Source: Microthyrium microscopicum (Eukaryota; Ascomycota; Dothideomycetes; Microthyriales; Microthyriaceae). Taken from it: a stretch of DNA of 64,000 nt. This document shows positions 1-64,000 of this stretch, piece by piece. Under the pieces are notes generated by a model that saw only the letters and a program-made list of their open reading frames with translations, was not told the origin of the DNA and ran no database searches. The DNA is taken from assembly GCA_010405405.1 (NCBI GenBank), contig MU004235.1, positions 1,812,157-1,876,156 of the forward strand, given 5' to 3'. The translations under genes were made by a program, and so were the position numbers. Each line of letters starts with the position of its first letter. The stretch's first letter is position 1.

Positions 1-320
1 TAAGTTAATTATATAACTATAACTAGGCTTAGTTTATACTTAGTTTATATTTAGTATATATATAGTTAAAGTTAAGTTTATATTATTAAATAAGTATATA
101 ATTAACTTTCTATAAGTTAATTATATAACTAAAACTAGGCTTAGTCTATACTTAGTTTATATTTAGTATATGCATAGTTAAAGTTAAGTTTATACTACTA
201 AATAATATTTATTAGCTAAAAGTTAACTTCTTATTTATTAACTATATAACTATAACTATACTTAGTTTATACCTAGTATATGCTTAGTATATGCTTAGTA
301 TATACCTAGTTTATATCTAT
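1..320. repeat. 112-bp tandem direct repeat in AT block
   Basis: A unit beginning taagttaattatataact starts at 1 and again at 113 and stays nearly identical for about 100 bases (actaggcttag, tatacttagtttatatttag, gttaaagttaagttta). A third, diverged partial copy runs from about 232 to 320. The array starts at the first base, so it probably extends left of the window. Confidence 0.75.
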
Positions 321-433
321 ATAGAAGTAAGTATATATTAGTAAATAGAACTTATTAGCTAAATAAAAGTTAGAAGCTTTATATTTAGTATATGCTATAG
401 TCTTCTTTTTTAAAAATCTTATATATATTAAAA

Positions 434-1072
434 GTTCTACTAAAAGAAAGAGAAGTATAGCTTAAGTATATACTTATTATTTTCTTTATTTTAATAAGAA
501 AGCGCCTAATAAAGGTAGGTACTAACTAGCGTTTTCTACTTAAGAAAATAGAGCATATCTTAAGTACGTACTTATTACTTTACCTATTTAAAAAAAAAGG
601 AATAGTAATAAGCACGTGCTTAGTACCTTTTCTACTTAAAGAAGATAGAGTATACCTTAAGTATATACTTATTACCTTATCTATTTAAAGAAGAAGAAGT
701 AATAATAGGTACGTACTTACTACTTTTCTATCTAAAGAAGAGAACGTATAATATAAGTACGTATTAACTAGTATCTTTTACTTAAGAAAATAAAGTATAC
801 TCTAAGTACGTGCTTATTACTTAATCTAGTTAAAAAAGAAGGAGTATTAATAAGTATATACTTATTACCTTTTCTACTTAAAGAAGAGAGTACGTAATAT
901 AAGTATATACTAACTTATATCTCTTAGTAGAGAAGATAGTTTATATCTTAAGCTTATACTTATTATCTTATTTACTTAAAAAAGAAAAAGTATTAATAAA
1001 TACGTACTAGCTAGCATCTTTTAGTAAAAAAGATAATTTATATTCTAAGTATATGCTTATTACCTTTATAGT
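434..1072. repeat. ~96-bp degenerate minisatellite with embedded palindromes
   Basis: Units starting acttaagaaaatagag recur at 538, 634 and about 780, and more diverged at about 434, 876, 925 and 1020. Full units are about 96 bp; some are about 50-bp half units. Each carries one or two self-complementary cores such as taagtacgtactta, taagtatatactta or taagcacgtgctta. The copies are decayed but the period is readable by eye. Confidence 0.65.
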
Positions 1073-4000
1073 ATATATTTAATATAAGGAAATTTTAACC
1101 TCTTAGTATTACTTTAGTATACTTCTTCTTTTAGCTTCTCTTTCCTCTTCTTTCTCTTTTTTCTTTTTATTATTATTATCTTCTATATTAGTAATTATAA
1201 GTAATATAAGTAACTCTACTTTCTTTTTCTTAATTTACTATTTAGCTTCTTATTTTTATAATAATTATTATTCCTTTATATTCTATATTAGAAGTAAAGA
1301 ACTTATTACTTTTTACTTTAAGCTATATATATGTAAAGGTAATAATATATTTATAATAGATATAAAATTAGTATAGAAGAAAAATACTTATAGAGTTAAA
1401 TTTTAAGTTAATAATACTTATAAGCTTAGCATATACTTAATCTATATTTATTTACTAACTAGAGTAGATAATATTTAAGGTAGTAATAAAGAATATATTA
1501 GTAGTATTAGTAGAAAAGAAGGCATTTTAAAATATACTAAGCTTATATCTAATATATACTTAGTCTAAGTAATAGCTAAGTATATATTACTAAGGTAGGC
1601 TATTAGATAGTAAGTAGGGGTTAATTTATCTTATATAGAAAGAAACTAACGTTTTATTCTTTACTTATATTAAGTATTCTTCTAATATATATATTCTAAA
1701 AGTTTAGTTACTTCTATTAGCGCTATATAGTTAGTTAGGATCTTAATACTTATTAACTTAAACTTACTATTAAGTTCTTAAACTATATAGTATAATCTAT
1801 ATATAGTTAGTATAGGCTATTATAGAATAATATAATATATACTTTAATATTGTATTAAATAAAGATATTTACTTTCTAATAATATAATTCTTAATATAAT
1901 AGCTTAATTTAATAAGGTTATTTATTTATTTAGCAAGTAGCTATTAAGTAATATTAATTTTAGACGTATAAAATATAATTCTTAAAAGAATCTACTTAAT
2001 TGTCTTATACTTAAAAAATAATTTTATCTTAGAGTATATTAAGTATATAACTTATATATTACGCTATATACCTTCTTTACTATAAGCCTCCTACTAAATA
2101 ATATTAAGTTTATTTATTAGTACGTACTTAAGAAATTTCTTTATTAGATTTTGCTTTAAATAGACTTTATAGAACTTTAATATGTACTTAGTATATTTAA
2201 TTTAATTTTTACTATTATCTTTTATTTTAAAATATAGTCTAAGACTTAGACTATTATTAGTATATATCTACTATAAGCTTAGAATAAGTAAACCTTTTAC
2301 TTATTTTAAGTATATATTAATAGTAATAGCTTAGATTCTAAAGTAGCTAATATAGCCTTACTATATAAGTATATAAGTAGTATTACCTAGTTATATAAAT
2401 AGCTTTATAAATATTTACTAATATACCTTAATAATATTAGTTATTATAAATACGTAGGTATAGACGCAAATTTCTATATATTAAGGTTAGTATATACTAA
2501 ACGTAATATAAAATACTTACTTTAGCTCCCTAGATTATAGCTAATAATAAAATATATATTCTAAGGTCTTTATATTATATAAAATATAAAGTCTATCTAA
2601 AATACTAAAACTCTAGTAAATACTATAACTTAAGTATAAGTAAAGCATATAATAAAGTAATTATCTACTAAATTCTTAATATATAAAATTGTCTAAATCT
2701 ACTAGTATTTAGTACTATTATAGGCTTTATACTATTATATAAAGCGTATCCTTAGCTTATAATTAGCTTATATAGAACCTATATAAAATATAAAATAAAC
2801 CTTAAAGACTAGTACTATATAGATACTACTTAAGTTATTTATAGTAAATTTATACTCTAATCTAATTAGTATTTATAAGTAATAAGTAAATCTTAACTAG
2901 ACTTATTATTTAAAGAGCTTTATAAACCTCTTAAGCCTTCTAAAATAAAGGAAACCTTTTTATATAAGGTTAGTATATATTATAGTTAGAACTAAGTTAT
3001 ACTTAATATATACGTTTTATTATATTAAGTATATTATTTTTAGTAATAACTTAACGTATTAAGTTAGAGTACTCCTTTAGGACTAATATAGGTAGTAGTA
3101 AATAATAATTATATGCTTTATATATAATAAGTAATATAAATAGATATTTTTACTAATACTTTAATAAGTAAACGTTAAACGTAGTAGGATATTATTATTC
3201 TAGTAGGTCTCTAAATATATAAATTAATATATTTAGTACTTCGTAAGTAACGTTATAGTATAGTAATTAGCTTATTCTTAAGGTAATATATATATATAAC
3301 TTAATTAGCCTATAATAAATATAAAGCAAGTTTATAATAAGCTATTTTAATAACTTAAAGTTATATTTATTAGTATTAATATAAGTTATAAAGTAAAATT
3401 TTCTATTATATAATATATAAGTATAGTAATAACTAAGAAACTAATTCTATATATATTATTAGAAACTAACTAGTTATATCTTATACTTAATATACTTTAT
3501 ATTAGTTAAATAATTAGAATATATACTATATATATACTAGAATTAGTTACTTATAAGTTATTATATATAGAGAAGTTAAACTTTTATATTAATCCTATAC
3601 TATAATAAAGAAGCTATATTTATTAGACTTAGTATAGGTTAAATATAAGTTAATAATAATATACCTTTTTATTCTTTCTCTTAACTATACCTCTAGCTTT
3701 AATATATATCTTTATAATTTATAAAGCTTATATAACTTATTTATTTTACTAAGATTAATATAAGAGTACGCTAGATTTATATTAAGAATATAAAGATATT
3801 AATACTAATAGACTTAAATACCTAAGTATTTCTAATAATAATAATAAGTACGTACTATATTATTATTTTTACTAGTATAGAGTAGAAATTTAAGTATTAT
3901 AGGCTTAGTACTACTAATACTTTAATAACTAAACTAAATCTAAGTATAATTAGTATATACTTAATATCTTCTATTATCTTAGCCTTATGAATAATATAAA

Positions 4001-4745
4001 CTACTTTAAAATATTATTTATTATTCTTAAAGCCTCTAGGTCCTTCTTCTTTATTATAAGTATAAGTCTAAAGTATACTAGCTATAGATTCTATAATAGA
4101 GATACTATATAAAGAATACCTCTATTAGTAATATATAAATAAAGAGAGAATATTATATATATTTAGTATTTAAAGACTTATATAGATTTAATATTATTAC
4201 TATTTATAGTTAATTTATACTAAGTAAGGTATTCCTATATATTATATTAGTATAGTATATACTAAGTAGAGATATATAAATAGCTTTTAGTTAGCTTTAA
4301 TTAAATTTAAATACTTACTCTTCTTTATCTTTATTCTTAACTTTTATAAGTTTAGTTTTTAAGAATATAAATAACATAGATAAAGTATATATAAATAATT
4401 AGCTATAAAGCCTAAGTTATAATAAGAGTATAGTTATATAGTAACTTAAATATATACTAAAGTAATAATATAAAATTAATTAGATTAGTTATAAGGTTTA
4501 ATATAGCTATACTATTATAATTAAATTCTATATACTAGGATTAGTTTATAATAAGCATATATTAACTATCTACTATAATAATACTTATATTACGTAATAT
4601 ACTAGTTTATATACTTTTATATAAAGGCTATATATACTACTTTTATATATATAATATATAGAGGTATAAATTATATAGAGGTACTATGCTACTATATGCT
4701 AAGAGTAAGCTATACATAGGCCCTTATGTAGTAAAGACTACTAAT

Positions 4746-7010
4746 TTTTCTAGCGTGATTTTCTAAGGGTTAGCGGAACCACGTCGTCGGTCGCGCGGCT
4801 TGGCCAGACTGCCAATCGATGTCTTCCTGTTGCGACCGAAAGCTCTCGGAGGACCAGATGGCTTTCTGTCTACAGGAAGATAACTTGAGGAGTAGAGCCG
4901 AGAGAGGGGCGGGTTATCTTGCCATCTGCCAGTGCCAAATGTAGTATGTTTGGTGGTTGAAGTGCATACACCACAGCCTGCTTTTGTGTAACCCAACTTT
5001 CCTCTCGCAGAATCTCTTCAAGCTTGCGCATATGCTTTGGCGATTCCCACAGTCTCCTCAGTTGACCCGTTAAATCGTCATCTCAACCGTTGTTGATCCT
5101 GCAGCCAATTCCACTTTAGTCTTGGAATCTAGGAGGACTAGGATCCAATCTTGGAGGCCATAATTGCCCATTTGAACCATACATCAACTATCAACTGACA
5201 GCCCCTTTGCGCCCTTCTACAACACGACATTCTGATCGCGCCCAGGTCAACTTCGCCTTTTCCACTGTTCAGACCATCTTTACCTTGTTGCTCAAAAAGG
5301 TTTCCCCGCTTACAGCCTAACTGTCGGTTGCACAACTACCACTGCTTATACGGAGCCCTTGAAAGAGCCGCACACCTTTGGTCCACGTTGTCCCCGGAAA
5401 CAATAACGCTTAGACGACTTGTAGGTCACGGAACGTCAACTTCATCTGCGTGCGAACGTGACTCTTGCAACTCATCTATCGGCCCAATTTTTACCTTGAC
5501 GAGAAATCGCACTGGTGACCTCGAGGTTCATTGCTATCCCCCGTCCGGTTCTTCCATCCTGGCCGTGATCCTGGAAACCGGCAGATAAAACCTCCATTCA
5601 ACAACTTGAACTGTTAAAGCTTGCAGAGTCAGTGCCCGACCTAGCCAGCAATCCAGTGATCCTCTGATCCAGACTTGTCAAACCGTCAAGCCCTTTGGCA
5701 AACCTTTGACCAACTACTCTACCCAGCTCTGATCTCCAAGGTCCGCAAAGGGGCACGTACGGAAGGGAAGGGTATCTGCGCTGCCAGTCGCGCTCCGCTT
5801 CCTTCAGCGTATATTAACTTTCTATAAACAGCGCCTGCACAAGGGTCACCTGCTATAGTTGTCGAGCTTGAGCCATCTTGCAATCTGCAATCTGCAATTT
5901 GCATTTGAAGCCTCGCGCGCGACTCCGCAGCCTCACTTTGCGACGGCCGCTTGCTTTCGCCCAGTTTCTGCCCACGCCTTTGCCTGGCGACGCAGAGGCG
6001 ATTCGCATTTCTACTTGAGCGTGCATCATTGCTTTGCGCGCTCTTTGAGTCTGATACTTTCCTGAACCTGCCCAGTGCTTGCCGCGCCTCTTTTTGGTGG
6101 GTGCAGCGCGCTTGGCTCCATCACAGAAAGAGCCTCATCGTTCCCGAGTCCAAGCTTCCGACTATCTTGCGGCTCAACTCCCAACTTCCAACTGCCACCA
6201 ACACACTTGACGTTACGCAGTCGGCACGGTACGTATGTCTCACTGCATATCAACCTCACTTGTTCTGTTTCGAGTAATTTATACTTTTATCATTTTGCTG
6301 CTTTTCATCTGCACTCTCTGCTTGTATATCCACTGCACTCCTTCATCTCTGCTACTTGCACAGTGAGGGGTTCACGCTGGTTCAAGAGTCCAAGACATTC
6401 AATTCGCATGCATATCCACCGCCATTGCTCAAGCTGTTGTTTCCAAACCAATTTTGTTTCAACTCTCTATTCCATCACTATCCAACCTCGTCCTTGTCGG
6501 TCTTTATTGTTTCGGCTATTACTGCCAACTCCCTCCACCATGCCCTGTCTTATGTTTCAAGCGCGTCCTATTGTTCTAAAAGCGAAAAGCGGCTCGTGCG
6601 ACCGACATCCCGTCTTGCGTAATCTATCTCCATCGCTCAGAGTTCCTGATCGAGGGTCTCCCCTCCATTAAACACTTTGCCGTGCGTCCGATTCACTCTT
6701 GCTATTGCTCTACTATGTCAGGGAGATCGAGCACAGACTTTGCTTGTCGTTCTTGACTCTTTAAATGTCCCTAGCACTTCCCTACCCGGATTTCTTTTTG
6801 TGCGCCTCAGCCTTGTTGGCTACAGCTTGTTCCTGAACATGGCTAACGTTCGTTAAGTTTACTCAGGTACTGTCCTGGGCTATTGCCAACAGCCCAAGTT
6901 GCTGTCGTCATTTTGAGAGCTGTGTCTTTCAGTGACAGCCTCGTCATTGTCATTCCCTTACAAAAAGCGACATACTCAAACGACGTTTATTCAATTGTAT
7001 CTGGATATCG
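4746..7010. other. Long leader/intergenic region of the C2H2 gene
   Basis: GC-balanced DNA between the fossil block and the ATG at 7011. Pyrimidine-rich tracts are frequent from about 5900 to 6850 (many ctcc, ttctgc and cactc runs), typical of fungal promoters and long 5' leaders. Several short ORFs occur on both strands, but none shows a recognisable motif or a convincing splice partner. I see no gene here. Confidence 0.5.
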
Positions 7011-9149
7011 ATGTTAGAACCCGGAGATCCATATGATTCAGATGACCCACTCGCTCCATCCGTCGAGAAACTCATGCCTGTACGAATACAACATTCACCG
7101 GAGAGATCACCACCTAGGAAGAAGTCGATCCAAGCGCCGGCGAGGCCGTCCCACATTTTCAAGGAAGCTCCGTCGCACGGAGACCGGTACTTGCTGAGCT
7201 TGTTGGCCCCTAGCAGACCTGATTTAGCCATAGAAGGAGGCGATAAGGTCCTATTTGATCGCCGTTCGGCGTCTCCTGATCGCAAGGACATTGTCGAGGA
7301 GACAAAACACGAGCCTGTAGAGGAGGTGGTGGATTGGGACGAAATATTACATGAAAGGTCCGTCGCAGAACAGGAGCAAAAAGCAAAGGAAGAAGAGATG
7401 AAGCGAAAAGAATTTGAGCGAGAAGAGAGTGAACAGAAGAAAAAGGCAAGAGTTGCAAGTTTAGCGCTGTTCAACGAGACAACTGATGGTACTAAAAAGT
7501 CCCCACCGATCAAGTTCCCAGATCTAATCACCCCGAGTCCACGGCCATTCTTTGAAAAACCACGGAGTATTCAATCCAAGAGTCTTGCGCCAAAGCCAAC
7601 AAAGCCAAATGGACTCAACATTGAACATATAAATACAGAGTATTCGAGGCCCAGGACGGAGACAAACCCGGACTTTCAGAATCCTCCTCATACAGCGCAT
7701 CCTAGAACTGGTCACATTCGGTCAGCACAACGGCGGACTTCAGAACCGGCTATCAGAAGTGGTAGTGGCACTTCTGAACTTGCCATGTCTTCACTTGGGT
7801 CGCACCTGATGGAACCACCAACACCGGACGATCGTCTTCCTACTATCTACAGTCCCACATCCCCAAAACAACTGGGACCCATCTCACCACCATCGCAAAA
7901 GCTACCATCGATAGGTCGCATGTTTGAAATTGCAGAAAAATCCCAGGCAGAGGCAGCCATAATACAAAGTCGTCAACGCCAACAATCTATAAGTTCTTCA
8001 TCAGCAATAACTCAACCATCACCAACCTTCTTCGGCGCTCCTTCTCCCTTCCCTAACACGACCGGGTTTGCCGCATCTCCACCAGCACCAATAGACACCG
8101 CTGCTACATCGCCACAAGAATTTGGAAAGACACCTGCTTCGGCCACGTCACCCAGGTTCAATTTACCGTCATCATACCGCCGCTCTAGCAACGTATCAGA
8201 CATATTTCATCCTCTACATTCTGCCGGCGCAGCGTCAGAAACACATACAAGTCCCAGCATATTCAGCCCTGCAAGTCAGACCGGAACTTCAATGACAACC
8301 CCCGGAGAGCACGGCGCTTCGTCGGCTGATACTCCTCGAAGCGTACAGCATTTTCAACATCCAGTGACCATGGGTACTCCTAGTGCCTCAGGAGATTTCC
8401 CCATCACGAGTCCCGAATCCATGCGACGAGCCTCAATGAGCGCAATGACTCTTCCTTTACCAAACGGCGCTTCCTCGCCAGAGGCTCAACATCAAGGGGC
8501 AGGGACATACAAATGCGACTTCCCCGGTTGCACAGCCGCCGCGTTTCACACGCAGTATTTGCTCAAGTAAGTTTGAATTGATACCCAGCCGATGACAAAT
8601 AATGGCGTGCCTTTATCAAACGCGTTGGCTCCCATTTACTACTTTCTATCATGTAGTGATTTATTTCCCATATAAGGTGTTTGTATGTTAACGGTTCATC
8701 GACTACAATGGGAAATAAGCAACTTTTGTTGAGTAGTATCGGAGGTAGCCATCGCAGCCGATAAGGGCGTGACATTCCTTTGTCAAGCTGTTGAGCCCCT
8801 TTATATGTCAATATCTAACCGTGTCTCTAGCTCACATACTACGGTGCATTCGTCCTCCCGTCCACACTACTGTCCAGTCCAAGGCTGCGCCCGGTCCGTC
8901 ACAGGATCAGGATTCAAGCGCAAAAACGAGATGATACGCCATCAACTCGTCCACGAATCGCCCGGCTATGTATGTCCATTCTGTCCGGAACGTGAACACA
9001 AATATCCCAGACCTGATAATCTGCAACGACATGTAAGGGTTCACCATGCAGAGATTCAGACTGGAGACAGACGACTGCGCGCTGTTTTGGACAAAAGGAC
9101 TAATATAAGGGGCACTGGTCGACGGCGCAAAGGCTCAGCATTTTCGTAG
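7011..9149 (+). CDS. C2H2 zinc-finger protein, three C-terminal fingers
   Basis: Two exons, 7011-8566 and 8831-9149, joined across a 264-nt intron (GTAAGT...CTCTAG) give 624 residues. The intron falls inside finger 1. Finger 1 is about residues 502-525 (CDFPGC ... SHTTVH), finger 2 is 533-560 (CPVQGC ... RHQLVH) and finger 3 is 567-590 (CPFC ... RHVRVH). The tail after them is basic (RRRKG). Residues 1-495 are disordered: Ser/Pro-rich with many SP and TP sites and a charged Glu/Lys helix around 119-150. This suggests a nuclear DNA-binding regulator; no target can be named. The start is the first ATG after an in-frame stop-rich leader. The intron is long for this window, where most are 43-61 nt. 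Confidence 0.9.
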
Positions 9150-9885
9150 ACGCTCTTTCATCGAATGAGTTGTCTACCATGTCATGAATTTTAAAAGAAA
9201 CACGACATCATTTCATATTAAGACAGGCGTTTCTGGCCAGTCTCTCTAGGTTATTGGAGGCCTCATCTCGGCATACTTTGGATTTTGATACCCCGGGACT
9301 TTGCGTTGTCTAGCCCTTCGTTATTTAGCGGTTCTTGAAATACGTTCTTACCTTCACTTCTTGTTTTCATTATTCCAGCATCAAAAACTTATGCTCTTTA
9401 GTTAGTAGCTACGAGATATACGAATATTGTCAACTCCAACTCCTTATGAGGTGTGCATCTTTCTTTGTAATCAATGCATCTTAAACATTATATCTGACTC
9501 AATCCAAGCCTGAATTAGCAATAACTACCTCAAGCGCATAGTCCATAACTTGGTAGTAAAGTTTCATGGTGCATCAGGCTGTACCTTCAGCCTTGCTGCT
9601 GCTGCTGCCCACCCCACTATCACGAACAATCCCAGCCCCTTGCATAAATGTCCGTCCCTTGATCCCCGCTATCGCTCCGATTGTCTGAACGATTTCTGGG
9701 AATGCTGGAAATAAAGATCACCAGTTACTAGTACGATAGAACCTTTCCCCATCCTCCTACCCATCCTCCTACGCAACTCCCTTCCTCGACCTTTTCATTT
9801 TTCCAACCACCACCTGCAAATTAGCAGTTCGATATATACCTACCTACCGATATTGGCGTATGACACTAGAAATGCGGCTGCCATA
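9150..9885. other. Intergenic: 3' end of C2H2 gene and promoter of permease
   Basis: AT-leaning spacer between two co-directional genes. It has a ctgctgctgctgc-like triplet run near 9595 and a C-rich stretch near 9740-9790 that probably belongs to the permease promoter. No ORF with supporting features. Confidence 0.5.
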
Positions 9886-11817
9886 ATGCGCTTCAATTCC
9901 ATCGATTTGACACTCGGCGACGTGCGCGGTGGCATCTACAAATTACTCGAACCTAGACCTGACGACGCGGATAACGGTGCGGATAACGATGTGGATATAG
10001 ATGTAGCGAAGAATGGGGGTGATTTTGACGTTGAGGGGTTTACGGTGCGGGAGGAGGCGTTGGTTGGGAAGTTGGATAGAAGGATTATGCCGTGTTTGTT
10101 TGGGATGATTGTTCTTAAGTAAGTTCTTCCGAGGAACGGGATATGTATACTGGGTAAACGGTTGGGATAAGATGGATGGACGGTGCTATAGGAGAAGTTT
10201 GGGAAGAGCTATGTTGCTGATATGTGTGGCAGTTACCTTGATCGTAATAGTCTTGCGAATGCTCGCATTCAAGGCATTGAGCAGGCTCTGGGTCTTTCTG
10301 GGTCGGATTTTAGTACGGCGATTTCGGTGTTCTTTGTGGGATATATTGGGTTGCAGATTCCGTCGAATTTGCTGATTACGAGGGTTCGGCCGAGCATATA
10401 TCTTGTAAGCAACGCTCTTATTTCCTTCTAGAGGCTTTGTTGACGGTGGGATTCTAGCCTGGGTGTATGATTGCTTGGGGTTTTCTGTCTGGCGCGAGCG
10501 CGTTTGTGACGAGTTTTAAGGGGCTTGTGATGGTGAGGTTTCTGCTTGGCTTTGTTGAAGCGTAAGTTGCAAATCCCGATATGGGAGAGGGAGCTCCAGC
10601 TAATGAAAGTTTGTAGGCCATTTTTCCCCGGTGCCTTGTTTTTGTTATCCTCCTGGTATACGAGGAAGGAACTTGCGCTGCGGACTGCCATTCTGTATGC
10701 GGGGAGTTTGTTAGCGGGCGCATTTGGAGGTCTTGTTGGAGCTTCGATTGAGTACTTTTTCAATGGCTTTATGGGTGTCGAGTCGTGGCGGTATGTATAC
10801 ATGGTATAACGAGAAGGAGTTCACTAACTGATGTAGTTGGCTTTTTATGATTGAGGCGTCGTGTACTATATTGCTGGCCATATCCGCCATGTAGGTTGTA
10901 GATGAGCTGTTGATGACACTGCTAATTTGAAAAGGTTTATACTGCCAGACTACCCTCACAGCACCAGATTTCTAACACCCGACGAGAGAGCGATTGCCAT
11001 GAGACGGGTGCAAGATCAAAGTGGAGTAAAAGATTCCACCAAAGGCAGTTTGATGACTGGTCTGAAAATGGCTCTCACTGACTATAAAGTCTGGCTACTA
11101 TCGTATTTCTTCCCTCATTATACCAGTAAAATCAGGTCACTGACAATCCAAGGCTTATCATTATCACCAAAACGAGTGCTGGCGCTGTCACATCTTTCAT
11201 ACCCACTCTTGTTGGAACTTTTGGCCTAGGACGAGTCAACACTCTACTACTAGTCGCTCCTCCTTATGTATGCGCAGCAGCTATGACATTGGTCATCTCT
11301 CGAATGAGTGATCGACTAGGAGATCGAGCATACCATATCATGGGGCCTATGGTTCTTGCTGCTCTAGGTTTCTTCTTCGCCGCCGTCACTTTGAATACCG
11401 CGGTTCGCTATCTTTCCCTCTTCCTTATGCTAGGTGGCGTTTATGGAAGTTACAACGTCGCTCTGGCATGGATATCTAGCACCGTAAGCGGCAATCACTG
11501 TCTCTGTAAGCATGTTTGGCTAACCTATCATGCAGTTACCACGACCAGTCGAAAAGCGATCCGCAGCCATAGCAATCATCAACACGATGGGCAATGTTGC
11601 CCAGATCTACTCACCATACTTCTACCTGCCTGAAAACGGCCCACGGTATCTCCTGGCGATGGTGGCGAATGTATGTTTCTGCGCAGCGTGTATTGGCGTC
11701 ACGGTAGTGCTACGGAAATGTTTGAAGCAGGAGAATGAAGATCTTACGAGGCGGAAGTACGATGATGGATACGATATTAATGAAGTAGATGAGATTGCGT
11801 ATCGATATACATTGTAA
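9886..11817 (+). CDS. MFS permease, anion:cation symporter (DAL5/TNA1-like) family
   Basis: Eight exons: 9886-10118, 10233-10404, 10458-10561, 10617-10790, 10837-10890, 10935-11102, 11153-11483 and 11536-11817. They total 1518 nt, or 505 residues, the usual size for this family. The first cytosolic loop holds YLDRNSLANARIQG, the family signature after helix 1; later segments read VRFLLGFVEAPFFPGALFLL and SSWYTRKEL, also typical. The C-terminus after the last helix is charged (LKQENEDLTRRKYD). The N-terminal 50 residues are Asp-rich. Known relatives take up allantoate, nicotinate, pantothenate or other organic anions with protons at the plasma membrane; the substrate here cannot be read from sequence. 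Intron 6 (11103-11152) was placed with donor GTATTT because it restores the helix reading frame. Confidence 0.9.
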
Positions 11818-12286
11818 GACTAATAAAATACAATCATGACTACACGAAGAACCTTTATGTTTGCCCAGTACTGCAAAGTGCCAAAAGACACTGATATCTT
11901 TAGCGCATCCAATACAGGAATTCCAAACAGTTATCATACAAACTTGATACTTAGAAACCAACATAAGCTAATCTAGATACCTACCTAGGTAGAAGCAAGA
12001 GCAACTCCCACAAAGTAGCAACGACTTTTGAAATGCCCCAGAGTAGCATTGATAGACCCAGCAGAACCAGCAGAACGAAAATGACATCGGAAGGGTAAAG
12101 GCCAAACTCATTACCTCCTTGAACCTGCCAAGAATCCACGTATGCAGGTTCAGGACTTCGGTCTGTTTGGCGTTGTCTACGCCAACGTTGTATCTCCTCC
12201 CCTTTAACCGCCTCTACCCTCTGTGGGATAGAAGAGTTGGCCAGGGTTGGGGAGGTATGCTGGTCTTCATTGCTTACTGCTGGAAT
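11818..12286. other. Convergent intergenic spacer
   Basis: Tail-to-tail spacer between the permease (plus) and the coiled-coil gene (minus). AT-rich 3' sequence with a palindromic CTACCTAGGTAG near 11980. No gene seen. Confidence 0.5.
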
Positions 12287-14403
12287 CTATGGAGTATTAG
12301 CAGAGTCATTTTCAGCAGTTACTGGGTGATATAACTTTTGCAGGCGGAGCAGGCGGTTGTCTAACATGAGCTGTTCCTTGTCCAGTTTGAGGTTTGCGAT
12401 CTCCTTGCCAGATTCGGCCTTTTGCTTCCCCAAGTCTGTTAGCGCCTTTGCGTGGATGACCTCGAGCTTTTGAATGTGGCTATGTAGATTGGAGATCTTG
12501 GTGAGGAGAGGTTGGACGCTCATGCTGGGAGCTTCTCCACATTTTTTCTTCTCAAGGGCCTGGGATTGGTTAGTATCGTGATGTGATCAGTAGTCATGCG
12601 TTGCGTATTGACTGGGTCGTGTGATCTTTTCGTGGGAATTTGGAAAGCACAAACACACGTTATGGAAGCGGTGGGAGCCATCGAATGTGATGGCGCCCAC
12701 TACTGCTTTTGGTAATGTCGAAGATTGTCGGAAGGATTGGGATAGGGAGACACTTACATCGCGGTACATTTGGAGTTGCCCGTTGAGTTTCTTGACCTGC
12801 TCGCCTGCGGCAGCCTTGCCATCTACCAACTCTTTCTGGAGCGCTTTCCTACCCTCAGAAGAATCGAATTGTTGTAGCTTCAAAGCCTGGAATAGTCAGC
12901 AAAATGTCAAATCTGAAGGCGATGTGGTGACGACCAAAAATGTCATGGAAGCCATCGCATGTGGTGGGAGCCATCAAATGCGCTGGCAGCCACCGAAGCT
13001 TTAAACCGATTTCGAATGCCTTCAATGTGGTTGGGAGTTAGGGAATCTTACCTGCTCGAGCGACCCATTTGTCCTGCGAAGATCTGCGATTGTATTATCT
13101 TGGGCACGAATGGTCTCGGCTTGCTTTTCTCCGGCTTCTTCGAGGTCACAGATGGTCTTTTTCAAGGCCGAACTGGATTTTGTCAGTATAGATTACAACG
13201 CAACCAGAGCTAACACGCCATGTGGTGAAACCTTGAAACTCCCATCGCATCTGGTGGGAACCATCGAGTGCGATGGGAAATACAAGGTTTTTGATTTCAT
13301 CGTTTGTCTCTAGGAAATGTGGGTTGACACGGGAGAATCTTACCTAGAAACTGTTAGTATACGATTGTAATCCGAGCTAAAACGTCTGAAAAGCGCAAAT
13401 GATCTCCTCAAGGTAAAACCATAAAACACCCATCGCACTCTATGGCAGCCATCGAGTGCGATGGGGGATTTGATTGTTTTGGTCCCGTCGGATGTCGTCA
13501 AGATATTTGGTTTGGCATGGGGGGAATCTTACATCTTCTCAGAATTATACTTCTCAATATCCACCTTCTCGCTCCAGTAATGCTTCCGGATCGCGGTAAT
13601 CTCGTTCTGAGCAGTGGAGAGCTTGTGACGAAGGATCGCAATCTCCTTCTCATGAACCTCTTCCAAGGCTTCATGGGCTTCGATCGTCATCAACAGCTGG
13701 CATTTGTTAGAGAATGGGGGCAAAACTGAGGTTCGCTGGTAGGCTGGAGAATTCTGGCGTGCTCCCATGAACGTCGATAATGCCCATCGTCTTTGATAAG
13801 CAGGAGATGCTCTTCTTGCCATCACACTCGATGATGACGAGGACATCTGATGGCAAAGAAAGCATCCAATGGGAAATAACAAGTCCGATGGGGAAAACAT
13901 GACTTCCAAAATATCGCAGTAGATGGCAGCCATCAAAGCAGCTGGGAAGTAAAATTCACCGAAACAAGCTCATCCACCTCCTCCGGGATGCTCTCAACAT
14001 CATCGGAATCACTACCAATCATCTCACAATCATCGCTATCGGACCACTCTACAAGCACTGTTAGCTCAACTCCGGGATACTGAAATAGCGAAAAATGCAC
14101 AAAAGTCGAGACCCCGGATTTCGGCCATCAAATCATATGGCCAGAAACGCACTTCATCACGCCCATCGACTCTGATGGACAAGAAGAGAGCTTATCACAA
14201 AACACAGATTATGTGGAATGTTGTTTCCAGGAAGATGAAAACATACCAGATTCAGAAGACTCCGCCAACTCACAGAAGCTACCCTCCGAACTGCAGTCAG
14301 TACCAGAGACTTCCATTCTGGGCACGACGTTCAGGACCTCTGGCTCTGAGGTCCAGCTCATGGCGCTGCTTGGGCGGGAAGGAATGGTGGGGATAGATGC
14401 CAT
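12287..14403 (-). CDS. Coiled-coil protein, 310 aa, with introner-type introns
   Basis: Exons on the minus strand are 14403-14247, 14048-13960, 13696-13533, 13172-13052, 12886-12758 and 12559-12287. They total 933 nt, or 310 residues. The N-terminal 80 residues are Ser/Asp/Glu-rich and acidic (SDSDD, EEVDEL). The remainder is a long amphipathic coiled coil (EALEEVHEKEIAILRHKL, then DLEEAGEKQAETIRAQ, KKLNGQLQMYRD and HSHIQKLEVIHAKALTDL). I do not recognise a family; a structural or scaffold role is inference. Introns are 198, 263, 360 (composite), 165 and 198 nt, three to six times longer than elsewhere in the window, and all carry copies of one 37-nt palindromic module. All junctions are GT-AG with branch-point-like TACTAAC or CTGAC. 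No splice choice other than those listed keeps the coiled coil continuous. Confidence 0.8.
12658..14179 (-). repeat. Seven copies of a 37-nt intronic palindrome (introner-like family)
   Basis: Copies lie at 12658-12694, 12951-12987, 13241-13277, 13429-13465, 13818-13854, 13910-13946 and 14143-14179. All have the same orientation, align without gaps to 37 nt and lie inside introns. The plus-strand arms read CCCATCGCACTC and GAGTGCGATGGG around a second small stem ATGGCAGCCAT. Copies at 13429 and 13241 are nearly perfect; 12658, 13910 and 14143 are diverged. Flanks are also shared: donors GTAAGATTCCCC, GTAAGATTCTCCC, GTAAGATTCCCTA and GTAAGTGTCTCCC. I found no copy outside this gene by eye. Confidence 0.85.
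13173..13532 (-). other. Two abutting introns with a zero-length exon
   Basis: On the minus strand, intron A runs 13532-13344 (189 nt, GTAAGA ... CTAG) and intron B runs 13343-13173 (171 nt, GTAAGA ... CCAG). The junction reads CTAG/GTAAGATTC, so the acceptor of A touches the donor of B. Each half has its own branch point (TACTAAC; TACTGAC) and its own near-perfect copy of the 37-nt module. The flanking exons join in frame only if all 360 nt are removed. Using the upstream CAG of A instead would create a 7-nt exon with an immediate stop. Confidence 0.8.
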
Positions 14404-15386
14404 GTTTGGAAACGAGTGTTGTTACTTGGGGTAGTAGTGATTTGCTAAACGGGAAACTGGTTTGGGACAAAATGTAGAAATTGGAAGTGAGATGGGTGGA
14501 AAGGAAAGAAACGAAGAAACAACAGCAGATGGAGGGCTTATAAGGGATTAGATACCTGGAAACGTCACTTCTGGGAAATAATTGGTTTGTGTATGGTACA
14601 AATGAGCCATTAATTCTCGACTTGTTGGTGTCTACCTGTTGCTATTGTTCGTGGTTGATATTGGGTACCAAAGAACTTTGGTTCCAGGAAATTGAATGGG
14701 ATATCGTGAAATGTATAAAACTGTTGAAAAGGTAAGCATCACTTTCTAAAGTTCAAATAGAGTAAGGAACGGCTGGAAAGTTTGAAATAATTGATTCTGG
14801 TATCTGTATATCGTTTCGTTCGTGAGTTGAGCGCATCGGGTGCTTGCTTTTTAAAAATGGAGAGTGGTTTTCTCCACCTCTACCAAAGATCTGGCCTTTC
14901 AATATGATGCACAAGTAGGTAGGCTAAGAAGGATACCGGTACTACTCTGATGGTAAGGCCATGGCGTGCTGGAGTGAAGCCTGTTTACCAACCAAATTCC
15001 AATTCCCGGGCTCTTCGGTGCTCCCTGGTTGGATTATGGACATCGACAAATATCTACCAATAAATCGAAGGGAGTCAGGTGATGCTGGTTTGAGTCGACA
15101 AGTTACTCGACAGACTAATGTGGCCAGGTGTAAAACACTAGACAGCGACATAGTGGCCACAGATGGCTTGTGAATGACATGCCAGGAGTTCAACGACATC
15201 GTTGTTGAGAAGCTGGCTTTGGATGTGTTCCCTATGAGAGATTCCGGATCCCTGAGGCTTTATGGGAACCAGTCGACAGGAGGCCCATACATTTGCTTTT
15301 GTAAGATTAGTTTGGAGATTCCGGTCAGGATCAGCATGGCATCCAAAGTCATCTTCTTTGGTGCGGTGGGTCGAGTGAAATCAGGA
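14404..15386. other. Intergenic: promoter of coiled-coil gene, 3' side of FCF1
   Basis: Spacer between two minus-strand genes. The right side of the coiled-coil start is purine-rich on the plus strand. Short overlapping ORFs around 14942-15410 lack motifs. Nothing else seen. Confidence 0.5.
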
Positions 15387-16069
15387 TCATTTCTCCGGAG
15401 CATCAGGTAGTCTTTCAATGACATATTTTCCTGGCGAATGGTCAGTCAAGTCGGTGGGTACAGAGATCGTGACTTACCTCTAGCGACGGACATGATGGGC
15501 ACACCCGGCACCCTTCTTATGCGTCTCTTCAGGTCTCTATCATTTGTAGCAACGATATAGATTTTGTGTCTTTGTATCCTGTCCACAATGCAGTCATCTG
15601 CATATACGCCTTTGTGGTCACACTTTAGCCGTTCCCAACGTTCGTCTCGTGCAATGCGCAAAGCTATGCGATATCGAGGACCTAGCTTTTCCAACTCTGC
15701 CATCACACACGATGTGATGATCGGTTTGCAGGTGGCATAGAGACAAGACATCATGCTCTCGAGAAGGTCGAGTTTCTTGGAGACCGTATGGCTGAGGAAA
15801 TTGGTATCGACCAGGACATGATATGGGGGACGGAGGGCGGCGTTGTATTGAAAGAAGAGACTCGAGGATACTTGTGGACTGCGCATCATTAGTAGCTGTA
15901 TCTTCCATCGTGAGGGTGGTTAATCTTACACTTCACGGATCACCTCATCAGCCTTTGGCTTTTTCTGAGCCTCTTCATTGGCAAGAATATTCTTCTTCAA
16001 ACGGGAGTCTCGCTGTGTGATTTGGAGCTTCTTTTGCGCAAACTTGCGAGTCTTTTTGGCGCGCGACAT
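15387..16069 (-). CDS. FCF1: FCF1/UTP24-type rRNA-processing PIN nuclease
   Basis: Exons 16069-15930, 15878-15478 and 15430-15387 give 194 residues, close to the 189 of yeast Fcf1. The N-terminus is basic (MSRAKKTRKFAQKKLQ). The PIN domain then shows HVLVDTNFLSH with the first catalytic Asp, CVMAELEKLGPRY with a conserved Glu, and DDCIVDRIQRHKIYIVATND with the later acidic residues. The last exon supplies GKYVIERLPDAP, the conserved C-terminal ending. The family is a component of the small-subunit processome and cleaves pre-rRNA in the nucleolus, an essential step in 40S assembly. Introns of 51 and 47 nt. It is the best-recognised single-copy housekeeping gene in the window and a good locus for placing the organism phylogenetically. 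Confidence 0.97.
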
Positions 16070-16922
16070 GGTTGCTGTGTTATTGGGATCAGGCAGTCTC
16101 TGGCATAAATCGTATTTGTCAATGTCTGATGGTGTAGAGGTTTGGTCTATCGAAAAAAATATGCAGCTAAATTTAGGACGAGGGGCGACTGGGATGAACT
16201 ATCGATCGATGACATAAGCATCTTTGATTTGCTCGTGTGGTAACTCTAGAGACGGCTGCTGGCCTTGGCGGTATTTGGTTGCTGCAGGTGCGTGTCGATT
16301 TGGTGCAAGAGCGACCGGGTTAAACTGCATCGAGGCAAGATTGAAGGCAGGCACGACCTGGGGCAGCCCATGATCCATGCATCAAAGCCTCTTCATCTGC
16401 GCCTGCCGCTCCCTTTCTCCCTGGTTTGATCTCTTTTGGCAGTGGCTCCCCAGAATCCAGAATCGTGCCTGCCATTCCTGCCAATTGCTCCTTCCTCAAT
16501 CTCTTCAACTCTTCAACACCATACTTTGTATCACCAAGTCTTTTCTCTTCTTCCACTGCGTTGACGAGTCACCAAAGAACCCATTATACATATATCATTA
16601 CTGCCTCCTTTGTTTGCAACACTCCCTCGTCAACTGTTGTGCTGCCCTCACTGCCCTCGCCCTGTTTCACCACTCCTGACATCCAGCCAACGTCTACGCT
16701 TTCGACCATCTATACATCGCGATACCTTGAGCGCGTCCATTGTTTCAATCTGTGTTCTGACAGCTGCGGAAACTAGTTCTGTAGTTCTTGTTCTCCAACT
16801 TGCGCCTCAAAGACTTGCAGCTCGGACCGCGTATCGAATTCGACAACATTCCTCCGAAGCGCTACACAAACGGTCAACTGTCGTCTTCGTCCTCTCCTTA
16901 CCACCATCCCATATAGCCCATA
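16070..16922. other. Divergent promoter region FCF1 / CSI2-like
   Basis: Head-to-head 853-bp region. From about 16380 to 16900 it is strongly pyrimidine-rich on the plus strand (ctcttc, cctcct and ttctcc runs), a common feature of fungal promoters and 5' leaders, and fits the gene starting at 16923. The side next to FCF1 is mixed. Short ORFs in it have no domain support. Confidence 0.5.
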
Positions 16923-18008
16923 ATGGATAGACGGAAAGACATGAGCTTACAGCTGGTCGTGGCACTGCTTCTCACTGGCTGGGCGTCTGCACAAAATAAC
17001 AATAACAACCAGCAAACGACCACCCAGGCCAACAACAACCAGCAGACCACAACAGCAGCTCAGCCAGCGACGACGGCGACGACTAATAATAACAACAACC
17101 AACAGACTAACTCTCAGACCGGAAATACACAGACCTCACAAACAAATCAAGGAACCACTCAAGGCATAACGGGTATTCCAACTGCAACAACTGCTTCAAG
17201 TACAATTACTTCTGCCTCGAGCACAATAGATGCAGGATCTGGACCAACAGATCTACCTACGATTGCTGGCTATGGCATCCCCACTATGGTTGTTCCTTGG
17301 ACCGCCGGCGCCCCATTCATGTACAAGTCGTCTCTACCAGAAGGTACTGTCTTCATATGCGTAGGCGCTCTTCTTGGAGCAATGGGAGCGGCGGTTTTGA
17401 TATGGCGAGGATTAGTTGCATGGTCTCTACACCGCAGCGTTAAGAGAGCAAACCGAAACCTACTGGCTCCTACAGACGGCAAACTGTCCAAGGGCGGTTA
17501 TGGCAACAGCACTATCGCTTTGGCTTCAGCCAACATGCATTCCATGGATCATCTTGCAACACCGGCAAAGAAACCTATCGCCCGTGCCAGTCTTGCACAA
17601 ACTCCGGCCGCAGCACGAAACTCATCTCTATTTTTCTCTCCCACTGCCGGCGCTGGCCACCATACCCCAGGCACATACAACTCCAACTCTGTCAACCGCT
17701 CGTCAAGTTATCTACCATCTGGCTACTACGCTGCACCTGGCGCCGCTGCTCCAGGCGCTACACAAATCGGTTCTGGAACATCCCGCGCGCACGCCCGCCA
17801 GTCGCGCTACGAAGTCTCTCCACCTAGCAGTCCTGGTCTTCCACCAAGCCGCGGCGGTGCAAGCATTCACGGTGGTCAGCAAATGTACACGCAGCCAAGC
17901 ATAAGTAGCTTGAACTTGCATGTACCCGGCAACGCACAACCTGGTGGTCGAGCTCCCAGTGCCAATTTGGATGAGCTTTTTGGTAATGACCCGCATACAC
18001 GGCGGTAG
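16923..18008 (+). CDS. CSI2-like single-pass membrane protein, Asn/Gln/Thr-rich ectodomain
   Basis: Intronless, 361 residues. A signal peptide spans about residues 8-23 (LQLVVALLLTGWASA). The ectodomain (24-130) is very rich in Asn, Gln and Thr, with poly-Asn and QQTTT repeats, so likely heavily O-glycosylated. A conserved block PFMYKSSLPEGTVFI precedes one membrane helix (about 142-163), followed by WRGLVAWSLHRSVKRA. The cytoplasmic tail of about 190 residues is Ser/Pro/Gly-rich and disordered. This architecture and the LPEGTVF...W-S-hh-R-S-V-K-R block resemble fungal CSI2-like proteins linked to cell-wall and septum chitin; the name is from memory of the family, so moderate confidence. A second in-frame ATG at 16941 would start just before the signal peptide and is equally plausible. 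Confidence 0.75.
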   Translation: MDRRKDMSLQLVVALLLTGWASAQNNNNNQQTTTQANNNQQTTTAAQPATTATTNNNNNQQTNSQTGNTQTSQTNQGTTQGITGIPTATTASSTITSASSTIDAGSGPTDLPTIAGYGIPTMVVPWTAGAPFMYKSSLPEGTVFICVGALLGAMGAAVLIWRGLVAWSLHRSVKRANRNLLAPTDGKLSKGGYGNSTIALASANMHSMDHLATPAKKPIARASLAQTPAAARNSSLFFSPTAGAGHHTPGTYNSNSVNRSSSYLPSGYYAAPGAAAPGATQIGSGTSRAHARQSRYEVSPPSSPGLPPSRGGASIHGGQQMYTQPSISSLNLHVPGNAQPGGRAPSANLDELFGNDPHTRR

Positions 18009-18557
18009 AGCCCGCTTGGCAGTATTGCGCAGAAATCTATTGATTCGACCAAAGACTGAGGAAGCGGTAATGTAGTCGAAAACCTAGCAGTCAAAGAGTC
18101 ATTTTGGTAGGGGCGTACGCTTATGATGAGGACGCTACAGTCGCATATGTATTCTTACCCAAGATCAGTCTGTTCGCAAGCACGAGCGGCATAATTGTAC
18201 ATGACTTGGGGATCATTGGGTTTAATGGCGTTGGAACCGCATGGGAAGCGGACTTTTGGCATGTCGTGATGGTATTCTACTTCTTGTTAGTATAGTTGTA
18301 CTCCAAACAATAATGCCATTCAATTAACTCTTAGTCCTTACTTTCTCACAATCGGACGCGCTAACATGTCAATAGAGATCTAATCTTTTCCAAGACTTAC
18401 AAGCTCACATCACATCAAGACGGGATTGACATAACCGATAACAACGGAGCAAATATATTCTTCTACATCCATACCAATTGCTTTAAAATCCACCAACACC
18501 ATTAATGTACAAACCCCAACCCTCCTATCCCTCCCCTTCACCTTCATCCTCATCCCC
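18009..18557. other. Convergent intergenic spacer
   Basis: Tail-to-tail spacer between the CSI2-like gene and the secreted Cys/His-rich gene. AT-rich 3' sequence around 18290-18500. A small plus ORF at 18104-18295 has no support. Confidence 0.5.
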
Positions 18558-19085
18558 CTAATTCACAATCGTCATCGGCTTCGCCTTCTCCTTCTGTTTG
18601 GGCGCTGCATCATGCCCATGTCCCGTCGCCGCACCCAACGGCGTCCCCGGCGCTGGCATCGCCGCCGCTGGCGTCTGCGCTCCTCCCTTGGCCCCTCCTT
18701 TGGCTCCTGGTCCGAATAGTTTGTCTAGGTCATACTCGCCTTGCACCATGCTGGGAATCACACAGCCGTTGCAGATTCCTGTGCCGCCGTTGTGGTCGTG
18801 CACGCTGTCGTGGTTGTTGTGGGTGGCCATGTGGCAGCCGCCCATGCAGAAGGCGTCTTCGACGGTGCGGTCGACTGATGTTCCGCATTGCTGGGGGTTT
18901 GTTAGTGGGTGGAAAGGGTATTTGGGAAGGGGGGTTGAACGCTGGAGGATATGGGGAATGGGGTCACGTACCTTTGTGCAAGTTTCGTGGATTATGGCTT
19001 CGCATTTTTTGCAGTCTGCTTGGACGGTGAAGGCGGACGCGAAGGTCGCTGAGGTGAGGACGAGAAGGGCGGTGAAGAGTTTCAT
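18558..19085 (-). CDS. Secreted Cys/His-rich small protein, 148 aa
   Basis: Exons 19085-18972 and 18890-18558 give 148 residues. The signal peptide is about MKLFTALLVLTSATFASA. The mature part has eight cysteines, including CKKC, CMGGC and CNGC pairs, and a histidine cluster (HMATHNNHDSVHDHN). The tail is a Gly/Ala/Pro-rich linker (GAKGGAKGGAQTP) with a GHGHD motif. The paired-Cys and His pattern suggests disulphide bonding or metal binding; function is unknown. The 81-nt intron (18971-18891, GTACGT ... CCCCAG, with branch CTAAC) has a length divisible by three and no stop, so a retained form would add 27 residues. A candidate apoplastic effector or metal-handling protein. Confidence 0.85.
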   Translation of the reverse strand: MKLFTALLVLTSATFASAFTVQADCKKCEAIIHETCTKVRDPIPHILQRSTPLPKYPFHPLTNPQQCGTSVDRTVEDAFCMGGCHMATHNNHDSVHDHNGGTGICNGCVIPSMVQGEYDLDKLFGPGAKGGAKGGAQTPAAAMPAPGTPLGAATGHGHDAAPKQKEKAKPMTIVN

Positions 19086-20090
19086 GATGTCGAGTATTTG
19101 AGGATACGTTTATGTGTTTTTTTTTCTTGTCGAATGAGTGTTGTAGTTGAGTATTTCTCGTATTTTGAATAATTTTCGTTTGTTATACCTTAGGCGGGAA
19201 AAATGGGCAGGACGTTCTACTTTAAGGACTTGTACACACGGTCGTTCAATACTTGAACAGCTATTACACCGAGCCGCATATTAAAAAGGGGCAAATGGCA
19301 AGTACTATGGGAATCTAGGTTGACGTTTATCATGTCACAGCTTACACACTACATGGCCGCAAATTAATAAGAGTAAAACTATGGCACGACTACTGTGTTC
19401 GTCTACCGCTCCGATAGTCTCTGGCGGGTCATGATTGTAGGGTCAACGCGGGTGTCCCGTTCTTAGAACGTCCAATATACTATAGAATGCGTGGGCAAAT
19501 ATTTTCTGTTTTGCGGTACAAGTGTTGCTTGGGCACTATAAGGCAGGGCCAAGAATAGGTGGTGGTCTTGATCTGACGTGTCTCAGAATTATAGATGACA
19601 GGTTATTAGTTGAGCCTCGACTATAGTTAGGTCTACGTAATAAGGTCGAGATTGTTACCTCCTTGTCACTTTGGGTTTACCCGTGGATGTATGAAGATAT
19701 AGGTATTTCTTGTGTACGGGTTGAGGATCGGTACTCTAGTGTCGTTTGTTTGTTTGATCTCTACAGTTTACTTGTTTGTTTCGACTTGACATTAAAGTTG
19801 TGTGTTTTTGAGCTTCTATTTGGAACCTCTATGCCTAAAACACATTGTCATACGTTGCGAGTGTTGCAAACAGGGAAAAGAAAAAGAAAATAAGTATTAA
19901 AATCAAGTCGTCATCAGTCAGTGACTGACAGGTCTGAGAATATCATGGATCCAAACTCATCGATTACCTAGGTACATGTCTTATTTAAGTTGATATAACA
20001 ATACATTGAATAAATAGGGCCTACAATCGGAACGATGAAATGAAAGCAACATCCACTTGAGTGTACGTGGAGTCACAAAGTTTACAAATG
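19086..20090. other. Intergenic, 1.0 kb
   Basis: Promoter side of the secreted Cys/His-rich gene (a 9-10 base T run near 19118) and 3' side of the 874-aa gene. Contains an isolated TACCTAGGTA palindrome near 19965. ORF 19663-19893 has no features. Nothing else seen. Confidence 0.5.
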
Positions 20091-22763
20091 TTACAGAAAA
20101 GCATCAGCTGCAAGAGCTGAAAGTATCGTCACAATACCAGCGCCTTGAAGAGCTGATCGCGTTGTCGTGCTTCCCTTGCGAGCTCCAACAGAGCGGCTCC
20201 TTTCTTGTCCACTTCTGCTTTGGTCGTGATCATCTTGTCTTCCTTTAGAGGAATCTCTTCGAGTGGAAGAGCTGCGTGGCGGTGAGTATTCCCTCTCTGA
20301 AGAAGAATCTGGGTGTCTGGAGGAATTTCTCCTTGTTGAAGATTTTCGCCTAGTAGAGGAATCCTGCTTATAAGTCGTACTTTGAGACGAGCGGCGGTCC
20401 TTTCTGTCTCTATCCTGTTCTTTCTCTCTTTGGCGTTCTCTTTCATGTTCACTTTCTCGTTCTCGTTCACGCTCACGTTGCCTGTCTCTCTCGTCCCGTT
20501 CCCTACGCCTCTCCCTATCTTCTCTTTCTCTCCGCTGCTCCCTTTCTCTCTCCAATTCTCTTGGTCTCTCATCTTCTTGAAAGCTCACACTCGGCCTCTT
20601 GGATCTTTCCACCCTCTCACTCTGTCTCCGCTGCGGACCCATCGGAGGCGGTCTAGAAGCCGTACTCGATCTTCTGCGATCACGACCACCTTGACCACGC
20701 TCAGCCATGCCATTTTCCTCTAGCACTTGATCTAGGTCGCGAGTTGTTGGAGCCCAAGACGGCACCATACTCCGCTTCCGACCATCATCCGGTCTGGTCC
20801 TGACCAACTGCTGACTGCCTCTGCGCGCATCATCTTCGCGCCTGATTGCTTCACTGCGTTGCACGAGAGCGAGCACGTCAGCATACTCAAGAGCGCGAGG
20901 GATCTCGTAGAACTTCCGAAAGCGTGTACGCTGCGCGTCTTCTACGCTACGCTGAATCACGCGTACTTCGCCCATACGACTTTCGCGTAGTGCAGAGGAC
21001 TCGACTAGGCTTTTGGGAATCTCAGTGACGGTGTCGGATTCGTGAAGTGCACGGCCGGGAGGGAGCGTGCTGTTGTTGTGCATCATGATGCCATTTTCGT
21101 AGTCCCAGGTGTTATTGCGTAGACGACGGCGCCAGTGTATGGGAATCTCGTAGTCTGGTTCACTGGAAGAGTGGGTAGAGATCACGGATGGAGGCACGGC
21201 GGTGGTGTTGAATGATTGTTGCATCATACGCTGGGAGATGGAGGAATGGATTGATGGTCCAGATTGCGTTGAGATCACAGACTGAGGCGCTGTTGGTGGG
21301 CCGGGGAAGGAGAGGGTTGTGCGTTGCATTAATGATGGGAGAGCGCCTAATAAGTGAGAGGATGGTGGTGAGGCTGGAAAGCTGGTTCGGCGGGCTTGGT
21401 TCAAAGAATGCGTCACAGCGAATGGTGGAGCATTCAATGTGTTGGGAGATGTGGAGAAGCTGGATCGTGGCGGCGGTGGTGGTATCCCGTTTGGAAAGTG
21501 CAGTGATGCTGGATCTGGTTGTGCTCCTGACATGACTGGCGATCCGGATGAGGACAGCCATCGATCTGGATTGTTGGGTGCTAGTCGCATGTCTGACATG
21601 ACTGACGAATCCAAAGTCGATGTCCATTGTATTGGTCTAGCTGGCGCTGATTTCTGGCGATGCAACGGCAGTGGGATCGGAATTGGGCTCGATATTGGTG
21701 TTGGGCATACGGTAACCGGCTCCAAAACTGGGGGTGGACCGTTACTCGGCCGACTGGATTTTCGTTTGTTCTTAGAGCGAATCTCGTCAATATCTATCTC
21801 GTGGTCGTCTTCTACTGTCGCTCGCTGAGAGTTTCTACGAACAAGATCTTCTGGAAAAATGGAGTCATATGACAGCTTTGCGGTCTGAACCTGATCTCCA
21901 TGGACCGCAGTCCAACGAGCTAGAAGGACATCGACATGCTGAGAGGTAACTTGCTTGATCTTTGCAATGGACTGACTGTACGATTGTCGCTCTGATATGT
22001 TGCTCACCAAGGACTGTTCCTGGTAAGGAGCGAGATTCTCCACATTCAACTTGTCAGTGGCTATAATAACTATTGATGGTGATTTAGGACTAGCATTTGC
22101 CTCTGAAGGTGGAGTCAACGGCCTGTCTTGTTGGAACCCTTGATAGAGGTCCATAGCTTTCACCAGAGCAATTTGTTGCTTGGCTACCAGACCCTCAATT
22201 GGAATCCGTGATGATGCTTTGATCATTTCGACTTGTTGAGCCGTGGCACATGCGCTGTGATTTGTGAGTCACAAGGAATCCCTAATCACGTCAGGATCAT
22301 ACCTTGATGCTAGAATCATTTGCCCAGCTTGAACACACTGTGCCATAACCGCTAGTGTGGAAGCGAGCGCATCGACGTATCCAGTTAGATATGGCACTTC
22401 TCGGGGCTTTGCATCATGCCATCCCCATCGTTGCTGTAGTGAAGACTCTAAGCTGCCGTCCTGACTTGGCTGCTCGTTACTGATTAGAGCCTCAGCTCTA
22501 TCAAAAGCTGCATGGCATTGCTCCACGAGGTCTGACAAATCGAATAGTGCCTTGGAAGATAGCACGGTGTTGCGCTGGCCTTGCTCAATTTGTAGAAATG
22601 TCGTGAATTGGGCCAATAACCCAGGCAAATGGTGGACTTTATCTGCAAGTTCGTGAAAGTTGTTGTGCTCATACAATCGAAAGGGTAGTTGACTTGAGCG
22701 AGTGAAGAGAAATTGGACCGAATTGACTAAAGTTGATAGCTTCTCTTTTGCCATTACCATCAT
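20091..22763 (-). CDS. 874-aa protein with Arg/Glu/Asp-rich charged tract, unknown
   Basis: Exons 22763-22303 and 22254-20091, with a 48-nt intron (GTATGA ... CACAG), give 874 residues. The first 200 residues look helical and folded (VQFLFTRSSQLPFRLYEHN, DLVEQCHAAFDRAEALI, GYVDALASTLAVMAQC). The middle is Ser/Pro-rich and disordered. Residues around 640-760 form an almost pure Arg/Glu/Asp tract with RERERE and RRERDERDRQRERER runs, then an Arg/Ser region (SSTRRKSSTRRNSS). The very end is hydrophobic (GAGIVTILSALAADAFL). I do not recognise the family. The charged tract and RS segment recall RNA-binding or chromatin-associated proteins, but that is inference. An upstream overlapping frame (22914-22669) could contribute another 5' exon; I found no good splice for it. 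Confidence 0.75.
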
Positions 22764-25700
22764 GGAGAGATTGATAAAAAGTGGTAGCCTGTTGGATTAA
22801 GTCTACTAGACACTCAGCAGGTATAAAGTGGCTGTCCAGGATTAGTGTTTGGTGCTTGGAAGCGAAACGAACAGAGTAAGGAGGTCTTGAGTTATAGCCG
22901 ATCAGAGAAAGCAATCAAGCAATTGACAGCTATCTTGTTGAATCAGAAGGACGTTATCAAATACACACCACACCCTCAGATCAAGGAATGGATAAAGCTT
23001 TGGGTAATGCCTTGGGTGATCCAGCAGAACCGGTCGTGAAGTCGCCCTATGAGTTGGATCCAAAGTACTGGGAAATCAACATGCGCTGATGAAAGCAGAG
23101 TGGTCGCATTAGGTGTAGTCCGGTATGCAAAGTGCTGCAGCTACATGGGGGAAGTATGCTATGTTTTTTGACCTGATGGTTGTCTTGCCAATTAAGTTGG
23201 TATATCTGGCCATCGTGACAGCCAACTTATGCCCAGTCAGGTCCGGCCATCCGCTCGGTGAAGCAACAGGACTTAGCGGCTTGATATGAAAACTAAAGTT
23301 ATCGTAGATTCTGAACTGCTTAGCTGGATTGCTATCGCATGACTTGCAGAGCCGCAGATCCGGTCGGATTTGCGAACCATGAGGCAAATCTATTGGTGCT
23401 GGATCATGCGTCCACGAGGCAGCTTTTGGTGACGAGGCAGTGCTTTGTACCTAAGTTCTGCCTACTTTGGTACCCAAAGATAATTCATATCGTTCTTCTC
23501 CTCTTCGGATCTTGATGCATATGAAAGGGCGATATTCTTCTTGATGTTGAGCTCAAACATCGTACCTTGCTTCGACTCCTCTTTCCTCCGCCCGCGATAT
23601 GCAACTACGACTCTCTGCACTAGCCAAATCCGGCAGTCTCATCAGCAACCTCTACAGTAGACTTCTTTTCCGCCTGTCCTGAGGTAGGTGCTAGAAGTTA
23701 TTTTGAGATAAGAAGTTGTAAACCCTTTCAAAATCAAAGGCTCTGAAGAAATCCATAACTCCTTTGCTAGGGAAACCCAGAGATACCCTGTGAGGCTGAC
23801 CGGTCGCATTTGGCCCAATCGAGACAGCTTGAATGTACACAGCCTTGACAGCCCCACCACACTCGCTTTATGCACACTGTACAACATTCCTACTTGCGGC
23901 CAATTGATTTGACCGGTAGACTTGTCAAGCTAAGGAACGATATGCAAATGCTCCCAAGCAGTCTACGATCTATGGACCATGAACCATGCCGACAGTTCTG
24001 ATACCCAGTAGTGACACGAAGATGTAGGAATGAGTGAATCGAGAATATACATGAACCATGATCGATCAGGCTGAAGTGTTCCATGTATATCGACTGGCCT
24101 TTTAATGGACGAAGAACTCGTCTTTTGAAGTTCTTAGTCTCTTCGCGGGAGTATTTGTCTCTGTTAGAAATCGAGACTATCAAGAGCCTCCATAGTATAT
24201 TATTACTGCTAATAACCTCTCGCAGCCTTGTTCCGCTCAGTTGGAAATCCAATCATCATGTATTGGGATACTTGTCTCGGATCCTCTATCCGGGCCGGTC
24301 CATTAAGGTTGGACAAGTGGAAATTCTGCTTCTCCAGCGAATGTTGTTATCTTAAGCCCAAGTTCGTCTGACATTATATTTTATCGCCCGACGTGGGACT
24401 TCAAGCTGGTTGAAGACACGGGGCGATATCATACACCGCCGGTGCAAGATACTTTCCACGATTACCCTTACAATGAAATCCTTCTCACTTATGTATGTGA
24501 CTGTTTTCGGATGACTTTGTTGTATACCTGTCCCTGAACATCAGGCATTTTCCAGAAGTCTTATGCTCGGCTTTTGTCCTCTCCCACAAGAACACAGTGC
24601 ATGTAGTGGACGATTCAGTTCAATCACAAATGATGGTGACTCGAGGGCTCGTTAGAATATCAGACACAGTGTCAAGAAACCCTTCATACATGCTTTTATG
24701 CAAAATGTTGTCTGAATAATGGGACGAGTCAGGCAGAGAAGCAACGTTCCATCGTTGATGCTTCCATAACATTGAATCATCACTGTGACTTCAAGCACTA
24801 TTGTAATCTATCTCCTGCCTGTGCTCGCTACAAATGTGTTGGATGTTACTTGCTCTTTATTTTGCCATCGATCGGCCACATTCGACTGATCAACCGGGGT
24901 GAAAAGTGAGGCGGTCAAACGCGTCGCGACCAATGGCTGAAACCACGATGCGGTTATCTAGCCATGCTTTCACTCCACTTCGGCAGTTGAAAGCCGAGTA
25001 AGCGAAGCATTCAATGTGCGTCATGGGTACGATCATGGTAGGATGAGGCCACCTAAATTGTTGGATGCGCAGTTGTGTCTAGCTTGACCTTCTCCTACTA
25101 CTTGATCACTGAGGCTCTGCGCATTTCTAACCAGAGATATGGTATTTCAGTCACGCCGGTCAGGTCTGACTATTCTCGTAGATAAACACCTAGTATGTAT
25201 GTTCATTCTAATGGTTCTCATTTACGCGGCTTTTTAGCCTCGAAGATAGGGTCTTTGATATGTTGCAAAGGCGGAAATATCACTTTGAGCTGCGCGACTG
25301 CCTGAGGACTTGTTATTTTCTCGATACAGTCAATCAAAGACCTGCGTTGAGTTGATTCTGCTCGAACGGTGATCAAAAATGTCCAGGTTTCGCCAACTGT
25401 TTCGTATCGACACTGATACCAGCCCGCCATCACTGAGCAATACTCGACGCAACAGCGCTTGCCGCAACAGTCAGATCTACTTTTTCCTTGTTCTAACAAG
25501 TGAAATACATGATTTTCAAAATTCAATGATAGCATTGGCTCGATACACCCCATTGTGCAACATTCTAGGGAGGCCTTATTGGCTTTGTGCCAACTCTTTA
25601 CGTCATGCTTCTGTAGCAAGCTGTTGAGTGCAGCTACAACCTGAGTCTAGCATCTCAAGATGGGAGCATTCTTCACTGGGCGATTTTGCCGAAACCAGGA

Positions 25701-26558
25701 TAAGCGGGATTGTGTCTTCATAAGAAATGCCGTGATCAACCATGATTTCCGCTTTCGTTTGAGTGATTCCGGTAATTTACCACCTCATCAAATGTCTATT
25801 TTCAAGCACATGCTATGCACTAGAACGAAAAAGTATGTATGCGAGCATTCAGTTAATTTTCTCAAGATAGCCTTGTGTATCAAGGTTTCTGGTTTACTTA
25901 TGGCACCTAGATTGGAGATATCTTGTCTTGGGCCGTTGCCAGCATCAATGCAGCTCAAGTATTTAAACTTATCATTATATCAAAGATAAAGTTGAAATGA
26001 CGTTGATATTCGACTTGATTGATCGGGACATCTAATGGAAGAAAGCAATCTCTTACTTGGCGTAGATTGTATTTGAGGTTGTAGGATGGAGGACAGATAG
26101 GAGCACCTTTCACCCGTGCAAATGAATTCAGAGCGTGTAACAATTGAAGACAAAGGGGCCTTGAAGATGGCCCAGAAGTTTTGAAATTAATTTAACAGTC
26201 GCACCTTATCAGTGGACCTGATATTTGTTTTTCCCTGGTGTGATGGATCCTGCAGTCCGGTCAAGTTATTCTATACATTCCTTGACCAAGACACTGCACT
26301 GCCTTACCAGCTTTATCGGAGAAAAAAAGTCAAAATTGTCGAGAGGCATTAGTAATAACATTTGCGACAGCTCTCATCTTTCATATCTGGTCTCATTACT
26401 GTAAACATCGGAAAATACCACTCCTTCTTCCAGCCTTTCAACATGCTCCCTGTGATCAATTTGCTCAATAAAGCGGACGACATCATATGTGTGCTAAAGA
26501 ACCTGGAAAACGATGGAGAGTATGTTATTACCTCGGACCTGTGGCAAAGCTTTCTGGG
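22764..26558. other. Gene-poor intergenic region, 3.8 kb
   Basis: Many short ORFs on both strands, none convincing except the fragment listed at 25218-25640. Composition is mixed, without RIP-type saturation. It separates the 874-aa gene from the GRE2-like reductase. Confidence 0.45.
25218..25640 (-). other. Cysteine-rich ORF fragment preceded by a splice acceptor
   Basis: An open frame of 140 residues on the minus strand begins right after a CTCAG acceptor-like site at 25641. It contains CCTMGCIEP, DCCGKRCCVEYC and GWYQCRYE and ends with a basic EAKKPRK. There is no in-frame ATG near its start, and upstream segments at 25955-26143 have only a weak donor (GTAAGA). It could be the last exon of an unrecognised or decayed gene, possibly a regulator. 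I cannot connect it to a start. Confidence 0.25.
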
Positions 26559-27575
26559 CTAAACAGCAAGACTTTTCTCAAGTTCTTTTAAGCTCTTCAC
26601 AGCATCCACAACAGTCTCCTCGATCGTATGATATTTGATGCCCAGTACCTTTTCAGCCTTCGAACCGTCAAGAGTGTATACCGGAGGTAAAGGCTGATTT
26701 GCTTTGCCTTCAGGGGTAGAGTCGCGAAGCTCTGGAAATTTGTCTCGAATAATATCAACAAACTTTTGGTAGCTATAGTTACCACTGCAAACAATAAACC
26801 GCTGATTCGCAGCTTCCTCCGACTCATAAGCCTTCAAATGAGCTTGGGCGACGTCACGGGGATCTGTCCAGCAGTAAAAGGTGGTGTCCGGAACGGTCTT
26901 TTCACTGCCATTGAATAGGCGAAAAATATCGGCACTGGATGTGTTCAGCTTGTCCATGCTGTCGACAGAGTGGCGCAAAGGTCCGTAGACCATGGGTGGA
27001 CAAATTGTAGTGATGCTGAAGTTCGGCGATTCGTTCTTAACGAAATCCCAAGCCGCATGCTCTGCAAGAGTTTTGGACACTGAGTAAGCATTTGCCGGAT
27101 CAGTTGTATGAGCTTCTTCGATTGTCATTGGGTTCCAGTCTGCTTCAGTGTAATTGTAGCCCGGGCGAAGGCCCTTGTTGTAGTCCAGAATGCAAGAAAA
27201 CGAAGCAGTCATCACAACACGTTTGACTTTTGGGTTGAACTGCTTGATGGCTTTCAGCATGGAAAGAGTGCCGTTGCGAGCTGGTTCGAAGAGCTCCTTG
27301 TCGTAGTCTTTTGCATTGAGAATGAAAGGGCTGGCCATGTGGACTACACCGTCCACATCCTTGACGGCTTCGTCAAAGGCTCCAAGAACGGCGATGTTTG
27401 GCACTATCACGAAAGAAAGTGCATCACCATATTTGCCATGTGTTTTACGCACTTTTTTAGTGCTGTTTTCGGATCGCACGGCGGCACGTACGTTGTATCC
27501 AGCGCCTAGGAAAGCGTCTAGAACGTGGGCGCCGATGAAACCGGAGGCTCCACTGATGAGGATTGTTTTGGTCAT
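26559..27575 (-). CDS. NAD(P)-dependent extended SDR, GRE2/dihydroflavonol-reductase-like
   Basis: Intronless, 338 residues, the usual length of the family. A Rossmann motif GASGFIGAHV spans residues 9-18, DGVVHMASPF sits near 75-84, the catalytic Tyr-x3-Lys is Y164-K168 (YSVSK), and Ser is at 125 or 127. A substrate-loop block CPPMVYGPL is also present. Relatives reduce methylglyoxal, isovaleraldehyde and assorted ketones with NADPH in the cytosol (yeast Gre2) or flavanonols in plants. It is transcribed divergently from an aldehyde dehydrogenase at 28866, so the pair may handle related carbonyl compounds. A TATAAA lies on the minus strand near 27770, about 190 nt upstream. Confidence 0.93.
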   Translation of the reverse strand: MTKTILISGASGFIGAHVLDAFLGAGYNVRAAVRSENSTKKVRKTHGKYGDALSFVIVPNIAVLGAFDEAVKDVDGVVHMASPFILNAKDYDKELFEPARNGTLSMLKAIKQFNPKVKRVVMTASFSCILDYNKGLRPGYNYTEADWNPMTIEEAHTTDPANAYSVSKTLAEHAAWDFVKNESPNFSITTICPPMVYGPLRHSVDSMDKLNTSSADIFRLFNGSEKTVPDTTFYCWTDPRDVAQAHLKAYESEEAANQRFIVCSGNYSYQKFVDIIRDKFPELRDSTPEGKANQPLPPVYTLDGSKAEKVLGIKYHTIEETVVDAVKSLKELEKSLAV

Positions 27576-28865
27576 TTTGACAAGGTCTGTAGCGCAGCGA
27601 ATACGACAGGTCTTGACAATAATGTGCTGCGTGATGCTCAGGATTGAAAAGATGATGAGCTATGTGAAGACGGGAGAATATTGTTAGACAAGACGATGCC
27701 TTTTCCCAGTGAAGTCTCAGATAACTAACGGAATAATGAAGCTAAATCTGTCGGAGGCGTTTATATCTATAGAGCCGAATGAGAAGATGACTGAGTTAAT
27801 AGACAGTTCAAATTTTGCCGTGGTGGCTGATCTTATATTCGGTTCTCGTTTCGCAGGGGCATTCTCTTTCCCACGATACAGGCCACATCTGTTGCAACCA
27901 GCACAAGGAACCCATCAATAGCTTGCTAAAACTCCTCTTATCAAAGAGATACGCTGGATGACATCAACTTCGCATAGCCCATCAGTGATGATTAGACATT
28001 TTATCTTCGGCATAGCCAGCTCAGAATGCTCTAATCCCAGAATTTGAGGTAGAGCCTTGTACAAAGACTGAAAACAGGTTTTATGGCAGGATCCGGCAGT
28101 TCAAAACCTCACGGAGTACTCCATTGCAGAACCATGGTTTTGCCAAGCTGTCGCTTAATACCCAAGAGATTCATGCTGCTCCCATATTGGGAAGTTGCAG
28201 GGTTTGTTTTTAAGCCTTACAAATGAGCGTTTTCCCTCCACACAAACATGATGTGTCGATCATATCTCAACTGTCCAAATAATCCTTGAGACTATGCCGA
28301 AATGGCGTGTTGTCTGGATTTTACTTCGTATTCGTTTTGGTACGGCCTGTTGGCATCCTAATTTGTATTAACGCAGCTGAAGTCGATGTGTTTCTGAACT
28401 CACATATACCATATGCCATTGACTTTGAGCTTGGTGACATCATTTTGATTGAAGGATTCTCGCTGCATAGACGACGACGACTAAGAGAGCTGACGGTAGG
28501 TCGCAATGAGTCAATCGAAATCGAGTGTTGTGAAATTGACATGGTGATAATATTTTGCGTCAACATGACAGCAACATGTGAACTTTCTAAGCGAAGATTT
28601 CGAGGATGACAGCTGATAGCTGACCTCTCAGACTGATCGCAATCAGAACGAAGCAAGGAGCCAGGTTCTGAAAGCTATCAGTGGGAATACCATGTTGGCA
28701 TACATGCAGAAAATCCGAACATACCGTAGCTAGATCTGACGTGTATAAATATAGAGACCCAGTCAGACGAACATTTGACTTCTTTAATATCGAACCATCA
28801 TCTGAATTAACGCAAATCTTGTGAACCAATCTTAACCAAGATCAGAATCTCACAACAACGAAACT
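27576..28865. other. Divergent promoter region, 1.3 kb
   Basis: Head-to-head region between the reductase and the dehydrogenase. Small ORFs at 28286-28609 and on the opposite strand are unsupported. It has a clear TATA element on the right side (28744-28753). Confidence 0.5.
28744..28753 (+). promoter_or_regulatory. TATA box of the aldehyde dehydrogenase gene
   Basis: TATAAATATA lies 112 nt before the ATG at 28866, a usual distance for a fungal gene with a 60-80 nt leader. Confidence 0.5.
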
Positions 28866-30242
28866 ATGGCACCAGAATCCCACTTCAAGACCATCAACCC
28901 AGCCAATGGGGAGCTGATCAAGTCCTTCCCATCGGCTAATGACGAGGAAGTCCACGCCGCCCTCGACAAAGCGCACGAAGTCTACACCAAGGACTGGCGC
29001 CATCGCTCTGTGGAAGATCGATGCAAGATCATGGGCAAAGCAGCCGAGCTAATGCGCCAGCGTAAACAAGAGCTGGTAGAACTCGCCGTCCTGGAGATGG
29101 GCAAGACTATCGCCGGCATGCAGTGGGAAGTGGACCTCTCCGCTGATATACTTGCGTACTACGCGGACCATGGTTCCGAGTTTCTCGCACCAAAGCCGCT
29201 ACCAGACGCTCCCGGCGCTGTCGTAGTCTCGGACCCCATTGGCGTCGTACTGGCCATTGAGCCATGGAACTTTCCATACTATCAGATTGCTCGCGTCGCC
29301 GGTCCACAGCTCGTCGTTGGCAATACTGTTTTACTCAAGCATGCAGCTTCCGTGCCACAATGCGCTCTTGCAGTTGAGAAGCTGTTCGTTGATGCTGGCG
29401 CGCCACCAGGCGTGTACACAAATTTGTTTTGCTCGATCTCCCAAGTCAATGATCTCATTGTCGACTCTCGTGTGCGCGGCATTACTCTGACGGGCAGCGA
29501 ACGGGCTGGAGCATCTGTTGCCGAGCTTGCTGGGCGCAATCTCAAGAAAGTCGTTTTGGAGCTGGGCGGATCCGATCCACTTATCGTGTTGGAAGACGCA
29601 CCTCTTCAAGATGCAATTGAGACAGGCGTCAACATGCGGCTATTTTCCATGGGCCAGGCATGTACGGCTACCAAGCGCTTCATTGTTGTTGGCAAGGAGC
29701 GTGGCCAGATTTTTGCTGAAGGAGTTGTAAAGAAGTTTGCCGAATTGAATGCTGGTGATCCAATGGATCCAAAAACTACGCTTGGGCCTTTGTATGCTGA
29801 AGCAGGTCTCAAGGGACTCCTCGAGCAGGTGGAAGAAGCCAGAGCGGCGGGTGCGACTGTTGTCTGTGGTGGTGGAAAGATCGATCGTCCGGGATTTTAC
29901 ATGGAGCCGGCTCTAATCACCAACATCGATCGGAAAAACCCTCTGTTTATGAAAGAGACTTTTGGTCCCATTGCATCGCTGTATGTTGTCGATAACGAGG
30001 AAGAGGCAATTGAGCTAGCCAACGCGACACCCTACGGTTTGGCTTCGATTGTCTACTCTTCAAACCACGAGCGTGCCCAGAAAGTGGCTAGACAGATTGA
30101 AGCTGGTATGGTCTTCATCAACCAGATGTTTACTACTCAGCCTAACTTGCCATTTGGAGGCGTAAAGAATTCTGGTTTCGGGAGAGAACTGTCTGAATTG
30201 GGTATCAATGAATTTATCAACAAGAAGCTTATTAAAGCTTGA
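28866..30242 (+). CDS. NAD(P)-dependent aldehyde dehydrogenase, Sad/YneI-type succinate-semialdehyde dehydrogenase
   Basis: Intronless, 458 residues, full length for the short Sad-like branch of the ALDH superfamily. Visible motifs are IEPWNFPYYQ with the oxyanion-hole Asn135, LLKHA with cofactor-binding Lys158, LELGGSDP with general base Glu232, and SMGQACTATKR with nucleophile Cys266. A late PFGGVKNSGFGREL block is also present. Family members oxidise succinate semialdehyde to succinate, the last step of GABA degradation, and some accept other aldehydes. The protein looks closer to bacterial Sad/YneI than to longer eukaryotic mitochondrial SSADH, with no mitochondrial presequence. It shares a divergent promoter with the GRE2-like reductase. 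Confidence 0.93.
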   Translation: MAPESHFKTINPANGELIKSFPSANDEEVHAALDKAHEVYTKDWRHRSVEDRCKIMGKAAELMRQRKQELVELAVLEMGKTIAGMQWEVDLSADILAYYADHGSEFLAPKPLPDAPGAVVVSDPIGVVLAIEPWNFPYYQIARVAGPQLVVGNTVLLKHAASVPQCALAVEKLFVDAGAPPGVYTNLFCSISQVNDLIVDSRVRGITLTGSERAGASVAELAGRNLKKVVLELGGSDPLIVLEDAPLQDAIETGVNMRLFSMGQACTATKRFIVVGKERGQIFAEGVVKKFAELNAGDPMDPKTTLGPLYAEAGLKGLLEQVEEARAAGATVVCGGGKIDRPGFYMEPALITNIDRKNPLFMKETFGPIASLYVVDNEEEAIELANATPYGLASIVYSSNHERAQKVARQIEAGMVFINQMFTTQPNLPFGGVKNSGFGRELSELGINEFINKKLIKA

Positions 30243-32348
30243 GGCTTTGTGAAATTGGTTGTTGATTATGAATCTTGACGTTTATGCACTCGGAAATGAA
30301 CAATTTTGTATTTCTGTCAAGTAGTGCTCTCGCTGTATGCTAATACTAAGAAATACATCTCTCAAATCTGATCGTGTCTTGCCCGTCTTGCCACTGGCCA
30401 TCTCCAATGACCTAAGAAGAGTATGGAGTCTGAGGGGTAGCCATGCTTGTCGATAATAAGGTCATAGTACATGAGAAAGTTTTCAAATATCATTAGACAA
30501 GGTACTGAGCGCAAATCTTGGACTACTGTTGTTTGCCGAATGGAAAGCACTTGCCGGTGTGTTACCCGTAGGTTCCACCAGCACGAAAGAAGCTGAGCAT
30601 TTGCAGAAGCCGTTGATTGGTCGAAACCAAGTTCAACTGCTTTGAAGGAAGCTTTCTATTGGCTGATAAGCGCCATGGAGAGTACTAGCGTAACACACTC
30701 AATAGCTCGCTCTTTTCAACAGTTGGAACATTGAACGTTGCGGAAATGCGATCAGTACGATACATTTAGCTTGGTTCAATTTAGCGCTGCCCACCAGATG
30801 GCAAGATAGTTGAGCAAGCCAGAAGCAAATCGGTGAGCCTCAACAAAACGTGGACTTTTGCAGCCGCTACTGCCGAGAATCTAGTTAGGAAATCCTGGCT
30901 TAAGGCTTCAATGTTGACAAGAAGAAATCAAAGATACTAAGAGCTGACATGCTTCAAAATCTAGAATGAAGACTTTTTATCTACTACAAAGTAGGTGGGC
31001 TTTAAAGGTGAAGTTTTCATCCATCTCACGAAATTAATACGCTCCCAGCCATAGATCCAGTATGGACTAGATTCAGTGCCTAAACCTTCTAGCATTATTG
31101 CACTAAGGTTTGGCAATAGGAGCCACGCAGAGATATCTCTAAGAAGCATATCATACGCGTTCCCGATTACAACCTCTTAGAGATACTAAAAATAGCACTG
31201 ACTATGGTCATGCTTGATTAGCCAAGTTAGTGTTGTATAGGAGCCTAGCCTAGGCATAGAACCAACATACAATCGTCGGATATTCGAAAAGACAAGCAAA
31301 GCAGATATATTATAATAGACGCCATTCACACCATAAACCTAATCACTTTCTGAATACCCCCTAGGTACGCGCCCGTACGTTCTTTCTCATGCATAGCTTT
31401 CCCATCCGTGATAGTAGAGAACTACGTGATGCTTAGCGAGTATTTTTCTAGATGCGATAGAGACTTCGCTAGCCAAGGCTCTCCATATTGCAAGCTTTTT
31501 AGTAAATGAACAGTCTTACTATAAGTCAGAGAAGAAAAAGGGAGGTAAAATTCTAGAAGATAAGCGAGTATCCAAGATTGCGTTCGGGGCGGGGCGGTAA
31601 TAACTACCTCAAGTGTTTGCAATGGTGCAACAGAGTATCCATTAAGATACTCACTATTATCTCTTTGGTATTTAACTAACTAGCTTTTGTGATAGTTGTG
31701 TTCCTATATTAGATTTTGCCCTATATGATGAGTACGCTTACAGACGAGGATAATATTCGGCAATCCTTTAGGTCGAGTATGGTTGATTATACTGCAAAGT
31801 AGTTCGGACGGTAAACTGAGCAAAGTGGGTTTTGGATGAGCCATGTGCAATATGAATGTGAAGTGCACTATGAAGAGAGGTTGGTACTCTAGTAAAGCAA
31901 TTGTCTACATTTGATGCTGGCGGCCAGTCGACTTTATAACTCGATCCTTCTGATCTAATCGTAAGAATAGATACAAGCACATAATCTAAACAATATACAT
32001 CCCTACACTCTCAGTCTAGTGGTTTACACTGCAAAGACCTTGTGGAGCCATAAAGCTTCGTCGATTTTCAGCCGTCCTGAGTTTCTGCCCTCATGGATGC
32101 TACCAACCAGAATGCTTCATGAATTGTTTCCTCATTCTTACGAGATCAAACGGACGGTAAACGCATGTGTGATCCCAAAGATATACTCCTGTTGTTGGAT
32201 AAAGCACATTTGATCGGAAAATTCAGTACAGCGCCAATGGAAATTATTTCAGGTACTATACTCCTGTATTGACATTATTGCCAAGTTTTCGATATTCAAC
32301 AACGAATACTCATTATGGATGTTTGAAAGAATATTATCATAGATGTGA
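30243..32348. other. Intergenic, 2.1 kb, no gene seen
   Basis: AT-leaning DNA with frequent stops between two convergent genes. Contains CCCCTAGGTACG near 31360. Short minus ORFs at 30961, 31422 and 31768 have no motifs. Confidence 0.5.
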
Positions 32349-33237
32349 CTAGAGAAATTGGGATGGCATGCCCAATCTGTCAAGACTATCTAGAGTTGCC
32401 ATATGGTCTTTCGCAATGCAGAAGTCAAAGGCTTCGAGGTTCTGTTTGATACGCTCCTCCTTCTCACTTCTCACCAATGGAACCCAGCCTTTCTGCAAAC
32501 AATAACGAATCAGAATTTGAGCAGGCGACTTCCCAATTCTTTCCGCAATATTCCCAAGCATTGGATCCCTCAACTTCTTGCCTCCCGTGAGGGGACTAAA
32601 AGCCTGGAGTACAATGCCTTGTGTACTGCAGTACTCAACCAAATCGCGCTGCTGTGTCCAAGGATGCAACTGCAACATTTAGTCATGTTTTGCTAAAACT
32701 CAGTGAGCTTACCAGTATCTGATTGACCGCCGGTGGCCAATAAGTAGCATACTCCTTCATCTCTTCTAAATGTTCCGTCAGGTAGTTGCTCACTCCAATC
32801 GCTTTAGCTTTGCCCTCTTCGTGCAGCTTTTCCAGTGCTAGCCATAACTCCTTGCGTTCCTTTGGTTTCAAACCATGAGGTGAATGAATGAGGAACAGGT
32901 CGACATATCCCTCTTCTCGGGGATCAATCTTTTGAACGCTTTGGAGAACACGAAGATAGGTTTTTCCTTTTCCAAGGCGCGGATAGCGCACCTTGGTCGT
33001 CACAAAGATGTCTTCCCGGGGTAGATTGCTTTGATGCAGAGCAAAACCCACTTCCTCCTCGTTTTGATAGATCTGGGCTGTGTCGATGAGGCGGTAGCCA
33101 GCGGAAAGAGCACAGAGACATGCTTGCGTGGTCTTAGGGCGATCAATTTCGTATACTCCGAAGCCGAGGATAGGCATCTGAGTACCAGAATCTCCAAGAG
33201 AGATTCTTGAGGTCAGCGTCAATTCGTCGTCCGCCAT
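32349..33237 (-). CDS. Aldo-keto reductase
   Basis: Exons 33237-32713 and 32669-32349 with a 43-nt intron give 281 residues. The (beta/alpha)8 AKR signature is complete: GYRLIDTAQIYQNEEEVG with catalytic Asp52 and Tyr57, TTKVRYP with Lys82, and LFLIHSPHG with His118. Exon 2 supplies LHPWTQQRDLVEYC, the conserved strand after the intron, and the cofactor loop VPLVRSEKEERIKQN. Members reduce aldehydes and ketones with NADPH; the short form resembles yeast YPR1/ARA2 and bacterial glyoxal reductases. In place of the usual IPKS the loop reads VPLVRS, so cofactor phosphate contacts may differ. Confidence 0.93.
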
Positions 33238-33701
33238 TTGTTTGGATTGTAGTTAAAATGCGCAGCGATATACGATGCTTCGTATGCGAATCATCCCATT
33301 TTATATGGCTGCTCATCTAGGAGGCTTAAATCAAAATTTCTAGTGCATTGACCGGGGTGTAATCCTTCGGGATTCGAGGCTCATACCTTCCCGATGCATG
33401 CTAGGATGACGGGATGGATTACATTCTTTTACTAAGACTTCTAATCTCTTTGTGTCACGCCGTGTCCCAGGCACAGCGTTGTGTAATCCAAGACCAAAAG
33501 AAGTCAGGCAGGCTTATGAAGGTAGGAATATACGGTGTTCTAGGCAGGAATGTTCATTTATTTGGAATGGACCAATGAGATAGCAAGGCACTACCATAAG
33601 GCTGCACGCAAGGCTGAGCATAGTTTGTGCGAGACCAAAAACTTGGTTGCGTTAAGTTGATCATATCTAACAATGGCAGTAAAGGAACTTGCTGGAATAT
33701 A
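33238..33701. other. Promoter of the aldo-keto reductase
   Basis: Spacer between the reductase start and the decayed oxidase. No ORF with support. Confidence 0.45.
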
Positions 33702-34225
33702 TTACATTGGTTGTAGACCTATCCATTTGTCGGCTGCTGGACGCCTTGATAGAATTTCAGTATTTTGCGTAAGAGCAAGAAGTTGCGAGATGGACATGTA
33801 CGGTGCATTATCCGAATATTCCGCCACGCTCATGGCATCCTTGGAAGGCTGGTTATTTTTACAAACTCTACCGCTCTTGACAGTCATCATTTCACCGTTG
33901 ACACCGGGTGTCACCCAGAGCAGGTTGGTAGGATCGTATTTGGTTTTGATTTCTGACAATTTAGGGTAATTCTTGCGCCAGAAAGCTTGTTTGTAGTTTG
34001 GCTCTTCATTTATTTGGTATCAAAATAAACTCGAGTGCTTTTGTTCGTACCTCATTGCCGTACACTCCAATCTTTGGATTGAGGGACGCTGGGATTTCGT
34101 CCATTGAGCTGCTAGATAAGAAAAAACGAATCGCGTTTGCTATAACCAGAGTACACATGCCATTCGCCGTGAGGTTTTCTGTTAGCAAACTTGACAACGA
34201 TAGAGCGATACCCGATTTCGTATGC
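33702..34225 (-). pseudogene. Decayed C-terminal part of a BBE-type FAD-linked oxidase
   Basis: On the minus strand one frame gives ASLNPKIGVYGNE, and another, shortly after, gives NYKQAFWRKNYPKLSEIKT followed by KYDPTNLLWVTPGVNGEMM and GRVC. Together these are the diagnostic ending of fungal berberine-bridge-type oxidases (an Asn-Glu pair, then FWG-x-NY, then KYDP-x-x-LFW). The two parts lie in different frames separated by at least one frameshift, and upstream I find stops and no flavin-binding half (no R-x-GGH or GGG-x-G motif). This is a broken host gene, probably once a secreted or cluster-encoded oxidase of about 500 residues. Confidence 0.75.
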
Positions 34226-36076
34226 TGATAAGCGATGTCTTCCAATCAAGCTCGGATCGCAACCTACTTTGCTTCAAGATTTTTCCTGGCTCAGTCCATC
34301 CGAAAGTCCTATATCCTACTCACAAACCCTTATGAGCACATGGTAGTGACGGTTTCCAGATCTATGAGATTGGATAGGAACGATTCTAAGGACCACGAAG
34401 ATTGATAACATGCCAGATATGCATATGGATAGGCCTTGTATTCCGTCAGCGTTCAGCATGGCCGTGCCTTAGCGGATCGATGGGAAGGGCCATGTGCTCT
34501 ATATGAGAGTACCTGTCAAAGTTCTGATAACCTGGCGAATTTGACCGTTCAAGCGTGACAGAACCGCCGTGTTCTCGACGTGATCTGGTGTGCAAATCAA
34601 CCGTAAAGCACTCGAGTTTCAAGCTCATCTGCTGAAGTTCAATGGCTGGCGTCATTTACGTCCCTCTTGATGCGCTTTTAAGCATCGTGATCGGCTCTGA
34701 ATCGATCAAAAGCAGCATCATCGCCAGCTTGGAAAGACAGTACTGGTCTATGACCTCGCTTTTCAACGTGGCCAGAGACCGGGAGCAAGGTAAGTGCTTG
34801 CTGATGGCCCAGCTGGTCTCCCATAAGCGAAGGAGTGCCGATGTTCACAGCTGTCTAAGCTCGACGAGAAAGCCCATGCATTTGAAAACTTCGCTTCCAT
34901 CCAACACAGGTACCTGCAGAAGTGTTGATAGGTACCTACGTAACGTGCGCGCCATATACGAGGCTAGCCTAGAGAAGCATGCAGTCAAATCGAGGAAGTA
35001 GGTTATGGCGAGATATCTCTGCTGTGCACGAAGTAGCGTCGACAATAGCTTTTCCGTCCTTTAGACTTTTCCCTATTATGACATCGCACAACCGATCCTA
35101 AAGAAAACAGCGAAAACAAACGTATCCCACAGCGCTTTCTATGTAGCAGCTTAAGCTTGGCCGGAAGATCCGCAATCCGCACGGCATAACTTGCGAAATG
35201 CAGGGCAGATGATGCTAGGCTCTTGGTTTCCCAGGGGATTTTCAAGGTCGGCCCAATACTCCTACCAAGAAAAGCGCATGATTGATTATTCGCTTTGGTG
35301 AACTCGTCACTGGTAAGCGTGTTCCTCTTTCTGGGTTATGAGGTCTTTCTCAGCTAAAGGCGTAGTCTTTCAAAACTCACATTGGAGACTGAGACGATGC
35401 CAATGTGAGGTCCAGCCCGAGACAGATAGCATGATATCCAGCTTGTACCTCTGAATTCTGCCATTCTGTACTTGTTGGGGCTGAAACATGAGCATCCTTT
35501 GCTACGCAATCGGCTTGTTTGATAGACCGATTATTCCATGTCGCCGCCATGTGATGGTAATTCAGCACGCGTTAATATCCACACGGAATGCAATCGTAAT
35601 CTACAAGTCAAGAAAAGATCCCAAGCGATGGACTCTTTTCCTGTGTTCAAAGCTGAGGGACTATGTCGCTCGGACACCTGGCGGACCTGGACTTAGGGAC
35701 TTCGTAATGCTAGCTCTTGAAGTCTGGTGTCTGACTATCGACCTGTGGTTGCTTTCACTTTTACCGGCCATCGTCGCTTTTACCTCCATACGAGACATTT
35801 CTCAGATCTGTTGGACTATTTATTTTCAAAGGGTTGGCTGAAATCATCACAGTGCATCATTGTGCATCATTGTCACATTTTTTCAAAGAAGCAAGATTTG
35901 GTTGTATAACATTGTTCATAACAGTTATAAAGGCTATAGCATTGAACAAGTTCATTTTGTATTCATGGTGTATCATCCGCAGTGACGCTAATCTAGCTCA
36001 ACTGCCCCTAATCCCCGTGGAGTTTCTCCAAACTCAAGACCCACAGTCAGGTGGACGCTGCACTGCCAGTCATCGT
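34226..36076. other. Gene-poor region upstream of the decayed oxidase
   Basis: This is where the N-terminal half of the oxidase would lie. ORFs at 34642-35001 (plus) and 34446-34655 and 35003-35245 (minus) carry no recognisable motif. It may contain further unreadable remnants. Confidence 0.4.
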
Positions 36077-36325
36077 CTAGCAGCTGCAGTACGGAAGACC
36101 GGCCTCTTGGAAGCATTTGCATCCTGCTCCACAGACCGCAGCAACCTCCCAATGGTCGTTGTTGCAGACCGCGATCGAGAATGGATTGGTGCCGAAGTTG
36201 CAGACGTGCTCGCCATTCGCAACGTGGACGTCGCCGCCGTTGACGCCGGGGGCGGTGCAGTCGGCTTGGACTCCGGTGATGTAGAGCATGGCGCTGACGA
36301 GAGCTAGGGAGAGGTCGAACTTCAT
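36077..36325 (-). CDS. Small secreted eight-cysteine protein, 82 aa
   Basis: A single coding exon encodes 82 residues. The signal peptide is about residues 1-21 (MKFDLSLALVSAMLYITGVQA). The mature 61 residues hold eight cysteines (a DC start, then HVC, AVC, AVC, GAGCKC, YCSC) and end in CSC, a pattern that suggests four disulphides. I recognise no named family; it fits the general profile of small secreted or effector-like proteins. A 48-nt intron in the 5' leader (36378-36331, GTAAGT ... TCCAG) ends just six bases before the ATG. A TATATAAT on the minus strand at 36523-36516 is a plausible TATA box. Confidence 0.85.
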   Translation of the reverse strand: MKFDLSLALVSAMLYITGVQADCTAPGVNGGDVHVANGEHVCNFGTNPFSIAVCNNDHWEVAAVCGAGCKCFQEAGLPYCSC

Positions 36326-36515
36326 GTTGACTGGACATCGTCAGCATCTGTGTTTGAAATGGTTATGAGGAGACTTACTGGTTGGATTGGTTTGGCTTTG
36401 GTTGTGTTTGTTTGGTTTGTGGTTGATGTAAGGTTTGAGTCTTGAGATTGTGTGTAGAAGAATCGTGTGCGAAAAGTGTGGTGAAGGAGAACAGGTTACG
36501 AGGTGACAGCGGGAG

Positions 36516-36523
36516 ATTATATA
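36516..36523 (-). promoter_or_regulatory. TATA box of the 82-aa secreted protein gene
   Basis: TATATAAT on the minus strand, about 190 nt upstream of the ATG and about 140 nt upstream of the leader intron. Confidence 0.4.
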
Positions 36524-37537
36524 GTTGAAGAACTGGACTTCCTTCCCTTTACAAAATTGCCTAATCGCTGCTAGTAAGTTCCATTTGCGTGAAATGGTGA
36601 GGATAATAATTGACTACAGTTGAAAGGGTGAGACTTCAGGTCGCTAGAAGACGCAACAGAACAGGCAATACGCCTTTGATAGTGCTTCATACGGCAAGTC
36701 GAACAGTCAAAACTCAAAGAGCAATCGCTCTTCTTTTCGAAATCGGCAAGCGCATAACAACATCGCTTGTCAACTTTGGCAAAATAAGTTCAACGACCCA
36801 TGATGACTGACAACCCTGTCGATTTGGTGACAGTATTTGAGACTGAAGCTTTGAGTCTAAGCAACTGAGGTTTCCTCCTCAATCAGTCATCTGATTCTTC
36901 TCGCAAGTGACCTCAACTAGCCTCTTTATAGCAAGCTAAACCGGCGTAGATGTGAGCTATTTAGAAATAGTGAAACCTCCTTGTTCTAACAGCGACTACT
37001 CGAAAGAGAAGGCGATAGGACTAGCCTCAAGCTACAGTGTCTGAAGTTCTAGTTCCGCCCTTAGCTTTTTTGGTGATGTTGCGGCTCCGAACTCAATGTA
37101 AGCAGGAGTTTAGTGCTGCAGCAAATCGAACCAAATTTAAGACTGCTGAGATCTATTGATGCTGTAAATGGAACAGCTCCGTTGACATCTATTGTACATT
37201 TCCAAGAGTAAGGATAGATACTGGGAAACTGTGAAGCGTTCGATAAACTAACATATGTTGACTCTCATGACAGTTGTGAGAAATTTCTGGAGGTCATACT
37301 ACTGAGCTCGATATTATTTGCAGAACACCACTATCCCGAGGAGCGTTGAATCAGTTCGTCCTTTTTCCAAACCAAATCTTCTTACAACTGTCCAGACCTC
37401 GCTCCTAATTCAACAAGTCGCTCAATCGCTCCAGAAATAAACCCATCCACCCAAGCACAAACGCAAACTCCGCATCCAACACAATATCACAAATCCCAAT
37501 CTTCCACATTACATTTCCCGACCTCCAAACATCCCAC
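36524..37537. other. Intergenic, 1.0 kb
   Basis: Mixed-composition spacer. An ORF at 36610-36810 has no support. Nothing else seen. Confidence 0.5.
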
Positions 37538-38586
37538 CTAAAAATTCTTCAAAATCCCCGGCTGTATCTTCTCCAACTTCGCACTCAACTCCTCCCACAC
37601 CCTCCTCTGCAACACCACCCCCTTCTCACTCTCCACCAACGGCGCCACATCCCTAATCTGACAATTCATCAAAAACCGTCCATGACTGTCCTGCCCCGCC
37701 TGCGTCGCATGCACCAACGTCCGACTCCCCACCTCCGTCGTCCGCGCCCCAAAAGCAGTCTTCACAATCGTCCCCTTGAGCCCTGCCTCGCGCATAAGTT
37801 CGCTTTTACACAGACCCGGGGTCAGAAAGTTGGTGATGACAGGGTAGTCGGGGTTTGACATGTAGTCGTCGACCATTTGCCGGGATGCGAACACTTCGAG
37901 GAGTTTGGAGAGCTGGTAGCGGTCGGATTGGTATTTGGCGTTGGGGTCGTTGAGGGTGGCGAAGATGGAGGTTGTGGGGGGAAGGGAGGTTAGGTAGGGA
38001 GCTTGGGTCATGAAGTGCATTTCGGAGGAGACGATTGTTAGGTAGGATTTTTTGCCGGTTGTGGCGGCGGTGGATTTGAGGATGGGGAGGAGGAGGAGGG
38101 CGAGGAGGTAGGTTGAGACTACGTTTACGCTGGTTTGGAAATGTTAGTATGACAATCTGACGGCATATGGGGATGGGGAAGGATATACGTGATGGTGGAT
38201 TCATTGTCTTCTAGTAGAGTGAATTTCTCGGTCGCGATTCCGGCGTTTTCAAGTAAGATGTCGAGTCTGTCCAATTTGGATGCTTTTGCTGCGAATTCTT
38301 TTACGCTGGCGTAGGAGGAGAGGTCGAGTTGCCATACTTCCACGACTCCTTTTCTTCCTGTGGTTGCCTCAATATCGGTCTTTGCGGTCTCGCCTTTCTT
38401 GAGAGTGCGGACGGCGAGGATTACGCGAGCTGCGTCGAGGTTTACGATATGTCGAGCTGCTTCAAGTCCTAGTCCGATATTGGCGCCTGTCACGATAACG
38501 GTTTGTCCGGTGTATGTGGTGGTTGGTACTGGAGGAGTAAAGGTCCATTGGCCTTTGACCCAGCCTGCGAAGAAGGATAGAGACAT
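37538..38586 (-). CDS. Short-chain dehydrogenase/reductase
   Basis: Exons 38586-38189 and 38129-37538 with a 59-nt intron give 329 residues. Classical SDR features are TGANIGLG at 33-40 for the dinucleotide, a DLSSYASV block, NAG at 114-116, catalytic Ser167 or Ser168 (LTIVSSEMHF), and Y204-x3-K208 (YQLSK). About 30 extra residues precede the Rossmann fold. It resembles the retinol-dehydrogenase/WWOX-like SDRs that are common in fungal accessory regions. Exon 2 is GC-rich with long C runs on the minus strand near its 3' end. The substrate is unknown. A 10-bp tandem repeat lies immediately upstream of the ATG. Confidence 0.92.
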
Positions 38587-38598
38587 TGTTGAATACGA

Positions 38599-38690
38599 TC
38601 TTGAATCGTTTGAATCGTTTGAATCGTAGGAATCGTCTGAATTGTCTGAATTGTCTGAATTGTTTGAACCGTTTCAATTGTCCAAATTCA
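38599..38690. repeat. 10-bp tandem repeat in the SDR leader/promoter
   Basis: About nine imperfect copies of a unit like tttgaatcgt, drifting to ctgaattgt and ending as ttgaaccg, begin 13 bp before the SDR ATG. The position makes it part of the 5' leader or core promoter. Confidence 0.8.
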
Positions 38691-39608
38691 TTAACCTGTT
38701 TCACTTGTCCAAACTATCAAATCATAAAAGTGTGGAAGATGATTCAATATCCATTATCACAGTACCCGGAGGAAGTTATATGTGTACATCAATCAAGGTA
38801 CGCCACGGCCATCCATGACGAGGAGCATACCCGGATACCAGCTTTGATCGGCCCGGGGATTATGGAATCGAGATACTCCTTACTCAGCCAAATTGTGTGT
38901 TGAAACATTATTGTTTTGCGAGTAATTTCCTCCAGTGTTGCTATCTTTCAAGAATATGTTTATTCAGAGTCGGCGTTGGTAATTGATCCGTCGGGCTAAT
39001 GTTGATCCAAGTGGAGATTAGGAATCATTGTACACCTTGGTCAAAAAGCTCGGGTCCGAGACTTTGAGAACTATGTAATATAAGTCCGCCGAAAACCGAG
39101 AGAGATAGAAATAACTTTGTGTACTTGATTGATAGATCATGCATCTCAAAATCCAGTTCTCTATTCTTCACTGAATGCTTGTCTGGTAGAGCGCATCACC
39201 GGATAAAGATAGCTTTGCTTGCGACCCTCCAAGCAGCGAAAGTATGGAGATCATGCTCAATGAAGAATAGATATCATAGATCTATGAATATATACAACAT
39301 AATGCATCTATAAAGCCTCAACAACTCTTTCCTCCTGCTTCATTAAGAACGAAAACATTACAACATCGCTTCCCTTCATGAAAGCCAATACTTTTTATCC
39401 CAATCCATGCTATCCATCCAAAAACATTGTTTCAATATAAACAGGGAAAAGAAATACTCAGAAAAGGAGTGATGGTTTAAAAACCACGATGCAAATACGC
39501 TGACAAAATGCAAAAAGATGTGCCGCCTCTACCCAAGCCTGTAATCTTGCACATGAAACAGGCAAGCCTATCCAATCTCCCGGAAATCATCATCTCGAGT
39601 GGGTAAAA
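38691..39608. other. Intergenic, 0.9 kb
   Basis: Upstream region of the SDR and 3' region of the CFEM-like gene. AT-leaning. ORF 39119-39313 has no support. Confidence 0.5.
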
Positions 39609-40566
39609 TTACCTTGCCGCTCCACTTCCTGCTCTCCGTAACTTTGACGGCACTCTCTTTGGTGGCTCTACACCGATTTCTTTATTCTCTGCGCCCATCT
39701 CCTTATCCCAGCGCACCTGTCCTCCCGATGCTCCTCTCGGTCTCCCCGATCCAGAACCAGATTCGTTTACGCTGCGCAGACTTGGTCGAGAACCTAGAGC
39801 CGCACTCGAGTTTCTAGTTTGCGCGCCCGGGGCTGTGCCAGCAAGATATTGTTGGCTGGTAGCTCTACTGCCCGGTACGCTGGTCATACTACCAGGCGCA
39901 TTTGGGTGTTTATTTCTCAGGCTGGCGGCGGCTTCGGCAGCGACGAGTGTACTATTGCGATTCGCGGGAAGCATTGCGCGGCGTCGGGCGGATCTTCGTT
40001 TGAGCCAGATTCCTAGTAGGATGGCGATTATGGCGGCGAGAATGAGGACAATTACCATTATTATCCAACGGTAGTTTATTTGGATCCTATAGCTTGTTAG
40101 TGGTGAGCAGAGAAGACGGATACAACACATACCATGACTTGTTTTGGTTGTTGGAGCTGCCCTTTGAACCTCCCACCGCTGTCGCTGCTGTCAAGGCGGT
40201 TGTTGTTGCGGTTGTTGTGGTTTGCGCGGGTGCAGCAGCGGCGGCAGTGCCAGCACATATGGTTGTTTGAAACCATTTAAGAACGTTTTGCATGTCGGCC
40301 GCTGAACAATAGGCGGCGTCGCATAGTCCAGTCGTCTGGCCGGCTTTGAGCGCAGCAAGAGAAGGAGTATTACAATAGCAATTATTAAGGGCGGCTGTGG
40401 AAGGAGGATTGACGCTCGACGCGCATATTTGTTGAGCCTGTACGAGTAGTGGACATGTTTGGCATGCTGGTGCGGTACTAAGAATTTGTTGGGCAGTCGT
40501 GAGCGATGAGAAGACACCGAGGAGGGTGAGTATTCGCGAGAGAGGTATTATTCGGAGAGACAACAT
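39609..40566 (-). CDS. CFEM-like single-pass membrane protein
   Basis: Exons 40566-40133 and 40086-39609 with a 46-nt intron give 303 residues. A signal peptide (about 1-25, ending SSLTTA) leads into an eight-cysteine domain: ACQTC, QQIC, NCYC, GLCDAAYC and TTIC. The spacing resembles CFEM and related fungal extracellular domains, though the usual Asp is not obvious. A Thr/Ala-rich stalk follows, then one helix (WIIMVIVLILAAIIAILLGI) and a basic stop-transfer (KRRSARRRA). The cytoplasmic tail of about 110 residues is disordered and Ser/Gly/Arg-rich. CFEM-type proteins act in haem or iron capture, adhesion or surface sensing; the long tail favours a sensor role, which is inference. Confidence 0.85.
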
Positions 40567-41995
40567 TATAGGAGCGACTGTATGCGATTACTGGTAGGAA
40601 TGGAGGGTCGATCTGGTGGCAGTGGTATCTGGTTGTATTATCAATAAAAAAATATATTGGGATGCTGATAGTCTGCTATGGGCTCGGAGTTGGGCGGAGA
40701 GCAGAGCTTGAAGCAGCTGAAAGCGAGTGTTGCGATGCGGGTGTGTCTAGTGGCGATATGAATAGAACGAGGGGTATTGCTGGCAGAAGGAGGCGATCAT
40801 ATTGTGTATTGTATGGTGAAGTTCCTGAAGATAGACGACAAGGAGGTTGACTCGGTGGTGGTGGTTGGAGATGTTGGAGCTGACAGCTGTTGAGGGCCTT
40901 GAGGCGAAAGGCAGGTGGACTCCACGCGAAGGCCAGATCCTGGAAGCTGGAATGTGCCTTCCCGTATTTGGTACCCGACTCCCGACAGAGCAATCACGAT
41001 CCTCCTAGAGGCTAGCAGAAGCCTGAAGGAAGGTTCGACCAATATCCCTACAGGAAACTGGAGGAAGAAGACGATTGCCTAAAAGGGGCTGTAAGATAGA
41101 GAAATCAAAGATGACAAAATAAAAAAGAATTGAATTGTATACAGTAGCTACAACATCAAAATATCATGTTGTGCTTCTTCTTGTCATTCTCCACAAAACT
41201 CCAGACTTGCACAAAACTCTTAGTCTCTCTTGGCATCCCCGGCTGGACCCTTGCTCCATCTTGTGCTTCTACCGCTCTCTGGCTCGTGGCGATTTCAATG
41301 CTTTGTTCCATTTCTATAATTGGCCAGTATCTCCAATATTGTGGTCATCTCGAGCTAAAAAGGCATAGCTTCTCTCATCTTTAGCTAGCGCATATCCAGA
41401 AAAGGCTTCTCCTTACCAAAGGCCTTGCCGGAGGGGATTCCATCTTCTTTAACAGCTTTCTACCAAAATTAGACTCTCTCAAAAGCTAGTACTCCGCTGA
41501 GGCATGCACTTTATTTGTTCTTCATGTCCGAATCTCGACAAAGAATCTCGAAAATAAGAGCAGGAACTCAAATAGGTTCTTGTCTTCAGACGCGAAATGC
41601 AGGGGTGCATCTCAATACCACCTCGACAGGTGTTGACACTTCACCCGCTTCCAAACAAAACATCATTTTGGAACGACAAAAGTGTGTCTAGGGTATTTAA
41701 CTATGGCTGCTTTTGAGTATCTTATTCCTGTTACGTTTTTATGTCTGGCCTGTGTTGGTTTCAGACTCTAGCAGGAACAAGCTCCTCAATGTCAATGCTT
41801 GAGGAAGGAAACCCAGATACATCATCCATCATCAGATCATGAAGGCAGCAAGAGACCAAAGATTGGAACCGAGGACGCCTTGCAAGTTGAGGAAACTTGA
41901 CTTTGTTGCTAGGAGTTTGCCTTAGAAAATCCAACAATGAAGCTGTACAGGCTACTGACTTTCTGATCACAAGCAAGCAATTCAAGCCAATCTCT
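40567..41995. other. Intergenic, 1.4 kb
   Basis: Promoter of the CFEM-like gene and 3' side of the HET gene. ORFs at 41135-41384 (plus) have no features. The minus ORF at 41761-42108 is an off-frame overlap of the HET gene end. Confidence 0.5.
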
Positions 41996-43828
41996 CTAAT
42001 AAATATGGAAATCTTCCAGAGGCGCAACAGGCTCCCTATCATATGCCGCAGCCCAGTCAATGTCTGCAACTCCCTGGCCCTCCATAACCCAAGGGATATA
42101 ACATTCACCGACCAAATACCATGCCTTTTTACACGGTCTCAACACAAACGGTAGTTCAAACCCCAGGAAAACACAAATTATATCACTAGTAGCTGTTGTC
42201 CACGGAGCATATCCACTCTCGTTACCGTTCTGGATAACACAAACCCTCTTATCTTTATTCATTTCGCGCCTCGTCAACTGATCAGGTTCTGTCTTCCAAT
42301 CTTGGTATAGAGAAGACCTCTCATCAACGCACCCAAGTCTCCAGTCAAAACCAGAGATTCTCTTTAGCCACGTTGCTGTGTTACCTTTGTCCATTATCGC
42401 ATATTCTGGATACATGTCCATCGGAGCTGAGAACTTCTCACAATACTTCTTCCGTGCCCAGAAATTTGGCCGCGATTCCCATTCTGCTAGCGCGCTGACG
42501 ATCTTTGGCTGCTCAACGGTATGAAACCGCTTCCCACGTATGCAAAGCCCGCAGCCTTCTAGTGGCGTCAGAAGTGCTTTATCGGCAATGCGCTCAAAGC
42601 TGGTATTGCTATGGTCACTGGCGCTATACCAGCGTGAAGCGTCTGAGCCGGGACAAAAGGCGGACTGGATGTACCCCGGCTGAGACAGGTGTCGTAGACA
42701 TCTCCAGTCAATGGTCCAGCTTGGGAGATGACGACGGTTGGCTAGTTCAATGCCGATTGCTGCCGCGAGAGCTTTTGTTGCGCCGTGGCTTAGTAGATGG
42801 CGCGATATATTTGTGTAGACTTCTTCGACACTGCGGGAGTAGTTCGCCTCCAGGTCAGGAGGTATGTCGCCTTCAAGCAAGGAAATTATTGCAAAGAGCT
42901 TATCGCGCGGGTCCTCGCATTGGTAAGAGGCAGATTCGCACAAAACATTGAACAGATGAATGGAGTTTGTGAGGGTGTCGGATCCCGAGGTCCTCGCACC
43001 AGTTGTTTGACTTCTCTTGCTCTCCTCAGCATCAGTCCTAAGCATCCCCATTGACCTATGCTCTCTGTTCCCAGAGACACGTTGCTTGCGTAGTCTGCGA
43101 AGATCAGCTGGGAATATCTCCTTCATATTAAGTACACCACCACCACTCGTCACCTGGCTAGCAAGGGCAGTTTCTTCTATTCTGTTCTTCCCAGCCTGGA
43201 TCACCAGCCGCTTGGAAAGCAAGACTTCCTGAATCACCCAGGTTCTAGTAAACCAAGGTCGCGACAAAATCATTGCTGCACTACGCTTGATGTCCAGAGT
43301 CGGATCCAAAGCTTTCGAAATATGCATTCGACTCAAATCATAGGAACTACTGTCTGCTTCGCCAATATAAGCGATTGTCCGAGACGCACTGCGGTACAGG
43401 TCTGCCATAAGTGGAATCTGATGGTTCTTCTCTAATATGCCTTCCTGGTTGATGGACAATGCGTCAACCCATAATATTCTTGGCCCGTCTTTGGTAAGAC
43501 TCCATAGCATGTCCTGACAGTTGCTGGTCATGTATAGCACATGTCCGGTTTTACGGTGCCGAATAGTCTTGTCCCGGTCTTTGGAGCCCCAGGTGTATGA
43601 GACCGCTTCATAGACTGGCGAATTATTCAAGCTAACGTGAGAGAAGTCGAAGAGCAGGCTTCCATTCTTGGACCTGGAGGCATGTAACAGTCGTATTGTT
43701 CTGTTGTCTTCAAGGGGTTGATATTGATACTGGTTTGGCATTTCTGAGATGAGGTTTTTTATCTCGATCGTTCTTGAATCCGGGAGATGACAAAGAGGAG
43801 AAAACAGAGCGACATGGTCCCCAGTCAA
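41996..43828 (-). CDS. HET-domain (heterokaryon incompatibility) protein
   Basis: Intronless, 610 residues. The HET domain is complete: YEAVSYTWGSKDRDKTI around 73-89, ILWVDALSINQEG around 117-129, and MILSRPWFTRTWVIQEVLL around 185-203. C-terminal to it lies a 400-residue extension typical of the large HET family, with a CEDPRDKLFAIISLL block and VEEVYTNISRHLL. HET-domain proteins trigger programmed cell death after non-self recognition in filamentous ascomycetes. A second ATG 29 codons in (43741) would begin MPNQYQYQPL, a common start context in this family, so the true start is uncertain. It is divergent from the IFI6-like gene at 44254 with 425 bp between the two ATGs. Confidence 0.93.
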   Translation of the reverse strand: MTGDHVALFSPLCHLPDSRTIEIKNLISEMPNQYQYQPLEDNRTIRLLHASRSKNGSLLFDFSHVSLNNSPVYEAVSYTWGSKDRDKTIRHRKTGHVLYMTSNCQDMLWSLTKDGPRILWVDALSINQEGILEKNHQIPLMADLYRSASRTIAYIGEADSSSYDLSRMHISKALDPTLDIKRSAAMILSRPWFTRTWVIQEVLLSKRLVIQAGKNRIEETALASQVTSGGGVLNMKEIFPADLRRLRKQRVSGNREHRSMGMLRTDAEESKRSQTTGARTSGSDTLTNSIHLFNVLCESASYQCEDPRDKLFAIISLLEGDIPPDLEANYSRSVEEVYTNISRHLLSHGATKALAAAIGIELANRRHLPSWTIDWRCLRHLSQPGYIQSAFCPGSDASRWYSASDHSNTSFERIADKALLTPLEGCGLCIRGKRFHTVEQPKIVSALAEWESRPNFWARKKYCEKFSAPMDMYPEYAIMDKGNTATWLKRISGFDWRLGCVDERSSLYQDWKTEPDQLTRREMNKDKRVCVIQNGNESGYAPWTTATSDIICVFLGFELPFVLRPCKKAWYLVGECYIPWVMEGQGVADIDWAAAYDREPVAPLEDFHIY

Positions 43829-44253
43829 ATGGTCGATGCTGCGCCTCCCCTCCCCGGATCAATATACCGCGAGTGCTGATTTGCGCGCAAGGCATGGTAA
43901 AGTTCGAGCCTTATATCACCTATTGAACTTCAACCTGTATTCAGATTTCTGGTGTTTGCGGTAAAGCGATAAATGTGTGGCGATAAGCTTCAGGTTGGAT
44001 AATTTTATGGCCCAATTTGGAAGAGTGCATGGCGGCTCACATTCCCTCCCGTCTGCGCCTTCCCATAACCTGCAATACCATCCAATCATTCACGCGGCCT
44101 CCGAGTGTTACAGTTTCACACTCGTTTGCCGCTTTTCTACTTCCCAAAGTAAAGAGGATGGGACTCTTATTATTTAGCTTGCAACATGTCTTCGAACTCA
44201 TCCACTTGAGCTGGAGAAATTCTCCCTCAACGACAAAAGAACAACCTACGCAG
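43829..44253. promoter_or_regulatory. Shared divergent promoter HET / IFI6-like
   Basis: Only 425 bp separate the two start codons. If the HET start at 43741 is used it is 512 bp. No TATA consensus is obvious. A short ORF (44017) reads through the leader of the plus gene and is not supported. Confidence 0.5.
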
Positions 44254-44881
44254 ATGGCCAGTTTATACCCATACGCAAGCCAGTTAATCACCCAACAACT
44301 CCCCGCTCTAGCAACCCGAATTCAAACCATGGCTGCTGAACAGGGACCACGCATCGCTGGCATGGCCGTCGAAGCTGCTGGTAAGGCCACTGTAGCTGCG
44401 CGCGAGCATGTGCCAAAGGTCGCCGGCGAGGTAAAAATAAATCATCTCGACTGTCTGGAGAAAGACCTATTGACACCTTACTAGGCCCTGAAGATCGCGA
44501 AAGGCAACCCAATTCCAGTCGCAATTGGAACCGCCGGACTTGCCATTGTTGCCGTTCCCGCACTCGTTGTGGCTCCAGCTCTCGCCGCTGCTGGCTTTGG
44601 AAGTGCTGGTGTTAGTGCCGGTAAGTTTTTCATACAAAAAAGCTTCATGCTTCCAAGATGATTCTAATGGATCGTCAGGCACTCTTGCAGCTGCCGCCCA
44701 GGTTCCGAATGTTGCTGCAGGAAGTGGATTCGCGATTCTTACAAGTGCTGGTGCTGGCGGTGCAGGTCTGGCTGTGGTCAATGGGGTCGTTCAAGTCGGT
44801 GCTGCAATCGGGGCGACTGTGGGCGGTGGGATTGCGAGCCTATATGGCAAGGAATCTGGAAAGGTTCTTGCTAAGCTGTAG
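44254..44881 (+). CDS. IFI6/IFI27 (interferon-induced 6-16 family)-like hydrophobic protein
   Basis: Exons 44254-44430, 44485-44620 and 44679-44881 (introns 54 and 58 nt) give 171 residues. After an Ala-rich amphipathic N-terminus (EAAGKATVAAREHVPKVAGE) comes a long Gly/Ala-rich hydrophobic block. It has the family signature GFGSAGVSAGTLAAAAQ, then GSGFAILTSAGAGGAG and a Gly-zipper-like VGAAIGATVGGGIASLYG. This matches the ISG12/6-16 domain known from animals and scattered fungi, where members sit in mitochondrial or ER membranes and modulate apoptosis or immune signalling. The fungal role is not established. It shares a promoter region with a HET gene and has a decayed partial copy 1.8 kb downstream. 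Confidence 0.88.
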
Positions 44882-45358
44882 TTCGCAAAACTTTCCTCGT
44901 CTGGGAGATCTTGATCAAAAGCGGACGACTCAGGTAGATAACTGAGAGTGTCAACAACTCAATCTCTTTCTCTGAAACATTTATCTCTTGTTGTTTGCTT
45001 ATCTAGATTTCTTCGCCTGGGCCGGACTGCTGATCAGTTGAGTGTAGTGACCACTTAGCCATGCATCGATATCTTTGGAATATTGGCCCTGTTGGCTTCA
45101 CGATTAGCCAGACCTCCAGTGGCGCATACCGGCTTAGAATAATCATGCTATTTCTTGTATGAAGTCAAGATTTCGTTGAATGTTTGAGGGATAGAAAAAT
45201 TGAAATCATGGATTGAAGTAAGGAGAGGTTGGAGAAATGTTCGGTACGCCACCAAAAAAACCAACCCCCTAAAGCCCAGATCTCGCGTTGTACAACCTCA
45301 TTCTTTCAGTCCTCCGTCGTACGTAGATTTTGACCTATTTTCATCCGGCAGGCCAATC
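44882..45358. other. Intergenic, 0.5 kb
   Basis: Spacer between two co-directional genes. An in-frame upstream extension of the next ORF to 45200 exists but its sequence looks like leader. Confidence 0.5.
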
Positions 45359-46239
45359 ATGCCGCCATATCGTATGTCAACAAATAGCAGCGAAAGTTTT
45401 GAGCCTGCGGATGTGCGCCAGATTCTGCACGCTCTTATGGATGGCCAGCTGAATCTAGATCATGACGATGACGCATCAGTCAACGACAAAAAGACTCGTC
45501 GTCGTAAGAGAAACCGCAAAGCACCAGTTCTTCCGAAAATAGACCACCCGGATTTCCCCAGCAACGCTCCACAAGGACATCCGCACATCATCGACATTGA
45601 CAAGGTTGAGGATGGACAAAAGTGCCTCTCCCAGCTCACTCTCGCTGATGGCATATTAACATGCCTATACAATTACCAGAAGCATACCGGAGACACTACT
45701 GTTCTGGAAAAGTTCTTTGGTCGCGTCGATGATGCGAAAGGTCATGTCAATGGCAAAGGAGGAAGTCAATTCAAGTATGGCGAATGTAGCTTCAAGAGCT
45801 GGAGTTCATTTTTCATTCCATGCTACCTTATGCGCACGGGAACTGAAATCTTGGTGAGTCTGAGTCGGAATCCCCTTTTCTGGTGTGAAAAAGTCTGATC
45901 AGTTAGGCTGGGCTCCGTGAACCGGACTCCATTGGGTGGGAGTATCAGATCCTATACCACATTGAGGATGATGGCAAATGGGAGCCGGTTGGAACTCATG
46001 GAATGTACACGCCAGAAAACCGTAACCATGATTTGAAGATGATTGAACATCATGGTAATATGCTCGCAAAGCATGTCATTTTCTCGGGAAGATGGGCCGC
46101 TAGCGACTTTACCACTGTTGAGTATGAAGTTTACGCTCCTTTTTCTGAAGAGGACACAGAAAGCGAGTCAGATGATAACGAGGACGATTGGGTTGACACA
46201 GATGATGATGAAGATGACCAAATAGCGGCCGCAGAGTAA
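45359..46239 (+). CDS. Conserved-looking hypothetical with acidic tail, 275 aa
   Basis: Exons 45359-45853 and 45907-46239 (53-nt intron, GTGAGT ... GTTAG) give 275 residues. The start MPPYRMSTNSSESFEP was chosen because the upstream 53 codons are basic and leader-like. The N-terminus is acidic, then a basic run (KKTRRRKRNRKAP). A folded-looking central region follows (CLSQLTLADGILTCLYNYQ, FKSWSSFFIPCYLMRTGTEIL, WEYQILYHIEDDGKWEP). The C-terminus is strongly acidic (EEDTESESDDNEDDWVDTD). I do not recognise a family. The basic patch and acidic tail would suit a nuclear or chaperone-like role, but this is only inference. Confidence 0.75.
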
Positions 46240-47592
46240 AGACAACAATCGCCGCTCCTTCAAGTATGCCATTGGGATATTTCCTTGTGTATGACATTGT
46301 TTGTACTTATAGCTCAACTCCCACATATACTTGTAGATCGCATTAGGCATAGCTGTTCTCTAATCAAAAGTCTGACACTTGATTGGATCACAGTACATTG
46401 AAATGAAGAGAAAAGTAGGTATTATAAAGCTTCATCAACCAAACAATGTCGCGCTGCCATGATCGTCCGGGACGATTCCTACCTTGTCTTTTTCTTCACC
46501 CTTTCCTCACCTTTGACAAGCAAGCTCATAGTTTCAATAGGATAATTGTACTTGATAGTAGAAAAGCACAATTTGAGAATTAGTTAAGTAGAAGTTTCGG
46601 CCTCTCGGAGAAAAGGGATTCGGTACTCGCACAAAGTGCTGGTGCGGACAGCACAGGTTTTCTAGTAGGCGATAGCGCCGCTCAAACGGGCGCTACTATT
46701 CATGCCATATCACCGTGGTTGCTGAAACGCGAGCTTGTATGGTAAGAAATCTAGAATTGCTCTTGCAAAGCTGCGGATGGAGGTTGGGCCTGAACTTGAC
46801 TGGCGCTACAGGTTCAGTGCGTCTACCTTATGCCATGGAAGCATGATCACGAGAGTAACGCGCAGAGAGAATTGCACAGCAAAGCGAGTAAAACTCTCGA
46901 CGCGTTTGGAAGAGTAGAGGCTCCTGCTCAAAAATGAGCACACAAGATTCAGTTTCGGGAGCGAGGAGAACTTTATATTTAGAAGACGCTAGTGAGGCTA
47001 GCAAACGCCAGCGGCTATTGTAGCGATGGCGGTTAACCCTTGTTCTAAACGCGATCTTAAGCGCGGTTTTATTGTCTCAAGCAAAGTTGGGAATTTCATC
47101 GCAACCTCAACCATCCACAGGATCCTTCCAACTTTGATTACAGCTCTTCATCTATTTTTAATGAGCTCTATGCTCTTTGTGCAGAATCCTTCTCTCCTCG
47201 AGAACGTTTCGCAAAGGCCTTCCTGAGCCTAACCAGCATTGCAAAGCCCCGTCCAGGCCTCCCACACCAAGTCATGCCCTAGGAACGTGCGATATGTTCT
47301 AATCTACATAAACGAGCTGCATTGAAGGCCGGAAGATAGGTCGCAGAGCATATTACTGGTAAATTTGTCTCGCCGCACTCGAACAAGTCGTTGGTTTTCG
47401 GTGGTGATTGTTACCTCACTGGCACTCAAGTCCTTTGCTCGGCATTTTGAGTCATTGTCCATATAGCTTTATAAGCATGCGCTCATGATCCTTGGAAAGA
47501 CGGTCCACTTTCAAATCTTCAAAAGCGACACTCCAAGGTGTGAAAAGTGCCTTCCGATCTGGCGAAAGTCTTGACTTAATGCCTAGCAAAAG
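46240..47592. other. Intergenic with gene relic
   Basis: Apart from the IFI6-like relic at 46590-46773, short plus ORFs at 46735 and 47026 lack features. The region lies between a plus gene and the 3' end of a minus gene. Confidence 0.45.
46590..46773 (+). pseudogene. Decayed partial copy of the IFI6-like gene, exon 3
   Basis: The stretch aligns by eye with exon 3 of the gene at 44254. Shared strings are ggattcg, acaaagtgctggtgc against acaagtgctggtgc, gcaggt, tatggtaagaaatctag against tatggcaaggaatctgg, and cttgcaaagctg against cttgctaagctg, in the same order and spacing. The frame is lost, so it is a dead tandem duplicate. Exons 1 and 2 are not recognisable upstream. Confidence 0.65.
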
Positions 47593-48922
47593 TCAGTTAA
47601 AAGCAGTCTCAACGTCTCGAATGGAGTCGCAATTTTGCATACCTAAATGCTGTACCTGAACGGGATCCAAGGCAAAGCGAGAGAGACCTTTCTTAGTGGC
47701 ATAATCTCCAATGATCATATCAGGGGGAGTTGCGGCCTTTCTGGCTAACTCTTCAGATAACTGGAGCACATTTTCTCGAGGTATGATGATGCCCTGCGTA
47801 CAACATCCCCATGGCTGAAGCTTGACGCCAGGCATGGTTGGCAAGATTGATTGCTTTCCTGCCTGGAAGAAGAGTATAACAAATAATGGGATTGCTACAC
47901 AGCATATAGTCGCCATAACTCCATTGGTGAACAGGCGTTTTCCCCAAGCAGAAAAGTAGCGAGGGATCCAGAGTATGCAGATTATGCCCACTGAGAACCC
48001 AAGAATTATGAACGGAACATTGTTGCCGAGTAACTCCTTGGATGCCCACCCAATACTACGGATCTCATTGAACAGTCGGAGGTCAAGCCACGTATTCCTC
48101 ATTTTGTTTGTCCGTTCATCGATATCTCTCAAAGCAATCAGAGCTCTTGCTAACCAGCCATTGGCAAATATAATATCGTCCTCAAAAAGAGCTATGTATG
48201 GAGAAGATGAAGTTTCGTATGCGTATCGAAGGGCATATGAGAAGTCTAATGCCACCTTAGTGCCTCCTTTATGCTCTCGCTCCAAGTTTTGTAGTTCCTG
48301 GAGCTGTGAAGCTGATGTGATGTTCCCGGCGCAAGTTACATTGTCCACGGAATCCAGAAGCGGAGAGAGCCATGCCTGATGAAGCTCTGCTTTTGTGTCA
48401 GCTATGTAGACTCGCAAGTCTAAATCGTCCCTTTCCCGATGATCTAAACCGGCCAGTGCACTGCTGATTGAGATCTTTCCTCCGTTTCAGTAGAGCATCA
48501 GGTGCATGTAGAGTTGGAATGGGATTTACCTCGAGAGGATGTAATTCAGTGTCGTCTCTGCGCACTGTAACAAAGACGCCGCAGATGGTTGCGTTCTTCC
48601 CGTCTATCGTAAAACTTCTGTTGAAAGGCTTCTCAGGAGAGAGCGCTGCTGTTCGGAAGGTCTTAGCTTCTTGTTCTCGATACAAGCTGTAGGAGCGCTC
48701 TAGCGCTCGCTCTGGCTTGAAAAATATGCTTCCGGGATCTCGAAAATAATGAAACTGGCCATATATAGTGAAGAACAAGATTATCATCGAAGTGGCAAGA
48801 ACTGTATACACTACAGCCGACGAGCTGGGCATTTTGCAGTTGTATAAAGAGGGGACCAATTTACGACGCACAATTGAGAGATAATTTGGTAAATGGTGAT
48901 ACTGCAAGATCCGCGAATTCAT
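47593..48922 (-). CDS. PGAP4/TMEM246-like Golgi glycosyltransferase
   Basis: Exons 48922-48530 and 48474-47593 with a 55-nt intron (GTAAAT ... GAAAG) give 424 residues; starting at the internal ATG (MPSSSAVV) gives 394. An N-terminal signal anchor (VVYTVLATSMIILFFTIYG) precedes a luminal domain with GVFVTVRRDD, LRVYIADTKAELHQ and the DxD-like SPYIALFEDDIIFANGW. Two adjacent helices interrupt the domain (VPFIILGFSVGIICILWI and GVMATICCVAIPLFVILFF). This insertion of a tandem helix pair in a GT-A fold is the hallmark of PGAP4, which adds GalNAc side chains to GPI anchors in animals. The fungal donor sugar is unknown. A junction using AAAG as acceptor was chosen because it restores the frame and the ISSALAGLDHRERDD helix. 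Confidence 0.82.
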
Positions 48923-50308
48923 GTAAAACCATATGCCATTGTTTAAAAATGCGACGCTCAGCTAGGTAAGTATTATATAAATCGTGTCATGGTTCTGAAT
49001 CCTTCGAACTTTAATGCCGTGCTGCAGGGTCTGGAACTTCTCCAGGTGCTAGGTTGTAAATGGGAAGGATTCGATTATCACTCAAATCCTGCGGCACAGT
49101 CAAATCTGTTCGAAATAAGACTTTGCGGCGCGTTTAGATCTGCTCGGACATCCCGGCAGCTTTGCCATGCATTAATTAAGACTGCTATCAACCGCCAACT
49201 ATCATTTGATCTTGCAACATGATTGGGTCCATCTGCGCACGCACATAGTTTCTGAACGTGTTTTCTATGTTGTCGTAGTGAGTTAAAATTCATGAAAACT
49301 TGGCTGCAAAGATCAGTGGGTGTCTATTAGGCAGACTACCAGGTAGGTAGGTAGGTAGTTAGATCCCAAGGGCCCTGCACCATAACTTGATCAATGATGG
49401 TCTATTCGATTCTCCGGGCAATGTTGATTCAATTTATCCTACTAAATTGAGTATCTAGCGAGCATTCACAAATTCAGAAGGCATGTCGGAATATTTGATA
49501 GCAGCTTCTGGCCATTCATTTGGCCTACCCAGCTTATAAAGAGGAGAGAGGAAGTCTTGCCGAGAAGTTGACGTGGTCGCACACACTTCAAACATTTCTA
49601 CTACACTGGTTTGCGAAATGTGGTGAACTCTGACCCCCTCCCCAATGGGATTATTTTTGCAGAATACAACCAACTATATCGAGAATAGCTCATTCCTTTG
49701 TGGTAAAGGCTCTGGCCTATGTCCCAATGTTCAGATTCCGTCCCTCTATAAAAACCCTGATTGGTCAGATTCTGCAAAATTCACATGTTTGGAGACACTA
49801 GGGTATGTACAAGACGTTCAAGATTCGTTCATACTCAAAACTACCTCCTATATGAAGAGTGGGAACTATTCTCAGCTCTGGGGCTGCTCAAGAATCATCA
49901 TATGGATTAATTCAATATCTTTGTGTCCGCTGGCGTGTCTTGTTCCATGCCTCAAACCAACTGGTGAACCTGGTTGCGAGCTTGTAGTCGAACTTCAGCC
50001 TCGCGCGCTTAAATTTCTAAATCTGGAGACAAGATCCCTGCAGCTAATAGGCCGTGGCTTATTTAGCGGACAGGAGTGGCGGCTAAAATGCGGCAAAAGT
50101 CTTAGCGATAGTCGGGGAGGTGGACTAACTGATTGGGGCCTAGATCATTGCCTGATATCAGGTACCTTGCCGCTCGAAATATTTTGGTAGATATTTGAAC
50201 ACTTTCACCTCACAAACATCCCCAACAAACATCTTCAATGAACCCGCTCAGGAAATATCCCGACATCCTTTACATTCTCTTTGCTTCCCAATTACCAATT
50301 AATTCATC
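48923..50308. other. Intergenic, 1.4 kb
   Basis: Divergent region between the glycosyltransferase and the kinase-like gene. Contains a (ggta)n run near 49341-49357. A plus ORF at 49645-50190 (181 codons) has no domain and is not called. Confidence 0.45.
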
Positions 50309-51355
50309 ATGTTGCCCTGCTTGTACGAAATTGGCCCAACATGGAGCAGTAACAAAAACACAGATGTTGAACTGAATGTACTCATTGGCAACAAACATGT
50401 TCAGGTCGAACTAAAAGCCGAGAAGTTCGAATCTAGCCCCAAGCTACATAACGAATACCTGCTCCATGTTCAACGCTCGGATCCAGATTATTTTCCAGAA
50501 GCAGGTGACGACGACGAGCTCGACACCGACCCAATTAAAGACTTCTACAGCTGGGCCATGGAACCTTTCTCTACTATGTTCCATGAAATGGACCCCCTAG
50601 ACCAGGATAGACAGTATACTCTGCAAGACTGCTTATATCCCGAAAAGGTCCTCTACACCTTACAAGCTGATGGGGATATTCTGAGTCCAGTTCAACTTCC
50701 GTCCACTTCAAGCTTTCGAAATGTTGGAGTTAGGCTCCCTGAAGCCCAAAGCAATCTCAACTCCCTTTTTCCAGTTTTTAGTCCCAAAGAAATACATGTT
50801 CCCCTCGCCCCAGGCACGAACACCCTGCCAACACAGCTCAACAAGGTCTACGTCGGCGGAGAACGGCCATTCTATCATTTCAAACGACTGCTTTCCGGAG
50901 ATGTCAGTATGACTGTCACAGAAATATCAACTTACGCAAAGATCCTCGCCGCAGCGTTAGGGGAAGAAGTTCGGATATCTCGCCTTTTTGGTCTTGTCAA
51001 GGACGAGCAAACATCTCGTATAGTGGGATTGCTCTTATCCTACATCGAATGCGGACCTCATGGTCCACTAAGCTGCGAGCGAAGAACTCTCACCGATATC
51101 TCTCTTTGTAAAAAATGGCTCGACCAGATCTCAAATTCGCTACATGCTCTGCATGCGAACAACATCGCCTGGGGCGACGCCAAGCCAGCGAACGTTGTCA
51201 TCGACGAGCATGATGATGCATACTTGATTGATTTTGGGGGTGGATATACAGCTGGATGGGTGGATAAGGAGTTGCAAAACACCATTGAGGGCGATCTACA
51301 AAGTCTCAGTCGTATTGCTAAGTTCCTGACCCCAGAGGTTAAACATGCAACTTGA
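50309..51355 (+). CDS. Protein-kinase-fold protein of the fungal accessory type
   Basis: Intronless, 348 residues. The C-terminal half carries late kinase motifs: HALHANNIAWGDAKPANVVI, equivalent to the catalytic loop with Asp290, Lys292 and Asn295 kept but HR replaced by WG, and DAYLIDFGGGYTAGWVDKEL with DFG at 308-310. The N-terminal 180 residues show no clear Gly-rich loop; a KVYVGGERPFYHFKRL segment may be the start of the kinase core. This architecture is common in filamentous fungi as short kinase-like genes in accessory regions. Activity is uncertain, since the N-lobe is weak while Asp, Lys, Asn and DFG are intact. Substrate unknown. Confidence 0.8.
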   Translation: MLPCLYEIGPTWSSNKNTDVELNVLIGNKHVQVELKAEKFESSPKLHNEYLLHVQRSDPDYFPEAGDDDELDTDPIKDFYSWAMEPFSTMFHEMDPLDQDRQYTLQDCLYPEKVLYTLQADGDILSPVQLPSTSSFRNVGVRLPEAQSNLNSLFPVFSPKEIHVPLAPGTNTLPTQLNKVYVGGERPFYHFKRLLSGDVSMTVTEISTYAKILAAALGEEVRISRLFGLVKDEQTSRIVGLLLSYIECGPHGPLSCERRTLTDISLCKKWLDQISNSLHALHANNIAWGDAKPANVVIDEHDDAYLIDFGGGYTAGWVDKELQNTIEGDLQSLSRIAKFLTPEVKHAT

Positions 51356-51629
51356 ATACATAACGTAGCCAGTGCCCGGCATTACGAGTATTTGGAACCT
51401 TATGAAATCCACTGGGGAATGCTACGTGCATACGCATGACGCCCTGTGAATCAACACGACCAAGTCGCGCCGTCACTTCGCTGGAAGAACATCATAATTG
51501 AGGCAAAGCTCGCCGGAAACCTCGACCTCCTCCACATCCGTGTTTCGTTTCAGATAGCGGAAAGTCCCTTCACACTTGGCTCTGGCTTTCTGCGCTGAAA
51601 AAATCTACGCTAATAGATACTGACTACAG

Positions 51630-51818
51630 AACTTTCCACCCAACGACAAAGAGGTCTATCAGCAGCTGTTCGAAGCCAATCAAGCACTTACCAACAAAAC
51701 CCCCATGACGTTGCTTCATGGTATGCAACGTGTGAAGGAGTTTATGGTCCTTCAAAAAGCCATCTACTGTTTTCATAAGCGCTGTAGATACTCTCCAGAA
51801 GTTCTAACAGTAATATGA
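51630..51818 (+). other. Orphan exon-like ORF, 62 codons
   Basis: An open frame directly follows a branch point and acceptor (CTGACTACAG). It reads NFPPNDKEVYQQLFEANQAL then MTLLHGMQRVKEFMVLQKA and KRCRYSPEVL before a stop. Residue composition is protein-like and helical. No upstream exon or ATG was found, so it is either the last exon of a missed gene or a relic. Confidence 0.3.
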
Positions 51819-52126
51819 CCATCAATAACAAAATTTCCCAAATCATCGCTGTCTGTAAGAAGCATATCTAAAACGGCGAAGGATGCCAGTTGTCACAATC
51901 ATCATATCACAATCAATTTTACTTTCGTCTCACAAGTTCCCTCCATATCCAAATCTTCATTCGCTTACTAGCTTGTGCTTTTGCATAACTGTCTCTTTAC
52001 ATCATGTGCAGCCGTCAATAAAGAGTCTATCGCTGCGGTCACGGAGTATAAATGCGCGGTATTGTGCACTGCGCTCGTGCAGGAATCAGTGCAAGGACCG
52101 GAAGACAAACCATGTGTGGCGAGTAA

Positions 52127-52366
52127 AGAACGGAAACCGATGTTGCAGGCTCCAATTCAAGCGACCGGGATACATGCTACACCGCGGAGCTGGCTGCGAA
52201 CGGCTGGTGGTGCCATGTCTGCTCAGAGATCACTCGCAACCGCGAAAGAAACTCGACTTGCCTGACACCAATGAGATGGATGTCTGATGGAACAACATGC
52301 GATCATTCCGTCTGTGTCCATTGCCGATACGCCCGCTCTACCTGGCTTATCGAACCACAATACTGA
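52127..52366 (+). other. ORF fragment with zinc-ribbon-like Cys/His pattern
   Basis: An 80-codon open frame contains NGWWCHVCSEITRNR, an STC, then CDHSVCVHCR. Paired CxxC motifs followed by a Cys and a CxHxxCxxC-like end suggest a small zinc ribbon, a form seen in many uncharacterised fungal proteins. An upstream stop at 52124 and no ATG in frame mean it would need an earlier exon; an AAAG acceptor-like site lies at about 52125-52128. Confidence 0.35.
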
Positions 52367-53016
52367 GAACTGGAAAGCAATATCAGCCCACGACACGGCT
52401 TTGAGGGATATTGAGCCGAATATTGAGAATTTGATGCTGAAAGTCGGCTCCATAGAGCTGGAAAGTAAATAACTCGTTATTGACCTCGTCTTGTAGTTTG
52501 TTAGTATTAAAATAAAATGAGTGTTACACTTGGAGTCATGTTCTTGCATTCCCTGACTTGAACAGGTAAGGTACATGGAATCGTGAGGGGGCTGATTTCA
52601 TCTAGATGCGAGAGCTCAAGACATTCTTAAATCAATTGCAATGGCATCGCAAAGGCAAATTGTAACGTGGGGATGGTGGTGAGCGTGTTTGCGCCTGGAC
52701 GAAGTGGTTGAGATTCAAATTTGAGAAAACAGAAAACTTAACAACAACAACAAACAGATGTGATATTCTAGAACATGAGGGTCACACATAAGTACAGTAT
52801 CGCGCCATAATACAGGGGTCCATATGGAATTAGACCAATTGAGGTTGTACGTGACGTTCAACCAATGATGGGTTGGACTGAATCCTTCTACTCTATATAA
52901 TTTATTACATATTAATTTTTGGATCCTACGTTGCAAGGAAACATATACATGCGTCTCCCTTCGACGCTTCAGGTTTCGACAGAATGAACACAGTAGAAAG
53001 CAATGAGTAAAAGGTC

Positions 53017-55315
53017 ATGTTTCGCTTATTGTGGAAGAGGCTATATCATTCTAGTTTCGTTTTGGTCCTTTTGATATCAACTCTTACTAAAGTCAGTTGC
53101 AGAACATGTAAGCTTATCGTCAAAATGACCAATAGCTCGACACTAAATCCTGTTCGAATTAGGGGTGAACGAATCCTACAGCCATGGTGGAACAAATTAT
53201 AGTGGTAATCCGGTAACCAATGCTACCATTACCACAATCGAAGAAGTATCAGACGAGGAGGCAGAAGCTTGCATGAAAGAGCTCAGTCTGTGGTCTGCCA
53301 GGACAGCTTCAACACAAGTCGAGAATCCCAACGACTATGATACCGTCTTTCGAACCAAGTTCCGTACGACGACCTGGGAATCATGGCAGCCTGTAGGAGA
53401 AGGCTGCGCCTACACATTGGACGGAATACCTCGTTTTCATTTCACCACCATTTCATCGACGCAAACTATCTTTGTCACCAACTTTATAACATATACTACC
53501 TTCGAAGTACAGGCGCGAGCCACGTCGGTTGATGCTAGCTTGCCAATACCTCGCCCTACCTGTTCGATGAATGCAAAGTATTGCTCCCTGCGCAATGAAG
53601 AATACTTTGCAAATGCTGCCGCCGGTGCTCCGGAAGACTTTGATAGCTACGACGTTAAGCCATTTAATGCTTACAACGAAGCCCCACAGTGTCCCTTTGT
53701 CATTGACTGTCAGATTGACATGCAAAACGAGGTCATTCTGCTCCACTGGCCCACTGATGAAGCCCATACCGAGCGATGTGCTGGTAACTCGACTTCCTCA
53801 GCTGCAAAATCATCAGGCCTACAATTCAAAGCCGTCACCCCTCGAATCGCCATCATGTCCGCTATCACATTTCGTGGTAACGACCTGTACTTTCTTGAAA
53901 AACAAGCGTCTACAGTTGGACAGAATTATTCTGAAACTTATAGTTATCGAGAAGAGGGCCAAAGACAGTTTTCAAGCATTCTTACCGGCCCCTTCACCTT
54001 CACATCGCCTTCAATTTATCTTGCGCACCACGCTATCTCCTCCGTCAACTACCTTGAAGCGCCTCAGGGATCCATTATTAGCCCCGCTGGAATCCTTACC
54101 TTGCAGCCCGACGATATACGAACAGCAAGAAGACGCCAGCGCCCGAACATCCATCAGGTACTCTCAGGCGAGTGGGTACCCTCTGACATGGATGGATCAG
54201 GCCGGACTCAGGAAGACATTGTGCCTATGACTTGGCTAGATGCTATGGACCCGGTACCTGCTAGTGTGTACTTTGATTGGCGAGAGGACTGTGAAGGCAG
54301 GCAGACGCATTGTGCCACGATTACAGATGATACGTACCGGCCAAAGTTAGTCCTTCGCAACAGGATATGGAGTTCTATACTGCCTCAAAAGTATCATCGT
54401 TGCGCAAGGTTCGACTTGGTAGATCCTGATATCACACTATCAGCTATAGTGGCAAGCTCTGAGGATCTTCAAGGCCTTTTGCAGGTGCCTCGGGTATCCA
54501 AACCAGTTGCTTCACCATTACGACATTCTATGGCGCAGCCCACGCAAAATGAGGCCGCAGCGCAGATGTCAGACAGAGGCAATGCTCTCAACCGCCCAGG
54601 TAGCGGAGAGGCACTACCAGGGCACATCGCGACCGCACCAGGGGCTATGGCAACTAATTCGGGTCTGCTGCAGATCGGAGATGTCTGGCCCACAGGACCG
54701 GAGCTGAACACGGCGATTTTATCACCAGGTGGGCGGCAATTTAATGGAGAGGTTTTGACAGTACAGGCCAAGCAAGAGCTGAAAGTGGCTATAGACCAGT
54801 TCAAGAGAGCAACGGACCCATCACATGGTGCTGAAAACGGGCCAGGTAAAGCTATTAGTGAGACACTGGCGAGCTTTGCCAAAGATTTCGGTCAACGCAT
54901 AGATCAAATCCTGTCAACAACCGCAGCAAGCCCGAAGATCAATGATCGCACTATCAGGAAGCTGAGAAACATGATTGAAACCTTCAATAACGAGCTCCCT
55001 AAAAGCTTGTCCTCGATAACTGGCAGTGACGCTACGCAAAGTAACGAACTATCCGCTGGCCTAATCAGCCAAATTGAAGAACTCAATCGGTGGACACAAG
55101 AGATGCTCCAGACAGATGCTAGTGGCCATGGCTTTATTCAAGGTGAGAGTACGATTCAAGGAAGTACATCGGACGGAAAATGGTCAGATGACGAAAATCA
55201 TGGCTCGTCCAGGCTGGACCAGGTTTCTACCTCGAGGAAAGCCAGCGCTAATGTTTTGATCCCTTGGTGGGCTCTGTTTATTTCATGTATCATAGCACCC
55301 GTTCTTTTATGTTAG
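53017..55315 (+). CDS. Large secreted or membrane/GPI-anchored protein, 747 aa, unknown
   Basis: Exons 53017-53107 and 53163-55315 (55-nt intron, GTAAGC ... AATTAG) give 747 residues. A signal peptide (about 1-28, FVLVLLISTLTKVSC) is encoded mostly by exon 1. The ectodomain has several N-glycosylation sites near its start (NESY, NYSG, NATI) and a Cys-bearing region (CSMNAKYCSLRNEEY, CPFVIDCQIDMQ). A Ser/Gly/Ala-rich linker follows, then a helical C-terminal third (NDRTIRKLRNMIETFNNEL). The last 20 residues are hydrophobic (NVLIPWWALFISCIIAPVLL), which fits a GPI signal or a terminal membrane helix. No family recognised; expected at the cell surface or wall. Confidence 0.82.
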
Positions 55316-55992
55316 CACACGTTTTTCTTCCATATATGGCGACAATTGACAGAGTAAGCGCCCGATCTCCTATTCAAGAACACAACATGCCTAAGGGAAG
55401 GATTGCAACTGTGGAATGTGTGCTCAATCAATCCCTTCAGTTTTGTCTTAGTTAGATAGATATGTTGCTTTCTTATAAGGCGAAGAACAGGACGACAGGC
55501 TGATATACCGTCAAAAATGGGAGACTTGTAGTGGCCAGGAGGACCTAAACTAAATCATTCCGACCCGAGACTGCCAAAGAGTCTTTACGAAGTTATGTGC
55601 AATTTTGTCCATCCCGTTGAACGTTATTAGACATGGTGAAGACGAGCAAATTCGAGCATGCGACCTTACATATATTCGACAGACCACAGCTTCGATATTC
55701 CTCCTTTGCGTCGACATGAGGATGCCTTGTAGCGGGTAACCATGTGAACAAATAACGAATCGAATATGCCAATAGCTGCGGGAGATAATCTCACTTGCCA
55801 TCAATAAAATCTTCTGCTATTCTTGAAATACTTCAGACAGGTACTAGGAGTGGCTTATGGTGAATGCTAGGACAATTGGGAGATGAAACTGCCCACATGG
55901 CGGCAGCACAAACGATGCTTAGAATAGTATCCTCAAAGTTACGTTTAGTTATTTGTTTCTTCTACATCTGTATTGAAGGGACAGTAACGCTA
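55316..55992. other. Convergent intergenic spacer
   Basis: Tail-to-tail region between the 747-aa gene and the SGNH hydrolase. No gene seen. Confidence 0.5.
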
Positions 55993-56830
55993 TTACTTCT
56001 TGGCTGCCTTGATCGCAGCAACTACAGGCTCATAAAAGCAGTCGACCAGCTTCTGAGCGCCGGTTGACTCGTTAGGATGAACACCATCTTGGGCATCCTT
56101 CGCGGGATTAAACGCATTATCTGGTGGGCCAAATTTCTTATCCTTGTAGCAGTCGGCAACTGTGACCTTGAGCTCTGGCGAATTTGCCTTGGCTGCCCAG
56201 TCAGCCAGAGCAGCATTATATTTTGGTGTATAGCTTTCGCATCCACCTTTGTTGCAAAGGGGGATCTTTGCGACCTGCCGGATGATATGGTCAGCGCTGA
56301 TTCAGGACAAGGTTTTCGTGCCGACAAGGGACTTCGAAAGACATACCACAAGCTCCTTGACCTTGGCGGCCTTCATTTCTTCCAAGCTCTTTGCATAATA
56401 TGCCATACTCTTGTCGACAGCTCGGCTTCTCCAAACGTCGTTTGTGCCCATCAGCATCATCACTACATCAACCGGTGCGGCTGTCTTCAAGAAGCCTGGA
56501 AGCGCTGACGGGATCTGGGACATTTCCCAGCCGACATGACCTTCGTTCGCCTTGTCGTAGGTTCCAGTGCAGGGGAACAGGGAGCCTTGAGATCCGACGA
56601 ATTTGAAGTCGTTGGCGGTAATGCCTCCGGCTACGATTTTCTGGTAAAGCTTTTGTCGCCAGCAGCCCTGTTGATCGATACGAATTAGTTCCCGTTTTCC
56701 ACAACCGGATGAAAGCGCTGAGACATACTCCTGCGGTGACAGAGTCACCTAGTGGCATAACTCGAACAACTGCTAGAACAGGCGTGAGAGCCGCCGAGAC
56801 GGCGAGAAGTGTGGCTGTAATCTTGACCAT
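55993..56830 (-). CDS. Secreted SGNH/GDSL-family hydrolase
   Basis: Exons 56830-56729, 56667-56347 and 56274-55993 (introns 61 and 72 nt) give 234 residues. A signal peptide spans about 1-20 (ending TPVLA). Block I is MPLGDSVTAGG with nucleophile Ser30, block III is MMLMGTNDVWR with Asn110, and block V is QDGVHPNE with Asp204 and His207. The catalytic triad and oxyanion residues are therefore all present. Members are secreted esterases or deacetylases acting on plant cell-wall acetyl groups, lipids or glycans; the substrate is not readable. A TATAAA lies 91-96 nt upstream of the ATG. Confidence 0.92.
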
Positions 56831-56920
56831 GATGGGTTGGCAGTTATTGATTTCTGCTTTTAGAGAACGACTGGATGAAATGAATAACAGTGAGCTAGAC
56901 AGATGTGGGCAGGTTCAGCC

Positions 56921-56926
56921 TTTATA
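56921..56926 (-). promoter_or_regulatory. TATA box of the SGNH hydrolase gene
   Basis: TATAAA on the minus strand, starting 96 nt before the ATG at 56830. Confidence 0.5.
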
Positions 56927-59745
56927 TCAGGGAACGACCAATAATTTAGATAAAGTAGTGGGATTCAAAAGTTCTCTGCAGGCTCTCCATAGATCAACCA
57001 ACAACGCAAACCACTTAGATGACTTTGGGATAGGTACACCATACTAGCAAGTGAAGCCCTTCACAAGCTCCGAAATGAATACTCGGACAATCCGTCAGGA
57101 ATCCCATCGTGTTGCTTACGTGAAGAAAAGGGCGAAAGAACATGGACGTTTCATAGTAGTGTATGGGCACTGGTTATGGTATCCACTGGCAGAACCTGTG
57201 TAATTGGAATCTCTAGCATCATTAATGATAATTTAAACCCTCGGGCACTTAGTAGGCGATTTCAGTCTACATATACCCCTTCAGAAGCCTTGCCACAATA
57301 TTCATTAAAAGTAGATAACTCATAAATCTACCAGGTACTAAGAGACGATGAACCATCTATGGTCATGTACCATCACTGACGCATGACTTGCAGCTTGCGT
57401 AACAAACTGTAGGAGATAAAGTGAACTATGAAGTTGAAAATGATGGCGATGGCATACTGTATGTTGAGAGTGATTTCAGTAAACCTCAATGAAGCCGTCT
57501 TCTGAAGAATGGCGAGAGGCAAGGAAAAGAAACCATTCACAGCCTAGAAGTGTTAGGCTATATTGCTTAAATTCATTATCTCTCAGTATTCACCCTCTGC
57601 TAAAAAGAAGATGCCAGGGCGTAGAGAACAGATTGTTTCATCAAGACCTCTATCTGCTATGCTATTTAGGGTCCCCATATGCAAAAGCTGTATAGTCCTC
57701 AAATGTTATATGTTACAGTAATAATGTTCTTAACCTTTTATGGGCAGACTGAAAGGTAAGCCTCACATGAAATGGACGAAACCCGGAAATGCCAATCCCA
57801 AACATCATATACATATAGCAGGGCCGCGTTGGTTCTTGGTCCATAAAGAAATCACAATGCGTATAGATCGCTATCTTAAACTACACCTCCATCACAGGGC
57901 TAGTGTCGAGCGATATACAGAGCAAATGACTGGAGGCCGTTGCAACATAACTCAAGCTTGTTTGCAAGAACTTGATCATTTTCGAATCTAGCATCTTGTT
58001 ATGAAGTGACAAAAGCTGAGCAAGTGGCAAGCAATTTTGACACTCTTCATGAAGCCCATATCTGAAAATCATGGAGCAAATTAGGCTGGCTGAACATGTT
58101 CTTGATATGTAGGGCTTTTGAGCAGGACCTGCGATAAAGACCATTATTTGACTACATTTTGCGACTCATAATAGTCAGAGAGTGTGCTGATCATTAATAG
58201 AGCTCGATGGGGTTCTTCGGGAATGCCTAACTCAAATATACCTACCTACCTACCTAGGTAGATGAGCCATCATGCTCAACATTCTCAGGGACGTTCAGCC
58301 AGCAGTGTCAAGTGAGAACGCAAGAGTTGACATACTGCCTTCATGGCAATTGATCTTTGAAATTCTTTGAAAGTTCCAGTGAAGAGAACTTCATCGCAGC
58401 ATGCATGAACTGGATTTTTGGATACTTTGTACTCGAGTAATCATGGATGCAGGGTTCTCTATCGTGGTTTGATTGTGCCAATATCTTCGCATAAAGTGTG
58501 GCTGACAAGGATTCTCCCTTACTTACCAACAAGTTGTGGTACCGCGAATTTTCTGAAAGTGGTGGCACGGAGAGCTCAAAGTATGAACACAAAAAAAGAG
58601 CGAAGCGGAAGAAGTGCATGTATGAAGAAGAAATCTGAAGGTCGTTGAGGAAAATGGAGAACGTTTGCGGAGAACGAGACCTCATCATTTTGACTCGTCA
58701 GCTTTCAGGCAACAAAAGAAAAACGCCTGTAGACATAACAGCAGTAGTTCAGCCATGGCTGGGTGCCAATATGATTGTTGGAAGAGGACGGAAGTATGAG
58801 ATTTCACTGTGGGTAGCTTCTTTGAAAATGAGCCTCGTTCGCGTTGTAGCATGAAATGGAATTCTGCCTTTGAAACCGAGCTTTGCTTTCATCAGGCGTT
58901 TTCAGAGTCTGCGTAGCTGCTCAATTCACTTCTAGTTGGAAAAGCTCTCTTGCAAGTAATCCTGCGCTGGGATGCCAATACTTCTAATCTTTGCTCTCTA
59001 TCCAAGCCAGAAAGACGACCCCTTAGATATTGCAGCATTCAACCACAACCTCACCAACGTCAACAATATCAGCACCACATTAGTAGGATTTTCTTCAAGT
59101 TCAGACTTCGTACAATTTCGTACCAGTCAAAATAAGGTTTGTACCCTGGTCCTGGACTTCATCCTTCCGATAGGTTCGTGGCCTATCTCGAGGCCCATAG
59201 GGCTTGTCACAACCCCATTTTTCGTTGATCTAGTTGAGATGATTGGGTGGATCAGTGAAACATATAGTAAACCTGGTCTATATCCAAGGTAGGTCGAGAA
59301 GAAGGTCGGCCAAGATTCGGATTTAGCCAACTTCCTCAGGTATCGACATCACTTCGAATTTGGAATTCGACCATCCAATTTCACGATCTAAGCTGCGCAA
59401 GGCATGATCTTAAACGAATTCAAATAGCCAATCTTGAGTGCTGCCGAGCCTAAGCGTGCCGCGAACTTGCTTACCAAAGCATGATCTCGCCTCTCAAATG
59501 CAGCGACCAGGGCGCAATTGCCAGATAAGGTTAGCGCCATAAGTAACATGCAGTTTTCCATCTCTCTTACAAGAAATCTTGACAAAGATATGACTTAGTC
59601 TCAGGTTCCCATGATTATGATTTTCCTAAAGAAGCAATAGTGCCCTGGTTCAGACGATGACTGAGCTTACGAGGAATGTACGACAGCTGTGATTATTCTA
59701 AATCGTTAGCTCGTGGATCTAGGAAATCAGTATGGACACAAAGTG

Positions 59746-59753
59746 TATAAATA
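59746..59753 (+). promoter_or_regulatory. TATA box of the carbonic anhydrase gene
   Basis: TATAAATA lies 120 nt before the ATG at 59866. Confidence 0.45.
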
Positions 59754-59865
59754 AGATCAACAGACTGTCCATTGAACCTTACATTTTCTTTCCAGACCCC
59801 TAATCTTTCTCCCGCCGAAGAGTCTTACTTGTCAGTTTCCAAATTCCCAGAACTATTTTACCACT

Positions 59866-60656
59866 ATGCCTACCCTCTCATTAGAAGATCTCGTTCAGAG
59901 AAACATGTAAGTAGACGCATGAAGTAAAAAAATTTCAGACAATTGATGATATAATAGAGATTATGCCCCTTCTCATACGCCAATGCCTACGTTGGAAGAA
60001 GCAGCGGCAGCTGGTGGCGACATGGAGTGCACTTTAGTCAGTAAGTGAAGAGCATATCATCTCTCTATGCTTTATGACTAACAACAGCAGTCACTTGCGT
60101 CGACTTCCGTGTCAGAGTAGAGGAGATGTTACAGCTAAACGCACAAGGTATTTGCAAGACTTGACGTCTCTCTTCACAGCTGGTCTGACATATCTTATAG
60201 ATAAAGTACTCGTCTGTCGCAATCCAGGAGGACGTGTTGCGGCCGCTATGGAACAAATAATGTTGTTCAAAGTGTTCCTCAGTCTCAAGCGAATCGTGGT
60301 CATTCATCATTCAGGTATATCTGCCTCACCCATATCGGCTTATGTTCAATTCTATAACTAACTTTGCGTCTAGATTGTGGTGCTAGTCACTTCAAAGATC
60401 ACCTAATCCGCGAAGCGCTTCTAAACCAGCATCCAGATCATCCAGAGATTGAAAACATGGTTTTCGGTTCATTTGATAAGTAAATTGTCCTTCGCATAAG
60501 AGTTAATTTCTCCTAACAATATATAGCTTGGAGCAAGGCGTTCGCGACGACTTGGAAGTACTGAAGAACTCACCATTTGTCCCTGAAGAGCTCAAAGAAC
60601 AATGTTTTGGATACACGTATGACATCAAGACTGGCTTACTCTCTCCAGTACATTAG
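59866..60656 (+). CDS. Beta-type carbonic anhydrase, apparent one-base frameshift in exon 2
   Basis: Six exons: 59866-59906, 59958-60041, 60091-60147, 60201-60314, 60374-60479 and 60527-60656. Zinc-site motifs are intact: TCVDFRV (Cys-x-Asp-x-Arg) and IHHSDCG (His-x2-Cys). NPGGRVAAA and the C-terminal EELKEQCFGYTYDIKTGLL fit the short fungal beta-CA group of about 170-180 residues. Exon 2 has one base too many: it opens in the frame giving DYAPSHTPMPTLEE and closes in the frame giving AAAAGGDMECTLV, with the shift in the run around 59996-60003. Either this is a sequencing or assembly slip in an A-rich run, or the gene is recently broken. All other junctions keep frame. The enzyme would interconvert CO2 and bicarbonate in the cytosol or mitochondrion. 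Confidence 0.82.
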
Positions 60657-61008
60657 AGCTAAGAGTGCTTGTCCAACATTGTTGAACCAATGCTGCGTTA
60701 GGGAAATAATATAGCACGGTTACATTTTGGTTAGGTGATATCATATCCATATTCAGTTTTATCTTTTACTTTTCGCATTATATGGTGCGTTTCCGAGAGA
60801 TAGAAAGGATTGTCATTGTGATATCTTAATAACGACTGCTTCAGATTTAATCTTAGCAGAGAAGGCACTAATGGGGGCCTAGAAAGTGGCCGAAAAAACA
60901 GCGATGTCACTGGCAATGTACCTTATTTGCGCTTTATGGAATTGTGGTAATCGTTTATCACATTGAACTATGTACAATTTATAAAGTCATTTAAAAACTG
61001 GCATGGCA
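60657..61008. other. Short convergent spacer
   Basis: Shared 3' region of the carbonic anhydrase and AA9 genes; AT-rich, no gene. Confidence 0.5.
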
Positions 61009-62187
61009 TCATGCTGGCACTCCACCAAGTCCTTGCTCAGTAGCTTTCCACTGTGCTCCTCTGACCACTGCTCCCGGTGGGATCGATGCTGGTGGAGGAC
61101 CGCTCATACTCGGATTGCCACCATACCCCAGATGCTTCGCGTTTACACTGGCAGTGAAAGTATCTGATGACCTGGAAGCGGCAGCAATGGCAGCAACGTA
61201 TTGCTTGTCCTTAGATGGATCACCAGTTGGACTTTGCGTTGATTGAGGTAATGGTTCAAGCTTTGGTGCAGTGCCTTTTGGTACGTATAGCTCTGGACCA
61301 GGAATGGGATATGGGGAGACGTTACGCCAAATGTCGAAATACAGTCCCCTTTCTTGCTTGAATGGCTTGTATCCGCCGGGGAATACCACGGTGTCTGATG
61401 GCTGGGCTGCGCCAGAACCTTCGACACGGACATTAAAGCAGTGAATGTAATGCTGTGAAAAGTATCCTGTAAGTCATACGGCCACTGGTTCGAATAATGG
61501 AAACTAACCTGCGGTCCCAGAAGCTTGTCAGCCTTCATGTGGTAAAGACTATCCTCAGTGGAGTAATGCAAAGCGATAAGCTCATGGCGTAGAACATAGT
61601 TTCCAGGTTTCAGATCGAATGGTATGACAGTAGAACTGACATTACCGTTGGCCATCATCTCATCCACGGCCCAAGTTTTGTTGTCTGCAGCTAGACCACT
61701 CTCACTGATCTTGAAGAACTTGAGCTTGTTGACGTCCACACTTTGAATGGAACCTTCGTACGGAGCCATGTAGGAAATGAGAGGTCCCTTATGGCTTGCG
61801 TACCATGGATTCCAGTTGAACTTGATACCAGCTCCTGCACGAACAGGAGCGACAATTGCTGGTGCCTTTGGCGATACACTGCATGCCATATCTTTGGAGC
61901 TTTGATCCGTTATGAATGGCTTTGTATGCCCCCGCGAGAAAGCAATACTTTTGACCGCATATTTGTCATCTGCGCTATGAGGTTGTTGGTACATAACGCT
62001 TTAGCAGCAAATCCATTCACGCTTACGAGTTATATGCCCAATATCTAAAATTTAAGGTTAGAGCAAAGCACCATGCATTGGTGGTCATGATTTACTTTTT
62101 CCCATCGACTACTAAAGTTTGGACTCCTCCATGAGCCAGAGCACCAATCGCTCCTCCTAGAATAACGAAAGTAAGAGAAAGACGCAT
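61009..62187 (-). CDS. AA9 lytic polysaccharide monooxygenase (GH61-type)
   Basis: Exons 62187-62096, 62044-62027, 61974-61509 and 61452-61009 (introns 51, 52 and 56 nt) give 339 residues. The 18-residue signal peptide ends exactly before His19 (HGGVQTLVVDG), which becomes the N-terminal copper ligand. The second ligand is in YVLRHELIALH, and the Q-x-Y-x-x-C block is GPQHYIHCFNV. A tyrosine-bearing SPYPIPGPELY segment matches the end of the AA9 core. The C-terminal 90 residues are a Pro/Gly/Ser-rich extension without a cellulose-binding module. AA9 enzymes cleave cellulose or hemicellulose oxidatively with copper and an electron donor. Exon 2 is only 18 nt; it was placed because it joins KK to YWAYNS and ADDKYAVKSIAF in frame. 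Confidence 0.88.
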
Positions 62188-63295
62188 CGTGGTGGTCAAA
62201 AAAATGTGATTAAAGCCAAGTCAAGTTCTTTAGCTATGCTCAAAATCTCATAAAGCGCGCCATTATTACGTAGACAGGTAGTTCCGATCTGGGGTGATGA
62301 GTTCCCTGTCGTTAATATAATTTCACAATTAGATCGCGCCACCACCGGAACTTCCGAGATGTGAACCTTACAATTTAAAAATATGATCAGATCTATATCG
62401 ATCTATAGTTCGCGATATAAGTCTTTAGTGCTGATGCCGGTAGGCATCGGACGAAAATACAAACATGATCGGTACTGTGGGCAACAATAAGCTTGCTGCT
62501 ATGCTGGATTTTCGTCCTTCAACAGGGCAGATTCGATTGATGGTTGTGTGAAGTTACTAGAGAGGCTGCACTCTCGAGTTACTAGAGAATGATAGTCTAG
62601 AATCCTTTTCCTAGGTTTTGTTCTAACCTCAGAACATGACAAAGATAAATTGAATGCGCACAATCCCTCATGTCATTGCTTTAGCACACTATTTGAACGT
62701 TTTGCGATGCAAGTGAGACCAGGCACATTCAACCCGGACTTGGAGAATGCGAAATGGTAACCAAGATCAAGCTGTATCGAAATAACGGGCTACGGTATTT
62801 CAAGGTTCCAAAAATTGTCGTTTGGGGAAGGTGGTCGTTCAAGGTGGTCGCTCAGTCACGCTTGCGACACAGGTACTTTGGAAGAAATCAAAGACCCATC
62901 GTTCTTATTTTGATGTTTGCGACTCGAATATCAAGTACTCGAATGATTCTCGAAAAATAATGTACCTGGTAATGGGTTTTTCCTGATTCCTGAGTCTGCA
63001 AGTGAAAAATGAATGGCGTCTTGGTTCTGCCTGATGGTGTACGGACCAATCAGATTAAAGGCCTTTTGACTTGAGCTTCTATCTCAACCAATGGGAAGCG
63101 AGTAGGTTTGCTATCATTGTGTCGGTCTGTCAATTCACCCTACCTCACGTTACTGCCTCTTCCACCACCTCTCACTGTTGATTTTCATCAAATCCCTTCC
63201 TCACATTTTTTGCGTCAACATTCTCAATTCCATCGAATCCAAAACGCTACAAAATCTATAGAACATAGGCCAAACACCGTCAAGCTCAGTAAACC
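62188..63295. other. Divergent intergenic region, 1.1 kb
   Basis: Head-to-head promoters of the AA9 gene and the F-box-like gene. Pyrimidine-rich on the plus strand from about 63130 to 63240, consistent with the leader of the gene starting at 63296. A plus ORF at 62754-62960 has no support. Confidence 0.5.
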
Positions 63296-64000
63296 ATGGC
63301 TACCGCTCCACTTCCGCCGAGTTTCTTACAGAGCTTACCGGTGGAGATCTTCCGCATGATTTTGGAGCAGTGTACAGAAGGGACTAAACTTTCATCGGTC
63401 GCCCATCTTAGGCTTGTGTCCAGTGAGTTTGTCCACTTGGTTTTGGAACCAGCATTTTCAATGCGCACGCCTTTCGATATCAGATTTTGTTCGCATAGTG
63501 TTGAGATACTAACCAGATGCAGAGCCATTCGACTATGAATTCCAGCGTCAAATGGTAGAGAACGACCTGTTTCGCGAAAATTGGCACCCTCTACTTCCGA
63601 AATGCATGCCCAATGTTGTCGTCGCATATCTCATTCGCCAAGTTTCTCGGGATCCTGATGAGGACGGCAAAGTCGGAAATCACCTCATCCAAACCATTCG
63701 CGATACCGCCGAAGATCTAATCAAAACTTTTCCCGACCCAGATCTGAACCTCGACAAATGCATCGAGAGCCTATGTCAAGCTACGCTATTGAGCAGTGAC
63801 CGTATAGGTCTTGACCGCTTACTGAACCTTCACGACTCGAAAGACGGGCCTGAAACATTAACACTGGGTGCAATACGCCTGGTACCAAGAACTGGGGGAC
63901 TCAAAGTCAGAATACCTCGAAATGGTCCCTGGTTGCCCCAACGTACAAAGCACGAAAACTTGCTCGTTGCCGCAGCCTGTATGGGCCTAACCCAAGAAGT
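63296..64000 (+). CDS. F-box-like protein, 5' part (cut by window edge)
   Basis: Exons 63296-63422 and 63523 to beyond 64000, with a 100-nt intron (GTGAGT ... ATGCAG, branch ACTAAC). The N-terminus is F-box-like: SFLQSLPVEIFRMILEQC then LSSVAHLRLVSKPFDYEFQR. The 200 residues visible continue in one open frame to the last base, ending HENLLVAAACMGLTQE. That last segment resembles an ankyrin-repeat start, so an F-box/ankyrin protein is possible. F-box proteins recruit substrates to SCF ubiquitin ligases. The alternative acceptor two bases later runs into a stop, which supports the chosen site. Confidence 0.7.

Follow-up and report, generated by a model that had tools for sequence, protein, structure and literature searches.

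Abutting introner-like introns in a putative coiled-coil gene of Microthyrium microscopicum and the probable multi-copy family to which they belong

The window, by which we mean the whole 64-kb stretch of DNA that was analysed from the leaf fungus Microthyrium microscopicum (Dothideomycetes), carries an orphan gene for a putative coiled-coil protein of 310 aa at positions 12287..14403 of the minus strand (start at 14403, stop at 12287). Its six introns, in the order 1, 2, 3A, 3B, 4 and 5, measure 198, 263, 189, 171, 165 and 198 nt; the existence of these introns of 165-263 nt had been proposed earlier, and in our gene model their branch points and acceptors are present. A database search with the 310-aa product returned, at an E-value of 0.001, a single homologue, the organism's own public model P0001, and a Pfam scan of this product gave no domain match. 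P0001 agrees with the spliced gene at junctions 3 (where both copies are removed), 4 and 5; its start lies inside intron 2, and its end is also different.

The introns were compared with a profile of introner-like elements (ILEs) built from 41 copies, the copies of the window being deliberately excluded. Intron 3A (13344..13532, minus strand, as are all features of this gene given below) is matched as a full-length ILE with an E-value of 1.1e-43, and intron 3B (13173..13343), a second full-length element, with 2.7e-30. Intron 4 (12887..13051) is recognised with 3.4e-7 in its 5' part, and intron 5 (12560..12757), a decayed copy, from end to end with 5e-5; the reversed window gave no match to the profile at E-values up to 10. 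By this measure four of the six introns (3A, 3B, 4, and 5) are members of the ILE family. Intron 2 (13697..13959; E-value 0.06) and intron 1 (14049..14246; 2.8, not significant) are probably relics of such elements, recognised from their hairpins alone.

These hairpins had been described as a 37-nt palindromic module. With the 37-mer of intron 3A (13429..13465) as query, and thus 37/37 by construction, the modules score 30/37 in intron 3B (13241..13277), 26/37 in intron 4 (12951..12987), 23/37 in intron 5 (12658..12694) and 23/37 in intron 1 (14143..14179), and intron 2 has two modules of at least 22/37, the first scoring 25/37 (13910..13946) and the second 22/37 (13856..13892). The score of each intron was reached by none of 1000 dinucleotide shuffles of that intron. 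The predicted number of seven modules is exact: seven minus-strand places of the 64-kb window score at least 22/37, and every one falls in an intron of this gene (introns 1, 3A, 3B, 4 and 5 have one each, intron 2 has two). Their single orientation is a different matter, as it cannot be read from a palindromic 37-mer (in each intron the best antisense match scores only 1-3 lower than the sense match); for introns 3A, 3B, 4 and 5 the sense orientation is given by the whole-intron profile. Similarly, the proposed likeness of the donor flanks holds for three of the six introns (3A, 3B and 4 share GTAAGATTC), whereas introns 1, 2 and 5 start with GTATGTTTTC, GTGAATTTTA and GTAAGTGTCT, respectively.

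According to alignments of whole introns, the 37-nt palindrome is best read as the central hairpin of a repeat that spans an entire intron, from the donor GTAAGATT through to the branch point and acceptor TATACTRACNAATTCCAG. From donor to acceptor, a copy is laid out as GTAAGATT...hairpin...GAAAAGACCATTTGGTCTTTTC...AATCTTATACTRACNAATTCCAG. Of 43 copies, 16 are of a short type of about 188 nt and 27 of a long type of about 220 nt, in which the hairpin is enlarged by additional sequence. The original prediction had confined the module to one gene, which is contradicted by the genome. With a 341-bp query comprising 3A and 3B, 38 matches were obtained, spread over 13 contigs; this total includes the site of the query itself and antisense matches to the hairpin. 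Two consensus queries, for which scoring covered 40 of 129 and 40 of 84 initial candidates, gave at least 45 and at least 54 matches; these two sets overlap each other and that of the 341-bp query. Moreover, a 22-nt pattern of the 3' end, with up to three mismatches, occurs at 121 places genome-wide versus two for the reversed control, and a 23-nt hairpin-arm pattern at 93 places versus none for the control. By these counts the copy number would be of the order of 100 or more. Intron 4 used as the only DNA query retrieved a single match, intron 4 itself; therefore decayed copies are overlooked by similarity search.

The window and 50 loci, 51 sequences in total, yielded 45 end-to-end copies, a full copy being a profile match from position 7 or lower to position 181 or higher. 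Two of the loci, L033 and L078, have donors other than GT and were excluded from later alignments. The mean identity among 41 copies is 68%, and the best pairwise value is 85%; no near-identical copies, which would mark recent activity, were found among them. The low identity suggests that the family is no longer very active, and it looks old and decaying. Locus L029 has, on its minus strand between about 1294 and 1813, hairpin portions about 135 bp apart but no full-length copy.

Several observations indicate that the copies act as introns. The flanks were scored as in-phase reading frames that stay open on either side of the copy. For the 45 full copies the median of the shorter open flank is 51 codons, compared with 20 for random GT..AG pairs of similar length; it reaches at least 40 codons in 29 of 45 copies (17% of controls) and at least 20 codons in 40 of 45 (50% of controls). 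Pfam was scanned with 20 of the 43 junction peptides. A match was obtained for 13 peptides, and in 11 of them the domain spans the junction: Pyr_redox_2, GH47, AA_permease, p450, ADH_zinc_N, Acyl-CoA_dh_1, adh_short, DEAD, AA9, the C-terminal domain of NadN and MFS_1. For adh_short and DEAD the domain starts only two or three residues ahead of the junction. In two of the 20 peptides the domain (Amidase, Pkinase) stops short of it, and seven of the 20 have no Pfam match. The host genes belong to different Pfam families and are mutually unrelated. We infer splicing from the frames, homologues and annotated models, and intron gain from the presence of copies at unrelated sites. The proposal of an introner-like expansion is well borne out by these data: the copies are whole introns, their ends are splice sites, the genes are unrelated, and Pfam domains cross 11 of the 20 scanned junctions. 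A predominance of genome-wide matches outside introns, which would have pointed to an ordinary repeat, was not observed among the copies examined, four loci (L020, L033, L071 and L078) lying without a clear gene.

The window gene is not the sole gene with many copies. A gene for an MFS transporter (locus L025, 1501-4386) has ten introns, of which seven are ILEs with profile E-values from 1e-31 to 1.1e-8 and three are ordinary. The ILEs are 153-227 nt long and the ordinary introns 48-54 nt, a comparison that concerns three ordinary introns of one gene. An MFS_1 domain spans residues 103-473 of the spliced protein, whose alignment with six homologues from other sources is gapless at the five ILE junctions that fall in conserved parts; the first and the last ILE junctions fall in variable ends of the protein. 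In the public model of this gene (P0122), the initial residues are read from the second ILE.

The introns 3A and 3B are in direct contact. Intron 3A ends with ...TTTCTAG at 13344 and intron 3B starts with GTAAGATTC at 13343, so that the two are joined as AG|GT with an exon of zero nucleotides. A second stack of this kind is located in a dienelactone hydrolase gene (locus L010, contig C4). Here a short-type copy (donor GTCAGATT, end ...TTTGCAG) comes after exon 1, and a long-type copy starting with GTAAGATT adjoins it directly. Removal of both copies gives ...EDSPFQ|GDSVAQTGP... and restores a conserved N-terminus, and this junction is gapless in all ten aligned homologues, for example DSLFKGDSIAQEGP in Tothia fuscella. 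The public model P0002 starts downstream of the stack and is devoid of the restored N-terminus. The case for complete removal of a zero-exon stack, be it in one step or in two, is strongest in this gene. A strict search for the stack pattern returned only the stack of the window; that in the hydrolase gene came from similarity. Locus L020 was considered as a third stack and rejected: the two copies on its minus strand (locus positions about 1452-1851) have one G in common, and they are not surrounded by any evident gene.

In other cases two copies are fused. Such dimers were found at five loci (L016, L026, L028, L071, and L073), and their breakpoint is nearly constant: profile position 146-147 of the first unit is joined to position 22-28 of the second. 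The dimers are without the branch point and acceptor of the first unit and without the donor of the second; because these inner signals are missing, each dimer is expected to behave as a single, longer intron. At L016, L026 and L028 the dimers have long open flanks, and L071 has no clear gene around it. With respect to common ancestry, the second halves require three label changes on the tree, a value matched by two of 500 shuffles, and their grouping into one clade is not rejected (p-AU 0.388), in a poorly resolved tree with two of 50 inner branches starred. A single ancestor for all dimers is suggested by these figures, which are suggestive only. Tightly spaced hairpin-arm matches at C5:1947601-1947767, C2:610507-610663 and C13:775916-776225 may be additional dimers or stacks.

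The insertion sites were analysed by comparing 41 copies with permuted flanks, the second members of both stacks being dropped; for the base counts in the 3' exon the two remaining rows of the window and the hydrolase gene were also dropped (n = 39). There is no target-site duplication on average among the 41 copies (2.61 matching bases versus 2.63 in permuted flanks), which speaks against an introner of the algal type, in which the duplication supplies a splice site; two of the 41 are exceptions with 6 and 9 matching bases. The sites show a preference for G|G followed by a pyrimidine: G at exon position -1 in 33 of 41, G at +1 in 30 of 39 and a pyrimidine at +2 in 33 of 39. Both consensus sequences fold stably (z -3.3 and -3.9), and over 45 copies the mean z is -1.77, with 15 copies not below -1. 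No covariation beyond shuffles and slid controls was found in the hairpins (10 and 6 predicted pairs), and fold stability shows no correlation with identity to the consensus (Spearman 0.07, P 0.66). Hairpins without compensatory changes would fit a structure that was needed for spreading and decayed afterwards. In the consensus, GTAAGATT and AATCTTAT form a near-terminal inverted repeat that connects the donor with the stretch just ahead of the branch point. Within individual copies, 6.17 of 8 pairs are formed between these regions, versus 6.10 with the tails of other copies (P 0.24), so that pairing inside a copy does not exceed chance.

Taken together, the stretches are very probably copies of a multi-copy spliceosomal ILE family of M. 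microscopicum. An ordinary dispersed palindromic repeat that landed by chance in pre-existing introns could account for the matches that consist of the hairpin only, such as the tandem array at L029, and for the few copies without an evident gene, but it is highly improbable given that the ends of 45 copies are themselves donor and acceptor and that Pfam domains run across the junctions. We consider it just as improbable that the hairpins are a regulatory RNA or a binding site kept by selection in the introns of chosen genes: the stability of the consensus folds agrees with such a role, but the lack of covariation beyond the controls, the unrelated host genes and the absence of any Rfam match at gathering scores in 12200-14500 argue against it. 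A more serious competitor, though still an unlikely one, is a non-autonomous MITE-like palindromic element that jumps as DNA and whose ends double as splice sites. It agrees with the strong palindromes, with the near-terminal inverted repeat of the consensus and with the DNA-type marks of most introner families outside the ascomycetes, as given in the available text of PMC9860276. On the other hand, target-site duplication does not exceed that of permuted flanks, the inverted repeats are not at the very ends, and ascomycete families are reported in the same portion of PMC9860276 to have neither target-site duplications (TSDs) nor terminal inverted repeats (TIRs). Mainly because the marks of DNA transposons are absent, we lean, with modest confidence, towards spread by way of RNA. 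A new copy would start from an excised intron RNA, which would be inserted seamlessly at G|GY-like sites, either by reverse splicing and conversion into DNA or by joining of the intron RNA at DNA breaks. The fresh copy would be spliced out at once and would therefore be of little cost to the host. The window gene would have been struck repeatedly, one insertion falling exactly on the edge of a copy already present and leaving two introns side by side with no exon in between.

The origin of the stacks is a separate question. The 3A/3B stack might instead be a local tandem duplication of one intron, which is possible but rather doubtful. A sister relation of the partners is neither favoured nor rejected (p-AU 0.225 for 3A/3B and 0.319 for the hydrolase pair), so tandem duplication is compatible with the trees. 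The identities, however, speak against it: at 70%, 3A resembles 3B about as much as copies of the family resemble each other on average (68%), and its identity to the copy at L009 is higher (80%); the hydrolase pair combines a short-type with a long-type copy and is 66% identical. As the partners are about as similar as average members of the family, and as 3A is closer to the L009 copy, separate insertions are suggested. Under rough assumptions on coding fraction, copy number and site preference, 0.0004 to 0.07 exact-boundary insertions are expected at random, compared with the two seen. A bolder and less likely possibility is that introners prefer existing intron boundaries; this would produce zero-exon stacks such as 3A/3B and that of L010, whose stepwise splicing would use AG|GT as a ratchet point. 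Fusion would then have turned some of the pairs into dimers that multiplied as a unit (L016, L026, L028, L071, and L073, with nearly the same breakpoint).

ILEs of Dothideomycetes were reportedly described by van der Burgt in 2012. The family described here shares with the Dothideomycetes ILEs in the accessible part of Collemare 2015 (PMC4457414) the repeat of whole introns, the unrelated genes, the canonical splice signals and the occurrence of more than one element per gene, and differs from them in belonging to another order, the Microthyriales. In that part of PMC4457414, two ILEs in one gene are separated by 145-626 bp, whereas here pairs abut. Another difference is that the Microthyrium copies are at most 85% identical (n = 41), with no sign of recent activity. 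Near-identity is not obligatory for membership, because ILEs of Dothistroma septosporum also have much lower identity and may have stopped multiplying (PMC4457414, same part). Of the ILE features examined, near-identity is the one that the Microthyrium copies do not show; the comparison of their length with that of ordinary introns covers one gene. The ascomycete introner families in a survey of 3,325 genomes (Gozashti 2022, PMC9860276) are without TSDs or TIRs in the text available, and the Microthyrium copies likewise show no TSD on average, which also agrees with the RNA-based proposals cited there. M. microscopicum, which may be among the 175 genomes concerned there, is not named in the main text of PMC9860276.

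A comparison can also be made with the [D1,2] sister stwintrons of Hypoxylaceae and Xylariaceae, for which PMC12403724, PMC8469720 and PMC9024468, in the portions available, describe proliferating pairs of U2 introns, near-terminal inverted repeats that include donor bases, and seamless insertion, all shared with our family. In a [D1,2] stwintron, one intron splits the donor of the other between G1 and U2, whereas here two complete introns touch; in addition, stwintron sites are reported without base bias (PMC12403724 and PMC8469720, portions available), and the Microthyrium sites prefer G|G. According to the same portions, the NTIRE-10 elements of Xylaria stwintrons resemble the GTAAGATT / AATCTTAT repeat, but their 3' arms follow the branch point. 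An interpretation of the stacks as [D1,2] stwintrons was rejected, since in both the window and the hydrolase gene the first intron ends with AG and the second has its own complete GTAAG. The single shared G at L020 (CTAG/GTCAG overlap) recalls [D1,2] stwintrons, but the upstream G required there is an A in L020. Recursive splicing in animals involves zero-nucleotide exons with juxtaposed AG|GT within very long introns. The AG|GT is alike in our stacks, which differ in being formed from two mobile introns of 171-232 nt, and their stepwise splicing is putative.

Introners are already known in other fungi, and it is the exactly abutting pairs without an intervening exon that look unusual. Among open-access titles and abstracts on introners with stwintrons, recursive splicing or zero-length exons, and on introners since 2022, no stacked introners of this kind were found, and within this scope the novelty of the stacks is provisional. 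Likewise, no report joining introners with the Microthyriales or with this species was found in the open-access literature.

The findings have a practical side for annotation. Each of the three public models checked (P0001, P0002, and P0122) starts at or past an introner and differs there from the spliced model or from the homologues. Cut-and-paste accounts less easily for the exact landing of a copy on a splice boundary than does a route through the spliceosome or RNA. If the preference of introners for existing boundaries is true, it would provide a path from simple introners to long compound introns, with successive stages within one genome. Overall, introners are direct evidence for one answer to the old question of the origin of introns, and the family described here adds a fungal order on which no report of introners was found in the open-access literature.
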